64,000 nucleotides of DNA from an uncultured Dehalococcoidia bacterium (GTDB lineage Bacteria; Chloroflexota; Dehalococcoidia; Lucifugimonadales; CATOSD01), in the NCBI GenBank assembly GCA_951812395.1, contig CATOSD010000002.1, positions 1,292,442 through 1,356,441 of the forward strand. The letters run 5' to 3'. Below, one piece after another: positions 1 to 64,000 of the stretch. Position numbers and translations under genes: made by a program. The notes beneath the pieces were generated by a model. That model ran no database searches. It was not told the DNA's origin and was given only the letters and a program-made list of their open reading frames with translations. Within the stretch, counting starts at the first letter, position 1, and each line of letters starts with the position of its first letter.

Positions 1-3
1 TAC

Positions 4-1449
4 TTGCGCGCTACCGGCCGGGCTGAGCTCGCCGAGCTCGCCGGCAGTTACTCGCACCTGGTGACCCCCGATCCGGAGGTTGAGGCCAATCCAGAGGACT
101 TCTTCGACCGCGTGGTGGAGATCGACCTGTCGCAGCTAGAACCGCACGTCGTCGGTCCGCACTCCCCCGACCGCGCCCGCCCGATCTCGGCGCTGGCGTC
201 GGAGCTGTCCGGGAGCGCGGACGAGCTAGTGGACCAGATCTCCTCCACGCTCATCGGAAGCTGCACCAACTCGTCCTACGAGGACATGAGCCGGGCCGCC
301 GACGTTGCCGAGCAGGCAGCCGCGCATGGAGTTGGGGCCGCTGTGCCGTTCATGGTGACGCCAGGCTCCGAGCAAGTGCGAGCCACGATCGAGCGCGACG
401 GCCAGATGGACTCACTGAAGCGCATGGGCGGCACGGTGCTCGCGAACGCCTGCGGTCCGTGTATCGGGCAGTGGCGGCGCGCCCAGGAGATGGTGGGCGT
501 TCCCAACACCATCGTTACGTCGTACAACCGCAATTTCCCACGCCGCAACGACGGCCAGGCCCAGACGATGAACTTCATTGCCAGCCCGGAGATAGTCACC
601 GCCCTCTCGCTTGCTGGCAGCCTGTCGTTCAATCCGATTACCGATACGCTCACCGGAGCCGACGGTGAGGCCTTCAGGCTGGAGCCTCCCAAGCCGGCGC
701 CGGAGGTGCCGGAGAACGACTTCGACCGGGGCGAGTCGGCCTACGTCGCTCCGCCTGACGACGGCAGCTCTATCGAGCTGAGTGTCAGCCCGGATAGCGA
801 ACGAATCGAGCTGATGGCGCCGTGGCCGGCCTGGGACGGCAACGATTTTCGCGACATGCCGGTGCTTATGAAGACGCAGGGCAAGACCACCACTGACCAT
901 ATCTCGCCCGCCGGGCCATGGCTGCGATTCCGCGGTCACCTTAGCAAGTTCAGCGAGAACATGTTCATGGGCGCCACGAATGCCTACACGGGCGACACTG
1001 GCACGGGCAAGAACGTCGTGACCGGTGAAGAGCGGCACGCCATTTCGCGTATCGCCACCAACTACCGGGACGCGGGCCTGCGCTGGGTGGTGGTGGGAGA
1101 CGACAACTACGGCGAGGGTAGCAGCCGCGAGCACGCGGCGTTATCGCCGAGGCTGCTCGGCGGCGCGGCGATCATCGCCCGCGGCTTCGCGCGCATCCAC
1201 GAGACCAACCTGAAGAAGCAGGGTCTGCTGCCGTTGACCTTCGCCGACCGCGACGACTACGACCGCATACGCGAGGACGACCGCATCAGCCTCGTGGGTC
1301 TGAAGGATCTCACACCTGGCCGGCCCGTCGAGTGCATAGTTGCGCATTCCGACGGCACGTCCGAGACGCTGCACCTCAACCATTCGATAGGCGAGTCACA
1401 GGTGGAGTGGTTCCGCATCGGCGGCGCGCTGAACATGTTCCACAAGTAG
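4..1449 (+). CDS. aconitate hydratase, C-terminal part (5' end outside window)
   Basis: ORF with aconitase motifs: GSCTNSSYEDM, ANACGPCIGQW, TSYNRNFPRRNDG, GEGSSREHAA; open at the left window edge. Confidence 0.93.
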   Translation: MRATGRAELAELAGSYSHLVTPDPEVEANPEDFFDRVVEIDLSQLEPHVVGPHSPDRARPISALASELSGSADELVDQISSTLIGSCTNSSYEDMSRAADVAEQAAAHGVGAAVPFMVTPGSEQVRATIERDGQMDSLKRMGGTVLANACGPCIGQWRRAQEMVGVPNTIVTSYNRNFPRRNDGQAQTMNFIASPEIVTALSLAGSLSFNPITDTLTGADGEAFRLEPPKPAPEVPENDFDRGESAYVAPPDDGSSIELSVSPDSERIELMAPWPAWDGNDFRDMPVLMKTQGKTTTDHISPAGPWLRFRGHLSKFSENMFMGATNAYTGDTGTGKNVVTGEERHAISRIATNYRDAGLRWVVVGDDNYGEGSSREHAALSPRLLGGAAIIARGFARIHETNLKKQGLLPLTFADRDDYDRIREDDRISLVGLKDLTPGRPVECIVAHSDGTSETLHLNHSIGESQVEWFRIGGALNMFHK

Positions 1450-1462
1450 CGGCCCCAGCGGC

Positions 1463-1503
1463 GTCACCCGCATCCTGAACCTTCCCCCATCAAGGGGGAA
1501 GGG
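1463..1503 (+). repeat. dispersed intergenic hairpin, copy A (GTCACCCGCATCCTGAACCTTCCCCC-atcaa-GGGGGAAGGG)
   Basis: 9-bp perfect stem CCTTCCCCC/GGGGGAAGG; related sequences near 24.45, 53.40, 54.63 and 59.70 kb. Confidence 0.75.
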
Positions 1504-1511
1504 ACAAGCGT

Positions 1512-2369
1512 TTAAAGCGACGCCAACCAGCCGTACATCGTGTCGAACAGCTCCTGCTCACGGCCCTGGTAGCCGTGATTGGCGCCCTCGATCTCGCTCA
1601 CGACAACGTGGGAGTATCCCGCCTCGGCCAGGCTCCGCCGCGCCGCGCCGCACACCGGCAACTCCTGCGGGCCGCCAACGGCGCACTCCTCCCCGCCGAA
1701 GATGAACCGCGTCGGGCAGCCGGTGTTGGCCGCGTGCGTAGTGACGCTGTAGCGATTGTCCGGGTTGAAGCAGTCCACGAACGCGCGGGCGCTCCAGGTC
1801 GAGCCCCACGGCACGCCGGGGCGCAGCAGCGTATCGGGCCGGCCCTCGGACAAATTGCGCTCCGACTCGCGGAACGGCCCGGCGAAATCCTCGCCGTCGA
1901 GCGCGACAACGCCCTCGTGGTTGTACTCCCCCGGCGACACCGGGACGACAGCCACGACGTTGTCGTATCGCTCTGTTGCCTGGGCGTAAGTGGCCCGCAC
2001 TGCTCCGCCGCTGTGGCCGCCTATCGCGATCCGGCGGTGTCCGCGGGCTCTCAGAAGCTCCAGCCACGCGGCGAAGTCCGCCCGCGAATCATCCACGGAC
2101 TCGAAGGCGTATCCGGCGAGCGGGCCACCGCGGACGCCGTTCGCGACGTGATCGTGGCCCCTCCGGTTTCCGGTGACGAACGCGATGCCTTGTTCGGCGA
2201 AGCGCTCTCCCAACCCCAGATACAGGCTGTTGTAGAAGTGGCCGCCGTCTCCGTGAAAGTACAGAACTGCGTCGACAGGGCTGTACTGTCCGCTCCTTGC
2301 AGTCCCAAAGTAGGCGCCGGACAGCGATATGCCCTCCGGAGTGGTGACTTCGACCAGATCTGCCAGCAT
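1512..2369 (-). CDS. alpha/beta hydrolase family protein
   Basis: ORF 285 aa with nucleophile-elbow-like GGHSGGAV and FHGDGG near the N-terminus. Confidence 0.75.
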   Translation of the reverse strand: MLADLVEVTTPEGISLSGAYFGTARSGQYSPVDAVLYFHGDGGHFYNSLYLGLGERFAEQGIAFVTGNRRGHDHVANGVRGGPLAGYAFESVDDSRADFAAWLELLRARGHRRIAIGGHSGGAVRATYAQATERYDNVVAVVPVSPGEYNHEGVVALDGEDFAGPFRESERNLSEGRPDTLLRPGVPWGSTWSARAFVDCFNPDNRYSVTTHAANTGCPTRFIFGGEECAVGGPQELPVCGAARRSLAEAGYSHVVVSEIEGANHGYQGREQELFDTMYGWLASL

Positions 2370-2416
2370 CGCTAGCCCTCCCTCGTTCGCCTGTGCCGTC
2401 TCTCAAGACGTTCTGC

Positions 2417-4840
2417 CTAGTAGATGATGCCCTCGTCCACCATGGCGGTGTAGTCCGGCTCGGCGACGCCAAGCAGCTTTCGGTACACGTACTCGTTGTG
2501 CTGGCCCAGCCGTGGCGCCGCCGTCAGCCTGGCCGGCGGACCGCCCGCGAACCGCCAGCCTATTCCCGGCAGCAGCCGCGTCTCGCCGTCGCCAGTCGTC
2601 ACCGGCGCGAAGTATCCGCCTCGCCTCAGCGACTCTTCTTCGTACACCTGGAGCGAGTTACGGGACCGTTCCGCGGCAACGCTGGCGTGCTGGAGAATCC
2701 GCGCCGCGTCGTCGGCGCCCTGGGTTGCCGTCCAAGCCCCTATCGCCGCGTCGATCGTCTGACGATCTCGCCGGCGGCCCCCAGCCGTAGCGTAGGCCGG
2801 GTCGTCCGCGAGCTCGCGCCGCCCTATCGCGCGGGAGAGCGCTATCCACTCATCCATAGACGTGACGGCGATCGCGACCCACTCGTCGTCACCGGCGCAT
2901 CGGTACAGGTCGTGCGGAAAGTGGACCGGGTCGAGGTTGCCCAATGGCTCCCTCAATCTACCGCTCATCTGGTAGTCGAGCAGCGCCGGGGCTATACTGG
3001 CCGTCAGCGCCTCGGCCATCGAAAAGTCCACGTACTGCCCAAGTCCCGTAGCGGCCCGATGGACCAGCGCCGCGACGGTCACCATCGCAAGCTCCATGCC
3101 CACCCACGGGTCTGCCCAGAGGCCGCCCTTGATCGGTTCGCCGTCCTGGTAGCCTGACACCGAGTTCCATCCCGTGTAGTACTGGAGCAGGCTGCCGTAG
3201 GCCACGTAGTCCCGGTCCGGCCCAGAGTGGCCCGTGCCTGACGAGGATACCATGATTATGTCCGGCCGGAGCTCCCTGAGAACCGGGTAGCCCAGCCCAA
3301 GCCGCTCTATCACACCGGCGGCGAAATTCTCCAGCACGACGTCGGCAGTGGCAATCAGTTCCTTCGCGAGATCGAGTCCGGCGGGTCGGGCGATGTTCAG
3401 CGCGCAGTAGAGCTTGGACTGGTTGTAGACCTGGAAGGCGGCTCCCCTGGACGAGGGATCCGGGCGTCTGGCGCTGCCCACCTTGATGACTTCCGCCCCC
3501 ATTGCGGCAAGTAACCTCGCCGCTGTTGGCCCGGCGATGATCCAGCTCAGGTCGACCACCCGTACTCCGGCCAGTGGTAGCTCGTCGGCTCGGCCCACGG
3601 GCTGTCGCGCTGTGGGGGCGCCGGCATCCTCTCGCCTCACTTGAGGACGTGCCGCCCCGTCGCGAGCCGGGGGCCGCCCCGACAGAAGATAGTTGTGCTC
3701 GCCCAGCGTCGGGGCCGCTCGCCGGTTGGCGCTAGCCGGCGAGTTCGACAGCCGGTATGCCGCGCCCGGGTAGCGGAGTGTGCCCGCGACTGGATGTCCC
3801 AGCTCGCTGAAGAACTCCCTGTGCTCCAGGTGCGGGTCAGTGAACAGGTCTTCCGCGGTGTTCACCGGGAAGCATGGTATCCGCCTATCTTGCCCCCATC
3901 GGGCGACGTCAAACTTGGAGAATGCCCGGCTCCACTCGCTCAGCAGCCCCCACAGCTCCGGGGTGTTCGCCTCCCTCGCCTCCCTGGTTGCGAATCGTTC
4001 GTCGTCGCCCCAGCCAGGGTTGCCCATCACATCGAGCCATTGCCTCCACTGCGCCTCCTCCCGAGGCGAAATGGCGACATAGCCGTCGTTGCACGGCAGT
4101 ACACCGCCGATGGCGCCCACAGTACCGGCGTTCCCTCGGTCACGTGACGCCGAGGGCTGCCCGTAGGCGTGGCCGGCGAACGATGCCAGGATCTGCGTGG
4201 CCATGGCCTCGTACTCCGACACGTCGGCGCGGCTACCATAGCCCGTCATCTTCCTACGGAACAGCGCCGTCAGCACAGCCGTCGCGGCGGCAAGCCCGGC
4301 TGTCTGGTGAGACTGCCAGCCTCCCGCGCGCACCGGCGGGACGCAAGCGGGGTCGTCGACCGGGCCGAGCAGCGCGTGGGCGTGTCCCGTACCGTGGAAG
4401 AGGGTCAGATCGGTGGCGCGCTCGCCGTCGCGGGTGCTCCACGGTCCGAAGGGGGAAATCGACGCGAAAATCAGGCCGCTATTGGATGCGGAAAGGCTTT
4501 CATAGCCCAGGCCTATTCGGTGCAACGCTAGCGGCCCTAGGTTCTCCACCAGCACGTCGGAGCCGCTCGCCAGAGAGTGCACCGCCTGGCGTCCCTCTTT
4601 GGTCGTAAAGTCGACGGTCACGCCGTACTTGTTGACGTTGAGGGCGAGGAAGAGTGCGCTGTGCTCGGGGTGCGGCTCGTCGCCCGGAAACGGTCCGACT
4701 CGCCTTGTGCGGTCGCCCTCCGGCGGCTCGGCTTTGACCACTCTCGCGCCCAACTGCCCCAGGAGCTTCCCGCAGTAGGCCGCCGACACGCCTTCGCCGA
4801 GCTCAAGCACTTTGAGACCGTCCAGCAGCGACTCTTTCAT
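2417..4840 (-). CDS. two-domain CaiB/BaiF (family III) CoA-transferase, tandem fusion
   Basis: 807 aa; two CoA-transferase III halves (LKVLELGEGVSAAYCGKLLGQLGARVVKAEPPEGD and VRVVDLSWIIAGPTAARLLAAMGAEVIKV). Confidence 0.9.
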   Translation of the reverse strand: MKESLLDGLKVLELGEGVSAAYCGKLLGQLGARVVKAEPPEGDRTRRVGPFPGDEPHPEHSALFLALNVNKYGVTVDFTTKEGRQAVHSLASGSDVLVENLGPLALHRIGLGYESLSASNSGLIFASISPFGPWSTRDGERATDLTLFHGTGHAHALLGPVDDPACVPPVRAGGWQSHQTAGLAAATAVLTALFRRKMTGYGSRADVSEYEAMATQILASFAGHAYGQPSASRDRGNAGTVGAIGGVLPCNDGYVAISPREEAQWRQWLDVMGNPGWGDDERFATREAREANTPELWGLLSEWSRAFSKFDVARWGQDRRIPCFPVNTAEDLFTDPHLEHREFFSELGHPVAGTLRYPGAAYRLSNSPASANRRAAPTLGEHNYLLSGRPPARDGAARPQVRREDAGAPTARQPVGRADELPLAGVRVVDLSWIIAGPTAARLLAAMGAEVIKVGSARRPDPSSRGAAFQVYNQSKLYCALNIARPAGLDLAKELIATADVVLENFAAGVIERLGLGYPVLRELRPDIIMVSSSGTGHSGPDRDYVAYGSLLQYYTGWNSVSGYQDGEPIKGGLWADPWVGMELAMVTVAALVHRAATGLGQYVDFSMAEALTASIAPALLDYQMSGRLREPLGNLDPVHFPHDLYRCAGDDEWVAIAVTSMDEWIALSRAIGRRELADDPAYATAGGRRRDRQTIDAAIGAWTATQGADDAARILQHASVAAERSRNSLQVYEEESLRRGGYFAPVTTGDGETRLLPGIGWRFAGGPPARLTAAPRLGQHNEYVYRKLLGVAEPDYTAMVDEGIIY

Positions 4841-4892
4841 TCACCCCTGCTCCTCGGCGTGACCACCCGTGTTTCTCGCAGGCTCGTGGCGT

Positions 4893-6233
4893 CTACCCGC
4901 CGGCTCGAAACAGCGAAAACAGCTCCCCTACGCTTTCCACCTCTTCCAGCGCCCACAGCCGGGCGAGCGCGCGCTCGACCTGGGCTTCGGAAAGGGTGCG
5001 GCCCGCGAGGGCACGGAACTTGCTCTCGAGCTGATCATCGCTCATAGGATTCTCCGGCGTGCCCGTCGCGTGCTCAACGACCTCTGTCAGCTCCCGTCCG
5101 TCATTCAGCACCACGGTCACCTCGGCGGAGCCCTCCTCTTGGGTCTCGTCCACCGTCGCGGATATCAGGTCCCGCAGCCGCATGATCTCGGGGTCGACCA
5201 CACGCTCGTCGGTGTACTGCGCCGGAAACGCTGCCCCGTCCACCAATCCCACGGCCATGCTGTGCTGGTACGAGAACTTGCCTTCCAACCCTACCCTGGG
5301 ATTGGGCCTGTCGACGAGCTCGAGTACAAGAGGGTGCACCATAGCCCGCACGCTCTCGACCATATCGGCGGTGACGCCATGCGAATCTCGAAAGCGCGCC
5401 ATGGCGTCGATCAGCGGATGGTTGACGACCCCGCAAGCGTATGGCTTGAGGCCGTTCTGGTACAACTCCCAATGATCTCCCAGCCTGTCGGTCGCGCGGC
5501 CCAGGTCGCTCTCCGCCGAGTAGACTTCGGTGAAGCCGCGCCTGCCCTCCAGTATCTCTGTGGTGGAGGTGAAGCCCCGGCTGGCCAGCAGGGCCGCCAG
5601 CACGCCGCTCTGAGCGGACCGCCCCGGATGTAGCGGCTTGGTCATCGAACCGAAAGAAACGCGAAGTCCGGACGCCTGTGCTCCGGCGACTCCCAGCGCC
5701 TGCGCCATGCGGTCGGTGTCCATGCCCAGCAGCCTACCCGACGCGGCGGCCGCGCCGAACACACCGCACGTGCCGGTGATGTGCCAGCCTTCGTTATAGT
5801 GGGCGGGGTGAACGGCCATTCCGATGCGGCACGTAATCTCCATGCCAATCACCGAGGCGGCGAGCGCGCGGCGTCCGTCGGCGCCGATCCGTTCAGCGAC
5901 GGCAAGCGCCGCGGGAAAGGTGGGTGCGGATGGGTGGATGATCGTCGGGAAATGCGTGTCGTCGTAGTCATCCAGATGGGCGAGGTAACCATTCGCCAAC
6001 GCGGCATTCTGCATAGATGTCCGTGCGGCAGCGCCGACGACCGACGCGCTGGCATTGCCACCCTCTTCGCGGAACACGTCCAGCAGTATGTTCAGCGAAG
6101 GGTCTCTCGAAGCGTAAAGCGAAACGGCGAGGTAGTTGATGAGGCACCGCTTGCCCTCGTGCATGAGGCGCTCGGGCAGCGCCTCCACGTCAGTTTCCAC
6201 GACGAATCGGGCGATGTCTTGGGTTGCTCCCAT
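4893..6233 (-). CDS. MmgE/PrpD family protein
   Basis: 446 aa; GNASASVVGAAARTSMQNAALANGYLAHLDDYDDTH and MTKPLHPGRSAQSG motifs. Confidence 0.9.
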   Translation of the reverse strand: MGATQDIARFVVETDVEALPERLMHEGKRCLINYLAVSLYASRDPSLNILLDVFREEGGNASASVVGAAARTSMQNAALANGYLAHLDDYDDTHFPTIIHPSAPTFPAALAVAERIGADGRRALAASVIGMEITCRIGMAVHPAHYNEGWHITGTCGVFGAAAASGRLLGMDTDRMAQALGVAGAQASGLRVSFGSMTKPLHPGRSAQSGVLAALLASRGFTSTTEILEGRRGFTEVYSAESDLGRATDRLGDHWELYQNGLKPYACGVVNHPLIDAMARFRDSHGVTADMVESVRAMVHPLVLELVDRPNPRVGLEGKFSYQHSMAVGLVDGAAFPAQYTDERVVDPEIMRLRDLISATVDETQEEGSAEVTVVLNDGRELTEVVEHATGTPENPMSDDQLESKFRALAGRTLSEAQVERALARLWALEEVESVGELFSLFRAGG

Positions 6234-6606
6234 GGATGTTGTCCTCTTCCCTCGCGTGAGCTATGGCCATGCGCCATTGAAGCGTGAGTGTAAGGCGGCG
6301 GTCAGAGGCTGTCAACGAAACGGCCTGTCGCGAGTCTGTTTCAGATTTCCAGGTGCGCTCAAAACCGTCTCCCTCGCCAACAGCCCGTCCCCGCGCCCGT
6401 CTCTTTACCTGCCGCCATCCCCATGCGTTCGCCATGTTGTCTGGCCAATGTCCCCCGGCGCCTCGACGCACACCCCGGCCGCACTCACTCGCCTACATCC
6501 GACCCTTTCGCCCCCCTGCACCCCGAGAAAACCGTCACTTTCCCGCGCCGCCCGTGTACCGACCTTGACACGCATCTGACACGCATACGTCCCCCACAAG
6601 CCCCAC

Positions 6607-6639
6607 GACTGCGCCGTTTCTTCCCACCAATCCGGCCCA
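6607..6639 (+). repeat. 33-nt segment shared with 44023-44055 inside a C-rich/G-poor intergenic tract
   Basis: gactgcgccgtttcttcccaccaatccggccca vs gcctgcgccgtttctccccaccaatccggccca, 2 mismatches by eye. Confidence 0.75.
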
Positions 6640-6662
6640 GTCACGCAATCTCGCCAACGCTC

Positions 6663-6691
6663 TTGAAAGTACCGCACATACGTGCTACCCT
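6663..6691 (+). promoter_or_regulatory. sigma70-like promoter with conserved palindromic spacer, copy 1
   Basis: TTGAAA-17 nt (gtaccgcacatacgtgc)-TACCCT; spacer core shared with 45952-45968 and 58171-58187. Confidence 0.6.
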
Positions 6692-6716
6692 CGACCAGGC
6701 GAGGGACAGACCCCGC

Positions 6717-6927
6717 CGGCCCGGAATCCTATACCCCCAGTCGGGATTATGCCCCAGGCATCCGCAGGGGCCTCATGTACTGGCCACTGCCCACCGACCC
6801 CGCTGTCCTGTTCTGCCAGGCGGCGCGACACATGTGCCCGGATATGCCCCGCCGGGCATTACAGATTCGCGCAGGACCGGCGACACTCTCAGCTACGAGG
6901 TGCACAGAATGTCGCAGAATCTAACAG
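6717..6927 (+). repeat. unknown conserved intergenic element / candidate ncRNA, copy 1
   Basis: Alignable to 46022-46258, with an ungapped 3' block (tgccaggcggcgcgacac...gaatgtcgcagaatctaacag); follows a conserved promoter. Confidence 0.6.
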
Positions 6928-7121
6928 AAAATCGCTTCCCCGCATTCGCGGGGCCAACGGTTGGGGGGAGTAGGGTAATCTGAAACAGGTTCTGCCTGTC
7001 GCTCCTCACGTCGCTAGACGGCTGCGAGGCAGGCCGTGTACCATCTGCGGGGCGCGGGCAATGCCCGTCGTAAGGCGCCGACGGCTTAGTGAGGGCAGCA
7101 CCACAACGAGGGGATGAAGGC

Positions 7122-8093
7122 ATGGATGGACTTGCAAACGCGCACCTGGCGGCAATCAGCGAGAGCATCCGTTTTCTGCGAAGCGTAGACTTCTGGTCGC
7201 CGGATTTGCGTTCGGAACTTTTCGGGCTCCAGGACTCGCTTCCGGCCCCAACGGCGCCGGAGACAGCGGGCGAACGGGACGTTGGCTCCTCGCAGTCTTT
7301 GGAGGCCGCGCTTTCCGTCGCCAAGGCCGCTGTCGCTTCAGTCGACGCGCTGGCGGCGCGCCTGGGCGCCGGAATCGACGCAGAGTTGGCCGCGCGCACA
7401 AGTGACGTGCTCGCACGGGCGGCGGACCATGCGGCGGCGAAGGTACGGGCATCGGCGGCCGACAGGGTGCGGGGGCTGTACGTCATAGTCGACCCGGAGG
7501 TGACGAGGGGTCGCCCGATACTGGACGTCGCCGAAGCCTCGTTAAAGGGCGGCGCCAGCGTAGTGCAACTTCGGGACAAATCGCGAGACAAGGGTGAGAT
7601 GCTGCCAGACGCCATAAGACTACAGGCGATGTGTGAGGACTACGGCAGCCTGTTCGTGGTCAACGACGACGCCGACCTGGCCCGAACCGTCAGCTCCCAC
7701 GCTGTGCACGTGGGCCAAACCGACCTGCCGGTTGCCAGTGCCCGCGCTGTGCTCGACGCGAGGCAGCTCGTGGGCACTTCCAACGGCGGCGTAGACGAGG
7801 CGCTACGTTCGCAGGCGGAAGGAGCGGACTACGTAGCCGTGGGCGCCATCTTCGCCACCACCACGATGGGCAAGAGCGGGCGAAGGTCCCTGGGCGTCGA
7901 GGCCATCGCTGAGGTCAAAGATGCCGTATCGATGCCCGTAGTCGCAATTGGGGGAATCAGCCTGGGCAACATCACCGACGTCGTAAGCGCGGGCGCGGAC
8001 AGCGTGTGCGTGGTCAGCGCGGTTACCTTTGCCGATGACCCGGAAACTGCCGCGGCGCGCCTGGTAGAGGCGATGCAGGCGGCGTCCGCCTGA
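7122..8093 (+). CDS. thiE: thiamine phosphate synthase-like protein with ~115-aa N-terminal extension
   Basis: C-terminal part RGLYVIVDPEV, GGASVVQLRDKS, VNDDADLA, HVGQTDLP, VAIGGI; N-terminal helical extension; ATG at 7122 preferred over the 7089 ORF start. Confidence 0.85.
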   Translation: MDGLANAHLAAISESIRFLRSVDFWSPDLRSELFGLQDSLPAPTAPETAGERDVGSSQSLEAALSVAKAAVASVDALAARLGAGIDAELAARTSDVLARAADHAAAKVRASAADRVRGLYVIVDPEVTRGRPILDVAEASLKGGASVVQLRDKSRDKGEMLPDAIRLQAMCEDYGSLFVVNDDADLARTVSSHAVHVGQTDLPVASARAVLDARQLVGTSNGGVDEALRSQAEGADYVAVGAIFATTTMGKSGRRSLGVEAIAEVKDAVSMPVVAIGGISLGNITDVVSAGADSVCVVSAVTFADDPETAAARLVEAMQAASA

Positions 8094-8205
8094 ACGCTGT
8101 GTACGGCTCTCATGCGGCCTGGCGCTTCGCCAATGCGGCCTGCCGCTTCGCCAACCGTCCGATTGCGACTAAGAAACTATCTCAGAATCCTGACCCACAA
8201 ATACA

Positions 8206-8625
8206 TTGGCTGGTTTCTGGTCTGATTCATATAGTTTCTCCAAAGGCGTCGGGAGGAATCGTATGGGGAATGAGGAGACGTTAGGAACCATCTGGGAAGT
8301 ACCGGACGAGCTTTGGGAACGCATCGAGCCTATCATTCTGGAGCGAGACCCACCCAAGGCAAGGGGCCGCAAGCGCGCCAATCCTCGACAGATGCTCAAC
8401 GGCATCATCTTCCGGATGCGCAGCGGGTGTTAATGGAACCGATTGCCGAGAGAGCTTGGGGACGACAGCACGATCCATCGCACCTTTCAGAGGTGGGTGG
8501 AACGGGGAGTCTTGCGCCGAATGTGGGGAGCGTTGGTGGAGGGGTGCGAAGAGTTGGGCGGCGTGGACTGGGAATGGCAGGCTGCGGACGGCGCCATGGG
8601 CAAGGCACGTTTTGGGGGGACCTGA
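8206..8625 (+). pseudogene. IS5-family transposase OrfA, interrupted by an in-frame TAA (8431-8433)
   Basis: RMRSGC*WNRLPREL here vs RMHSGCQWNRLPREL in copy 2 (CAA to TAA). Confidence 0.88.
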
Positions 8626-9098
8626 TTGGGCCCAACCCGACGGACCGTGGCAAGGCTGGTAGCAAGCGGAGTCTCCTTGTGGATGGAGAGGGCGGCCCTT
8701 TGAGCATTGCGGTTGCGGGAGCAAACGTCCATGACGCCAAGTTGTTGGAGGCGACCCTTTCCGCCATTGTGGTCAAGCGGCCGCAGCCCAGGGAGGAGGA
8801 ACCCCAACACCTGTGTCTGGACAAAGGGTATGACAATCCTTCGGGGCGTCGGGCTGCCGCCGGACACGGCTATCGGGAGCACATCCGACGCATCGGAGAG
8901 GAGAAGCTGGACGGCTCTGGACAGAAGCGGTATCCGGCGCGTCGGTGGGTTGTGGAACGGACGCTGGCATGGCTCTCAAAGTGTCGTGCGGTTCTGGTTC
9001 GCTACGATAAGAAGGCGTCGAACTACCTCGGAGTACTGCAACTCGCTTGCACGCTTCTGTGGTTCCGTCGTCAGTGGCGTCTGACTGTTTTGAGATAG
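8313..9098 (+). CDS. IS5-family transposase OrfB frame (DDE part; likely expressed by -1 frameshift at G6, 8614-8619)
   Basis: DLIGPNPTDRGKAGSKRSLLVDGEGGPLSIAVAGANVHD, LDKGYDN, RRWVVERTLAWLSKCRAVLVRYDK. Confidence 0.85.
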   Translation: MGTHRAYHSGARPTQGKGPQARQSSTDAQRHHLPDAQRVLMEPIAERAWGRQHDPSHLSEVGGTGSLAPNVGSVGGGVRRVGRRGLGMAGCGRRHGQGTFWGDLIGPNPTDRGKAGSKRSLLVDGEGGPLSIAVAGANVHDAKLLEATLSAIVVKRPQPREEEPQHLCLDKGYDNPSGRRAAAGHGYREHIRRIGEEKLDGSGQKRYPARRWVVERTLAWLSKCRAVLVRYDKKASNYLGVLQLACTLLWFRRQWRLTVLR

Positions 9099-9133
9099 TT
9101 TCTAAGTAGCAGTCCATATGCGGCCAATCATTG

Positions 9134-9162
9134 TTGACACCCTAGCGGCCCCCAACTAAAAT
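9134..9162 (+). promoter_or_regulatory. sigma70-like promoter upstream of amino-acid ABC transporter genes
   Basis: TTGACA-17 nt-TAAAAT. Confidence 0.55.
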
Positions 9163-9169
9163 TATATTG

Positions 9170-9204
9170 GTCCCCGCCAATTGGCCCCGCCAAATGGCGG
9201 GGAC
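9170..9204 (+). promoter_or_regulatory. perfect leader hairpin in the 5' UTR of the amino-acid-binding protein gene
   Basis: GTCCCCGCCA-a-TTGGC-ccc-GCCAA-a-TGGCGGGGAC; 10 + 5 bp stem around one A/A mismatch; no U-tract. Confidence 0.55.
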
Positions 9205-9245
9205 GCGTGATAGATTACATTTGACCGAAAAGGGAGGTTGACCAG

Positions 9246-10403
9246 ATGTCAAAGGTCCTTAAGCTCTTCGCCATGGTGGCGCTTGCCGGGCTGGCTACTG
9301 TTGCAATCGCAGCCTGTGCCCAAGAAATGAGCGATGACGAGGTAATGGAGCGCGCTTCTGAATTGGGAATGATGACCGAGGCCGAAGCCGAAGCCATGGC
9401 GCCCGCCGAAGCCATGATGCCGGCGACCGGCGAAAGGCTCGCCCAGATCAAGAGCAGGGGCAAAGTCATCTGCGCCAGCCGCAATGATGTGCCCGGATAT
9501 GGCTACCTGGACAGTGGCGGCAACAACGTCGGTTTTGACATCGATCTCTGCCGAGCCCTGGCAGCCGCCGTGCTTGGCGACGCCAACGCCATCGAGATTC
9601 GCCTGATTACTGCGGCAGAGCGTGGTCCGACCGTTCAGTCTGGCGAGGTTGACATGCTGGTGCGCACGGTCACCTGGACTACTTCCCGGGACGCCCAGTG
9701 GGGCAACTATGCACAGACGATGTTCTACGACGGGCAGGGGTTCATGGTGTACAAGAGCCTCGGCATCGATAGCGCGCTGGACCTGAAAGACGCCACGGTC
9801 TGTGTGACGCAGGGAACAACGACCGAGCTCAACCTGCAGGACTTCTCGAACCAGAACGGCCTGAACATAACGCCGCTGACCTTCGAGGACACGGACGCGG
9901 TAGTGGCCGCCTACGAGAGCGAGCAATGCGACGCGTTCACCAACGACCGCTCTCAGCTTGCCGCGCTCGGCACGGCGCTCGCCGACAGAAGCGCTCACGT
10001 GATTCTCCCTGAGACGATCTCGGAAGAGCCGCTGGGGCCTGTGGTCCCACACGGTGACGACCAGTGGTTCGACATCGTAAAGTCCGTCATGGGCATTCTT
10101 ATCTACGCGGAAGCCTACGGTGTGACCTCGGAAAGCGTGCCATCCGCCGCTACCGGCGACACCAAGGTGGACAGGCTGTTCGGTCTGGAGGGGTCCTGGG
10201 GCCAGGAGAGCCTCGGCCTGAGCCAGACTTCCGCCCAGAACGTGATTCGCTCGGTGGGCAACTACGGCGAGATCTACAACCGCAACCTTGGACCGGACGG
10301 GATCGACCTGCCTCGGGAGAATGGCCGGAACGCGTTGTGGGCCTCTGCCACCTGCACCGACTGCCCCAAGGGCGGCCAGATATACGCGGCGCCTCTGCGG
10401 TAG
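9246..10403 (+). CDS. aapJ: amino-acid ABC transporter substrate-binding lipoprotein (AapJ-like)
   Basis: Lipobox-like VAIAAC; RGKVICASRNDVPGYGYLDSGGNNVGFDIDLCRALAAAVLGD; upstream of two permeases and an ATPase. Confidence 0.88.
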   Translation: MSKVLKLFAMVALAGLATVAIAACAQEMSDDEVMERASELGMMTEAEAEAMAPAEAMMPATGERLAQIKSRGKVICASRNDVPGYGYLDSGGNNVGFDIDLCRALAAAVLGDANAIEIRLITAAERGPTVQSGEVDMLVRTVTWTTSRDAQWGNYAQTMFYDGQGFMVYKSLGIDSALDLKDATVCVTQGTTTELNLQDFSNQNGLNITPLTFEDTDAVVAAYESEQCDAFTNDRSQLAALGTALADRSAHVILPETISEEPLGPVVPHGDDQWFDIVKSVMGILIYAEAYGVTSESVPSAATGDTKVDRLFGLEGSWGQESLGLSQTSAQNVIRSVGNYGEIYNRNLGPDGIDLPRENGRNALWASATCTDCPKGGQIYAAPLR

Positions 10404-10640
10404 GGGAAGTCTCGATTAATCCACGGGCGGCAATCAGCCGAGTGGTCGTGACTCGTCTCGGCTGTTAACCGGCTCGGCGCCGCCCAGAACGGCATGGGCA
10501 GGCTATTGACCTGCCCATGCCCATGCTTGGAAAGAGGATCGTAGACGCTGCCGCGCTAGGCTACAATCGGTGGCGCCACTCCTCCCCATGTCGGATGGCT
10601 CTAACCACCGCCTTAGCCGAGAGCGGGATTGGCTGGGCGC

Positions 10641-11846
10641 ATGACGACCATACCACGAAATCTGACCTACCAGGGCATACCGATTTGGCGGCATGAGCGT
10701 ATCATACGCTGGACGTCGCAGATCGTGTCGGGCGTGGTGGTGGTGGCCCTGGTTGCCTGGTTCTTCTTCAATATCGGAAGCGCTATACAAGAGCGCAACA
10801 TCCCCTTCGGATTCAATTTCTTGTCCAGGGCCTATCAGACGCCCATCGGACAGCACTTCCTTCCATACGAGTCCTCTAACTCCTTTCTCTACGCCCTGGG
10901 AGTCGCCGCGACTAACACGCTCTTCGTTGCGATTGTCGGCATCATCCTTGCGATCCTGCTGGGAATCTTCGTGGGCGTCTCACGGCTATCCAGCAACTGG
11001 ATAGTTTCCAGGATAGCCACCGTTTACATCGAGTTCTTTCGCAACGTTCCCTTGCTGGTGCAGCTCTTCTTCTGGTTTTACATTCTGCTCGCGCTGCCAC
11101 CCGTGCGTGAAGGATACGTCTTCGTCGGCAACATTTACGTCAACAACGCCGGTGTATCGGTCCCCTGGATGATGGCCAGCAGCACGGCTGCGAGCCTGGT
11201 CTGGCTTGCAGTGGCAGCGCTCGCGGTCGTGAGTGGCGTGGCGGTCCACCGCTTTCAAAGCCGCCGTGAGATATTGGCGGGCGTGTCCTCCTACCCAGTG
11301 ATCTACGGCCTTGGCGCGACGCTGCTGATAGTCGTCGTTGGCTGGGTCGTCGTCGGTTTAGCCTTCGGAGAGGCCCCGTTTATCTCTTCCTACCCGGCGC
11401 CGGAGGGCAGGTTCGGACGCATCGAAGGCGGCTTCACTGCGTCGGCGGGCCTGTTGGCGCTGCTGGTCGGTCTGGTAGTCTACACCTCGTCCTTCATCGC
11501 AGAGATAGTGCGCGCCGGGATACAATCGGTTAGCCGCGGGCAACGCGAGGCCGCCTCCGCGCTCGGCCTGTCCCCGATGAAGGCCCTTCGGCACGTTACG
11601 TTTCCCCAGGCCCTGCGTGTGATAATCCCGCCTCTCATCAGCCAAAGCCTGAACTTGACAAAAAACAGCAGCCTCGCGGGCGCCATAGGCTACTCCGACC
11701 TGACCAACGTGGCCAAGACCATGACACAGACCGCGCCGGCGGTTTCAATCTACATTCTGATCATGCTGGCTTACCTCGCGATGAGCCTCACCTGGTCACT
11801 GATCGGCAACCTCTACAACCGCCACATACGGTTCCGGGAAGGCTAG
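10641..11846 (+). CDS. aapQ: amino-acid ABC transporter permease (AapQ-like)
   Basis: IEFFRNVPLLVQLFFWFY; EIVRAGIQSVSRGQREAASALGLSP; ORF track starts at TTG 10629. Confidence 0.88.
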   Translation: MTTIPRNLTYQGIPIWRHERIIRWTSQIVSGVVVVALVAWFFFNIGSAIQERNIPFGFNFLSRAYQTPIGQHFLPYESSNSFLYALGVAATNTLFVAIVGIILAILLGIFVGVSRLSSNWIVSRIATVYIEFFRNVPLLVQLFFWFYILLALPPVREGYVFVGNIYVNNAGVSVPWMMASSTAASLVWLAVAALAVVSGVAVHRFQSRREILAGVSSYPVIYGLGATLLIVVVGWVVVGLAFGEAPFISSYPAPEGRFGRIEGGFTASAGLLALLVGLVVYTSSFIAEIVRAGIQSVSRGQREAASALGLSPMKALRHVTFPQALRVIIPPLISQSLNLTKNSSLAGAIGYSDLTNVAKTMTQTAPAVSIYILIMLAYLAMSLTWSLIGNLYNRHIRFREG

Positions 11847-11849
11847 GCC

Positions 11850-13145
11850 ATGGCGACACATTCGCAAACCGCGCCCGCCCCCATACTGCCCCCACCCCGC
11901 TCCGAAGTGGGTGTACTCGGTTGGATGCGTGCCAATCTGTTCGATTCGCGGTTCAGCGGCGCCCTTACAATCGTCTCCGCCGCTGTCCTGCTGGTTGGGG
12001 GCTGGTTCGGCCTCAGGTGGGTGTTCCTGAGCGCGGACTGGGGCCTTCTGGCAGAGATTGGCGGGCTGTTCGTGTTGGGCCCGTACAACACCGACCAGTC
12101 TTGTCCTGGAAACAATTGCTTCTGGAGGCCACAGGTGGGCCTTCTGTTGGTCTCCATGCTTCTGGGAATGATCTGGGTGGTCGCCGGTGGCGGAGTGGCG
12201 AAGCGGATCGCGATCATCAGCGCAGTCGCAACCGCAGCCTTCGCGTTCCTCCCATACGACTTCGAGCGGATGGGCATGGACGTCCGTCTGCTCCTGCTGG
12301 CGAACCTGCCGGCGGTTGCCATGGGGTGGGCGTTGGCGCGCTACATCCCTTTCTTCAGGACCGTCAAGGGCGTAGGTATGCTCGCCCTCGCGGCGTTCCT
12401 GCTCACGCTGTTGTTACTGAGGGGATGGGAGGACGGTGGGCCCGGCCTGATGCCGGACTTGCTGTTCGGTTGGGTTCCCGGTCTAGGGCCGGTTGTGGAC
12501 CTGAAGAACTGGGGCGGGCTGATGCTCAACATTCTGCTGGCCGTGGCCGGCATAGCGCTGAGCTTGCCCATCGGAATTGGGTTGGCCCTTGGCCGTCGCA
12601 GCGACCTTCAGGTCGTCAAAGCAATCTGCGTCGTGTTCATCGAGGTGTTCCGAGGCGTACCCCTCATCACTCTGCTGTTCATGTCGCAGGTGCTGGTTCC
12701 CCTCGCGTTTCCCAGAGACTTCCCTCTGGACCCATTGCCTCGCGCCGCAATCATCATTACCCTGTTCAGTTCGGCGTACATGGCTGAAAACATACGGGGA
12801 GGGTTGCAGGCGCTGCACCCAGGACAGGCAGAGGCAGCCAGGGCGCTGGGTCTGCCGGGATGGCAAACGACTCTGCTCATCTCCCTGCCACAGGCGATAC
12901 GCAATGTCATTCCGGCAATCGTGGGCCAGTTCATCTCGCTGTTCAAGGACACCAGCCTGGTGTACATCATCGGGATGTTGGACATTGTCGAGGAGAGCCG
13001 GGCATACATTCAGGGTAATCCGGAACTCCTTTCCAGCGCGAAAGAGCTCTTCATCTTCATCGCCGTGGTGTTCTGGGTGTTCTGCTACAGCATGTCATAC
13101 GTCAGTCGCCGGTATGAGCGGCACCTGGGCGTGGGAGAGAGATAG
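11850..13145 (+). CDS. aapM: amino-acid ABC transporter permease (AapM-like)
   Basis: [71 protein letters not shown]. Confidence 0.88.
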
Positions 13146-13155
13146 GGGGAGTGTT

Positions 13156-13914
13156 TTGGCCAGTTCAGAGGCGAGAAGCGAAACTCAGGACATCATTGTA
13201 TGCCGCAACGTGCACAAGTGGTACGGGGAGTTTCACGCGCTCAGGGGTATAACCACAAACGTTGGGCGCGGTGAAGTGGTGGTCATTTTCGGACCGTCTG
13301 GCTCGGGCAAATCCACCTTCATCCGCACCATAAACCGCCTGGAGCAACACCAGCGGGGCGACATCATCGTGGACGGTATAGAGCTGTCGAACGACATTCG
13401 AAACATCGACGCCATTCGGCAGGAAGTGGGCATGGTCTTCCAGTCCTTCAACCTGTTTCCCCACCTGAGCGTAATGAGCAACATCACCCTGGCCCCGATC
13501 AAGGTGCGCAAGACGCCCGCGGCTGAGGCTGAGGAGACCGCGCTCGAGCTGCTGCGGCGCGTGGGAATAGAAGAGCAGGCCGACAAGTACCCGTCCCAGC
13601 TCTCGGGCGGCCAGCAGCAGCGAGTGGCCATCGCGCGGGCACTTGCCATGCAGCCCAAAGTCATGCTTTTCGACGAGCCCACCTCGGCCCTCGACCCGGA
13701 GATGATCAAAGAGGTGCTCGACGTTATGCAGGAGCTGGCGCAGTCCGGCATGACGATGATGGTAGTCTCTCACGAAATGGGTTTCGCCCGCGAGGTGGCC
13801 GACCGGATGATGATGTTTGACGAGGGCGTGTTGGTCGAGGAAGGGCCGCCGGAGCAAATCTTCGAAGACCCGCAGAGCGACAGGACCAAGCTGTTCCTAT
13901 CACAGATCCTCTAG
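13156..13914 (+). CDS. aapP: amino-acid ABC transporter ATP-binding protein (AapP/GlnQ-like)
   Basis: GPSGSGKST Walker [33 protein letters not shown] start at 13156 behind a GGGGGAG RBS. Confidence 0.9.
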
Positions 13915-13948
13915 CGCCTCAACCCTGTGGCGCGACGCTGTCGAACTG

Positions 13949-13977
13949 AGCGGGCCGCCCAGGTCGGGCGGCCCGCT
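13949..13977. terminator. bidirectional terminator-like hairpin between convergent genes
   Basis: AGCGGGCCGCCC-aggtc-GGGCGGCCCGCT, 12-bp perfect stem, no T-run. Confidence 0.55.
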
Positions 13978-13991
13978 ACCGTCCCCACCTG

Positions 13992-14411
13992 CTACTGCCC
14001 CGATGAGTGTAAGAACTGCCAGTTGATTCCGAACCGGTCGACACAGGCGCCGAAGTAGTCGCCCCAGAACATGTCCTGCATGGGCATCTCTACCTTCCCC
14101 CCCATGGACATGGCGGCAAAGAGGGCATCGGCCTCCAGGCGGCTATCGGCCACGAAAGAGAGCGCCACGTTGTTGCCGAAGTTGCGAGGCGGCCCGAAGT
14201 GCGCGGGCACGTCACTCCCCATCAGCACGCTCGAACCCACGTTCAGCGACACGTGCATTATCTTATCGCGGTCGGACTCGTCGACTGGCGTGTCGGCAGG
14301 CATTTCTTCGAACGTGGCTAGGTTATTGAATTCACCGCCAAACACAGACTGATAGAACTCGAAAGCCTCGCGGCAGTTCCCATTGAAGTTGAGGTACGCG
14401 TTAATGGTCAT
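13992..14411 (-). CDS. VOC/glyoxalase family protein (PhnB-like)
   Basis: MTINAYLNFNGNCREAFEFYQSVFGGEF ... MPMQDMFWGDYFGACVDRFGINWQF. Confidence 0.88.
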   Translation of the reverse strand: MTINAYLNFNGNCREAFEFYQSVFGGEFNNLATFEEMPADTPVDESDRDKIMHVSLNVGSSVLMGSDVPAHFGPPRNFGNNVALSFVADSRLEADALFAAMSMGGKVEMPMQDMFWGDYFGACVDRFGINWQFLHSSGQ

Positions 14412-14530
14412 GACCGGCCTCCTTCCTTCTACTCGGCTACGGGGATAGAGACTAGAGCTTTCCCCAGCGAGAATTCAAGGTGGAATCTGAGCAAAATCCC
14501 GTCATACGTCGGAAACCAGTACAACGCAAA

Positions 14531-14561
14531 CGGCGGAAGTAGCGCGCTGCCGCTTCCGCCG
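14531..14561 (-). terminator. hairpin downstream of the peptide-binding protein gene
   Basis: CGGCGGAAG ... CTTCCGCCG 9-bp stem, followed by TTTGCGTT on the minus strand. Confidence 0.5.
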
Positions 14562-14588
14562 CACTCATGGTCGATTGTTCTTATTCTG

Positions 14589-16298
14589 TTAGTTGAGGCG
14601 GATTTCCCTCAGCTTGGGTACGATCATCGGCGTGACCCTGTAGCCCTCCACGTGGGGCTTGAGCAGCAGGTGGCGCTCGCCGGTGTACCACAGCGGCACC
14701 CAGGCGCCATCCTGGACGATCAGCTCTTCTGCCCGCCTGTATTCCGCGATGCGCGCCAGCGGGTCCTGCAGGGTGCGGGCGCGTTCCAGGATGGTGTCCA
14801 GTTCAGGATTGGAGTATGCGCCGTGGTTGAGGTTGCTGTCGGTGTGGAACAGTATGTCCAGGAAGTCCTGCGGGTCGGGATAGTCCGCTTGCCAGCCCAG
14901 CCCGGCGTAAGCCTGGAACTTGGCATCGTTTAGGTCTTCGAGGTAGGTCGCCCACTCCACCTGCTGGATTTCGACTTCCACACCCAGGACCTGGCGCCAC
15001 ATCTCGATCACGACCTCCAGGTCCAGCCCTATCGTGCCGCCGGTGCCGGGCACGGTAATGACGATCCGCGGCCTTGACTCGGCGTCTGCGTAGGCGGACT
15101 CGCTCAGGAGCCGTTGGGCGAGCTCCTTGTCGTGCCGCAGACCTTCCAGGTTCTCGTTGTAGCCGGGGAAACCGGGGGGCAGAATGCCGAATGCGGGCAC
15201 CACCAGGTCCGAGAGAACTTCGGACGCGATAAGCTCCTTGTCGATGGCATGGTTGAGCGCCTGCCTGAACTTGGGATCGTCGAAAGGCGCCATGCTGGTG
15301 TTGAAGCCGATGTAGGAGATGCTGAAGTCGGGCGGCGCCACTACAAGCTCATCGTTCAGCGGCTCATTGGGGTCTAGCACCCTCTCGAGGTCGAACAGGC
15401 TGACGCCGGTAATGTCGATCTCGTCATTCTCGTACATCGCCATGGACTGCCCACCGGCGAGATTCAGCAGAATGGTATCAACCATAGCCGGCTCCCGGTA
15501 GAAGTGCTCGTTGCGCTCCAGGACTATACGCTCGCCGATTTTGTACTCCTTCAGCCGGAACGGGCCGGTGCCGTTCGGGTTATCGGTCCAGCCCCGGCCG
15601 CCTGCCTCCACGGTGGCGCGGTCCACGACGAACGCTGTCGGGTAGGTCAGCTTGGCGAGGAAGTACGCCTTCGGCTGGTCCACGGTTATCCTCAGCGTCG
15701 TGTCGTCCACGACACGGATGCCGGATATCTCAGTCGCGTCACCCTTGATGTAGTCGAGCGCGCCGACAATGTCGTTGAGGTACGTCTCGGCCACTGGCGA
15801 CGCCGTTTCCGGCGCGGCCGCCCGTTCGATGGACCACTTGAAGTCCTGTGCGGTAACCGGCTTGCCGTCGTGGAACTTGGCGTTGGGCCGCAGGTAGAAG
15901 GTGTATTGCAGGCCGTCGGTGCTGATCTCCCAGCGTTCGGCGATGTCGGGCACCAACTCCAAGTCCGTGTTGATTGTGACGAGGCCGCTGAACAGCTCTA
16001 CGACCACAAATGAGGACGTCGTGTCTGTAGTCAGATGCGGATCTAGAGTGGGCGGGTCTGCCCACTGCCTGCGAAATACACCGCCGGTTGGGGTATTGAC
16101 TGCCGGGGTTGACGGCTCCGTGCTGACGATCGCCGTTGCAGTTGGCTCTTCTGGAACCGGCGTCGGGTCCGTAGATAGCGCGGACGCCTCGCTCGAATCC
16201 GGCTCTTCATCACTCGAGTCGCTACCGCAAGCAACCGCCACGAACGCGGCCAATACGAACACGATAAGCAGAATCCATTTCAGCTTGAACAATGTCAC
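14589..16298 (-). CDS. peptide/nickel-type ABC transporter substrate-binding lipoprotein (SBP_bac_5)
   Basis: Lipobox-like [58 protein letters not shown]. Confidence 0.92.
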
Positions 16299-17393
16299 CC
16301 TCCAACCTGCGACGCTAGAAACGTCTCGATAAATGAGTCGATGTTGCCGTCGAGGACGTACTCGGCGGCTGAGTCCTCATGGCCCGTCCGGTGGTCTTTC
16401 ACCATCTGGTACGGGTGCAGGACGTAGCTTCTGATCTGATTGCCCCATTCGGGAGAGATGTGCTCTCCCTTCAGCCTCGCCATCTCTTCGGCCCTGCGAC
16501 GCATTTCGAGTTCCACGAGCCGGGCCAGCAGTATGCGCATGGCGAACTCGCGGTTCTGTCGCTGGGAGCGCTCGTTCTGGCAGCTAACCCGTATGCCGGT
16601 AGGCAGATGCGTCACTCGGACCGCGGTGGAGTTCTTCTGAACGCTCTGGCCGCCGGCACCGCCGGCCCTGAACACCTCGAGCTTGATGTCATCTGGGTCG
16701 ATCGTAACGTCCACGCCCTCCTCGGCCTCCGGAAGCGCCTCCACGAGAGCGAACGAGGTATGACGCGCGTGGTTTCCGTCGAAGGGCGATATCCTGACAA
16801 GGCGGTGCACTCCCCGCTCGGCCCTCATGTAGCCGAACGCGTATGGACCGGACAACTGGACTGTCGCGCTCTTCACGCCGCCGTCCTCGCCAAATGAGAC
16901 GTCCAGCACGTCGCTGGAGAATCCGCGCCTCTCGGCCCACCTCAGGTACATTCGCATTAGCATTCTCGTCCAATCCTGCGAGTCCACGCCACCGGCGCCC
17001 GCGTGAAGCGCGACAATGGCGTTGCGCTGGTCATACTCGCCAGAAAGGGCCAGTTTGAACTCAAGTGCGCCCAGCCGCTCGCTCACTTTCGCGAGGTCCT
17101 GCCTCAGACCGCTCAGCAGCGAGTCGTCCCCCTCCTCCAGCGTCAGCTCCAACCACTCCTCCACCGATGCCGCCGCCTCGTCCAGCGACTGCCACTCGTG
17201 GACCTCCTGCGTCAGGGCGGATATTCGCCTCATAGTGTGCTGAGCCTCAGCGGGAGAGCTCCAGAACTCTGGATCGGTCGCCTGTTTTTCCAGGCGGGCG
17301 ATCTGCAGGCGCTTGCCTTCGAGGTCAAAGACGCACCATGATGTCGGCAATGCGCTCTCGTAACCCAACGACTGTACTCCTGAGTTCCAACAT
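16295..17393 (-). CDS. prfB: peptide chain release factor 2, expressed through a +1 programmed frameshift (CTTTGAC at 17324-17330)
   Basis: Frame 0: [25 protein letters not shown]; +1 frame continues [15 protein letters not shown]...; GAGGQ and SPF motifs; GGAGG RBS before ATG 17393. Confidence 0.93.
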
Positions 17394-17648
17394 TTGGAAG
17401 TTTTCCTCCGATGTCTATTGCAACGCCTTTGCGCCGCGAATGGTTAGCAGAAAGTATATCAGGATGCGTGCAATTCGGGGCGTCGCATACGATGGCCATC
17501 GCGTAAAGAATGCTCCATTCATGTCCGCCTCTTGCCGAGTTGCGAGCCGCCAGTCTGGATAAGCGCGCTCGTACGATGTAGAATCGCTCTTGCCTTCCCG
17601 CCCGGCGCGGAGCCGCGGCGAATCGATAGAAACGAGGGAATAACACCT

Positions 17649-19214
17649 ATGCTCGACCTGCTCATCACCGGCGGCATGATCATAGACGGCACTGGCAGCC
17701 AGGGCTTCTACGGCGCGGTGGGCGTCGAGGGCGACACACTGAGCCTGCTACGCGGCGACGTCTCGCACATCCAGTCGGCGCGCACTATCGACGCGTCGGG
17801 CCGCATCGTGTGCCCCGGCTTCATCGACATGCACTCCCACGCCGGCCTCGTCATTCTGTCAGAGCCCAGGCACGAGCCGAAGGTGCACCAGGGCATCACG
17901 ACAGAATTGGTCGGCGTCGACGGCAACTCCTACGCACCGTTCAGGACCCAGGAGAACTTCCTCCGATTCGTCGAGTTGAACTCCGGCCTGGACGGCAACC
18001 CGCCGCTGCCAGGCTCGTGGTCCACAGTGGAGCAGTACCTCGCCATGTTCGACCGCAAGGTGGCGGTCAACATCGCCTACATCCTGGGCAACTCGCCCGT
18101 GCGCATCGACGCCATCGGCTGGGATGACAGGCCCGCGACGCCCGCGGAAGTCGCCAACATGCAGGCCATAGTCAGGGAGGCCATGGAGGAGGGCGCGGTT
18201 GGCCTATCCACCGGCCTCGATTACCCGCCGGGCAACTACGCCGACACGGCGGAGGTCACGGCGCTCGCTTCAACCGCGGCAGCGCTAGGCGGGTTCTACC
18301 ATACGCACGTCCGCTACAGGCTGGGGGACCAGTTCCTGGACCCGTTCCGAGAGGCCATAGAGATCGGGCAGCGAAGCGGCGCTCCGCTCCACGTCACCCA
18401 CTTCTACCAACGCGCGCCCAGCGCGGGCGGCGGACGGCGAATGCTCGAACTGCTTGAGGACACCCAGGCCAGCGGCCAGGACGTGACCTTCGACAGCTAT
18501 CCCTACGTCTACGGCAGCACTCGCATTCTCATAGTGTTCCCCGACTGGACGCACGACGGAGGCCCCGGGCGTTTGAAGGAAGTGCTGCGCTCCGAGGAGG
18601 GACGCGAACGGCTGCGCAGGGAGATAGGTCCGAGAGCGCCCACTTGGCAGGATATGTGGCTAACCTACTTCAAGCGGCCCGAAAACCACAAGTACGAGGG
18701 CCGGTCAGTGGCCGAGATCGCCGAAATGATGGGCAAGACAGAGGTTGATGCGCTCTGCGACCTGCTGCTTGCCGAGGACCTGCAGACCTGCTACGTCGCG
18801 GCAGGGACCAACGGCAACACGCTGCCCGCTTTCGTCACGCACCCGATGTCGATGGTGGGCAGCGACGCAGTGCTGCTCGGCGATTTTCCAAGCCCCCGCA
18901 CGTACGGCTGCTTCCCGGTGATCCTGGCGGAGTACGTTCGCGAGGAGAGGCAGATGTCGCTGCCTGAGGCCATACGCAAGATGACGTCGTTCCCGGCGCA
19001 GCGGCTTGGGCTGTCCGACCGCGGCCTGCTGCGCGACGGCATGAAGGCCGACATCACCGTGTTCGACCCGCACAAGGTTTCCGCGCCGGCCACTCGCACC
19101 GAGCCGAAGCAGCTTCCTATCGGCATCGACTACGTGATAGTCAACGGTACCGTGGTGATCGACGACGGCGCCCACACCGGCGCCCTGCCCGGGCGCGCCC
19201 TCAAGCGGCGCTAG
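17649..19214 (+). CDS. N-acyl-D-amino-acid deacylase / amidohydrolase family protein
   Basis: MLDLLITGGMIIDGTGSQGFYGAVGVEGD, CPGFIDMHSHAG, GITTELVGVDGNSYAPF, LPEAIRKMTSFPAQRLGLSDRG. Confidence 0.88.
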   Translation: MLDLLITGGMIIDGTGSQGFYGAVGVEGDTLSLLRGDVSHIQSARTIDASGRIVCPGFIDMHSHAGLVILSEPRHEPKVHQGITTELVGVDGNSYAPFRTQENFLRFVELNSGLDGNPPLPGSWSTVEQYLAMFDRKVAVNIAYILGNSPVRIDAIGWDDRPATPAEVANMQAIVREAMEEGAVGLSTGLDYPPGNYADTAEVTALASTAAALGGFYHTHVRYRLGDQFLDPFREAIEIGQRSGAPLHVTHFYQRAPSAGGGRRMLELLEDTQASGQDVTFDSYPYVYGSTRILIVFPDWTHDGGPGRLKEVLRSEEGRERLRREIGPRAPTWQDMWLTYFKRPENHKYEGRSVAEIAEMMGKTEVDALCDLLLAEDLQTCYVAAGTNGNTLPAFVTHPMSMVGSDAVLLGDFPSPRTYGCFPVILAEYVREERQMSLPEAIRKMTSFPAQRLGLSDRGLLRDGMKADITVFDPHKVSAPATRTEPKQLPIGIDYVIVNGTVVIDDGAHTGALPGRALKRR

Positions 19215-19350
19215 ACGTCCCGATAATCCTTTTCCCCTTGATGGTGTGTATAGACCAGGGCCAATGTAGTCCATTCCCCCCGGTCTGTACACAGAGGGAA
19301 CGTAAGGAAGGGGGTGAGTGGCACTGCGCCCCTACAGGCAGATCGGCGAG

Positions 19351-20109
19351 CTAGCTCGTGGCCTCGCCGACCTTCCGGACGAAGTCCTGCACCGAAGCGG
19401 CCAGCCAGGCGTTCCAGCTCGTCATCAAGAAGCGTACCCCCTTGCCTATGTAGGTCTCTACAGTCGCGTCCGAGACCACCGTGCCAGCGGTCCTCCCTGC
19501 CCCGACAATCTGGGCTATGGCCCCGTCGATGACCCGTTGCACTTCGGGGTGGTCCGCCCTTCCCAGGTGTCCCATGCTCTGCGCGAGATCGCTGGGCGCG
19601 ACGAAGAACACGTCTATGTTGTCCACCTCGACGATTTCTCCCAGGTTCCCGATCGCGGCTATATCCTCGATGAGCACCACCAGCAGCGTCTCGTCATTGG
19701 CGCGGTGCAGGTAGTCGGGCACACCGTAGCCCTGACGGCTGGTGTACATGCCGCGCGAGCCAAGCGGGTGAAACTTGCCGGCGTCGACCACAGCCCTGGC
19801 CTCATCGGCGGTGTTCACGTGCGGGACCACGATCCCTTGCGCGCCCAGGTCCAGCGTCCTGTAGATAGTGACGTAGTTGTTTGAGTTGACTCGCACGACG
19901 GACGTCTTGCCCCACAGGTCGCACGCCCGCGTCAGGTCAGGCACGTTGCCGAAGTCGACCGGCCCGTGCTCACCCTCCAGCCAGATCCCGTCGAAGTTCA
20001 GCGGCCCCAGCATGTCGATCACATCGGCGGAGTTGTTGCCGCTCAGGATAGTCGCGGCCTGCCCGGCCGCCAGCTTTCGCTTCACGGCGTTCGGTCTTAT
20101 CTCGCCCAT
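19351..20109 (-). CDS. HpcH/HpaI aldolase/citrate lyase family protein
   Basis: FDGIWLEGEHGPVDF, LDLGAQGIVVPHVNTADEARAVVDAGKFHPLGSRG. Confidence 0.88.
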   Translation of the reverse strand: MGEIRPNAVKRKLAAGQAATILSGNNSADVIDMLGPLNFDGIWLEGEHGPVDFGNVPDLTRACDLWGKTSVVRVNSNNYVTIYRTLDLGAQGIVVPHVNTADEARAVVDAGKFHPLGSRGMYTSRQGYGVPDYLHRANDETLLVVLIEDIAAIGNLGEIVEVDNIDVFFVAPSDLAQSMGHLGRADHPEVQRVIDGAIAQIVGAGRTAGTVVSDATVETYIGKGVRFLMTSWNAWLAASVQDFVRKVGEATS

Positions 20110-20341
20110 TTGGCGCCTCCTTCATATGCCGAGCGCGAACTGGGTAAGAACGTGGAATCGCCAGCGCCCGGCGCCGCGATTATAGGCGTGCCCGTAATAG
20201 CGGGTCAAACGCGGCCAGGCGTGGGAAGGTCAGCCGCCCACACACCATCGGGAGCGTTCGCATCATGCGCCGTTCCGCAAGTGGACAGCCGCGGGCGCAC
20301 GCGCTAGCATAAGCCCACACGCGGCTGGTGCGGGAGGAGAC

Positions 20342-20854
20342 TTGCAGCGCGAACTGAGATTTTGCCAGTACTGCGGCGGCGGCCTGGAAACGGAATCAGT
20401 CGAGGGCAAGCCGCGGCCACGCTGCTCTGGTTGCGGCGTAGCGGTCTTCGAGGACCCCAAGCTGGCGGCGGTGACTCTTGTGGTGGTCGACGGCAAGGTC
20501 GCCCTTGTGCGCCGCGGGGTCGAACCGCATCTGGGCCGGTGGAGCTTCCCGTCAGGCTACGTGGACCGAGGCGAGCGCGTGGAGGACGCGGCGGTCCGGG
20601 AGACGCTGGAGGAGACCGGGCTGCACGTGCGGCTGAAGGGTCTGGTGGGGCTGTACTCCGAGACCGGATCGCACGTTGCGGTGGCGGTCTACGCGGCCGA
20701 GGTCTTGTGTGGCGAGCTCGCGGCGGGCCACGACGCGCAGGGAGCGGCCTTCTTCGATATTGATGACATGCCGCCCCTGCCCTTTCCGCACGACTACCGG
20801 ATCCTCGAGGACTGGCTGGAGTTCCGGTCTAAGGATGCCCACGCCCAGCTTTAG
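20342..20854 (+). CDS. NUDIX hydrolase with N-terminal zinc ribbon
   Basis: CQYCGGGLETESVEGKPRPRCSGCG; Nudix box GYVDRGERVEDAAVRETLEETGL. Confidence 0.9.
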   Translation: MQRELRFCQYCGGGLETESVEGKPRPRCSGCGVAVFEDPKLAAVTLVVVDGKVALVRRGVEPHLGRWSFPSGYVDRGERVEDAAVRETLEETGLHVRLKGLVGLYSETGSHVAVAVYAAEVLCGELAAGHDAQGAAFFDIDDMPPLPFPHDYRILEDWLEFRSKDAHAQL

Positions 20855-20913
20855 CCACGCCGGTGAAACACGAACCCCACAGGACCCACACACATACAGG
20901 AAGTGAGCGAGAA

Positions 20914-22149
20914 ATGACTGACCTCCTTCTGCAAAACGTGACCCTTATAGACGGCGCCGGCTCTGATCCCCAGTCCGGTATGAGCGTGCTCGTGAAAGAC
21001 GGCGCTATTGCCCACGTCGGCCCCGCGTCCGAAGTGGGTCAGCCGCCCGTCGCCGACGCCATCGACCTGACGGGACACACGCTCATGCCCGGCCTGACGG
21101 ACGCCCACGTCCACTTCGGCCTCGTGGGCGTAAACGCCGGGTCTTACGACGACGACGACAATCTCGTGACCTACACCCTGGGCGCAATCGACAACATCAA
21201 CATCGCTCTCCAGGAGGGGTTCACCACGGTACGGGACGCCGGCGGACTGGACCCGGCATTTTCGCGCGCGGTCGAACAGGGGCTGATAAGCGGTCCGCGC
21301 ATTCTGCCGTCCGGCTCTCCACTGTCCCAGACGGGCGGGCACGGCGATCACCGCGGACGCTACGACAACTCTCCCCAGGTGTCGATTCCGGGTGTACTGG
21401 CCGCCACCGCGCTTGTGGACGGAGTGGACTCGGTACGCGCCGCCGCTCGCCAGCAGCTGCGTCTGGGCGCCACGCAGATCAAGGTGATGGCTTCAGGTGG
21501 CGTGATGTCGCAGATGGACAAGCTGGACAGCCTTGGGTTCAGCGTGGCAGAGTTGAGGGCCGCCGTCGACGAGGCACGTGCGGCGGGCACCTACGTGCTG
21601 GCCCACTGCCACACGTCGCCCTCGATGAACAACGCTCTGGACGCCGGCGTGCGTTCGCTCGAGCACGCAAGCATCCTGGACGAGCCAACCGCGGCCCGCG
21701 TCGCCGAGCTGGGCGCGTTCGTCGTGCCGACGCTGCTCGTGATCGAGCGGCTGGCGGAGTCACCGGAGGCGGAGGGTGTGTCGCACTACAGCGCGATGAA
21801 GCTGGAGCAGGTGAGAGGACTCATGCCGGACAGCGTCCGCACCGCGCGGGAGGCAGGCGCGGCAATCGGCTCAGGGTCCGACATCCTCGGCGAACGGCAG
21901 TCCGGGCGCGGCGGTGAGCTGGTCCACAAGGCCCGTCTGCTGGGTCCAATGGGAGCCATCGTCAGCGCGACGAGCACCAACGCTAGGCTCTTCAACCTTG
22001 AGGACCGTGTAGGCGTGATCCGGGAGGGCTACGAGGCCGATCTGATAGCTGTCGCCGGCGATCCCATTGTTGACATCGAGCTTCTGGGGGATGCCGCCAA
22101 CGTACCCCTCGTAGTCAAGGGCGGCCAGGTGGTGAAGAACGCGCTCTAG
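20914..22149 (+). CDS. metal-dependent amidohydrolase (imidazolonepropionase-like)
   Basis: LMPGLTDAHVHFGL, GFTTVRDAGG, LAHCHTSPSMNNALDAGVRSLEHA, GSGSDILGER. Confidence 0.88.
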   Translation: MTDLLLQNVTLIDGAGSDPQSGMSVLVKDGAIAHVGPASEVGQPPVADAIDLTGHTLMPGLTDAHVHFGLVGVNAGSYDDDDNLVTYTLGAIDNINIALQEGFTTVRDAGGLDPAFSRAVEQGLISGPRILPSGSPLSQTGGHGDHRGRYDNSPQVSIPGVLAATALVDGVDSVRAAARQQLRLGATQIKVMASGGVMSQMDKLDSLGFSVAELRAAVDEARAAGTYVLAHCHTSPSMNNALDAGVRSLEHASILDEPTAARVAELGAFVVPTLLVIERLAESPEAEGVSHYSAMKLEQVRGLMPDSVRTAREAGAAIGSGSDILGERQSGRGGELVHKARLLGPMGAIVSATSTNARLFNLEDRVGVIREGYEADLIAVAGDPIVDIELLGDAANVPLVVKGGQVVKNAL

Positions 22150-22173
22150 CCGGGGGCCGGAGTTCGCGCGCGC

Positions 22174-22413
22174 CTAGCCCGCCAGCGCCGCCCGGATGAT
22201 CCCGCCGATGCGCTCCTGCTGTCCGGGAACGTCGTCAGGCTCCACCGGAACGGGCAGTTCGTCCAGCGCGTCGTGCAGCGCGCCCTCCAGCACCGCCGTC
22301 TCCTCGGCTGACAGCTCCCAGCGCGCCGCCACGTCGCCCGGACTCCACAGCGCCGCCTGGCGAAAGCCGTAGTCGGCAACCGCGCGATTGGCGATTTCAA
22401 TCAATGCGTCCAT
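22174..22413 (-). CDS. hypothetical small acidic protein (79 aa)
   Basis: ATG-initiated ORF immediately downstream of the SDR gene on the same strand. Confidence 0.5.
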   Translation of the reverse strand: MDALIEIANRAVADYGFRQAALWSPGDVAARWELSAEETAVLEGALHDALDELPVPVEPDDVPGQQERIGGIIRAALAG

Positions 22414-22423
22414 TCGGCCTCCC

Positions 22424-23188
22424 CTAGCGCCCCACGCTCGCCAGGCCGCCGTCCACCACGAACAGGCTGCCGCTGACGTACGACGCCTCGTCGGACGCCA
22501 GGAACACGATGACGTTGGCAATCTCGTCGGGCGTTCCGACGCGCCCCAACGGGTGCTGCTCCTCGCGTTCTCGTACGGCCTCCGTGCTCGCCGTGCTGCC
22601 TCGGAACTGCGGCGTGTCCACCGAGCCGGGCGCGATGACGTTGACGCGGACGCCCAGGTGAGTGTACTGGGCAGCGGCGGTGGTGGTGAGGTGGATGACG
22701 CCGGCCTTGGTAACCGCATACGGTAGCGACATGCCGTACCCGCGTAGTCCGGCCATAGAGGCTATGTTTACGATGGAGCCGCCGCCGCTATCGAGCATAG
22801 CGGGAATAGCGTACTTGCAGCAGAAGAAAAGACCCTTCAGGTTCACGTCCATCATCAGGTCCCAGTCCCGTTCCTCCACCTCCGCCAGCGGCGGCGTGCG
22901 AATCAGGATAGCCGCCGCGTTCACGAGCACGTCCACGCGACCGAATCGTTCGACGGTGCTCTCCACCATGCTGCCGACCTGCGCCGGATCGGCGACGTCC
23001 ACAGGCAAGAACAGCGCGTCGCCGCCCGCCTCCTCCACGATGCGCAGCGTTTCCTCGCCCATGCGCCGGTTGCGGTCCGCTATCGCAACGGACGCTCCCT
23101 CCTGCGCGAAACGCAGCGCCGTCTGGCGTCCGATGCCGGACGAACCGCCGGTGATGATGGCTACTTTGTCTCTGAGTCTGTTAGTCAT
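22424..23188 (-). CDS. SDR family NAD(P)-dependent oxidoreductase
   Basis: TGGSSGIGRQTALRFAQEGA, NAAAI, YAVTKAGVIHLT, PGSVDTP. Confidence 0.93.
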   Translation of the reverse strand: MTNRLRDKVAIITGGSSGIGRQTALRFAQEGASVAIADRNRRMGEETLRIVEEAGGDALFLPVDVADPAQVGSMVESTVERFGRVDVLVNAAAILIRTPPLAEVEERDWDLMMDVNLKGLFFCCKYAIPAMLDSGGGSIVNIASMAGLRGYGMSLPYAVTKAGVIHLTTTAAAQYTHLGVRVNVIAPGSVDTPQFRGSTASTEAVREREEQHPLGRVGTPDEIANVIVFLASDEASYVSGSLFVVDGGLASVGR

Positions 23189-23244
23189 GGCTCGCATTAT
23201 AGGGTCGTGCCGCACCGAGTGGCAACACTTACGCCGGGCCGCAC

Positions 23245-24429
23245 CTAGTTGAACAACCTGGACGGTCGCTCCACAAGCTGTTGAAACCGCCGCAGGAACG
23301 CTGCCGCCACCGCGCCGTCGATGACCTGGTGGTCTGAAGTGAGGCTCACCGTCAGCATTTCCCTGACGACAACCTCTCCGCCTCTCACGACCGGCTTCTG
23401 GACGGACCTGCCGACTCCGAGGATGGAGCTCTGCCCAGCGTTCAGTATCGGCGAGAAGCCGTCCACGGTCCCGAGCACGCTTATCGTGAACGTGCCGCCG
23501 ACCACTTCGTCGGGCGACAGCTGGTTCTCACGGGCGCGAACGGCCAAGTCGTGCACCTCATCGGAAATTTCGAAGATGCTCTTATCCTGTACGTTCCTGA
23601 CGACCGGCACAATCAGGCCGTCGTCGAGCGCGACCGCCACCCCGATGTTCACCTCGTCGAAGTACAGCACGTTCCCGTCCACCAATACGCTGTTGTGGGC
23701 GGGCACCCGCCGCAGCGTCCCCGCGCAGGCCATGATGAGCGCGTGGGCGAGCGTGATGACACTGCCAGATTCCCTGGACGTCTCCCTCCTTAGCCGCTGC
23801 ACCTCAGTGACGTCCACCTCCAGGAAGTAAGAGAGCTGCGCCGTACCAGCGAGGCTGCCTCGCATGTGCTCGGCGATGCTTTTTCTAATCCCTGCCAGAG
23901 GTTCGATCTTGGTTGGAGTGGGAAGTCCCCGTGGGACGCTGACACCGCCGCCAGGTGGGTTCAGACTCTCGACGTAAGCCCTGACGTCGGCGTCCACTAC
24001 CCTGCCGCGCGGGCCGGTGGGCCTGACGAGTGCGATGTCGATGCCTAGGTTAGCCGCCAACCGGCGGGCGCCTGGCGTCGATGGCACGGCTGCGTCGCCC
24101 CGCCGCATCCGGCCGCGCGCGGGGGTAGGTACGGATGGCGCAGCGGCGGTGGGAGCGGGACCTGCGGCGGCGTCACGGGCGGGCGGCGACTCACCCTCAG
24201 CGAGAAGGTAGGCGAGAAGGCCGTCCACCGGCACCGTCTCGCCCTCCGCGGCCAGCGTGTGCAGAACACCGTCCTGGGACGCCTCCAGGTCGTAATTGAG
24301 CTTTTCGGACTCGATCTGGGCGATCACCTCGCCCTGCGTCACGTGGTCACCGTCGGACTTCGCCCACCTGCTCACCTGTCCCTCAGCCATGAAGTCGCCG
24401 AGTCTGGGCATCACCACGGGCGTCGCCAT
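23245..24429 (-). CDS. 2-oxoacid dehydrogenase dihydrolipoyl acyltransferase (E2)
   Basis: Lipoyl site IESEKLNYDLEA, peripheral subunit-binding GARRLAANLGIDIALVRPTGPRGRVVDADV, catalytic TSDHQVIDGAVAAAFL. Confidence 0.92.
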   Translation of the reverse strand: MATPVVMPRLGDFMAEGQVSRWAKSDGDHVTQGEVIAQIESEKLNYDLEASQDGVLHTLAAEGETVPVDGLLAYLLAEGESPPARDAAAGPAPTAAAPSVPTPARGRMRRGDAAVPSTPGARRLAANLGIDIALVRPTGPRGRVVDADVRAYVESLNPPGGGVSVPRGLPTPTKIEPLAGIRKSIAEHMRGSLAGTAQLSYFLEVDVTEVQRLRRETSRESGSVITLAHALIMACAGTLRRVPAHNSVLVDGNVLYFDEVNIGVAVALDDGLIVPVVRNVQDKSIFEISDEVHDLAVRARENQLSPDEVVGGTFTISVLGTVDGFSPILNAGQSSILGVGRSVQKPVVRGGEVVVREMLTVSLTSDHQVIDGAVAAAFLRRFQQLVERPSRLFN

Positions 24430-24440
24430 CTGGCCTTCAC

Positions 24441-24480
24441 CCCCATCCCAACCTTCCCCCCATCCGGGGGAAAGGGGTCT
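24441..24480 (+). repeat. dispersed intergenic hairpin, copy B
   Basis: CACCCCCATCCCAACCTTCCCCCcatccGGGGGAAAGG. Confidence 0.7.
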
Positions 24481-24489
24481 CTCTGTAGT

Positions 24490-25518
24490 CTACTCCAGGA
24501 CCTCGAGCGCCGCATGGACGACCTGGGTCGCGTTGGGCACGTACAGAGCCTCCAGCGGCTGGCTGTACGGCACGGAGGTGTGAGGCGGATTCACGCGCTT
24601 GGGCGGGGTGTCCAGGTAATCGAACGCCTCTTCCGCGGCCAGCGCGGACACGTCGCTTGCGATGCTGCACCGCGGGTAGTCCTCGTCGACCACGACTATC
24701 TTACGGGTCTTCTGGACCGAAGTGACGATGGCCTCGTCATCCATCGGGGACAGGGACAGCAAATCAATCACCTCGGCGGAGTAGCCCCTGGACTCCAGTT
24801 CCCGCGCCGCATCCAGGCACACGCCCGTCGTGAAACCGATGCCCACGAGCGTGACATCCGTTCCTTCCCTTGCGATCGACGCCTTGCCTATGGGGACCTC
24901 GTAGGCCTCCTCCGGAACGTCCACGTCGTAACGTCTTCCGAGAAGCTGGCGGTTGTTGAAGACGATCACGGGGTCATCGTCACGGATAGCCGACACGAAC
25001 AGCCCCTTGGCGTTGTACGGATTGGAGGGCACGACACACTTCAGGCCGGGGAAGTGCGTGAACACCGAGTACAGCGTCTCGGAGTGCTGGGCAGCGGAGT
25101 TGGTTCCCGCGCCGATACCCGTCATGATGGTGAGGGGCACGCGCACCTTGCCGCCGAACATGTAGTGGATCTTGGCGGCATTGTTCACGATCTGGTCGGC
25201 GCATACGCCGAAGAAGCCAACGAACATGAGGTCGACGACGGGCCGTAGCCCGGTGGCCGCCGCTCCCACGCCCGCGCCCACGAACCCGGCCTCGGAAATG
25301 GGCGTGTCGCGCACGCGCGCCGCGCCGAACTGGCCGATCAGCCCCTTGGTGAGCCGCATAGGGCCGCCCCAGGCGTCCTCCTTGTCGGGACGTCCGGCGC
25401 CCCCCGCGATGTCCTCGCCCATGATAATGACGGACGCGTCGCGTTCCATCTCTTGGCGCAACGCCTCGTTAACCGCCTGAATGTACGAAAGCTGCCTTGT
25501 CTGACTAGCGGTCGTCAT
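24490..25518 (-). CDS. 2-oxoacid dehydrogenase E1 component, beta subunit
   Basis: SYIQAVNEALRQEMERDASVIIMGEDIAGGAG, DTPISEAGFVGAGVGAAATGLRPVVD. Confidence 0.93.
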   Translation of the reverse strand: MTTASQTRQLSYIQAVNEALRQEMERDASVIIMGEDIAGGAGRPDKEDAWGGPMRLTKGLIGQFGAARVRDTPISEAGFVGAGVGAAATGLRPVVDLMFVGFFGVCADQIVNNAAKIHYMFGGKVRVPLTIMTGIGAGTNSAAQHSETLYSVFTHFPGLKCVVPSNPYNAKGLFVSAIRDDDPVIVFNNRQLLGRRYDVDVPEEAYEVPIGKASIAREGTDVTLVGIGFTTGVCLDAARELESRGYSAEVIDLLSLSPMDDEAIVTSVQKTRKIVVVDEDYPRCSIASDVSALAAEEAFDYLDTPPKRVNPPHTSVPYSQPLEALYVPNATQVVHAALEVLE

Positions 25519-25561
25519 ATCTCGCCTCCCAATTGCCGCAAACCGATTCCGAACTTCGGGC

Positions 25562-26554
25562 TCACCGGTATGACACGTACACGTCAGTGGTCAACTCGTC
25601 GTCGGCCGGAAAGGGACTCTCGTCCGCGAACTGGATAGCCGTCAGTACTGCGGCGACCGCGCTCTCGTCGATGTCGGACAACTCGGCCTCCGTTGCATAT
25701 TCCCCTTCCAGGACGTGCGCCCTGAGCCTGTCGATGCAGTCCCTGGCGTGGTAATACGCTTCCTCTTCTTCTGTCCTGTACCCAAGAGGGTTGTCGGCCC
25801 CGAAGTGGCCCTGATAGCGGTACGTCTGCGCCTCTATCAGGGTCGGCCCCTCGCCGGCCCTCGCCCGCCTCACCGCCTCGCCCGCGGCGGCGTAGACGTC
25901 GGGCAGCGACTGGCCGTCCACCGTCACGCCCGGCATGGCGTAGCCCGCCGCGCGCCCGGATACCGACGCCCCCGCCACCGAGTACTCGAATGGGGTGGCC
26001 TCGGCGTAGCGGTTGTTCTCGCAGACAAACAGGATGGGCAGATTCCAGATGCTGGCAAGGTTCATCGACTCGTGCAGGCTCCCCTGGCTGGAAGCGCCGT
26101 CGCCGAAGAACACCACGCTGACCTGGTCCGAGCCGCGAACGCTCGCGCTGAGCGCCACGCCGGTCGCGACCGGAATGTTGGAGCCGACTACGCCGTTCGC
26201 GCCGAGCATCCCCTTGTTGATGTCGGCGATGTGCATCGTGCCGCCCTTGCCCTTGTTCGTTCCGGTCGCCTTGCCCAGCAGTTCCGCCATCATCTCGTTC
26301 AGGTCGACTCCCTTGGCGATGCAGTGATGATGGCTGCGATGCGTGCCCAGCACGAAATCGCTGTCCCGAAGGTGAGCGCATACACCGGTGGGCACGGCCT
26401 CCTGGCCGATCGAGGAGTGCATACCGCGAAGCTTGCCCGCGTCCGCTTCCCGGCGGGCCTGCTCCTCGAAGCGACGGATGGTCACCATCCTCTCGTACGC
26501 CCACAGTAACGTGCCCCTGTTCAGTTCGGGTCGTGCGGAGTATTCCCCAGCCAT
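25562..26554 (-). CDS. thiamine-pyrophosphate-dependent dehydrogenase E1 component, alpha subunit
   Basis: GMHSSIGQEAVPTGVCAHL, GDGASSQGSLHESMNLASIWNLPILFVCENNRYAEATP; start placed at MAGEYSARPEL. Confidence 0.92.
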   Translation of the reverse strand: MAGEYSARPELNRGTLLWAYERMVTIRRFEEQARREADAGKLRGMHSSIGQEAVPTGVCAHLRDSDFVLGTHRSHHHCIAKGVDLNEMMAELLGKATGTNKGKGGTMHIADINKGMLGANGVVGSNIPVATGVALSASVRGSDQVSVVFFGDGASSQGSLHESMNLASIWNLPILFVCENNRYAEATPFEYSVAGASVSGRAAGYAMPGVTVDGQSLPDVYAAAGEAVRRARAGEGPTLIEAQTYRYQGHFGADNPLGYRTEEEEAYYHARDCIDRLRAHVLEGEYATEAELSDIDESAVAAVLTAIQFADESPFPADDELTTDVYVSYR

Positions 26555-26771
26555 GGCGCAACCTCCCGTCAGATGTGAATTGCGCGGATTATAGCACAGG
26601 GGGCACGCTGACCATTGACGACCTGTTCCTGCCGGTCGGTTGCGGTTGTACGCGGGCGGCGTGATGTGCGAAAATACGGGCGGTCCGAAGAGCGCCCCCT
26701 GCGTCGCGCCACCACGCGGAGCGGGGAGCCGCCCGGACCTTTGACCACGCATCCAATCGAGAGGTGGACAG

Positions 26772-29700
26772 ATGACGCAAGGCTCGAACGGCAACGACGC
26801 AGGCATTATGAACGCGGTCCGCTGGCGATGCATCGGCCCGCCGCGCGGCGGTCGCACCGTCGCCGTCGCCGGGGATCCCGTAGACCCCGCAGTGTTCTAC
26901 TTCGGCGCGTGCGCCGGCGGAGTCTGGAAAACGGACGACGCTGGCACCTACTGGCAGAACATCTCCGACGGCCAGATCAACACCGCATCCATTGGCGCCA
27001 TCGCCGTGTCCGACTCCGACCCCAACGTCATTTACGTTGGCACCGGCGAAGCCTGCATCAGGAGCAATGTAACCTACGGCGACGGCGTCTACCGCTCCAC
27101 CGACGCCGGAAAGACCTGGACTCACCTAGGCCTGGCTGACACCCGCCACATATCGCGGGTGCGGATCCATCCCACCAACCCAGACATCGTTTACGTCGGC
27201 GCTCTAGGCCACGCCTACGGCCCAAACGAAGAGCGCGGTGTGTTCCGCTCCACCGACGGCGGCAAGAACTGGGAAAAGATACTGTACAAGAGCGAGAACT
27301 CGGGTGTGGCGGACCTCTCGATGGACCCTAACAACCCCCGCATTCTCTACGCGGCCATCTGGCAGGTGCAACGCACCCCATGGAGCCTGAACAGCGGTGG
27401 CGACGAGTGCGGCATTTACCGGTCCACCGACGGCGGTGACACGTGGACCGAGATCACCCGCAACAAGGGGTTGCCGGATGGGATGATCGGCCGCGTAGGC
27501 ATAGCCGCATCGCCTGCCAAGTCCGGGCGCGTCTACACCACCGTCGAAGCCGAGGACTGTGGGCTGTTCCGCTCCGACGACTACGGCGACACATGGGAGC
27601 TCGCCAGCGATAGCCGTGACATCCAGGGCCGACCCTGGTACTACCAGCACATATTCGCCGATCCACAGGACGCAGACACTGTCTGGGTCCTCAACTACTC
27701 CTGCTGGAAGTCCATAGACGGCGGCAGGACCTTCAACACCGTTGGTACGCCCCACGGCGACAACCACGACCTGTGGATTGACCCGCGCAACCCCCGACGC
27801 ATGATCGAGGGCAACGACGGCGGCGCGACCATTACCTTCAACGGCGGCGACTCCTGGTCGACCATCTACAACCAGCTAACGTCGCAGTTCTACCACGTAA
27901 TCACCGACAACCAGTTCCCCTACCACGTCTACGGCACCCAACAGGACAACTCCGCCATCTGCGTGCCGAGCATGACCCACAAGGGAGCTATCCCCTGGAC
28001 GGACTGCTACCCCACCGGAAGCTCCGAGAGCGGCTACATCGCGGTCCATCCAAATGACCACAACACGGTGGTGTCCGGCTCCATCGGCAGCTCGCCCGGC
28101 GGCGGCGGCAACATGCTGCACTACAACCACGAAACCGGGCAGGTTCGCATAATCACCGTCTGGCCCGAGCTGAACACGGGACTGGGCGCAAGCGAAATGA
28201 AATACCGCTTTCAGTGGACGTACCCAATCGTCTTCTCGCACCACAACCCGGACCTGCTATACGTGACCGGCAACATTGTCTTCAAGACCACCGACGTCGG
28301 CAGCAACTGGGAAGCGGTAAGCCCCGACCTGACGCGCGCCGAGCCTCACACCATGGAGGTGTCGGGCGGCCCCATTACCAAGGACACGTCGGGCGCGGAG
28401 ACATACGCGACGATTTTCGCTTTCTCCGAGTCCCACCACGACCCCAACGTGCTCTGGGCCGGCTCTGATGACGGCCTGTTGCACGTCACCAGGGACGGCG
28501 GAGCCAACTGGGAGAACATTACCCCCACGGACCTGGGCGACTTCACGATGGTGGGCATGCTGGAGGCCTCCCACCACGACCCGGCAACCGCGTACATGTC
28601 CGCGACCCGGTTCAGGCTCGACGAGACCCAGCCGATGCTGTACAAGACCAGCGACTACGGCAAGACCTGGACCAACATATCGTCCAACATTCCGGACGGC
28701 GACTACACGCGCTGCATTCGAGAGGACCCGGTCAGGCCGGGAATGCTGTACGCGGGCACCGAGACCACCGCCTACGTGTCGTTCGACGACGGAGGCTCGT
28801 GGCACTCGCTAACCGGAAACCTGCCCGTAGTTCCCGTACACGACCTCATCATCAAGGACGACGACCTCGTCGCGGCCACTAACGGCCGCTCCTTCTGGAT
28901 CATGGACGATCTTACGCAACTACGCCAAATCGACGACTCCGTTTCCGGCAGCTCAGCCAGGCTGCTGAAGCCTCGCGACACCTACAGGCCGGCGCGGCCC
29001 TTCCGCTTCCGCGAGGGAACCACCGGCAAGAGCTACCAGCTCGCCCTGGGCGGCGCGGTCTGCTACTACGAGTCCAAGGACGAGTACGGCCAAGTCCAGC
29101 GTAACTTCCTGGACGCGGGAGAGAACCCGCCATACGGCCCCATCGTCACCTACTACCTGGCCGAAGCGCCCGACGACGAGCTTACGCTGACGTTCTCCGA
29201 CGCCAACGGCAACGAGATACAGACCTTCTCAAGCAAGGAGGCGGAGGGCGACGACAAGCCCAAGAGGGCGCCCGCCAACGCCGGCACGAACCGATTCCTG
29301 TGGGACATGCGCTACCCCGCGGCGACCAAGGTGCCCGGCGACAAGACGGTCAGCGAGGACCTGTCAGGGCCGATAGCGCCCCCGGGCAGCTACCAGGTAA
29401 CGCTGTCCGTCGGCGGCCATACCGAGACCCAGTCTTTCGCTCTGGTCAAGGACCCGCGCGTCACCGCCACTCAGGAAGACTTCGACGCTCAGTTCGAACT
29501 GCTGCTCAAGATTCGAGACAAGCTCTCCGAGACACACGAGAGCGTCATCAAGATCCGCAGCGTGAGGGAGCAGGTCGAGGAGTGGGCCAAGCGGGCTGAG
29601 GGCCACCCTGCCGAGGAGGCGATTTCGGCAGGCGCGTCGGCGCTCAACGAAAAGCTCACCTCCATCGAAGAGGACCTGATCCAGACCAACTACCGCGGCG

Positions 29701-29939
29701 CGCGCGACCGCCTGAACCAGCCGGTCAAGCTCAATGCCAAGCTCGCCGGTTTGGTCGACGTGGTATCGAGCGCGGACTACGCGCCGCCCACGCAGACACA
29801 TGAGGTCTACGTCGACTTCGCGTCGAAGATCGACCCCTACATACAACAGTTGGACGAGGTAATCGACAAGGACGTTTCGGAGTTCGACAACCTGGTCCAC
29901 GAGTTGGAGGTACCGACCATAGTTCCGCGCACTTCCTAA
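26772..29939 (+). CDS. large BNR/VPS10-sortilin-like beta-propeller protein
   Basis: 1055 aa with repeated S-T-D-x-G-x-T-W motifs (YRSTDAGKTWTHLG, FRSTDGGKNWEKI, YRSTDGGDTWTEI, YKTSDYGKTWTNIS). Confidence 0.85.
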   Translation: MTQGSNGNDAGIMNAVRWRCIGPPRGGRTVAVAGDPVDPAVFYFGACAGGVWKTDDAGTYWQNISDGQINTASIGAIAVSDSDPNVIYVGTGEACIRSNVTYGDGVYRSTDAGKTWTHLGLADTRHISRVRIHPTNPDIVYVGALGHAYGPNEERGVFRSTDGGKNWEKILYKSENSGVADLSMDPNNPRILYAAIWQVQRTPWSLNSGGDECGIYRSTDGGDTWTEITRNKGLPDGMIGRVGIAASPAKSGRVYTTVEAEDCGLFRSDDYGDTWELASDSRDIQGRPWYYQHIFADPQDADTVWVLNYSCWKSIDGGRTFNTVGTPHGDNHDLWIDPRNPRRMIEGNDGGATITFNGGDSWSTIYNQLTSQFYHVITDNQFPYHVYGTQQDNSAICVPSMTHKGAIPWTDCYPTGSSESGYIAVHPNDHNTVVSGSIGSSPGGGGNMLHYNHETGQVRIITVWPELNTGLGASEMKYRFQWTYPIVFSHHNPDLLYVTGNIVFKTTDVGSNWEAVSPDLTRAEPHTMEVSGGPITKDTSGAETYATIFAFSESHHDPNVLWAGSDDGLLHVTRDGGANWENITPTDLGDFTMVGMLEASHHDPATAYMSATRFRLDETQPMLYKTSDYGKTWTNISSNIPDGDYTRCIREDPVRPGMLYAGTETTAYVSFDDGGSWHSLTGNLPVVPVHDLIIKDDDLVAATNGRSFWIMDDLTQLRQIDDSVSGSSARLLKPRDTYRPARPFRFREGTTGKSYQLALGGAVCYYESKDEYGQVQRNFLDAGENPPYGPIVTYYLAEAPDDELTLTFSDANGNEIQTFSSKEAEGDDKPKRAPANAGTNRFLWDMRYPAATKVPGDKTVSEDLSGPIAPPGSYQVTLSVGGHTETQSFALVKDPRVTATQEDFDAQFELLLKIRDKLSETHESVIKIRSVREQVEEWAKRAEGHPAEEAISAGASALNEKLTSIEEDLIQTNYRGARDRLNQPVKLNAKLAGLVDVVSSADYAPPTQTHEVYVDFASKIDPYIQQLDEVIDKDVSEFDNLVHELEVPTIVPRTS

Positions 29940-30030
29940 AGAGCGGCCCAGCGGGCGTGCTGCTGCCCCGTGGCTACGGCGGCGGATGGGCAGCGCGTCC
30001 GGCCTGCGCGCGGACCGGCAACACCAGACT

Positions 30031-31227
30031 ATGCACAAAGGATTCGTCAGCGACCTGCGCATCATCGACATTTCACAGGGCGTGGCAGGCCCCCTCGCGT
30101 CCAAGCTCTTGGCCGACCAGGGCGCGGAGGTGATTAAAGTCGAACCACCCGAGGGCGACTACAGCCGACGCTATGCCCCGTTCGCCAGCGAGGCGCCCGA
30201 CCCGGAGCAGAGCCTTACCTATGCCTTCTTCAACACCAGCAAGACGGGCGTGACGCTGAACATCGGCACACCGGACGGCGCGGAACTGCTGACCGAGATG
30301 GCGCGCCGCTCCGACGTGCTGATCGAGGACCTGCCACCGGGCGAGATGGCCGAACTCGGGCTGAAGTACGAGCACCTGGCCGAGATCAACCCGGGCCTCA
30401 TAGTCGTTTCGATAACGCCCTTCGGACAGACCGGCCCATACAGCGACTTCGCGTGGGACGACATCACGCTACAGGCGCTCACCGGCTTTCTCTACCTGAG
30501 CGGCAACTCCGACAAGCCGCCCGCCCGCGCTCCGCTCGAACAGGCCCAAATAATGGGTGGTCGCAACGCGGCCAACGCCATAATGCTGGCGGTGCTCGAA
30601 CGTGAGATGAGCGGCCTGGGCCAGCACGTGGATCTTTCCATCGCCGAGGCGGTGGCCACCGAGCCGCCGTTCCAGTTCACGCACTACAGCTTTCTGGGCA
30701 TCATCTCGAAGCGAACGAGGCGCGTTAACGTGCCTGTGGACGGCGACTTTCTGCCGTGCCGGGACGGCTACATCACTATGGCAAGCAGTGGCGGCAATAC
30801 CTGGGAGGAGCTGGCCGTATTTTTCGACACGCCGGAGCTGCTGGACGACAGATTCGCAGACCGCCTCAACCGGTCGAACAACGCCGAAGAGCTGAACGAA
30901 CTGATGGTCTCGCGGCTAAGCGACCGCAACAAGCACGACGTTTTCGACGCGGGCATGAAGAGTGGCTTCGTGTTCGGCGTGGCGCAGACTCCCCAGGAGG
31001 TCCTGGACTGTCCCCACCTGGAGGACAGGGAGTACTACCAGCGCGTCCAGCACCCCGAAATGGGCGCACTAAGGTACACCGGTTCCGGATTCCGCGTCGA
31101 CGGGGAGCAGTGCATCGGAATCTCACCTTCCCCGCGGCTCGGCCAACACAACGTCGAGGTCTTCTGCGACTGGCTGGGCCGTCCCCGCGAGTCCCTGGAT
31201 CGGCTCCGGGCCGCGGGTGTAATCTAG
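30031..31227 (+). CDS. CaiB/BaiF (family III) CoA-transferase
   Basis: LRIIDISQGVAGPLASKLLADQGAEVIKVEPPEGDYSR; SPSPRLGQHNVEV. Confidence 0.92.
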   Translation: MHKGFVSDLRIIDISQGVAGPLASKLLADQGAEVIKVEPPEGDYSRRYAPFASEAPDPEQSLTYAFFNTSKTGVTLNIGTPDGAELLTEMARRSDVLIEDLPPGEMAELGLKYEHLAEINPGLIVVSITPFGQTGPYSDFAWDDITLQALTGFLYLSGNSDKPPARAPLEQAQIMGGRNAANAIMLAVLEREMSGLGQHVDLSIAEAVATEPPFQFTHYSFLGIISKRTRRVNVPVDGDFLPCRDGYITMASSGGNTWEELAVFFDTPELLDDRFADRLNRSNNAEELNELMVSRLSDRNKHDVFDAGMKSGFVFGVAQTPQEVLDCPHLEDREYYQRVQHPEMGALRYTGSGFRVDGEQCIGISPSPRLGQHNVEVFCDWLGRPRESLDRLRAAGVI

Positions 31228-31256
31228 CCGTTGCTTTACTCTCTCGAAAGGCACAG

Positions 31257-32618
31257 ATGGCAATAGACGCCAAGCGCATGCCCCTGAAGGGAGTGCGAAT
31301 TGTCACGGTCGAGGAGTGGCTTCAACTCCCATGGGCCACCGTAAACCTCGCCGAGATGGGCGCGGAGGTGATCCGCGTCGAGTCGCTCGGACGCATGGTG
31401 GTGCGCAACATCGGCCCGTATCCCGACAACAAGGTGGGCGAGCGCTTCTGGAACCAGGGCGCAACGTACCACAACTGGTATCGCAGCAAGAAGAGCCTCA
31501 CGCTGGACCTGAGAACCCCGGACGGGGCGGATGCGTTCAAGGAGCTCGTCGCGGTTAGCGACGTCGTCGCCGAAAACAATCGCGCAGGCATCATGGAGCG
31601 TTTCGGCCTGACATACGACGCGCTCCGGCAGGTGAAGCCCGACCTTATCATGTTGCGCTCCACCGGCTACGGTCAGACCGGGGAATGGCGCAGCTACGGC
31701 GCCTTCGCTCGCACGGTGGAGGCCATGAGCAGCCTGTCGCACATGACGGGCTTTCCCGACGGGCCGCCCGTCCGGGCCAACACGTCTTACGTTGACATAA
31801 CTACGTCCTGGAACAACATGCTCGCCGTGATGATGGCGCTACACCACCGCAATAGGACAGGCGAAGGCGCCGAGATTGACATGTCGATGTACGAGACCGG
31901 AGTGTCGAGTGTTGGCGTCGCGCTGTTGGAGCGCCAGCTCAAGGGCGCCAACCCAGAGCGCATGGGCAACCAGCACCCGTGGGTGTCTCCCTACGGCTGC
32001 TACCGGTGCGCCGGCGACGACAAGTGGGTGACGCTGGCCGCGCGGGACGAGCCGGAGTGGCGCGCGCTATGCGACGCGATGGGCCAACCGGAGTTGGCCG
32101 ACGACCCGCGGTTTTCTACGGGCGAGGAGCGCTGGCAACATAGGGACGAGCTGGACGCTCTGATAGAGTCGTGGACGAGCGCCCTGGACCACGTGCAGGT
32201 GATGCACATTCTCCAGGAGCGCGGCATCCCGGCCGGCGCCGTGCTCAACGCTCGTGAGGTGATGACCAACCCGCACTTCAGGAGTCGCGAGTTCTTCGAG
32301 AGAAGCGAAGACCCGCCTGAGGTAGAGGGAGTTGGAACGCGCGTGTATGGCGGCCGACCCTACAGGTTCTCGAGGTCGCGTGGCCGCGTGCGCGGTGTGT
32401 CGCAGCTAGGCCAGCACAACGACTACGCGCTCCGCGAGCTGCTGGGAATGGAGGACAGCGCCGTTTCCGGGATGATCGACGCGGGTATCGTCGGCACCGT
32501 GCCCACCGGTGTGGAGTCCATGAACCCTCAGCCCATGGACATCGAAGGGCAGCTACGCATGGGCGCCATCGCGTCGCAAGACACCGATTACCGGCAGGTG
32601 CTGGGCCTCGACGAGTAA
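31257..32618 (+). CDS. CaiB/BaiF (family III) CoA-transferase
   Basis: VRIVTVEEWLQLPWATVNLAEMGAEVIRVESLGR; SLTLDLRTPDG; QLGQHNDYALRELLG. Confidence 0.92.
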   Translation: MAIDAKRMPLKGVRIVTVEEWLQLPWATVNLAEMGAEVIRVESLGRMVVRNIGPYPDNKVGERFWNQGATYHNWYRSKKSLTLDLRTPDGADAFKELVAVSDVVAENNRAGIMERFGLTYDALRQVKPDLIMLRSTGYGQTGEWRSYGAFARTVEAMSSLSHMTGFPDGPPVRANTSYVDITTSWNNMLAVMMALHHRNRTGEGAEIDMSMYETGVSSVGVALLERQLKGANPERMGNQHPWVSPYGCYRCAGDDKWVTLAARDEPEWRALCDAMGQPELADDPRFSTGEERWQHRDELDALIESWTSALDHVQVMHILQERGIPAGAVLNAREVMTNPHFRSREFFERSEDPPEVEGVGTRVYGGRPYRFSRSRGRVRGVSQLGQHNDYALRELLGMEDSAVSGMIDAGIVGTVPTGVESMNPQPMDIEGQLRMGAIASQDTDYRQVLGLDE

Positions 32619-32642
32619 GTGACGGGGTGCCACCGAACAGTA

Positions 32643-32665
32643 GGGGCGGGTTTGTAACCCGCCCC
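32643..32665. terminator. hairpin between convergent genes (GGGGCGGGTT-tgt-AACCCGCCCC)
   Basis: 10-bp perfect stem between the stop at 32618 (+) and the stop at 32712 (-). Confidence 0.6.
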
Positions 32666-32711
32666 GTGGCGCCTCAACCTCGCCGCGAGCCGCCACCATG
32701 TCTGTAGTCGC

Positions 32712-34067
32712 CTAGCTCACCGCCACCAGCGCGCGCTGCGCGTATAGCCCGGCCAACTCGTCGACGCTGGAGACGCTCTCCAGCCCCAGCATCAGCCCTA
32801 TAGTGCGCTCGCAGTCCTCGGGGGTTAGTACGCGAAGCGCGTTGTCCCTATACTTGCCAAGCAATTCCTCTACGCTCAGCAGGTCGTCCCAGTCGCCGTG
32901 GGGGACGTCGACCTGCTCGTACAACGTGCGCCCGTCCTTAAGGTGCAGCGTGACCGGGTTGGATGCGTCCTGGTACTCGCTCGGTATGGACGGGTCTGCC
33001 TGCAAGGTGACTCGGTCCATCATTTCCCTCGCCTCCGGCCGGTTCACGTATTCGTCATCGAAGCTCTCGATGACAATTCGACGCGACAGGACCGCCTCAG
33101 CCATGTTGTACTGCAAGCTGAACTTGGCGCGCAGCCCGAAGTCGAGATCCATGCGGTTCAGCCAGGCCTCATGTGGGACCGATACCACGACCTCTTCCAC
33201 CTGCTCCGGCTTCACGTCGTTGGCGACGACCAGCTTCAGAATGGCGTCGAGGGCGCGGTGGTTGAGGTAGCAGGTTGGGTATTTCTTCACCCCGATCCCG
33301 GGGCTGACGACGTGGAAGGGCCTGCCGAGCGAATCAATGGTCGCCTGCGCGTCGTACTCGCCGTCCATGAAGACGCCCGAGAAGCCGCGCTCGCCGTCGA
33401 TGGGTTCCGGGTCGCCGGTGAAGCCCGCCCTGGCCAGCAGTGCAGCGCGAAGGCCGCCCGCCGCGGCATTGCCGGAATGGTATGGCTTGGTCATGGTCCC
33501 GACGTTCTTGCCGATGCCGCTAGCGTGCGACGCGGCGATTGCCAGCGCCATGCGGATCTGCCACTCGCCCAGCCCCAGCATCTTCGACGCCGCGGCCGCT
33601 GCGGCCAGCACACCGTAGACTCCGGTGCTGTGGAAGCCGGGCGTGTGGTGCCCGATGCCCAGCTTGCCGTGTATCTCCAGCCCGATGACGAATGCGGTCA
33701 CCACGTCTTTGCCTGTAGCGCCCAGCTCCTCGGCCAGGGCCAGCACCACGGGAAACACCGTGCAGGTGGGATGACCAACAGGCAGCCAGGTGTCGTCGAA
33801 GTCGGTCGCGTGCGCCAGCACGCCGTTGGCGAACGCAGCTTCCGCGAGGGAGGTGCGCACGCCACCCGCAATTACGGACGCCTGCGGCGCACCGCCCGCG
33901 GTCCTTGTGTAGTCGAGCACTATGTCACCGATAGGCTGCGTGGCCCCCGCCAGCGACACGCCCAGCGTGTCCAGCATCGCCCGCTTGGCGGCGGTGACCG
34001 CCTCATCCGGTAGGTCCGCGTACTCGGTCGCGATAATCCACTTGGCGATAGAATCGGTAAGTCCCAT
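32712..34067 (-). CDS. MmgE/PrpD family protein
   Basis: LDTLGVSLAGATQPIGD, EAAFANGVLAHATDFDDTW, MTKPYHSGNAAAGG. Confidence 0.92.
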   Translation of the reverse strand: MGLTDSIAKWIIATEYADLPDEAVTAAKRAMLDTLGVSLAGATQPIGDIVLDYTRTAGGAPQASVIAGGVRTSLAEAAFANGVLAHATDFDDTWLPVGHPTCTVFPVVLALAEELGATGKDVVTAFVIGLEIHGKLGIGHHTPGFHSTGVYGVLAAAAAASKMLGLGEWQIRMALAIAASHASGIGKNVGTMTKPYHSGNAAAGGLRAALLARAGFTGDPEPIDGERGFSGVFMDGEYDAQATIDSLGRPFHVVSPGIGVKKYPTCYLNHRALDAILKLVVANDVKPEQVEEVVVSVPHEAWLNRMDLDFGLRAKFSLQYNMAEAVLSRRIVIESFDDEYVNRPEAREMMDRVTLQADPSIPSEYQDASNPVTLHLKDGRTLYEQVDVPHGDWDDLLSVEELLGKYRDNALRVLTPEDCERTIGLMLGLESVSSVDELAGLYAQRALVAVS

Positions 34068-34172
34068 GTCGTGCCTCCTCGCGCGTTACGAGGCTGGGAT
34101 GCGCTCGCTCCGCGCCACGCCGTCCTTGTGTTCAGTGATGCCGACCGCCGCCGATTCGAATCCTCGCCTCAG

Positions 34173-35045
34173 TCAGCGCCCCTCCGTCGTCGCCGCCTCC
34201 ACCTCCCACAGGTCGTCAAATCGGAGCAGCGTGTTCGTAAGGTCTCGTGCCGCGTCGCCCTCTTCCTGGCTCACGTTGACGTGGCCGGTCTCAAGAACGT
34301 CCTTGTAGGCGTTGACTATGCCGTTCAGCGCGCTGCCGATCGTCGTGCCGGGGTAGATGACGACTTGGTATCCGATCGACTCGAACTCCTTGACTCCTAG
34401 CGGGCCGATTCCGGCAAGCGCCAGCATAGGTATGTCCTTGATCTCGCGACGCAGGTACTCGTACTGGTCTCTGTCGCGAACGCCCAATGGCATAATCACG
34501 TCCACGCCCAACTCCATCGCGGCGTGGGCACGACGGACCGCCTCCTCCTGCGATCCGCCCTCGACGCCACGGATGCCATCGTTGCGGGCGATAATCAGGA
34601 AGTCTTCGCTCCTGCGCGCCTTCAGCGCGTACTCCAGCCTCTGCTGGTAAACGTCTATTGGGACGATGTGCTCGAGCCCCCGGTGGTACGACACTCTCTT
34701 GGGGTAGAACTGGTCCTCGATGTGGATTGCGGTGATCCCGGCATCCTCCAGCGTCTCCACCGCGTGCATCACGTGCACCGGGTCGCCGAACCCGGCGCCC
34801 GCATCGAGGATGACGGGCAGGTCGTAGCGCACGCCCTTCGCGACCGTCTCGCCAATCTGCGCCATCTGGGTCAGCGACGTGAGAGGCTCTGTCGTACCGA
34901 GCACCGTGCCCGTCTGCGAGCCGGGAATGTAGAGGGTCTTGAATCCCATGTGACGGAACAGACGGGCGGTGATTACGTCATAAGCGCCGGGGGCGACCAC
35001 CATCCTGCCCGCTTCCAAATCGCGTCGCATGTTGGGGTTTGGCAT
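34173..35045 (-). CDS. isocitrate lyase/PEP mutase family protein
   Basis: PVILDAGAGFGDPVHVMHAVETLEDAGITAIHIEDQFYPKRVSYH; IIARNDG. Confidence 0.9.
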   Translation of the reverse strand: MPNPNMRRDLEAGRMVVAPGAYDVITARLFRHMGFKTLYIPGSQTGTVLGTTEPLTSLTQMAQIGETVAKGVRYDLPVILDAGAGFGDPVHVMHAVETLEDAGITAIHIEDQFYPKRVSYHRGLEHIVPIDVYQQRLEYALKARRSEDFLIIARNDGIRGVEGGSQEEAVRRAHAAMELGVDVIMPLGVRDRDQYEYLRREIKDIPMLALAGIGPLGVKEFESIGYQVVIYPGTTIGSALNGIVNAYKDVLETGHVNVSQEEGDAARDLTNTLLRFDDLWEVEAATTEGR

Positions 35046-35169
35046 CTCTTGTCCTTAAGTTGGTGTCACTCGTACGAATAAGCGAATCGCCCGCTCTACC
35101 GCGGAGGGACCGGTCCCCTCTCCTGCGGGAGACGAGGCCGACCCCTCACATGGCAGGCGTCCCGAGGCC

Positions 35170-35709
35170 CTAGCTGACGGGCTCGGGCAATCCCCTCTCC
35201 TGTATCATTTTGCGGACGTAAGGGTAGAATCCGCCAGCCCTGAGAATCTGCATCGGCGGAGTGTCCTCGGCCCAGGCCTCGCCCATTAGTGACGTGCCCT
35301 TAGTCAGGTTCTTAACCTCGCCGGTGTTCATGTTGATCTCGGCGACGTCTCCCTCGTCGAACAGTTCCTGCACGCCCTTGCACCACATCGTGGGCAGCGC
35401 GCTGTTCACCGCGTTGCGGAAGAATATGCGCGAGGTCGACTCGGCGATAATCGCACCCACGCCGTTGCGCTGTATGGCCTGTGCGCCGTTGCGGCTCGAG
35501 CCGCAGCCGAAGTTGACGCCGGCGACGATGATGTCGCCCTCCTCCACCTCGTCGGTCCAGCCGGGGCGGTTGGCATTGAAGCACCACTTGTGCGGGGGCT
35601 TGCCCAGTCCGCCACCGGCGAGCACCTGCGCGCCCGGCATCATGAGGTCGGTGCTGATGCGGTCGCCGAACTTCCACACCTTGCCCTTGTAGATCAGATC
35701 GTCAGCCAT
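35170..35709 (-). CDS. aconitase/3-isopropylmalate dehydratase-like small subunit
   Basis: GKVWKFGDRISTDLMMPG; IIVAGVNFGCGSSRNGAQAIQRNGVGAIIAES. Confidence 0.9.
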   Translation of the reverse strand: MADDLIYKGKVWKFGDRISTDLMMPGAQVLAGGGLGKPPHKWCFNANRPGWTDEVEEGDIIVAGVNFGCGSSRNGAQAIQRNGVGAIIAESTSRIFFRNAVNSALPTMWCKGVQELFDEGDVAEINMNTGEVKNLTKGTSLMGEAWAEDTPPMQILRAGGFYPYVRKMIQERGLPEPVS

Positions 35710-35753
35710 TCCGATTGCTCCTTATCTTTGTCGGTACCGTTCAGACCGCGAAT

Positions 35754-37010
35754 CTAGAGGAAGTCCCTGGGGTCAGCGATGTAGCCCTTTACGCAAGACG
35801 CCGCGACCACTGCTGGGTTGGCAAGGTACACGAACGCGTCAGAGCTGCCCTGGCGGCCCTGGAAGTTGCGGTTCGTGGACGCGATGCAGACTTCGCCGTC
35901 GCCGAGAACGCCCATGTGGCCGCCGTAGCAGGGGCCGCACGTGGAGTGCTCGATGTTTGCGCCGGCGTCCGAGAAGGTCTGCCACAGTCCGGCATCCAGC
36001 ACTTCGCGCCACACGTTCATCGACGCGGGGCTGCACAGCAGGCGGACGTCAGGGTGAATCTTGTTGCCCTCTAGTATCCGCGCCGCCATCTGGAAGTCCT
36101 CCAGTCTGGCGTTTGTGCAGGAGCCGATCAGACCCTGGTCGATGCGGATCTTCTCCGCCTCGAGCTCGGTGATCCCCTTCACGTTGCCTGGGTCGTGCGG
36201 GCAGGCGACCTGTGGCTCCAGGTTGGTCACGTCAAGCGTGAACTCGTCCTCGTATTCGGCGTCGGCGTCGGCAAAGACCGGCGTGTACGGCCGGCTGATC
36301 CTTCCGCGCAGGAAGTCCTCGGTCTTCTCGTCATACTCGAAAATGCAGAACTTCGCGCCCATCTCGACGCCCATGTTGGAGATGGTCCAACGGCTTGCCA
36401 GGCTCATCTCCTTGGCTACCGGGCCGGTCATTTCCATGGACTTGTACAGCCCGATGTCCGTGCCGTAGGTGCCCGTTATCTTGAGCACCACGTCCTTGCC
36501 GACGATGAATCCGTCGGGTCCGGGGAAGTCACCCACCAGATTCCACTTCTGGCTCTCGGGGACCCTGAACCAGTATTCGCCAAAGATGTGGCCCAGAATG
36601 CTGTCCATCGCGGCGTTGGTCACGCAGGCGTTGAACACGCCCCCGGCAGTGGAGTGCGAGTCCGGCATGGGTATCAACTCTCCCGGAGCTATCATGCCGT
36701 TCTCGGGAAACACCTGGTGGAGGATGCCCTGGCGTCCATAGTCGAAGAAGTTCTTGATGCCGTACTTCTTCACGTTTTCGCGCAGCTTCTTCATGTTGTT
36801 GGCCGCCGCTATGTTAGGGGGTGGCGCCTGGTGGTCCTCGACCACGTAGGTCCTGTCCGGGTTGAACAGCCTTTCGACGTCCAACTCGGCCAGCGCCTCG
36901 GCGGGTATGCCGACTGAGGCGTCCACCTTACACCACAGGAACTCCCCGGGCTTGACCTCGTCCCTGTCCCCGTGGGCAGCCAGAATCTTTTCAGCGATTG
37001 TCATTCCCAT
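35754..37010 (-). CDS. aconitase/3-isopropylmalate dehydratase-like large subunit
   Basis: MTIAEKILAAHGDRDEVKPGE; DSHSTAGGVFNA; GSCTNARLEDFQMAARIL; CGPCYGGHMGVLGDGEVCIASTNRNFQGRQG. Confidence 0.92.
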   Translation of the reverse strand: MGMTIAEKILAAHGDRDEVKPGEFLWCKVDASVGIPAEALAELDVERLFNPDRTYVVEDHQAPPPNIAAANNMKKLRENVKKYGIKNFFDYGRQGILHQVFPENGMIAPGELIPMPDSHSTAGGVFNACVTNAAMDSILGHIFGEYWFRVPESQKWNLVGDFPGPDGFIVGKDVVLKITGTYGTDIGLYKSMEMTGPVAKEMSLASRWTISNMGVEMGAKFCIFEYDEKTEDFLRGRISRPYTPVFADADAEYEDEFTLDVTNLEPQVACPHDPGNVKGITELEAEKIRIDQGLIGSCTNARLEDFQMAARILEGNKIHPDVRLLCSPASMNVWREVLDAGLWQTFSDAGANIEHSTCGPCYGGHMGVLGDGEVCIASTNRNFQGRQGSSDAFVYLANPAVVAASCVKGYIADPRDFL

Positions 37011-37107
37011 TCGTCACCTCTCGTCTCGCTCTGTGTATCCGGTTATGCGAGGGATGTTCGCGAGTGGCCCTCCGCCGCCATCCGGAGGGGAGGGCATCCG
37101 CGAAGCG

Positions 37108-38070
37108 CTAGGCCTTGACCGGAGCCCTCGAGGCCCTGGGGTCGTAGCCGCCGATTGAGTCTTCGTACTTCTTGAGCTGTTCCTCCGGCAGGTACATCTC
37201 TTCCCACTCGGCAACCTCCGGGAAGCCCACGATGTCGAACATGTGGGGCATTTCGTACCTGTAGTTCTTCGTGATGCGCTCTTCGTAGTCCCGCAGCGCC
37301 TCGGGGCCGTCCATGTAGGCCTTGGCGTGCTCCCAGGAGCCCTGCACTCCCGGTCCGCCGACTAGTCCGGGATTGAACGAAGCCGCCCAGCCCCATTCCT
37401 GGAGTTGCGCCGGGGTAGGATCCGGCTCGATGTATCCCATCGTGCCCATCAGGGGACCCTCGACCTCGGCCCGGACGGTCAGAATCTCCTCCACGGAGGT
37501 CAGCGCCTCGGCGTACAGCACGTCCACGCCCACGGCCTTGTACGCCTTGAGTCTCGTGATCAGCTCCTCCAGCGAGCCTCCTGTCGCTCCGCGAGCGTCG
37601 CAGCGCGCGATGATCACGAAATCGGGATCAATCTCGTTCTTCGCGTCCACGGCGGCCTTGTACTTGCCGACGGCCTCCTCCAGGGGGATGACCTCTTTGC
37701 CCTTCACGAATCCGCAGCGTTTGGGGAAAGGCTGGTCCTCTACGTGGATGCCTGCCACGCCCGCTCGCACGAAGCTCGAAACTGTGCGGCGAACGTTGAT
37801 GGCCGTGCCGAAGCCCTGGTCAGAGTCCGAGATCAGCGGGATGCTGATGGCGTTGGCCATGCGCTCGGCGTTCTGCACCATCTCAGTCATGGTGATGAGG
37901 CCGGCGTCCGGGATGCCCAGCACGTAGGCCGCGGTGGTGGCGCCAGACATGTAGGCGCACTCGAAACCGGTAGCCTCGGCTATCTTGGCATGTAGTGCGC
38001 AGCCACCTCCGGCGATAACGAAAATCTCCTCCCTGTTGAAAAGCTCCTGGAGCTTGGTTGTCTTCTTCAA
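37108..38070 (-). CDS. isocitrate lyase/PEP mutase family protein
   Basis: CAYMSGATTAAYVLGIPDAGLITMTEMV; ISDSDQGFGTAINVRRTVSSFVRAGVAGIHVEDQPFPKRCG. Confidence 0.93.
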   Translation of the reverse strand: MKKTTKLQELFNREEIFVIAGGGCALHAKIAEATGFECAYMSGATTAAYVLGIPDAGLITMTEMVQNAERMANAISIPLISDSDQGFGTAINVRRTVSSFVRAGVAGIHVEDQPFPKRCGFVKGKEVIPLEEAVGKYKAAVDAKNEIDPDFVIIARCDARGATGGSLEELITRLKAYKAVGVDVLYAEALTSVEEILTVRAEVEGPLMGTMGYIEPDPTPAQLQEWGWAASFNPGLVGGPGVQGSWEHAKAYMDGPEALRDYEERITKNYRYEMPHMFDIVGFPEVAEWEEMYLPEEQLKKYEDSIGGYDPRASRAPVKA

Positions 38071-38165
38071 ATTCTCCTCCTCTCCATTATGGCGAATTTG
38101 GCGAATCGTATCCGAACGAGTCCCCCGCTACCAAATCTACGGGCGAAGTGTACTCCAAGATGGTG

Positions 38166-38996
38166 TTAGACTACGCCGTACTCGCGTTCCATCTCGTACA
38201 CACGAGGCAGGCCGAGCATGTCGGTCAGACCATTCCGCTGGCCGTTTCGGTGGACCGTTCCAGTCTCTTTCAATTCCTTCATGGCGGCTTCAACTGCGTT
38301 GAAGATGACCCCCAGCGTGTTGCCGGTGATGTTTATCTTGAAGCCCAACTTTTCGACTTCGTCGGTGGAACGCAGCCCGCCGTTGTAGAAGCGAGGAAGG
38401 TCCTCGAGCTCTTTGGCGTAGGTGACGAGCTCTTCGTCAGTGCGAATTCCATCGACAAACACGAGGTCGGCGCCGGCGTCGTGGTAGGCGCGGCAGCGCT
38501 GTATGGTGTCGTCCCAGCCGTTGACGGCCAGCGCGTCGCAGCGCGCGATTATCACGAAGTCCTTGTCCTGTCGGGCGTCCTGCGCCGCGCGCAACTTCTG
38601 CACGTGCTCCTCAACGGGAACCACAAGTTTGCCCTCGAAGAAGCCGCACTTCTTGGGGAACACCTGGTCCTCGATGTGAATGCCCGCCACGCCTATGGAC
38701 TCGTACTCGCGCACCGTGCGCCAGGTGTTGATCGGGTTGCCGTAGGCGGTGTCGGCGTCGCAAATCAGCGGCACGTCGATAGCCTGGGCGATGTACTTGG
38801 CGTTCTGTACCATCTCCGTCTGTGTGACGAGACCGACGTCGGGATAGCCGCGCGCCGCCGCGGTGCCGAATCCTGTCATATACACCGCGTCGAAGCCTAC
38901 CCTCTCAGCAATCTTCGCCTGGAAGGCGTCGAACGTGAAAGGCGCCACGACCAGGCCCTTTTCCATGAGCTCACGCAATTTGGCGGTCTTGTTCAA
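38166..38996 (-). CDS. isocitrate lyase/PEP mutase family protein
   Basis: DAVYMTGFGTAAARGYPDVGLVTQTEMV; ICDADTAYGNPINTWRTVREYESIGVAGIHIEDQVFPKKCG. Confidence 0.93.
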   Translation of the reverse strand: MNKTAKLRELMEKGLVVAPFTFDAFQAKIAERVGFDAVYMTGFGTAAARGYPDVGLVTQTEMVQNAKYIAQAIDVPLICDADTAYGNPINTWRTVREYESIGVAGIHIEDQVFPKKCGFFEGKLVVPVEEHVQKLRAAQDARQDKDFVIIARCDALAVNGWDDTIQRCRAYHDAGADLVFVDGIRTDEELVTYAKELEDLPRFYNGGLRSTDEVEKLGFKINITGNTLGVIFNAVEAAMKELKETGTVHRNGQRNGLTDMLGLPRVYEMEREYGVV

Positions 38997-39206
38997 AATC
39001 TCCTCCGTAGACGCTCTACGCGGCCGGGCCGCGCCGTTCCGGTTTCTCGCCCAATTCTATTTGGGCGCAATAGCCGTGTCAAACGAAGCGCCCCAACTGC
39101 ACACACGCCCGAAATCCTGTCTCCACTTGCGGCATCGGGCTTCCGAAGTCCCCTCTCCATGTGGGAGAGAGCCAGCCTTTGGAGGCGTTAGAGCGCATGA
39201 ATTCCC

Positions 39207-39635
39207 TCACTCGCGGATATTCGCGCAATCCTCTGTAAGCACACCGGTCACCACGCTGAGCCGGTCGCCGTACTCAGATAGTTCGATCAGACGCTCTACG
39301 GAGTAGTCACCGTAATTCCTTGCCACCTGGTCATGCCTCGCACCGAGTACCAGCACGCCCACACCGCTCACCATGATGGCGCCGCAACACATTGGGCACG
39401 GCTCGAACGTGGTGTACAGCGTGCTACCGGACAGGTCGATTTGGCCGGTGTCCCGAATGGCAACGACTTCGGCGTGGGCAGTGGGGTCGGACGTCGAGTT
39501 TACCTCGTTGCCGCCACGCCCGATTATCTCACCGTCCCTGACTACCAATGAACCCACGGCGGAGTTGCCGGCCGCACCGCTCTTCCCGGCATCCTCCAGC
39601 GCGACTCTCATCCAGTCTTCATGCGAACGCGACAT
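39207..39635 (-). CDS. nucleoside/cytidine deaminase family protein
   Basis: Zinc motifs TAHAEVVAI and EPCPMCCGAIM. Confidence 0.9.
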   Translation of the reverse strand: MSRSHEDWMRVALEDAGKSGAAGNSAVGSLVVRDGEIIGRGGNEVNSTSDPTAHAEVVAIRDTGQIDLSGSTLYTTFEPCPMCCGAIMVSGVGVLVLGARHDQVARNYGDYSVERLIELSEYGDRLSVVTGVLTEDCANIRE

Positions 39636-39691
39636 TTTCCTGTCCTCCCTTACCGTGGTTGGCGGCGTCCCCGACCGGCCTGCCCTCTACC

Positions 39692-40540
39692 TTAAACTAA
39701 GACTGCTTCCGCGATACGCTCCAGCTCGTTGCCCATGTCCTCTTCGGTCTCCATGTACTCGGGGCGCACCACCACACCGTTGGCGCCGGCTTCGAGCAAG
39801 GACTCGATCAGGTCCCGGTCCGCGGGCTGCCCTGACACTGTAATCGTGAGGGACGCGGGGTCCCGGCCGGCCTCGCCGGCCAGCGCGTCGAGCTGCGCGC
39901 GCGCCTCGCGGAGCCGCTCGGTCGTGATTCGGTTCGGCAGCCAGCCGTCGCCCCAGGCCACGATGCGGCGCAACACGTTACGTGCCATGCCGCCCAGGAT
40001 GACGGGAGGATGCGGCTTCTGCGCCGGCTTGGGATAACACCGCACCGGGGGAAAGTCGTAGTACCGTCCGTGAAACTCCGCCTCCTCCTTGGTCCACAGC
40101 TCCTTCATCGCCTCCACTGCCTCGCGCACCTGCGTCCAGCGATGGTCGAAGTCGCCGCCCAGCAGCTCCGTTTCCTCCCTGTTCCATCCGGCACCCACGC
40201 CGAACAGGAACCGGCCGCCGCTGAGCAGGTCGAGCGTGGCGACCTCTTTCGCGAGGATCAGCGGATTGCGCTCAGGCACCAGCGTAATCCCCGTGCCTAG
40301 CTTGATGGTGCTGGTCGCCCCGGACGCCTGCGCCAGCGCGATGTATGGATCGGCGAAGTGAGAGTACGTCCACGGAATCACTCCGTCATCTGAACCCGGA
40401 AATGGACTGGCCGACTCCACCGGCATTACCGGGTGCTCGCCATACCACAGGGAGTCGAATCCAAGCTCCTCCGCCTTGCGCGCCATGAAGGCCGCGTTGA
40501 TGGTGTATGCGGGCAACGGCATCGACACGCCAATGTTCAT
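39692..40540 (-). CDS. LLM class flavin-dependent oxidoreductase
   Basis: MNIGVSMPLPAYTINAAFMARKAEELGFDSLWYGEHPVMP; FGVGAGWNREE. Confidence 0.92.
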   Translation of the reverse strand: MNIGVSMPLPAYTINAAFMARKAEELGFDSLWYGEHPVMPVESASPFPGSDDGVIPWTYSHFADPYIALAQASGATSTIKLGTGITLVPERNPLILAKEVATLDLLSGGRFLFGVGAGWNREETELLGGDFDHRWTQVREAVEAMKELWTKEEAEFHGRYYDFPPVRCYPKPAQKPHPPVILGGMARNVLRRIVAWGDGWLPNRITTERLREARAQLDALAGEAGRDPASLTITVSGQPADRDLIESLLEAGANGVVVRPEYMETEEDMGNELERIAEAVLV

Positions 40541-40742
40541 GTCAACCTCCGAAATCTCAATACGTCTGAATGGGCACATTGTGAAGGTTCGTGCGGCACT
40601 TGGCAAACGGCAGGAGTCAGGAAGGAGGAAGGCTGCGTCAGATTACTGGGCGCGTCTACAATCGCCGTTCCCTTGAAGAGGTGGATCTAGGAGGGATGGG
40701 CAGTTGTCCGGGAAGCCACCCAGTAGACCTAAGTCCTTGAAA

Positions 40743-40818
40743 TGAAGGGTAGCAACGATGGATTGGATTTGCGCACTACTATCATAGAGCTGAACGCTCA
40801 TAGTCTCGTTACCCTTCA
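40743..40818. other. nested long imperfect hairpin, function unknown
   Basis: TGAAGGGTA..TACCCTTCA, ACGA..TCGT, ACTAT..ATAGT, GAGC..GCTC nested in order. Confidence 0.45.
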
Positions 40819-40987
40819 ATGCTGAGATGTTGGATAGCTGATGTTGGTTGACTATCCATACCGGTCAAGACAATCGTTGACGGCTGCAAGGCGCACAGAT
40901 AGTGGATTCAGGAACGGCAGGGCCACCAGCGACGACGCCGAATGGGTCTGGGCTGCGGTTCCCGGCAGAGGGGATTACGCTAAGAAA

Positions 40988-41773
40988 CTATCTCAAAACA
41001 GTCAGACGCCACTGACGACGGAACCACAGAAGCGTGCAAGCGAGTTGCAGTACTCCGAGGTAGTTCGACGCCTTCTTATCGTAGCGAACCAGAACCGCAC
41101 GACACTTTGAGAGCCATGCCAGCGTCCGTTCCACAACCCACCGACGCGCCGGATACCGCTTCTGTCCAGAGCCGTCCAGCTTCTCCTCTCCGATGCGTCG
41201 GATGTGCTCCCGATAGCCGTGTCCGGCGGCAGCCCGACGCCCCGAAGGATTGTCATACCCTTTGTCCAGACACAGGTGTTGGGGTTCCTCCTCGCTGGGC
41301 TGCGGCCGCTTGACCACAATGGCGGAAAGGGTCGCCTCCAACAACTTGGCGTCATGGACGTTTGCTCCCGCAACCGCAATGCTCAAAGGGCCGCCCTCTC
41401 CATCCACAAGGAGACTCCGCTTGCTACCAGCCTTGCCACGGTCCGTCGGGTTGGGCCCAATCAGGTCCCCCCAAAACGTGCCTTGCCCATGGCGCCGTCC
41501 GCAGCCTGCCATTCCCAGTCCACGCCGCCCAACTCTTCGCACCCCTCCACCAACGCTCCCCACATTCGGCGCAAGACTCCCCGTTCCACCCACCTCTGAA
41601 AGGTGCGATGGATCGTGCTGTCGTCCCCAAGCTCTCTCGGCAATCGGTTCCATTGACACCCGCTGTGCATCCGGAAGATGATGCCGTTGAGCATCTGTCG
41701 AGGATTGGCGCGCTTGCGGCCCCTTGCCTTGGGTGGGTCTCGCTCCAGAATGATAGGCTCGATGCGTTCCCAA
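40988..41773 (-). CDS. IS5-family transposase OrfB frame
   Basis: Nearly identical to the 8313-9098 translation. Confidence 0.87.
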   Translation of the reverse strand: MGTHRAYHSGARPTQGKGPQARQSSTDAQRHHLPDAQRVSMEPIAERAWGRQHDPSHLSEVGGTGSLAPNVGSVGGGVRRVGRRGLGMAGCGRRHGQGTFWGDLIGPNPTDRGKAGSKRSLLVDGEGGPLSIAVAGANVHDAKLLEATLSAIVVKRPQPSEEEPQHLCLDKGYDNPSGRRAAAGHGYREHIRRIGEEKLDGSGQKRYPARRWVVERTLAWLSKCRAVLVRYDKKASNYLGVLQLACTLLWFRRQWRLTVLR

Positions 41774-41880
41774 AGCTCGTCCGGTACTTCCCAGATGGTT
41801 CCTAACGTCTCCTGATTCCCCATACGATTCCTCCCGACGCTTTTGGAGAAACTATATGAATCAGACCAGAAACCAGCCAA
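41461..41880 (-). CDS. IS5-family transposase OrfA (intact)
   Basis: 139 aa reading through CAA where copy 1 has TAA; ends KARFGGT* at the G6 frameshift tract. Confidence 0.88.
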   Translation of the reverse strand: MAGFWSDSYSFSKSVGRNRMGNQETLGTIWEVPDELWERIEPIILERDPPKARGRKRANPRQMLNGIIFRMHSGCQWNRLPRELGDDSTIHRTFQRWVERGVLRRMWGALVEGCEELGGVDWEWQAADGAMGKARFGGT

Positions 41881-41912
41881 TGTATTTGTGGGTCAGGATT
41901 CTGAGATAGTTT

Positions 41913-43019
41913 CTAAGCGTCGGAGCCATCTTTGCCACCTCGTCGGTCACTCCCATCAACTGCAGTGCTAGGCTTGCTCTCTTGGTCTATCGGAGGCGGG
42001 AAGTGGGCGGGACGCTCGGCGTCAAACGGTATTTTCCAGCCGATGACGTACTCCGCGATGACGTACACCGCTTGGAAGTTCAGCCCACCCAACTGCGGGT
42101 GGTTCACGACGCCGACTGCGATTCCAATATCCTGCCAGTCCGGACGCAACAAAGTAGGCCAATCCTCAACCAATTGCGCAACTACGATGTCGGCCATTTC
42201 GGGTTCGGCAACAAAAGCTCTGATGCCCCTTGGGAACTTGGCATAGCTGCCTCTGATGCCCCTTGGGAACTTGGCATAGCTGCCGCTGTAGTCCAACCGC
42301 ACCCGCCAACCGCTCGTCGCATACCCGCAGATTTGCGCTTCCTGGGACAAAGATTCACGCGCTTCATCTGCGGAGGACAAGGCTCTGAACTTGCGCGCCA
42401 TTTCACGTAAGGGTACGGATATCTGCAACGGGGCGATACCAACTTTCCCGCGCCTCTCGTTTGTTCTCTCAACCACCAGGTTGTTGCCATCAGTAGCATA
42501 CGTGACCACCAGGGCGTAACCGAACGTGGCTGGCTGGCCGCCTGTAATTTCAACGGGGCTGCCTGACTGGTCGAGAACGGCGTGGCAACTCCCCATCCCA
42601 AGGTAGTCCAAAGCGGGAAAGCTAACGACCTCGGTTAAGTCAATTCTCTTAATGACGTCCTTGGCGATTTCAGAGGGGTCAGCATAGGCGGGCCAAACGT
42701 GCCATCCGTGGAGTAAACGCAGGGACAAGCTGTATTTGGCGCTACCGGGTTGTTCAGGGTAACAACGCTGCATGTGTTCGAGAATCTTCTCTTCGAAGTC
42801 TTCCTCTCCAGCGAACCAAACAGCCGTATCTCGAGCCGCATCGCTTAACCCGGAATTCGGCTCAGGGGCTGGCAAACCGAGCCCTTCCCGCTCAGAAAGG
42901 ATGTGGCCGATAATGATGTCAGAGATCGCCGCTTCTTTGTCGTTCATCAGGCCGGGCAGTTCGCTCGATGGGTTTGGTGACGGGCTCATCGGCGAAAAAC
43001 CTTCTTGCAAGACCGGCAA
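41913..43019 (-). CDS. hypothetical protein, 368 aa, overlapping the upstream NUDIX gene
   Basis: Long ORF with normal amino-acid composition; stop codon lies at the IS5 junction; contains an 11-aa tandem repeat. Confidence 0.7.
   Translation of the reverse strand: MPVLQEGFSPMSPSPNPSSELPGLMNDKEAAISDIIIGHILSEREGLGLPAPEPNSGLSDAARDTAVWFAGEEDFEEKILEHMQRCYPEQPGSAKYSLSLRLLHGWHVWPAYADPSEIAKDVIKRIDLTEVVSFPALDYLGMGSCHAVLDQSGSPVEITGGQPATFGYALVVTYATDGNNLVVERTNERRGKVGIAPLQISVPLREMARKFRALSSADEARESLSQEAQICGYATSGWRVRLDYSGSYAKFPRGIRGSYAKFPRGIRAFVAEPEMADIVVAQLVEDWPTLLRPDWQDIGIAVGVVNHPQLGGLNFQAVYVIAEYVIGWKIPFDAERPAHFPPPIDQESKPSTAVDGSDRRGGKDGSDA
42218..42283. repeat. perfect 33-bp x2 tandem repeat within the hypothetical CDS
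   Basis: ctctgatgccccttgggaacttggcatagctgc twice; encodes GSYAKFPRGIR x2. Confidence 0.95.
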
Positions 43020-43498
43020 CGGTAGGGGTTATTGTGGGGATAACGCCTGAGCCTGGTATGGCCGCTGCCACAGTTGGGACACGACGGCGTTTGGCCATTG
43101 GAGGCTCGGCGGGCGCGGACCGCCTTCATATCCTGCCATTCCTCAAGCGCGCGGCGGTCGGCTGAGAACGCCAATGGAGGCACGGAGTTGAAGTCGAAGA
43201 ACTTGGCGTCGGGACATTCAGGGCGCTGAGACTTTAGGTGGCCGCCTCTGATCTTGCCGAAGAAAGTCCTGATGGCATGCTTTCGGCCCTCAAGAATGAC
43301 GGAAATGATGTCCACGCGAAGGCCGGTTTCTTCCCGCGTTTCTCGAACCGCCGCCCTATGGTACGCTTCGTGGCCGTCACAATTGCCCCCCGGCAACGAC
43401 CACCTGAACTTTTCCTTGCGGTACCCCCTTTGGATCAGCAAGACCTGTTCTAAATCGTTCTCAACCAGGCAAAATGCTACGCGCTTTGCCATTGGCAT
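42986..43498 (-). CDS. NUDIX hydrolase with C-terminal zinc ribbon
   Basis: Nudix box GNCDGHEAYHRAAVRETREETGL; CPNCGSGHTRLRRYPHNNPYRCRSCKKVFRR. Confidence 0.9.
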   Translation of the reverse strand: MPMAKRVAFCLVENDLEQVLLIQRGYRKEKFRWSLPGGNCDGHEAYHRAAVRETREETGLRVDIISVILEGRKHAIRTFFGKIRGGHLKSQRPECPDAKFFDFNSVPPLAFSADRRALEEWQDMKAVRARRASNGQTPSCPNCGSGHTRLRRYPHNNPYRCRSCKKVFRR

Positions 43499-44022
43499 CC
43501 CTCATTCCCGAGCTTGCAATCGGTCAGATCAGACTGGGTGGGCTCGCTCGCGCGCCCTCTTTACTCTTTTCCATACGCATATGGTTCATTGCCTTCCCCA
43601 CTACAATGCTTGAATACTTGCGCTGGCAATCTAGCAATTGGTAGGGCGGAATGGTAACTGTTCAGACTTCGTAAGAACGCTCAATGCGCGCAGGAGGCGG
43701 GGATGCTCTTCCCGTCGAGCCTGAACAGTTACTGGACTCCTCATTGTGAACGGAGTGCGAGGAAGCTGGCCAGCCTGAAGTCATCGCCGCCAAGTCCGCC
43801 TTCCTCCGAGACGCCATTGCGGCCCCATGGCGCGCCAGTTACCGGCCACCGAGCCGGTCACTCTGGCCCCAGAGCCCACTTTCTCGGCCCCGCGGTGCGC
43901 CATTTCCCGCCACACCCGGCCTATCCCGTTCCCGCACCCCACAACAAGTGTCACCCTCCCGCGCTACCCGTTCCCCGACCCTGCCCCACACACGCCCCCG
44001 ACACGGCCAACCCCTCCCCGAC

Positions 44023-44055
44023 GCCTGCGCCGTTTCTCCCCACCAATCCGGCCCA
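44023..44055 (+). repeat. 33-nt segment shared with 6607-6639
   Basis: 2 mismatches by eye. Confidence 0.75.
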
Positions 44056-44105
44056 ATCCCCCAATTCCGCCCAAATCCACCGCCTAGTTGCAAAGGAAGG
44101 CCTCG

Positions 44106-44134
44106 TTGGAGCCGGCTGTAAAGCCGGCTATGAT
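44106..44134 (+). promoter_or_regulatory. putative transposase promoter with palindromic spacer
   Basis: TTGGAG-17 nt-TATGAT; spacer contains AGCCGGCT-GTAA-AGCCGGCT. Confidence 0.45.
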
Positions 44135-44232
44135 GGTAGTTATCAACAACAACCCATCACCAACGAGGTGCGACTATTAAGCAGCAAGCAACGCTTCCTT
44201 TCCACTACGCAGAGGAGACCGAGTCTACTGGT

Positions 44233-45705
44233 ATGACGGCGTTGTCGGGGTTGCCGGCATACCTGGACCTGGCGTTTGTTGCGCGACTGGGGCAGTCGGT
44301 GCGCCGTCACGTGGGAGTGAGAGAGGGCACACAGGGGTGGACGGACGCCCAGAATGTGACGGCGCTTGTGATGCTCAACCTGGCCGGTGGTGAGTCGGTG
44401 GATGACCTGCGGCTGCTGGAGAAGGACGAGGGGCTGGGCAGGGCGCTGCTCACCGCGGAGACTCACGGGGTGCGGCGGGCAGAGCGCAGGGCGCAGCTCA
44501 GAAGGTGGCGTAAGGAGCGTAGCCGCACTGTGCCGTCGCCCACGGCGGTGTTCAGGTATCTGGACCGTTTCCACGACGAGGCTGAGGAGGCCGGGAGACG
44601 GTCTCGCGGCGCGTTCATACCGGCGGCCAACGACGCGCTGAGAGGGCTTGGGAAGGTCAACGCGGACCTGGTGAGGTTCGCGGGAGGCCATTCAGGACAC
44701 ACCGAAGCGACATTGGACATGGACGCCACGCTGATAGGGACGCACAAGCGGCAGGCGTGCTTCTGCTACAAAAAGCACAAGGCGTACCAGCCGTTGACCA
44801 CCTACTGGCATGAGGCGGACCTTGTGGTGCACTCCGAGTTCAGAGACGGCAACGTGAACGCGGGCTACGAACAGCTCAGGGTGTTGAAGGAGTCGCTGGA
44901 GTGTCTGCCCCCAGGGGTGAGCAAGGTGATGATGAGGTCTGACTCGGCGGGCTACCAGAAGGAGCTGTTGAAGTACTGCGCCGAGGGGCGGGATGAGCGG
45001 TTCGGAGTGATCGAGTTCTGTGTGGGAGTGAACGTGATGGCCGAGTTCAGGGCGGCGGTGAGTGAGGTAGAGGAGGAAGGATGGCACGACCTGTACAGGA
45101 CAGAGGGTGAGCAACGAGAGGCCACAAGACAGCAGTACGCCGAGGTGTGCTACGTGACCAGTTGGACGGGATACAGCAAGAACAGTCCCGACTACAGGTT
45201 CATCGCGATAAGGGAGCGTATGCCGAACCCGCCGCTGTTCGACATGGATGGGGAGAAGCTGTCGGTTCCCGTTATGGAGATGGGAGATGGCAAATTGTAC
45301 AAAGTGACAGGGATGGTGACGAACCGAGAGTTGCCTGGGGATGAGTTGGTCCGGTGGTACAGGCAGAGGTGTGGCAAGGGTGAGGAGGTGCATTCGGTGC
45401 TGAAGGAGGACCTTGCGGGGGGCAGGCTGCCGTCGGGGAAGTTCGGGTCGAACGCGGCGTGGTGGGCTATAGTGGTGTTGGCGTTCAATCTGAACTCAGC
45501 GATGAAGCGGCTGGTGTTGGGGGAAGAGTGGGCGAGCAAGCGTCTGAAGGCGGTGCGCTTCGGCGTAATCTGCGTTGCGGGGCGAGTGGTCAGACACGCA
45601 AGGAGGCTCATCATCCGTCTCGCGAGAGGACACCCAACCCATGACCTGCTCGTGAGTGCGCAACGCAGGATACACGCTCTGGCAAACACGCCGCTCCGGG
45701 CCTGA
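44233..45705 (+). CDS. IS1380-type transposase
   Basis: 490 aa; WTDAQNVTALVMLNLAGGESVDDL, TLDMDATLIGTHKRQACFCYKKHKAYQPL, VMMRSDSAGYQKELLKYC, WYRQRCGKGEEVHSVLKEDLAGGRLPSGKFGSNAAWW. Confidence 0.88.
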   Translation: MTALSGLPAYLDLAFVARLGQSVRRHVGVREGTQGWTDAQNVTALVMLNLAGGESVDDLRLLEKDEGLGRALLTAETHGVRRAERRAQLRRWRKERSRTVPSPTAVFRYLDRFHDEAEEAGRRSRGAFIPAANDALRGLGKVNADLVRFAGGHSGHTEATLDMDATLIGTHKRQACFCYKKHKAYQPLTTYWHEADLVVHSEFRDGNVNAGYEQLRVLKESLECLPPGVSKVMMRSDSAGYQKELLKYCAEGRDERFGVIEFCVGVNVMAEFRAAVSEVEEEGWHDLYRTEGEQREATRQQYAEVCYVTSWTGYSKNSPDYRFIAIRERMPNPPLFDMDGEKLSVPVMEMGDGKLYKVTGMVTNRELPGDELVRWYRQRCGKGEEVHSVLKEDLAGGRLPSGKFGSNAAWWAIVVLAFNLNSAMKRLVLGEEWASKRLKAVRFGVICVAGRVVRHARRLIIRLARGHPTHDLLVSAQRRIHALANTPLRA

Positions 45706-45945
45706 TTCTCCTCAGGAATCCACCCACACTCGAGGCGACTGAACCGAAGTCGTCGGCTTCGCCGTGTCCGAAACTCGCCCAAAACCCTCCAACTACCCTC
45801 TCAGGAACCGCCTCACGCCCCCAGACCGTCGCATCGACCTTCCCCACGCCAACTGACCGGCCCCAAAACGCACATTCACCCTCGCCAACCCACCACACCC
45901 CCCCCCGCCGCGGTTAGGCGGTGGATTTGGGTTCCGCCATGGCTC

Positions 45946-45974
45946 TTGTAACATGCGTACATCCGTGCTATCAT
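45946..45974 (+). promoter_or_regulatory. sigma70-like promoter with conserved palindromic spacer, copy 2
   Basis: TTGTAA-17 nt (catgcgtacatccgtgc)-TATCAT. Confidence 0.62.
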
Positions 45975-46021
45975 CGCTTTCGATAAGGGCGGGTCGCAAA
46001 CCCGCCGGCGTGACAGTCGCG

Positions 46022-46258
46022 CGGCCCGGAAGCATAACCCCAAATGGGATCATGCCCCAAGCATACGTAGAGGCGTCCCTTCCGAACGCCCTGCGGCAGC
46101 GAAGGTACGGCTGGCTGACCCTGCTCCGTCCGACTGTCCCACTCTGCCACGCGGTGCGACACTTATGCCCCGAACTGCCCACGCAGGCATTACAGAATTG
46201 CGAACGACAACCGAAACTCCCAGCTAGGGATTGCGCAGAATGTCGCGGAATCTAACAG
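46022..46258 (+). repeat. unknown conserved intergenic element / candidate ncRNA, copy 2
   Basis: Homologous to 6717-6927; identical or near-identical blocks include cggcccggaa, atgccccaNgcat, gcattacag, gaatgtcgcNgaatctaacag. Confidence 0.6.
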
Positions 46259-46294
46259 ATTTCGCCTTCCCGCCCCCATTCGTCATACCCGCGC

Positions 46295-46326
46295 ACGCCG
46301 GAACACAGGAGGGCCGGCGTCTTTTG
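46295..46326 (+). terminator. hairpin plus short T-run upstream of the Fur-family gene
   Basis: ACGCCGG ... CCGGCGT followed by CTTTTG. Confidence 0.45.
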
Positions 46327-46355
46327 CGAGATCCCCCATTTCGCCGCATTCACTA

Positions 46356-46384
46356 TTGACAAGCGGGAATCGTTGCAATATCTT
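46356..46384 (+). promoter_or_regulatory. sigma70 promoter of the Fur-family regulator gene
   Basis: TTGACA-17 nt-TATCTT. Confidence 0.6.
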
Positions 46385-46400
46385 ATGGGCGAAAATGGAT

Positions 46401-46415
46401 TTAGAATAATTCTAA
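46401..46415. promoter_or_regulatory. Fur/PerR-type operator
   Basis: TTAGAAT-A-ATTCTAA, perfect 7-1-7 palindrome just upstream of a Fur-family gene. Confidence 0.75.
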
Positions 46416-46468
46416 CTTGTGGTAGTGGGGGCAATCGGCTCCCCGAATTAGGGGCAAGGTAACCGAAA

Positions 46469-46924
46469 TTGACCGCCACCGAGAGACAGAGGCTATTTGA
46501 GATGCGGACCGCCCTCAAGCGTAGAGGGACCCGCCTGACGCCGCGCCGCGACAAGATGCTCGAGGTGCTCGTCTCGAGCAAGCGCCACCCAAGCGCCAGC
46601 GAGATCCATGAAGAAGTCAGGCGCTTTCACCCCCGCACAAGCCTCGCAACCATCTACAACACCATAGAGCTACTCAAAGAGGCCGGGCAGCTGCTGGAGA
46701 TCGAATTCAGCGGCGCGGCCAACCGTTACGATGGCAGGCGCAGCCACCATCACCCCCACCTTATCTGCCTGCATTGCGAGAAGATCGAAGACCTGGATTC
46801 GGTCGACCATGACGAACCGCTGGACGACCTGTCCAGCGAAACAGGCTACGAAATCACGGGCCGCCGGATGGACTACTACGGTATGTGCCCGGACTGCCAG
46901 TCTGGACGAACGGTACAGCCCTGA
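46469..46924 (+). CDS. Fur family transcriptional regulator (Fur/PerR-like)
   Basis: RRGTRLTPRRDKMLEVLVSSKRHPSASEIHEEVRRFHPRTSLATIYNTIELLKEAG; HHHPHLICLHC; CPDC; TTG start. Confidence 0.92.
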   Translation: MTATERQRLFEMRTALKRRGTRLTPRRDKMLEVLVSSKRHPSASEIHEEVRRFHPRTSLATIYNTIELLKEAGQLLEIEFSGAANRYDGRRSHHHPHLICLHCEKIEDLDSVDHDEPLDDLSSETGYEITGRRMDYYGMCPDCQSGRTVQP

Positions 46925-47039
46925 CGTGGGCTGCCGCATCCGGCAGGAAGGGGGTGAACATCCCTCAGTACGCAACCGAATCTTCCGCGATAGGCAAAAC
47001 CAGCGTTAGTCATTGCACATGTGGAAAGGAGGAGAACTG

Positions 47040-48449
47040 ATGGCCAACAGAGAAGACATCGCCCTTATGTCTCACCTGATGCGTCGAGCCGGATTCGGCG
47101 CGACCCGCGAGGAGGTAGAGGCGAGGGTAGAACGGGGCTACGAGGCCACCGTCGAGGAGCTGATCAACCCGACCGCGCCTCCGGTTGATGAGGTCGAGCT
47201 ATACCGCTACCATCCGGGCACCGAGTTTCCGGCCCAGCACTACGCCGGAGGCCAGGCGCACTGGCTGTATTACCTGCTCAACACCCAGCGCCCGCTGGAA
47301 GAGAAGATGGCCCTGTTCTGGCACCACGTGTTCGCCACCGGCAACGGCAAGGTCGACAACTGCGACAACATGATCATTCAGATCGACATGCTGCGCGACA
47401 ACGGGATGGGCAACTATCGCGACCTGCTGGTGAAGCTGGCGAGCAACCCGGCCATGATCTTCTGGCTGGACAACAACGAGAACCATAAGAACGCTCCCAA
47501 CGAGAACTGGGGACGCGAACTGCTCGAGCTGTTCTCCCTTGGTGTCGGCAACTACACCGAAACCGACGTGTTCGAGTGCTCCCGCGCCTTCACCGGCTGG
47601 ACGATAGCCGCCAAGATTCCGCGGTTCCCTTACGGAAGGCACCCCTGGTCGTTCGAGTTCCGGCCCGAGGACCACGACTTCAGCGAGAAGACGTTCCTGG
47701 GCCAGACCGGCAATTTCGACGGCGGGGACATCATCGACATCATCATTCAGCAGGAGGCGTGTCCGCGTTTCATCGCCCGACACCTGTACAACTTCTTCGT
47801 CGCAGACGAGCCGCAGGTGCCCGCGTGGGACATCGAGGAGCCGCGCGATCCCGAGGCTGTCAGAATGCTGTCCAAGGTGTTCGTCGACTCCGGCTACGAG
47901 ATCAGGCCGGTGCTCAGGGCACTGTTCAACTCCGACTTCTTCAAGGAGTCGATGTACCAGAAGGTCAAGAGCCCCGTCGAGGTGGTCGTGGGCACCCTGA
48001 GGATGACTGAGGACCTCCTGGGCGCCGATCCGCGCCTGGAGTCCATGGCAAACGAGGCCGGCTACATGGGCCAGGAGATACTGGATCCTCCGAGCGTCGA
48101 GGGCTGGCACACGGGCAAAGAGTGGATCAACAGCGGTTCACTGGTCAAGCGCGTGAACTTCGTCGCGGACCGGGTGAACAACGTGGAGCTTCCCGGCGTG
48201 CAGAAGATGGTAGAGCGGATCGCCGGTTCCAACGGGCAGTCGATGAGCGCTGAGGCGCTGGTGGACCACTGCCTGGACCTGATGGGGCCGCTGGAGGTCG
48301 CCGAGTCGACGCGTGCGGAGTTGGTGAAGAACGTGGAGTCCGAGGGGGCCATCTCCTGGGCGACCGACGAGGACTACGCGAACTCGTCGAGGCGCGTGGG
48401 CGAGACGATGGCGCTCATCGCGGCCACCAGGGAATACCAGTTCGGCTAG
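47040..48449 (+). CDS. DUF1800 domain-containing protein
   Basis: HLMRRAGFGATREEVE; LFWHHVFATG; NENWGRELLELFSLGVGNYTETDVFECSRAFTGW. Confidence 0.9.
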   Translation: MANREDIALMSHLMRRAGFGATREEVEARVERGYEATVEELINPTAPPVDEVELYRYHPGTEFPAQHYAGGQAHWLYYLLNTQRPLEEKMALFWHHVFATGNGKVDNCDNMIIQIDMLRDNGMGNYRDLLVKLASNPAMIFWLDNNENHKNAPNENWGRELLELFSLGVGNYTETDVFECSRAFTGWTIAAKIPRFPYGRHPWSFEFRPEDHDFSEKTFLGQTGNFDGGDIIDIIIQQEACPRFIARHLYNFFVADEPQVPAWDIEEPRDPEAVRMLSKVFVDSGYEIRPVLRALFNSDFFKESMYQKVKSPVEVVVGTLRMTEDLLGADPRLESMANEAGYMGQEILDPPSVEGWHTGKEWINSGSLVKRVNFVADRVNNVELPGVQKMVERIAGSNGQSMSAEALVDHCLDLMGPLEVAESTRAELVKNVESEGAISWATDEDYANSSRRVGETMALIAATREYQFG

Positions 48450-48501
48450 ACGGCAGATCACGGAGCAAGCAGGACATACAGTCCAAGTAAGGAGAAGGAG
48501 A

Positions 48502-49641
48502 ATGGCGAAGACGAGCAAGCCCCCTGTGATAGTCGTGCTCCAGTTGACGGGCGGGAACGACTACTTCAACACCATCATCCCGTACAACGACCAGAACTAC
48601 TTCGACTCGCGGCGCTCGCTGCAGATCCCGCAGCAGCGCGTCCTCCAGTTGGACGACGAAGTCGGAATGCACCCGGCCATGGGTCCGATGAGGGACATCT
48701 ACCAGTCGGGCCAGATGGCAATCGTCCACGGCATCGGCTACGCGAACTCCCCGAGGTCGCACTTCCGCTCGATGGACATCTGGCACACCTGTGAGCCGGA
48801 CAAAGTTGGCACCGAGGGCTGGCTCGGCAGGGCCATCCGTGAGATAGACCCTGAGGGCGAGAACCCCATCACTGGGGTGAACGTTGACCAGGCACTGCCC
48901 AGGGCGCTCGTCGCCCCCGGCGTCTCGGTAGCGTCCGTAGCAGACCTCACGACCTACGGCCTGCTGACCAGCATCGAGCAGGAAGACCAGCGCAACAAGG
49001 TGCTGGAGCGGTTCGCCAACATGTACGGACCCGCCGTTGGCACCGGCCAGGTAATGGAGTACCTCGGCCAGACCGGCCTCGACGCGCTCAAGGGCGCCGA
49101 TATCCTCAAGGTCGCGCCGCAGCAGTACGAGTCCACGGTGGAATACGCGGAGAGCCCCGTCGCGAAGAAGCTCCGCGACATCGCGATGATTCACACCGCA
49201 GACCTCGGCACCCGCGTTTTCTACACCAGCCACGGCAGCTTCGACACCCACGCGGCGCAGTCCGCGACCCACGCACAGCTGTGGACACAGGTGTCTGAGG
49301 CCATCGCCGACTTCTGGGACGACCTCCGCGAGCACGACGCCGACGAGAACGTGACGATGTTCCTGTTCTCCGAGTTCGGCCGCCGCGTCCGCGACAACGG
49401 CTCCGGCACCGACCACGGCGCCGCAGGCGTAGCGTTCGCAATCGGCCCCAACGTGAAGGGCGGCATGTACAGCAGCTACCCGGACACACGGCCCGAGGCG
49501 CTCGAACAGGGCGACCTGGTCCCCAACATGGACTACCGCGGCGTCTACTCGACGATGCTCGAGGACTGGATGCACCTGGACCCGACGCCCATAGTCAACG
49601 GGCAGTTCGAGCAGCCCAAGTTCATCAAGAACGGCGGCTAG
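48502..49641 (+). CDS. DUF1501 domain-containing protein
   Basis: VVLQLTGGNDYFNTIIPYND; HGIGYANSPRSHFRSMDIWHT; FSEFGRRVRDNGSGTDHGAAG. Confidence 0.9.
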   Translation: MAKTSKPPVIVVLQLTGGNDYFNTIIPYNDQNYFDSRRSLQIPQQRVLQLDDEVGMHPAMGPMRDIYQSGQMAIVHGIGYANSPRSHFRSMDIWHTCEPDKVGTEGWLGRAIREIDPEGENPITGVNVDQALPRALVAPGVSVASVADLTTYGLLTSIEQEDQRNKVLERFANMYGPAVGTGQVMEYLGQTGLDALKGADILKVAPQQYESTVEYAESPVAKKLRDIAMIHTADLGTRVFYTSHGSFDTHAAQSATHAQLWTQVSEAIADFWDDLREHDADENVTMFLFSEFGRRVRDNGSGTDHGAAGVAFAIGPNVKGGMYSSYPDTRPEALEQGDLVPNMDYRGVYSTMLEDWMHLDPTPIVNGQFEQPKFIKNGG

Positions 49642-49662
49642 TCAACAGCAATCGAGATTAGC

Positions 49663-49695
49663 GGCGAGGGCGGCGTCTGAGAGGTCGCCCTCGCC
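49663..49695 (+). terminator. terminator-like hairpin after the DUF1501 gene
   Basis: GGCGAGGGCG ... CGCCCTCGCC 10-bp stem. Confidence 0.5.
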
Positions 49696-49761
49696 TGAGA
49701 CCACCTCCGCGTTGCCCGTTTCGATAACGCGGGCGGTGACGTGTGTTTCAGGAGGCGTGAC

Positions 49762-50772
49762 ATGCTAACTACTACGGTGGCCGGCCGCACCTGGAGCTTC
49801 AGCCACGCAATAGGCCGAGGCGCGGCCGCGGGCGCCGGTTTCGCGAACCCATATGATATGGCCTTCGCGCCGGACGGCTCGATATACGTGCTAAACCGCG
49901 GCACGGAACGCGTGGGCCAGGGTGTCCAGCTCGGTGAGAACAAGCGCATCGGGCTCGTCACTATGGAGCAGGAGTTCATCGGCGACTTCGCCAAGAAAGA
50001 CTTTATGTGGCCAGTGGGACTCGCGGTGGACGGCGACGGCAACGTCTACTGCTCCGACGAGTACGACAACATCGTCATCATCTACGACTCGGACGGTCAG
50101 CGCGTCGGCCACTGGGGCGAGGCGGGCTCCGGTGAGGGACAGTTCCTCGCCCCGACCGGCATCCAGTTCGACGGCGACGGCAACTTGGTCGTGGTGGACA
50201 GCCGCAACGACCGCGTGCAGAAGTACACCAAGGACGGCAAGTACCTTTCCAGTTTCGGTAGCTCCGGAAGCGACGAAGGCCAATTCAGTCGACCATGGGG
50301 GCTCACGATAGACCAGGACGGCGCAGTCTACGTCGCCGACTTCGGCAATGACCGCGTGCAGAAGTTCTCGGCGGACGGCGAGCACCTGCTCACCTTCGGC
50401 GGCTCGCCAGAGACGGGCGCAAACCTCAGTCACCCGTCCGACGTGGCAGTGGACAGCGAGGGCGACGTGTACGTCGTCGACTTCGGCAACAACCGCGTAC
50501 AGATCTACGACGCCGAGGGCGACGTCATCACGGCGCTCTACGGCGACGCCATGGAATGGTCCAACTGGGCGCGAGAGGTGGTCGAGGCCAACCCCGACGT
50601 CGTCAAGGCGTACCGACGGCTCAAGGACATGAGCCCCGTGGGCCGCTTCGCCCGGCCGGTCAGCATCCTCATCGACTCGGAGGACCGGGTGATAATCAGC
50701 GAGACGATTCGCAACCGGCTCCAAGTCTACATAAAGGACAAGGACTACATGGATCCGCAGTTTAACCTGTAG
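49762..50772 (+). CDS. NHL-repeat / 6-bladed beta-propeller protein
   Basis: Repeated motifs LAVDGDGNVYCSDEYDNIVIIYDSDG, WGEAGSGEGQFLAPTGIQFDGDGNLVVVDSRNDRVQKYTKDG. Confidence 0.9.
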   Translation: MLTTTVAGRTWSFSHAIGRGAAAGAGFANPYDMAFAPDGSIYVLNRGTERVGQGVQLGENKRIGLVTMEQEFIGDFAKKDFMWPVGLAVDGDGNVYCSDEYDNIVIIYDSDGQRVGHWGEAGSGEGQFLAPTGIQFDGDGNLVVVDSRNDRVQKYTKDGKYLSSFGSSGSDEGQFSRPWGLTIDQDGAVYVADFGNDRVQKFSADGEHLLTFGGSPETGANLSHPSDVAVDSEGDVYVVDFGNNRVQIYDAEGDVITALYGDAMEWSNWAREVVEANPDVVKAYRRLKDMSPVGRFARPVSILIDSEDRVIISETIRNRLQVYIKDKDYMDPQFNL

Positions 50773-50802
50773 CCGATCCTGTCCGACAGCATAGGCAAGA
50801 CT

Positions 50803-50831
50803 AAGGGCGGCTCCCATCGGGAGCCGCCCTT
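50803..50831. terminator. bidirectional terminator between convergent genes
   Basis: AAGGGCGGCTCCC-atc-GGGAGCCGCCCTT, 13-bp perfect stem. Confidence 0.75.
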
Positions 50832-50907
50832 TCGCATTTCAAGCCCTTGTACGATCGCCAGTCCTGCCCAGAGCCGGCATCTAGAAGCGGGCAGCCCCGT
50901 GTCCGCC

Positions 50908-51846
50908 CTACCCCAGTTCCAGCGTGCTCTCCGCGAACACCTCCTCTACGTCGACGCGCTTGGGAATGATGCCCTGCTCCACGTTCCAGTCGATGAACGT
51001 CTCCAGCGTAACTCTGTTTGACTCGACGCCGAAGGGCAACGGCTCGGCGACCCCGGCCGAACGCAACGGCGCGGCCGTCGCGTCGGTTGGGTGAGGGGCA
51101 GCGCCCGACCCGAGCCTGCTCGCGTACTCGTCCCTGGCCTCCGAGAACAGCCCGAAAAGCTCACGGGCGAGCCACGGGTTCGCGTCTAGGGCGTCGTTTC
51201 TGATGACGACGATGTGGCTTATCGGATACACGCCGGTCTGCTCGTGGAAGCGAAGCGCCGCATCGCGAGCGTCCGGGATCAGCGGCCGGACGCGAGCAGA
51301 GTCCAGGCCACCCACGCCTATCGCGGCGTCTAGTTCGCCTGCGAGCAGCATGTCGCCCAGGTCGCTGCCAGCCGGTGCGGACACCACGTTCGGCGGCTCT
51401 ACGAACTCAGCCACGTGCTCATCGGACCCCAGCACCCACGTTACCTCGTCCAGGTCCAGTCCGTGTTCGTGCTTCAGTATCCCCCTGGCCCAGACTCCGG
51501 GCGTCACCGTGTACGCCCGCACGCCGACGCGCTTGCCGGCCAGGTCGCGTGGCGACTCTATGCCAGCGTCTACGTTGCACGAGACGTCGCCGTGATTGAA
51601 GCTGCGGGTAATGAACACCGGAATCGCGGTCATGGGTTTGCCGTGCGCCCTGGCACACAGGTATGTCGACAACGCCATCTCAGACACCTCGTAGGCGTTC
51701 GTCCTCACCATCGTCCTGAACACGCCCACGATGGTCTCGTACTCTGCCCAATCGAACTTCAGCCGCTCAGAGGCCACCGAACCGTCCATAAGCGGAAGAG
51801 TGTGTCCGTAACGGCCTATCGCTGTCTTCAACGCAAGTTTTGCCAT
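50908..51846 (-). CDS. periplasmic-binding-fold protein related to 4,5-dihydroxyphthalate decarboxylase
   Basis: TAIGRYGHTLPLMDGSV, DLAGKRVGVRAYTVTPGVWARGIL, LFGLFSEARDEYA. Confidence 0.75.
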   Translation of the reverse strand: MAKLALKTAIGRYGHTLPLMDGSVASERLKFDWAEYETIVGVFRTMVRTNAYEVSEMALSTYLCARAHGKPMTAIPVFITRSFNHGDVSCNVDAGIESPRDLAGKRVGVRAYTVTPGVWARGILKHEHGLDLDEVTWVLGSDEHVAEFVEPPNVVSAPAGSDLGDMLLAGELDAAIGVGGLDSARVRPLIPDARDAALRFHEQTGVYPISHIVVIRNDALDANPWLARELFGLFSEARDEYASRLGSGAAPHPTDATAAPLRSAGVAEPLPFGVESNRVTLETFIDWNVEQGIIPKRVDVEEVFAESTLELG

Positions 51847-52072
51847 TTCATCTGCTCCTTAACATTGGTCCCGCGATTGCGGCCACCGCTAGTGCGGCCC
51901 GCACGGCGCCGCGGTCGCATGGGAAGGCTATGCCCCAGACGGCCCGCCAGTCAACCCGCGCCGCGTTGACATCTGTTCGCATCGCCATTATCGTGGACTT
52001 GCGCGAAAGTCGCGGCAGAGGGATGACCACCCGCGGCGTCACTGGAGCGCCAAGCGGCCAGGAGGGGCTTTC

Positions 52073-53317
52073 ATGGACTTCATGTATCGATACACCCAGG
52101 AGCAGGAGGAATTTCGCAGCGAGGTGCGAGAGTGGCTCGCCGAAAACCTGCCAGCCGACATCAACCGCCCGCTAGAATCCAGTCACGTTGACGCCCACAC
52201 CTGGGAGCAGGTTCGGCAGTTCCGGCTTCGTCTCGGCGAGAAGGGTTGGCTGCACCCGACGTTCCCCAAGGAGTACGGCGGCGGCGGGCTGTCGACCGAA
52301 GAGGGTGTGGTGATTCGCGAGGAGCTGGAGAAGGCCGACCTTCCCCCGTTCTACGACAACAGCCTCGACCTTCCGGCCATACTGGTGTGGGGCACGGAAG
52401 AGCAGAAGCGCGAGATTCTCGAACCACGTCTTCGCGGAGAGAAGCTCGGCTGGCAGCTCTTCACCGAGCCAGGCGCCGGTTCAGACCTGGCCAGCCTGCA
52501 GATGCGGGCCGTCCGGGACGGTGACGATTGGGTGCTGACCGGGCAGAAGGTGTTCGTCGGTGGCGACGCCGGGTACGCCGACCCGGACAACAAGGTGCCC
52601 GACGACGTCCAGATGGGCGAGCTGTTCACGCTGGCGGTCACCGACCCCGACGCTCCCCGCCACCGCAACATGGGCTACTTCATGGTGCCCGGCGATACCC
52701 AGGGCATCACCGTGCAGACCCTGGACCTGCTCGTCGGCCAGGGCAAGCGCCAAGTGTTCATGGACAACGTGCGTGTACCCGCGAGCCGGCTGATTGGTGG
52801 CGAGACCCAGGGCTGGCAGGTCGCCCAGACCACCCTCGAAATCGAACACGGCGGAGGCGGCGAGGTGGTGCCCAGGAACTCCACGTTCAAGAAGTTTCTC
52901 GCCTACTGCGTCGAGAACGGACTGGACCGGGAAGAGCACAACGAGCAACTGCTGATGAAGGCCTACATCGACAACGAAGTGCAGCGGCTTCTCGGCGCGC
53001 GCAACCACTGGATGTACAGCACCCACCAGGAGATGAGCTTCCACGGCTCGCACCTGTCGCTCTGGCGAAGGGAAGCCGGGCTGCGCACTGCGGACGTCAT
53101 CCGAGAGGTCGGCGGCCTGAAGGCGATGCTGGACTTCGAAGACTCCATGGCTCCCATCGACGGTGAGCTCGAGGTGCACCAGCGCGCGAGCCTTACGGCG
53201 GCCCACCCCGGCGGCGCGATCGAAATCCAGAAGGTCATCATTGCACGCAGGCTCGGCGTCAGCCGTACGCGGGAGCGCGCCGCGCCCACACCATCGACGG
53301 CCACGGCCCGCAGCTAA
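52073..53317 (+). CDS. acyl-CoA dehydrogenase family protein
   Basis: FTEPGAGSDLASLQMRAVRDGDDWVLTGQKVFVGG. Confidence 0.92.
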   Translation: MDFMYRYTQEQEEFRSEVREWLAENLPADINRPLESSHVDAHTWEQVRQFRLRLGEKGWLHPTFPKEYGGGGLSTEEGVVIREELEKADLPPFYDNSLDLPAILVWGTEEQKREILEPRLRGEKLGWQLFTEPGAGSDLASLQMRAVRDGDDWVLTGQKVFVGGDAGYADPDNKVPDDVQMGELFTLAVTDPDAPRHRNMGYFMVPGDTQGITVQTLDLLVGQGKRQVFMDNVRVPASRLIGGETQGWQVAQTTLEIEHGGGGEVVPRNSTFKKFLAYCVENGLDREEHNEQLLMKAYIDNEVQRLLGARNHWMYSTHQEMSFHGSHLSLWRREAGLRTADVIREVGGLKAMLDFEDSMAPIDGELEVHQRASLTAAHPGGAIEIQKVIIARRLGVSRTRERAAPTPSTATARS

Positions 53318-53380
53318 CAAGCCGCCCACAAGTCCCTTCTCCCTCGATGGCGAAGACCTGGCAGGGCGCCGCTCGAAATT

Positions 53381-53420
53381 CCCTACCCCCCTCGATGGGG
53401 GAAGGTTTGGATTGGGGTGA
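53381..53420 (-). repeat. dispersed intergenic hairpin, copy C
   Basis: Minus strand TCACCCCAATCCAAACCTTCCCCCATCGAGGGGGGTAGGG. Confidence 0.7.
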
Positions 53421-53464
53421 ATCTCGCGAGTCCCATCCCCATAGCCCCAACCGCCGGAGGCGAC

Positions 53465-54595
53465 ATGGACCTCTCACTATCCCAAGAGCAGACGATGATT
53501 AAGAACTCCGCCCAGGAGTTTCTCCGGCAGGAGTTGCCGAAGGAGCGCGTAGACGAGCTGTTCCGCTCCGAGACCGGCCACGATCCAGAGCTGTGGAAGA
53601 AGATGGGCAGCCTAGGTTGGGCCGGGATGTCGCTGCCGGCCGAGTACGGCGGCCAGGCTTCCGACTTCACCACGATAGGCGTGCTGTTCGAGGAGTTGGG
53701 CGCCGCGCTGTGCCCCAGCCCGCTGCTGTCGTCGGTGTTGGCGGCGCAGATCGTCCTGGAGGCGGGGGACGACGGCCAGAAGGCCCAGCTACTGCCCTCC
53801 ATCGCCCGTGGAGACCTCATCACCGCTCTGGCGTTCACGGAAGCGAACGGAAGCTGGGACCCCGCGTCCATCGGGCTCACCGCGTCGAGTCAGGGCGACT
53901 CGTTCGTGCTGAACGGCGCAAAGGCGTTCGTGCCCGACGCCCATCTTGCCGACTACCTGCTTGTGGTCGGCAGAACCGAGGACTCGACTGGCCTGTCCGT
54001 CTTCCTGGTAGACAGGGCCGCGCGCGGCCTGACCGTGCGACCGCACACTGGCTGGCTCGGCGACGTGTTGTGCGAGGTCACGCTCGACTCGGCGCGCGTC
54101 CCGGCGTCGGCGGCCATCGGCGAACCCGGGGCAGCGGGCGCCGCGCTCGAGTCGGCGATTGACAAGGCGACTGCGTTGCTCTGCGCTTACATGGTCGGCG
54201 GTTGCAGGCGGGTGCTGGAAATCAGCGTCGAGTACAGCCAGAATCGCATCCAGTTCGGCGTGCCGATCGGCAACTTCCAGCGCGTGCAGGACCACCTGAT
54301 CGAGGCGCTGAACTCGGAGCAGTCCACCCGCTGGACGACCTACGAGGCGCTCTGGAAGCTCGACAGCGGGGCGGCCGACGCACAACTCGCGATTTCGATG
54401 GCCAAAGCGGTGGCGAGCGACGCCTACTTCACCGCCTGCGAGGCAGCCCACCACGTCCATGGCGGCATAGGCGTGGACATGAACTACGGCCTCGCCTACT
54501 TCACCCAGAAGTCGCGAACCCTACAGCACTACATGGGCGATGCGGTGTACCACCGCCGGAGGATGGCGGCCCTGCTACGGGAGGAGGCCGCGTAG
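53465..54595 (+). CDS. acyl-CoA dehydrogenase family protein
   Basis: MDLSLSQEQTMIKNSAQEFLRQELP; QFGVPIGNFQRVQDHLIEA; HHVHGGIGVDMNYGL. Confidence 0.93.
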   Translation: MDLSLSQEQTMIKNSAQEFLRQELPKERVDELFRSETGHDPELWKKMGSLGWAGMSLPAEYGGQASDFTTIGVLFEELGAALCPSPLLSSVLAAQIVLEAGDDGQKAQLLPSIARGDLITALAFTEANGSWDPASIGLTASSQGDSFVLNGAKAFVPDAHLADYLLVVGRTEDSTGLSVFLVDRAARGLTVRPHTGWLGDVLCEVTLDSARVPASAAIGEPGAAGAALESAIDKATALLCAYMVGGCRRVLEISVEYSQNRIQFGVPIGNFQRVQDHLIEALNSEQSTRWTTYEALWKLDSGAADAQLAISMAKAVASDAYFTACEAAHHVHGGIGVDMNYGLAYFTQKSRTLQHYMGDAVYHRRRMAALLREEAA

Positions 54596-54611
54596 CCGCG
54601 CAGTCGCCAAG

Positions 54612-54652
54612 TAACTTCCCCGTCGACGCGGGAAGGCTACGACGGGGGTGAG
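54612..54652 (-). repeat. dispersed intergenic hairpin, copy E (diverged)
   Basis: Minus strand TCACCCCCGTCGTAGCCTTCCCgcgtcgacGGGGAAG. Confidence 0.6.
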
Positions 54653-54666
54653 GCCTCGTGCCGCGC

Positions 54667-55083
54667 CTAGCCCAGCCGCCGCGAGTCCAGGTAGCTTTGG
54701 AGGATCACCGCCGCGGCGGCTGAGTCAAGCCTCCCCTTTTCACGCGAGGTTTCCACACCCTGGCCGCGCAGCAGCTTCTCGGCTTGGGCCGTAGACAGGC
54801 GCTCGTCCACCGTCGTGACAGGCACCTCGACCAGGCCGGCGAGCTCGCGCACGAATGCCGCCACGCGCCCCGCCTGGCGTCCCCGCGCGCCCGACATCGA
54901 GTAGGGCATGCCGACTACGATTTCGCTCAGCGCCATGCTAGACGCACGGCGCGCGGCCACTTCGTGGGCGGGTTCGTGGCCGTCCAGCTCCAGCGCCTCG
55001 ATGGGCGACGCCAGCAGTCCCGTGGGGTCGCTGAGCGCGAGGCCGATGCGCCTCTCACCCATGTCGAGCGCGAGAATCCTCAT
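54667..55083 (-). CDS. ruvX: Holliday junction resolvase-like protein RuvX (YqgF family)
   Basis: MRILALDMGERRIGLALSDPTGLLASP; VTTVDERLST; LDSAAAAVILQSYLD. Confidence 0.93.
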   Translation of the reverse strand: MRILALDMGERRIGLALSDPTGLLASPIEALELDGHEPAHEVAARRASSMALSEIVVGMPYSMSGARGRQAGRVAAFVRELAGLVEVPVTTVDERLSTAQAEKLLRGQGVETSREKGRLDSAAAAVILQSYLDSRRLG

Positions 55084-57728
55084 TCGGCCTGGCTCTCGCG
55101 GACCAGACCGGGCACCAGCGCCAGGGCGTCGTCCAGCCTGTCGGCGCGCCGACCGCCGGCCTGAGCCACGTCCGGCCGTCCGCCGCCGCCGCCCTGGATC
55201 GCCTTTGCGGCGCCCCTGGCGATCACGCTGGCGTCCAGGCCCTGCTCGACGAGGTCGGCGGTCACCATGGACACCAGCAGCGGCCGATCGCCCACAACTG
55301 ACCCCAACACCACAACGCCGCTGCCGAGCTTGTCGCGCAACCAGTCGCCCACCTCGCGCAGGGAGTCGGCACTGGTAGCTGTCGTCCTGGCGGCAAGCAC
55401 GCTGACCCCGCCGACGTCCTGACAGTCCGCGAGCAGACTCTCCGCTGCCAGCAGTGACTGGCGTCTCTCCAGCGCGGCGAGCGCCCGATTCGCCTCATCC
55501 AGCGAGGCAACCAGCGACTCTACCCTGTCCTCTGCCTCCGTGGGTGGAACCTGAAGCCTGCGCGCCACGGCCTCTTCACGACGGAAGCGCTCCCATACCA
55601 GCCGCTCCGCTGCGCGCCCGCTTACCGCCTCGATGCGCCGCATTCCCGCGCCGACGCTGGACTCACCGAGGACGTACACCGCGCCCAGTTCGCCCGTGCG
55701 CTCGACGTGAGTCCCGCCGCACACCTCGAAGCTGAACGTCGCGCCGTTCGCGATCTCGATCAGGCGCACGCGGTCGCCGTACCTATCTCCGAAGAACGCG
55801 AGCGCGCCCCTGTTGATGGCCGACGTGTAGGTGTCCTCGCTCTTTACGATGCGCGCGTTCTGGCGCAGCTTCTCGTTCACCAGTAGCTGCACCTGCCACA
55901 TCTCCTCGTCCGTGACCGGCTGGACGTGGGAGAAGTCGAACCGCAGCCGGTCGGGGGCGACGAGCGAGCCCGCCTGCCTCACGTGCGGGCCGAGCACCTG
56001 GCGCAGCGCGGCGTGCAGCAGGTGGGTGGCGGTGTGATTGCGCGCGGTATCCTCCCGCCGAATCTCGTCTACGTAGGCTTCTACGCTATCTCCCAGCGCG
56101 AATGCGCCGGCGGACACACTGCCGAAGTGGACGATCACTCCGGGCATCACCTCGCGCGTGTCGTGAACCTCCACGCTCCCGTTCGGCCCGATGAGCTGGC
56201 CGGCGTCCCCGATCTGGCCGCCGCCTTCCGGATAGAACGGCGTCTCGACGAGCACTACCTCGACCTCGCCGCCGGCGCCGGCGTCGGTCGCGAGCTCGTC
56301 TCCGCTGATCAGGCCGACCACCACCGAGCTCGCCGTGAGCTGCTCGTAGCCCAGGAAGCTAGTAGCGCCGACGGCCATGCTCTCGTAGACCCGGATTTTG
56401 GCGCGGTCGCCGCCGAACCGCGCCGTGGCGCGGGCGCGCTCCCGCTGAGAGGCCATCTGCTCCTCGAAGCCGGCCATGTCAACTTCGACGCCCCGCTCCC
56501 CCGCAATCTCGGTGGTCATCTCCACCGGGAATCCGTAGGTGTCCCAGAGCCGGAACACCATCTCGCCGGGCAGCGAGTCGGCGCCATCCAACGCCTCAGA
56601 CAGCGCCTCGTAGCCGTTGCGGAACGCCTGTTGGAAGCGCTCCTCCTCCAGCCTAAGCACGGTCAGGATGAAGTCCTGGTGATTGCGGAGTTCGGGGTAG
56701 ATGTGGCCCATCTGCGCGATGACCCCGCCCGCCACGTCGCCAAGGAACGCCCCCTCCAGTCCAAGCTGCCGCCCGTGGCGTATCGCGCGGCGGACCACCC
56801 GGCGCAGCACGTATCCCCTGCCCTCGTTGCCCGGCACCACGCCGTCGCCGATGAGGAACGTCGAACTGCGGGCGTGCTCTGCGACGACGCGCATGGCGTA
56901 GTCGTCGGCCTCGTCGGCTCCGTAGCGTCGCCCCGACAGCGCCTCCACGCGGGCGAGCAGCGGCAGAAACAGGTCGGTCTCGTAGATCGTGGTCACGCCC
57001 TGCATGACTACGGCGGCCCGCTCCAGGCCCATGCCGGTGTCCACGCTAGGGGCGGGCAGCGGGTCTCGCGTACCGTCCAGGTGGTGGTAGTATTGCATGA
57101 AGACCAGATTCCACAGCTCCACGTACCGGTCGCAGGCGTCTCCGGCGCCGTTCCTGGGAAAGGCGCAGTTGGGGCCGCAGTCTGGCCGCAGGCATCCCCT
57201 GCCCTCTCCAAAGTCGAAGTGGAGCTCACTGCACGGGCCGCACGGCCCCTCCAGTCCGGCCGGACCCCACCAGTTGTCCTCGTCGCCGAACCGGTAAATC
57301 TCGTCCGCGGCGATGCCGACGTCACGCCAGAGCTGAAAACTCTCGTCGTCGGTGTCGTGGATGGTGATGGCGAATCGCTCTTTGGCCAGGCCGAACTGCG
57401 TTTCGAAGAACTCCAGCGCGAAGGCTATAGCCTCCTTCTTGAAGTACTCGCCGATGCTGAAGTTGCCCAGCATTTCGAACATCGTGAGATGGGTCGAGTC
57501 TCCCACCTCGTCTATGTCGACGGTGCGAAACGACTTCTGGGACGACGTAAGCCGCCTGTTGGGTGGCTCGGCCTCGCCGGAGAAGTACGGCTTGAACTGG
57601 ACCATGCCCGCCGACGTGAGCAGCAGCGTCGGGTCGCCGACCGGTATCAGCGAGGAGCTCGCGACGCGAGTGTGCGCCTTGCTCTCAAAGTAGCTAAGGA
57701 ACCGCTCGCGAATGTCGTTGCTGTTCAT
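55080..57728 (-). CDS. alaS: alanine--tRNA ligase
   Basis: MNSNDIRERFLSYFESKAHTRVASSSLIPVGDPTLLLTSAGMVQFKPYF; NHTATHLLHAALRQVLG; CGGTH; overlaps ruvX by 4 nt. The ORF-track start at 58214 lies beyond the promoter and is rejected. Confidence 0.96.
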   Translation of the reverse strand: MNSNDIRERFLSYFESKAHTRVASSSLIPVGDPTLLLTSAGMVQFKPYFSGEAEPPNRRLTSSQKSFRTVDIDEVGDSTHLTMFEMLGNFSIGEYFKKEAIAFALEFFETQFGLAKERFAITIHDTDDESFQLWRDVGIAADEIYRFGDEDNWWGPAGLEGPCGPCSELHFDFGEGRGCLRPDCGPNCAFPRNGAGDACDRYVELWNLVFMQYYHHLDGTRDPLPAPSVDTGMGLERAAVVMQGVTTIYETDLFLPLLARVEALSGRRYGADEADDYAMRVVAEHARSSTFLIGDGVVPGNEGRGYVLRRVVRRAIRHGRQLGLEGAFLGDVAGGVIAQMGHIYPELRNHQDFILTVLRLEEERFQQAFRNGYEALSEALDGADSLPGEMVFRLWDTYGFPVEMTTEIAGERGVEVDMAGFEEQMASQRERARATARFGGDRAKIRVYESMAVGATSFLGYEQLTASSVVVGLISGDELATDAGAGGEVEVVLVETPFYPEGGGQIGDAGQLIGPNGSVEVHDTREVMPGVIVHFGSVSAGAFALGDSVEAYVDEIRREDTARNHTATHLLHAALRQVLGPHVRQAGSLVAPDRLRFDFSHVQPVTDEEMWQVQLLVNEKLRQNARIVKSEDTYTSAINRGALAFFGDRYGDRVRLIEIANGATFSFEVCGGTHVERTGELGAVYVLGESSVGAGMRRIEAVSGRAAERLVWERFRREEAVARRLQVPPTEAEDRVESLVASLDEANRALAALERRQSLLAAESLLADCQDVGGVSVLAARTTATSADSLREVGDWLRDKLGSGVVVLGSVVGDRPLLVSMVTADLVEQGLDASVIARGAAKAIQGGGGGRPDVAQAGGRRADRLDDALALVPGLVRESQAE

Positions 57729-58164
57729 AGTCTCGCACCTGGATTTCTTCAGACTGGAGGAGGGCTTGCGCGCTTTAGACGCGGAATTGGCCTGAGTGCA
57801 GGAAATGGTAGGCAATACAGCCTCGCCAGTCAACCGGCGTCGTGGCTTCCGGGCTGTGCTTTCTCCTAGGCTCCAGACAGTTTGCGCGGGCCGCTCGGGC
57901 ACGACTCCATGCACGTTACAGACAAGGCCTTCGCCGAAAGTGTCTCGTATTGTGTTTTTCGTAGCTGGCGGGTATCTCATACAGGGCGGTTGGTGTAGTT
58001 CATCTGTCCTGTTTTGACGGGAATTTGGCGTGTGTGGCAGGTGTCTGGTGACGGAATGGGAGTGGGTGTCTCTCGCATGGCTTGGGCGTCTGGTGAGGGG
58101 CGTGGCGAGGCCTGCCGAGCGCCTGGGGCCGGTGGTGATGTTGCTGGTGGTGTTCATGCGGAGA

Positions 58165-58193
58165 ACGATAGCACGGATGTGCGGATATGTCAA
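58165..58193 (-). promoter_or_regulatory. sigma70-like promoter with conserved palindromic spacer, copy 3 (alaS leader)
   Basis: Minus strand TTGACA-17 nt (tatccgcacatccgtgc)-TATCGT. Confidence 0.65.
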
Positions 58194-58220
58194 TGGGGGT
58201 GGCGAGATGCCCATTTCCTA

Positions 58221-59570
58221 TCACGAACCCGGGTGCCCCGGCGCGCCGTACAGCGGGCAACCCACGCACGACGCGCCGTCACCGCACGGGGCCGCGGATG
58301 CGCCGGTGTGGGCGGTGTAGTCCGCCGCCTGCTCCGCGAGGCGCAGCTTGCGCGCCTCTTTCGCCCGCTCGCCGAACAGGTCCAGCCGTAGCTGCCTGGC
58401 GCGCGGCGGCCGGTGTCCCGGAAACGCCAGGAACGGCCACGCCCGCTTGCGCACGACGCCCATCGCCTGTAGGTCACGCCAGTTGTCCACGGAGTGACGG
58501 CCGCGGTTGCGCAGGATGCGTTCCGTAGACGTCGGCCCCACGCCGGGCACGCGGAGCAGCCGCTCTCTCGAGGCCTCATTGACGTTCACCGGAAAGCTGT
58601 CGAGGTTGGCCAGCGCGATGGACGTCTTGGGGTCGTCCTCGTGGGGCAGGAAGCCATTGTCGTCGTAGGCGAGCTTCAGCTCGTCATTGTCGAAAGCGTA
58701 GACACGCTTGAGCCAGTCGACCTGGTACAGACGGTGCTCGCGGACCATGGGCGTCGCCGGATGCTCCTCGAGCGGGGTGTGGCGTACGGGCTGTAAGGGC
58801 GAGTAGTAGACCCGCTTGAAGTTCCAGTCCGAGTAGAGCTGGTCCATGCGCTGGAAGATGTCCCAGTCCGATTCGTCCGCCGCGCCAACGACCATCTGCG
58901 TGGCCTGGCCGACGGCTCCCACGGCGCGTCCGTCGCCGCGCCCATTGCCACGGCGCATCATCTCGTCAACCCAACTCATAGGCTCCAGTATGTCGCGCCG
59001 CATATCCTTCATGGGGCTGATCTTGGCCAGCATCTCAGGGGTTGGTGTCTCGATGTTGATGGACAGCCGCGTGCCGAGCCGATAGGCCTCCTCCACGTAC
59101 TGCCTCTCGGTGTCCGGCATCACCTTCATGTGGATGTAGCCGCGAAAGCCCTGCTTCTTGCGGATAATTTCCACCACCTTGAGCAGCCTCTCCGTGGTCT
59201 GGGAGCCGCTGCCGAAGATACCGGAGCTCAGGAACAGCCCGCTCACGACGTGGCGCCGTCGCATTTCGTCGAATGCCCCCGCGAGCTCGTCGGGCTTGAA
59301 CGCCAGGCGCTTGCGGGGCACCCAGGTGCTGTTGGGGCAGTAGTGGCAGTCGTACTTGCAGAAGTCGGTGTACATGACGCGCATCAGGCTGATGGTCTTG
59401 CCGTTCGGCATCTTCGCCTTGTACACGCCGGGAGGCAACCCGCGCGCGCGAACCGTGTAGGGGTCGCGGGTCCTCTCCCCGGGCTGCGGGCGCACCAGGA
59501 CGTCGTCCGTCGCCATTCCGCCCAGGCCGTGCAGCTTCTCGAGGGTGTCCGGAGTTCGCTTGATCAGCAT
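58221..59570 (-). CDS. radical SAM protein, putative DNA modification/repair type, with C-terminal helix-hairpin-helix and Cys cluster
   Basis: YTDFCKYDCHYCPNS; HhH LLRVPGVGPTSTERILRNRG; C-terminal CGDGASCVGCPLYG. Confidence 0.88.
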   Translation of the reverse strand: MLIKRTPDTLEKLHGLGGMATDDVLVRPQPGERTRDPYTVRARGLPPGVYKAKMPNGKTISLMRVMYTDFCKYDCHYCPNSTWVPRKRLAFKPDELAGAFDEMRRRHVVSGLFLSSGIFGSGSQTTERLLKVVEIIRKKQGFRGYIHMKVMPDTERQYVEEAYRLGTRLSINIETPTPEMLAKISPMKDMRRDILEPMSWVDEMMRRGNGRGDGRAVGAVGQATQMVVGAADESDWDIFQRMDQLYSDWNFKRVYYSPLQPVRHTPLEEHPATPMVREHRLYQVDWLKRVYAFDNDELKLAYDDNGFLPHEDDPKTSIALANLDSFPVNVNEASRERLLRVPGVGPTSTERILRNRGRHSVDNWRDLQAMGVVRKRAWPFLAFPGHRPPRARQLRLDLFGERAKEARKLRLAEQAADYTAHTGASAAPCGDGASCVGCPLYGAPGHPGS

Positions 59571-59685
59571 GTCTTGCTCCTTACTGCATTGTTACAGAAC
59601 GAGTGTTCTACAGAAAAGAGCAAATGTCAAGCCCTGGATTGGAGAGTGCTGGACGGCAGCTCAGAGCTTAACCTACAACCAAGTC

Positions 59686-59724
59686 GTCACCCCCATCCTG
59701 ACCTTCCCCCTGCGAGGGGGAAGG
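59686..59724 (+). repeat. dispersed intergenic hairpin, copy D
   Basis: GTCACCCCCATCCTGACCTTCCCCCtgcgaGGGGGAAGGG. Confidence 0.75.
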
Positions 59725-59742
59725 GATTTGTAGGAAGGGCTC

Positions 59743-60936
59743 TTAGAACAGCCTGCCGAAGTCCGGTAGGGAACCTCCTATTAGCGGCAGCGCGTAGGTC
59801 GTGAACCGGTCCGACACAATCCCCGTGTTCGAGTCGAACAGTTCCGGCGGCAGCCGCCGCACACGTCCCGCGACCTCGGCCAGCGGCGCCAGGCCTGTCT
59901 CGACTGCGTAATCCGGCGCGTCGACGCGCCGGAGCGTTACGATCTCGTCGGTGTGTCCCTCGATCGCGTAGCGGACGGCGGCGCGGCCGGCCAGCTCGGC
60001 CTCGCGCGCATCCACGTCTGACACACAGGCGGCGAGCGAGCGCTGGATGGTCCCCGGCGCTTCGTGCCGCGCCCGGACGCCCAGGCGCCGGGAGACGAGC
60101 CGCGCCAGGTGGCGCGCGGGGCTGTCGTAGTAGGGGTTACCAAAGTCGTCCACGTGCCAGGGTCCGGCGTCTCGGCCGAGCGGACCGTCGCGACCCTGAA
60201 CGTTATCTGACACCACGGCCACGGCGAAGCCGAAGCGGCGGCAAGCCTCTTCCATTGCGGTGACGAACGCGTCCTCGTCCACCGGCGCCTCCGGCACGCA
60301 CACCAGGTGTGGAGCGTCGCGCTCCTCACTCTTGCCCAGCACCGAGGATGCGGCGAGCCATCCGGCGTCTCTGCCCATCACCTCGATCACCGACACCGGC
60401 GCGGCGGCTCCCATGGACTCCGCGTCCCGGCCCGCGCCCATCGTCGCCAGCGCCACGAAGCGGGCCGCGCTCCCGTATCCCGGAGTGTGGTCAGTCAGCA
60501 CGAGGTCGTTGTCGATGGTCTTGGGCGCGTTTACGACGCGAAGGTCGTATCCCGTATCCCGCGCCGCCATTCCCAGCGTGTGCCCCGTTTCGGCCGAATC
60601 GTTGCCGCCGATGATGAAGCAGGCGGTCACCCCGTGGGCGGAAAGGGTTTCCAGGACGACGGGCAGGTCGTCGTCCGTGAGCTTGCGCCGGGTAGAGCCG
60701 AGCGCCGCGCCCGGCGTGGCCTGCACGCGCCGCCAGTGCGCGTCAGACACGGCGCCTAGCGGGATGAGCTCGTTGGCCAGAAGGCCCTCGATTCCGCGCC
60801 GTGCGCCGTACACCTCCCCGAACGCGCCGCTTCCGATGGCCTCGCTCACCACACCGCGTAGACTGCGATTCAGCACCGGCGTGCACCCGCCGGACTGCAG
60901 TACCACGGCATTGGCGCTGGAGGTAGCGCGTGTCAC
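59743..60936 (-). CDS. pfkA: 6-phosphofructokinase family protein
   Basis: IIGGNDSAETGHTLG; VNAPKTIDNDLVLTDHTPGYGSAARF; SVIEVMGRDAGWLAASS. Confidence 0.9.
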   Translation of the reverse strand: MTRATSSANAVVLQSGGCTPVLNRSLRGVVSEAIGSGAFGEVYGARRGIEGLLANELIPLGAVSDAHWRRVQATPGAALGSTRRKLTDDDLPVVLETLSAHGVTACFIIGGNDSAETGHTLGMAARDTGYDLRVVNAPKTIDNDLVLTDHTPGYGSAARFVALATMGAGRDAESMGAAAPVSVIEVMGRDAGWLAASSVLGKSEERDAPHLVCVPEAPVDEDAFVTAMEEACRRFGFAVAVVSDNVQGRDGPLGRDAGPWHVDDFGNPYYDSPARHLARLVSRRLGVRARHEAPGTIQRSLAACVSDVDAREAELAGRAAVRYAIEGHTDEIVTLRRVDAPDYAVETGLAPLAEVAGRVRRLPPELFDSNTGIVSDRFTTYALPLIGGSLPDFGRLF

Positions 60937-61039
60937 TATACAACCCTGCCGGGGCGGTCGCAGCCAGAATCGGTCCGCATATCCCTTGCCACTTGGGCGG
61001 GCAGGGCTATGATAGACAAAACCCTTGGGAGAATGACTC

Positions 61040-61273
61040 TTGGCTGAACTAAGACGCTCTGTGTCGCCTGCCGCGGCATGGTTCCTCTACTCCGAAAGCG
61101 GCATGCCGATGGGCCGCGTGTACAGGCTAACGGAGCCGGACGCGGTGCCCAGTCCCGGCGGGCGATTCGGGGCGGACCACGACGGCGGGACGCTGGAGGT
61201 GGTGAGCTTCGAGGAGCTGGCCAGCGCTTGCATTTTGAGGCGTTTCAGGGTGGTGGTGCGAGAGGCGGGCTGA
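61040..61273 (+). CDS. hypothetical protein (77 aa)
   Basis: Short ORF in the divergent interval; composition plausible. Confidence 0.5.
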   Translation: MAELRRSVSPAAAWFLYSESGMPMGRVYRLTEPDAVPSPGGRFGADHDGGTLEVVSFEELASACILRRFRVVVREAG

Positions 61274-61279
61274 CCGCCC

Positions 61280-62209
61280 TCACTCCAGAGCCGGCGCGAC
61301 CTTCTCGGCGAAGTGCTCAATGGTGCGGATGCAGTCGGCAGGGTCCGGCGTTCGGAAGTCGAACGTGAGCTGGTCGATGCCGATTTCACGGCAGCGCAGC
61401 GCGTCGTCGATGACCTCCCGCGTGGACGCGATGAGCGCGCCGCCCGTGCGCACTCCGCCGCTTTCCTCCAGTCCTAGATCCGTGAAGAAGAGGCTGCGCT
61501 TGAGCGAAATGGTGATGTCCACGACGTCGCGTCCCGCCTGCTCGGCGTAGTTGGCCAGCCGGGGGAGCATCGCCTCCACGAAGTCCGGCGTCTGCCGCGT
61601 GGGGTGCCAGGCGTCGCCGTACTTTGCGGTCCGTCGTAGCGCACGGCCCGTGTGGCCGCCGACCCATATCGGTATGTGGGGCTTCTGGACAGGCTTCGGA
61701 TTCATCTGGATGCCATCGAAGTCGAAGAACCTGCCGTGGTACTCCGGCTCGTCCTCGGTCCACAGGCAGCGCATTACCTCCAGGCACTCGTCGCTCATCG
61801 GCCCACGGTCGGCGTAAGGCACCCGCAGCGTGTCGAACTCCTTCTCCAGCCAGCCCACACCCACACCGCAAATGACCCTTCCGTTGGTGAGCACGTCGAG
61901 CGACGAAAACATCTTCGCCTGTACTACCGGGTCGCGGTACGGCAGTATGATGACAGTCGAGCCAATTCGCACGCGTTCCGTCGCACCGGCGACGAACGAC
62001 AGCACGGTCATCATCTCGTGGTAGGGTGCGTCGGCCGGACGCTGAAACGACCCGTCTAATGTGTACGGGTACTGGTTCGTGCCGGCGGTGGGCAGGATGA
62101 TGTGGTCTCCCGACCAGATGGACTCGAAGCCCAACTCGTCGGCGCGCCTGGCGAACGTCAGCAGTGCCTGACCGTCAAGAGCGCCAGGCAGGTTGAATCC
62201 GAATTTCAT
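61280..62209 (-). CDS. LLM class F420/flavin-dependent oxidoreductase
   Basis: MKFGFNLPGALDGQALLTFARRADELGFESIWSGDHIILP; CGVGVGWLEKEFDTL; WVGGHTGRALRRTAKYGDAWHP. Confidence 0.92.
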   Translation of the reverse strand: MKFGFNLPGALDGQALLTFARRADELGFESIWSGDHIILPTAGTNQYPYTLDGSFQRPADAPYHEMMTVLSFVAGATERVRIGSTVIILPYRDPVVQAKMFSSLDVLTNGRVICGVGVGWLEKEFDTLRVPYADRGPMSDECLEVMRCLWTEDEPEYHGRFFDFDGIQMNPKPVQKPHIPIWVGGHTGRALRRTAKYGDAWHPTRQTPDFVEAMLPRLANYAEQAGRDVVDITISLKRSLFFTDLGLEESGGVRTGGALIASTREVIDDALRCREIGIDQLTFDFRTPDPADCIRTIEHFAEKVAPALE

Positions 62210-62237
62210 AGGTTTCTTCCCTCTGTTGTTCGCGGCG

Positions 62238-63293
62238 TTAGCCGCTCACCATCGGATAGACGTGGCGGCTGCGGGACATCTCGACGGGGATCTCACTGCC
62301 CGTCCAGTTCTCGCCACCGTCGGCGCTGGCGTAGAACTGCCCGTATCCGGCGCAGCAGAACACGTTGGAGGGCGCGACCCGGTCGATGGCGATCTGGAAC
62401 ATTCGGCTCGGCGGGGCGCCGCCAATGTCGATGCGTTCCCACGACTCGCCCACGTCGCGGCTGCGGAACAGCGCGCCGGCTTCCTGCGTACCTTGTGGCG
62501 CGCCGCCGCCGCCCGCGCCCGCGGCGAGATACATCGTGCGAGGGTCGTCAGGAGCGACTATCAGCCCTCGGCAGTACGAACCGCCCGGGAACATCTCGCC
62601 GAATCGAACGTGCTCCCATCGGCCTCCGCGGTCTCTGCTGCGGAACATCGCAACCTGCGTGATGATGTAGACCACCCCGGGCGCAGCGGAGCTGACCTGG
62701 ACGCCGTGCAGGTCCACTGTGTTGTTGCGGACGTACAGTCCGTCCGTGATTGAGTCCCAGCTCTCGCCGCCGTCCCTGCTGGCGAGCAGTCCGCCCACCT
62801 CGACCGCGGCGTACACGTCCGACGGGTCGGACGGGTCCGCGGCGATTCCGATTACGCGTTTGGCGAGCGGCTGCATGTAGGTCGTGACGTTGGGGTAGTG
62901 GACGCGCTCGGTGTTCATTTGCCGCCAGGTTTCGCCGCCGTCTACCGTGCGGTAGATGGAGCAGGGCTCGTAGCCGGCGAAGATCACATCAGGGTCGGAT
63001 GGGTGAAACGCGAGCGACCAGACGTCCTGCCCATCCCTAGGCGATTCCAGCGCCTCCCAGTGTTCGCCTCTGTCGTCGGTGCGGTACACGCCATGCTGGG
63101 TGCCGGCGTACAAAACGGTCGGTTTGTCCGGATGCACGAGCAGCGCCCTCACCTGCGGCTGCGGCGGCAGTCCCTTCTCAGCGGGCTGCCATTCGCCGCC
63201 CAGGGCCATGCGGTATAGGCCGCCCTCGGCTATGTTCTCGCCCTCGCCCGCCAGCCCGACGTATACGTGCGTGGTGTGGCCGTTCGTGGTCAT
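62238..63293 (-). CDS. BNR/YVTN-type beta-propeller (sialidase-like) protein
   Basis: GVYRTDDRGEHWEALE, IYRTVDGGETWRQM, LASRDGGESWDSI, FRSRDVGESWERID. Confidence 0.88.
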   Translation of the reverse strand: MTTNGHTTHVYVGLAGEGENIAEGGLYRMALGGEWQPAEKGLPPQPQVRALLVHPDKPTVLYAGTQHGVYRTDDRGEHWEALESPRDGQDVWSLAFHPSDPDVIFAGYEPCSIYRTVDGGETWRQMNTERVHYPNVTTYMQPLAKRVIGIAADPSDPSDVYAAVEVGGLLASRDGGESWDSITDGLYVRNNTVDLHGVQVSSAAPGVVYIITQVAMFRSRDRGGRWEHVRFGEMFPGGSYCRGLIVAPDDPRTMYLAAGAGGGGAPQGTQEAGALFRSRDVGESWERIDIGGAPPSRMFQIAIDRVAPSNVFCCAGYGQFYASADGGENWTGSEIPVEMSRSRHVYPMVSG

Positions 63294-63319
63294 AGTCTTG
63301 CCCTCCTATCCTGGGGTAT

Positions 63320-63684
63320 CTAGCTCGCGAGAGGGTCCACCACCGTGAGTTCGCTAACCCAGCGGAAGTCTCGCACGTTGCGTGTTGCCAGCGGCAGGTC
63401 GGGAACCAAGGTTGTGGCGGCGATGATAGAGTCCCCAGACTCATTCGGCGTTGCTGGCGGAGATAGACTGCCCGCCTTGCGATCACACAGGTCAGGTCAA
63501 GAACCGCAACTGCGTGGAAGAAGCTCTCACAGAAACTCTCTTGCCTCTCGTCCAGACCCTGGTATCCAAGTACTTCGATGTAGGTCACAAACGAAACGGC
63601 CGCCTCTGGGTCGTCAATCAATCGACTCATTTCGTCCGTTTGGGTTGTTGCAGCGTAGATTACGATGTTGCTGTCGAGCAGCAT
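63320..63684 (-). pseudogene. VapC-like PIN-domain toxin, frameshifted (one G missing in the G-run at 63433-63436)
   Basis: MLLDSNIVIYAATT...YLRQQRRMSLG | frame change | DSIIAATTLVPDLPLATRNVRDFRWVSELTVVDPLAS*. Confidence 0.85.
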
Positions 63685-63687
63685 CGG

Positions 63688-63945
63688 CTAGTCACGTCCT
63701 GGGAGTGGCCGATCTTTCCGGATTTCCCTTTGCCACGCCACGGGATCCTCGATGTCGGAGAAGGCTCCCGACTCAGCAAGTGCGCGCAGCGCTGCCACAG
63801 CCTTCTTGTTGTCCACTGGATAGGGCGCCTGGTCCTCCGAGATGACGATTTTCACTTCAATCTGCCTATCTGGGTCTATGTCGGGATGAGTACCCATCCA
63901 CTCCAGCCGTCCCTTGTAGAGAACGGCCATGTACGTTCGTTCCAT
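63688..63945 (-). CDS. putative VapB-type antitoxin / small partner protein of the PIN gene
   Basis: Immediately upstream (3-nt gap) of the PIN gene, same strand, 85 aa (MERTYMAVLYKGRLEWMG...). Confidence 0.65.
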   Translation of the reverse strand: MERTYMAVLYKGRLEWMGTHPDIDPDRQIEVKIVISEDQAPYPVDNKKAVAALRALAESGAFSDIEDPVAWQREIRKDRPLPGRD

Positions 63946-64000
63946 GACAGTGTCTCCTTGGATCTTGTTTTCCCGATGGCCGCGCAACTCAAGTAGACTG

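Follow-up and report, generated by a model that had tools for sequence, protein, structure and literature searches.

Three LexA-type promoters of a Dehalococcoidia genome as probable copies of a dispersed, pac-like packaging element

The window—the whole analysed stretch of 64,000 nucleotides from an uncultured Dehalococcoidia bacterium—carries three promoter sites that are probably copies of an SOS-controlled, pac-like packaging element of a dispersed gene-transfer-agent-like (GTA-like) system, most copies being devoid of a gene. The sites share one promoter type and one downstream module, the family is associated with terminase genes, and its many copies are spread through intergenic DNA. 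The element opens with a sigma70 promoter, P1, whose spacer is a putative LexA (SOS) operator and which, because of this operator, should stay silent under LexA repression until DNA damage induces it. P1 is followed by a leader, a CCCAGCTAYGAA box, and a 10-bp-phased array that, in complete copies, is the 5′ end of a gene for a TerS-like (small-terminase-like) helix-turn-helix (HTH) protein. About 110 copies lie between genes and upstream of ordinary ones, with promoter, leader, and array kept and the gene mostly gone. In the proposed mechanism, the packaging system would be SOS-induced, and its TerS-like protein would recognise the array as a pac-like start. Copies without the gene would supply additional starts for packaging and incidentally aim SOS promoters at neighbouring genes.

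The window sites and their downstream module

The original prediction had described three promoters sharing a spacer. Positions, strands, and the 17-nt length of each spacer were confirmed, and the window has no other strong match. The shared spacer stood but is not the whole extent of the likeness: the downstream module, too, is common to all three sites. With ≤1 mismatch allowed, the core CGYACATMCGTGC is matched just three times in the window versus 0.64 expected. Scored with a weight matrix from 63 genomic copies—the three window sites among them—the sites reach 44.6, 43.1, and 42.5 bits and are the top three in the window; 20 shuffled windows give a maximum of 9.1 bits.

Site 1 is a class A element on the plus strand. 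Its LexA-type P1, TTGAAA-N17-TACCCT, occupies positions 6663 to 6691 and contains the palindromic SOS-box core CGCACATACGTGC (6673 to 6685), the 3′ end of which doubles as an extended −10 (TGCTA). The leader motif GAGGGACAGACC (6701 to 6712) recurs behind P1 of the terL operon of the same genome, and its versions GAGGGACTGACC or GGGACTGACCC occur in three other families of the order. Further downstream follow the conserved motif M (CTGTCCTGTTCTGCC, 6803 to 6817), which looks like an inverted array unit, the CAGCTACG box (6888 to 6897), and the 10-bp-phased array CAGAATGTCGCAGAATCTAACAGA (6905 to 6928), which corresponds to the 5′ end of the small-terminase-like ORF in complete copies. The host gene downstream is thiE-like and co-directional (7122 to 8093, plus strand). 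Downstream of it lies a transposase-like ORF of 261 aa (8313 to 9098).

Site 2, also class A and on the plus strand, features P1 as TTGTAA-N17-TATCAT (45946 to 45974) with the SOS-box core CGTACATCCGTGC (45956 to 45968), motif M as CTGTCCCACTCTGCC (46134 to 46148), the CCCAGCTAGG box (46219 to 46228), and the array CAGAATGTCGCGGAATCTAACAGA (46236 to 46259). TTGACA-N17-TATCTT at 46356 to 46384 (plus strand) may be a second promoter, P2; it is without the conserved spacer and closer to the host gene than P1. This gene is a co-directional Fur-family gene (46502 to 46924, plus strand). Directly upstream of site 2 is a transposase-like ORF of 490 aa (44233 to 45705), and a AGGCGGTGGATTTGGG stretch adjoining P1 is also found upstream of several other copies (loci L008, L015, L019, and L033).

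Site 3 lies on the minus strand and belongs to class B. P1 reads TTGACA-N17-TATCGT (58165 to 58193), and its SOS-box core is CGCACATCCGTGC (58171 to 58183). Motif M (CACTCCCATTCCG, 58052 to 58064), the GCCAGCTACG box (57960 to 57969), and a short array, AACACAATACGAGACACTTTCGG (57934 to 57956), follow, all on the minus strand like the possible second promoter P2, TTGACT-N17-TACCAT (57805 to 57833), and the co-directional alaS (55080 to 57728). The separate ncRNA candidates that had been proposed for sites 1 and 2 were not supported: the stretch in question consists of the leader and the first codons of the small-terminase-like gene, the remainder of which is missing. Site 3 has a version of this conserved stretch as well.

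Many copies show a GAGGGACNGACC motif behind P1; the module further comprises a motif of the CTGTCC type, the CCCAGCTAYGAA box, and the array. The box is present in 54 of the 63 copies versus 1.6 expected from shuffled sequence, and control searches gave 4 in the upstream region and 1 on the reverse strand. Past the box, self-similarity is highest at 10 bp (0.48) and at 20 bp (0.40), the background being near 0.25. Among 20 P1 sites of looser match, most were likewise seen on inspection to have box and array. A pairing between motif M and the array, as RNA or as an inverted site, was considered and set aside: its score within elements is above that of shuffled pairs (equalled in 46 of 5000 shuffles), and no claim is made because a same-strand control is equally significant (14 of 2000). 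A leader peptide encoded by short ORFs behind P1 was likewise rejected, the ATG not being kept between copies.

The genome-wide family and its spacer

The genome around the window comprises 3.69 Mb on two contigs. The genome-wide motif search that the original prediction had called for was carried out as pattern searches: TTG-N8-GNAC-N4-GTNC-TANNNT has 113 matches and the reversed pattern 0, a difference that rules out chance or ordinary extended −10 promoters as the source. At ≤1 mismatch, CRYACATMCGTGC has 131 matches and its reversed pattern 15. TA directly follows the core in 68 of 70 exact cores. Gene context was assessed at 49 sites with genes called by a simple codon-usage caller. Frequent occurrence inside coding sequences or random orientation had been named as speaking against the prediction; none of the 49 annotated sites lies inside a gene, and the next gene is co-directional at 46 of them (two-sided binomial p 7e-11 against one half, which is a rough null because the long intergenic gaps in the examined stretches are mostly divergent or co-directional). 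The genes that follow are of mixed function—thiE, fur, alaS, argC, pyrF, rplU, nrdR, and others—and many of them have a promoter-like site of their own behind the array. The idea of a mobile promoter cassette is borne out insofar as the module is dispersed and present in many copies.

Alignment of the 63 copies shows a TTGA-rich −35 and a −10 with a nearly invariant second base A and last base T around a variable middle, a conservation pattern matching that of a sigma70 promoter. The invariance of the 13-base core in this set is not evidence because the search pattern demanded that core; the evidence for the spacer is the count relative to the controls, together with looser sites that keep GNAC-N4-GTNC. 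P1 is better conserved than the remaining element. Class A, to which sites 1 and 2 belong, consists of near-duplicates (n = 33) conserved over at least 170 bp upstream and more than 250 nt downstream of P1. In class B, represented by site 3, the motifs (promoter, M, box, and array) are common, and the sequence between them is dissimilar. Among 250 genomes of the order, the high copy number is found only here, an unrelated repeat in one other genome (G197) aside.

The reading that best fits the conserved spacer is a LexA (SOS) box within a sigma70 promoter, and the earlier proposal of an operator between −35 and −10 is supported. A palindromic box in this position, as in promoters of LexA regulons, is present at 113 sites and absent from the control. 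LexA/SOS promoters of the Gram-positive type likewise carry a palindromic box with a 4-nt centre inside a sigma70 promoter. A relaxed pattern, TTG-N7-CGNACATNCGTGCTANNNT, was scanned in 85,462 genomes, one per species. Among the matches listed are promoters of recA, dinG-like helicase, lexA, dinB/umuC-like, ssb, radA, and splB-like genes, named by reading their translations, and most of the listed matches are in Chloroflexota and Clostridia. The canonical box of Bacillus subtilis and other Gram-positives is GAAC-N4-GTTC (PMC4234289). It is matched by CGAACCATATGTTC, found at the spacer position in a genome of a sister family (G003), whereas the half-sites here are mostly GYAC-N4-GTGC. The single lexA of the genome, whose product carries LexA_DNA_bind and Peptidase_S24 domains, is preceded by one copy at a distance of about 440 nt; taken alone, this coincidence is weak because roughly 100 copies are distributed over about 3,300 genes (an estimate). 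The recA gene of this genome has no matching box. Predicted control of the family by LexA is well supported. The family resembles a LexA/SOS regulon in an apparently autoregulated lexA and in the core preceding recA, dinG-like, dinB, and lexA genes in other genomes. It differs from known LexA regulons in its half-sites, in having more than 110 copies, and in that most of these precede non-repair genes.

Packaging operons and TerS-like genes

The only terL of the genome is followed by a portal gene, and this sole terminase–portal operon is headed by the complete module, P1 and array. The only capsid gene found is at a separate locus, in an operon with protease, head–tail adaptor, and tail terminator genes. 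Its promoter is also LexA-type as judged by its pattern—TTGACA-N18-TACTAT with GAAC-GTCC-GTAC, hence an 18-nt spacer—and this operon has no array. The link of the element family to packaging genes is well supported. Among further families of the order, G003 (family f4) has eight terS-like genes behind LexA-type promoters, and terL directly follows four of the eight, giving intact promoter–terS–terL modules; many CAGCTACGAA boxes and locus-specific 10–11-bp repeats accompany them. G010 (family f11) features LexA-type promoters at terL and at capsid operons, and G056 (family f23) one complete promoter–terS element. Of 247 genomes examined in the order, 91 have terL homologs; a genome of family f41 has about one, and the number reaches eight in family f19 (G040 and G045). 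In the two f41 genomes examined, the terL operon has no LexA-type promoter.

A circulating viral origin was rejected: IMG/VR holds no viral contig relatives of the G003 terL, no relatives of the TerS-like protein, and no instance of the P1 pattern. Compared with the best-listed phage records, TerL does not exceed about 32% identity. Genes for capsid, portal, and terminase appear to be kept by the host as one terL–portal and one capsid operon, recurrently in the order. The packaging genes are consistent with a host-maintained, GTA-like set; RcGTA and other GTAs likewise have single-copy terL–portal and capsid operons at separate loci, and the terL count of about one per genome across f41 and the distance from phage terL add to the likeness. 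Beside the portal gene (L277, 10949 to 17666), there is a segmental duplication in which GMP-reductase/IMPDH-like, Uma2-like, and TolB-like β-propeller genes as well as the portal C terminus are present twice.

The genome encodes four TerS-like HTH genes, all four preceded by P1 variants and none adjoining terL. In three, the array coincides with the ORF start (e.g., ATGGAACAAAACGGAACACATTTCGC in L321); in the fourth, L322, an array is not evident. The similarity to small terminases is strong for the G003 protein (phrog_4044, 1.3e-17) and weaker for that of this genome (phrog_2538, 5e-10; PF13022, 1.5e-7). Comparison of profiles shows the HTH to be common to both groups (E 3e-8 across 44 columns), and its superfamily also includes transposases. 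The structure model of the TerS-like protein is all-helical (pLDDT 77, pTM 0.51), and its best PDB match, phBC6A51 (2ao9), is weak (E 0.056). A second small ORF lies behind three TerS-like genes here and one in G056. This conserved ORF of about 100 aa is seen at L310 (3113 to 3418), L321, L322, and L316; the L310 ORF has no PHROGs or Pfam family over the cut-off.

The TerS-like ORF is missing from nearly all copies. Identity between truncated and complete copies falls to background about 10–20 nt past the array, and the dispersed copies therefore look like promoter, leader, and first codons with the remainder of the gene gone. Ten of 69 copies have an ORF of ≥100 aa that begins within the array, a count that is no proof of retained genes because some of these ORFs are open frames entering neighbouring genes.

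A pac function of the array is suggested by its position—the pac of phage P22 lies within terS (PMC9611059)—by its helical phasing, and by its association with terS-like genes across families. Against it speak the weaker small-terminase similarity in this genome and the weak fold match. Like the terS/pac modules of the headful phages P22 and SPP1, the element has a recognition-like sequence where a terS-like gene starts, adjacent to terL in the sister family. The present system differs from their pac in its about 110 dispersed, mostly gene-less copies and in that IMG/VR gave no viral contig relatives.

Readings of the gene-less copies

That the gene-less copies are inert, MITE-like remnants of a once mobile promoter–terS element is possible, if doubtful. 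The 33 class A near-duplicates with their upstream conservation, the loss of the TerS-like ORF, and the confinement of the high copy number to this genome (G197 aside) fit remnants; yet class B copies keep almost only the motifs amid dissimilar sequence, as under selection, the sites are co-directional with the next gene at 46 of 49 positions and never within genes, and an unsystematic look identified neither target duplications nor terminal inverted repeats. An expanded SOS regulon, in which the module was recruited as a damage-inducible promoter for about 100 housekeeping genes under LexA, is unlikely: it would account for the co-directional placement upstream of genes and for the conservation of the promoter above the rest of the element, but not for the mixed functions of the downstream genes or the promoter-like sites that many of them have past the array, and it leaves box and array unexplained. 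Both of these readings are compatible with an earlier packaging role.

The departure of GYAC-N4-GTGC from the canonical box and the lack of a box at recA here would suit another regulator, such as the TerS-like HTH protein, binding the spacer with LexA uninvolved. This is quite improbable in view of the core, which stands before recA, lexA, dinB, and dinG-like genes in other genomes and before lexA in this one, and of the capsid operon, which has the spacer motif and no array. Scarcely credible is the reading as regulatory small RNAs that form one multi-copy family and share a promoter. The long downstream conservation of class A and a hairpin-like GAGG repeat behind the −10 are in its favour, but the Rfam search of the window returned no family at the cut-off, complete copies show that the conserved end belongs to the 5′ part of a protein-coding gene, and class B copies have no extended common sequence.

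Under the preferred reading as pac-like packaging elements, the closest known systems differ in several respects. Phage-inducible chromosomal islands (PICIs) and other phage satellites are small SOS-linked elements with their own TerS that steers packaging. The copies described here differ from PICIs in having no integrase, replication, or regulatory genes, in being mostly gene-less, and in measuring about 300 bp. PICIs redirect packaging (PMC6739421). The TerS of RcGTA is without a specific DNA-binding domain, as opposed to the HTH TerS-like protein and candidate start sites found here. Discrete packaging start sites were not known for GTAs as of 2019, and packaging was thought to be random (PMC6854486). 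That more than 100 SOS-controlled, dedicated starts of a dispersed GTA-like system let damage trigger a packaging of host DNA that begins at defined points next to genes instead of randomly is advanced with considerable doubt. If true, it would connect the SOS response, phage-type packaging, and the regulatory DNA before ordinary genes, and the many discrete candidate starts make directed packaging of host DNA testable by sequencing of particle DNA. Even as remnants, the copies would form an unusually large set of LexA-type promoters before unrelated genes, and similar modules in G003, G010, and G056 offer a comparative handle across the families of the order.

Several repeats were noted in addition. 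A class A element at L002 (about 1570 to 1830) has a leader with a tandem unit of about 34 nt (GGGGCATCCCTTGTGGGCGCCCTATGGCAGCTA). The repeat of G197, a genome of the same order, gave 57 pattern hits and was rejected as a second expansion of the element, being a different near-identical repeat without boxes. Its 57 copies of about 400 bp (e.g., L219–L226) carry another LexA-like promoter (CGAACATCGGTACTATACT or CGAACATAAGTCCTATACT) and stop where a different ORF (MNPAHHL...) begins, which is cut short in most copies examined; the repeat seems to be a parallel from a different family. In the present genome (G000), promoter copies of one identical sequence, TTGACACGCCAGCACATCCGTGCTAACAT, whose leader and array are also nearly the same (L323 and L324), suggest a second recent amplification within the element family; they lie at 404893, 867547, 1834224, 1843604, and 2081012 of contig C1 and at 66613 of contig C2.
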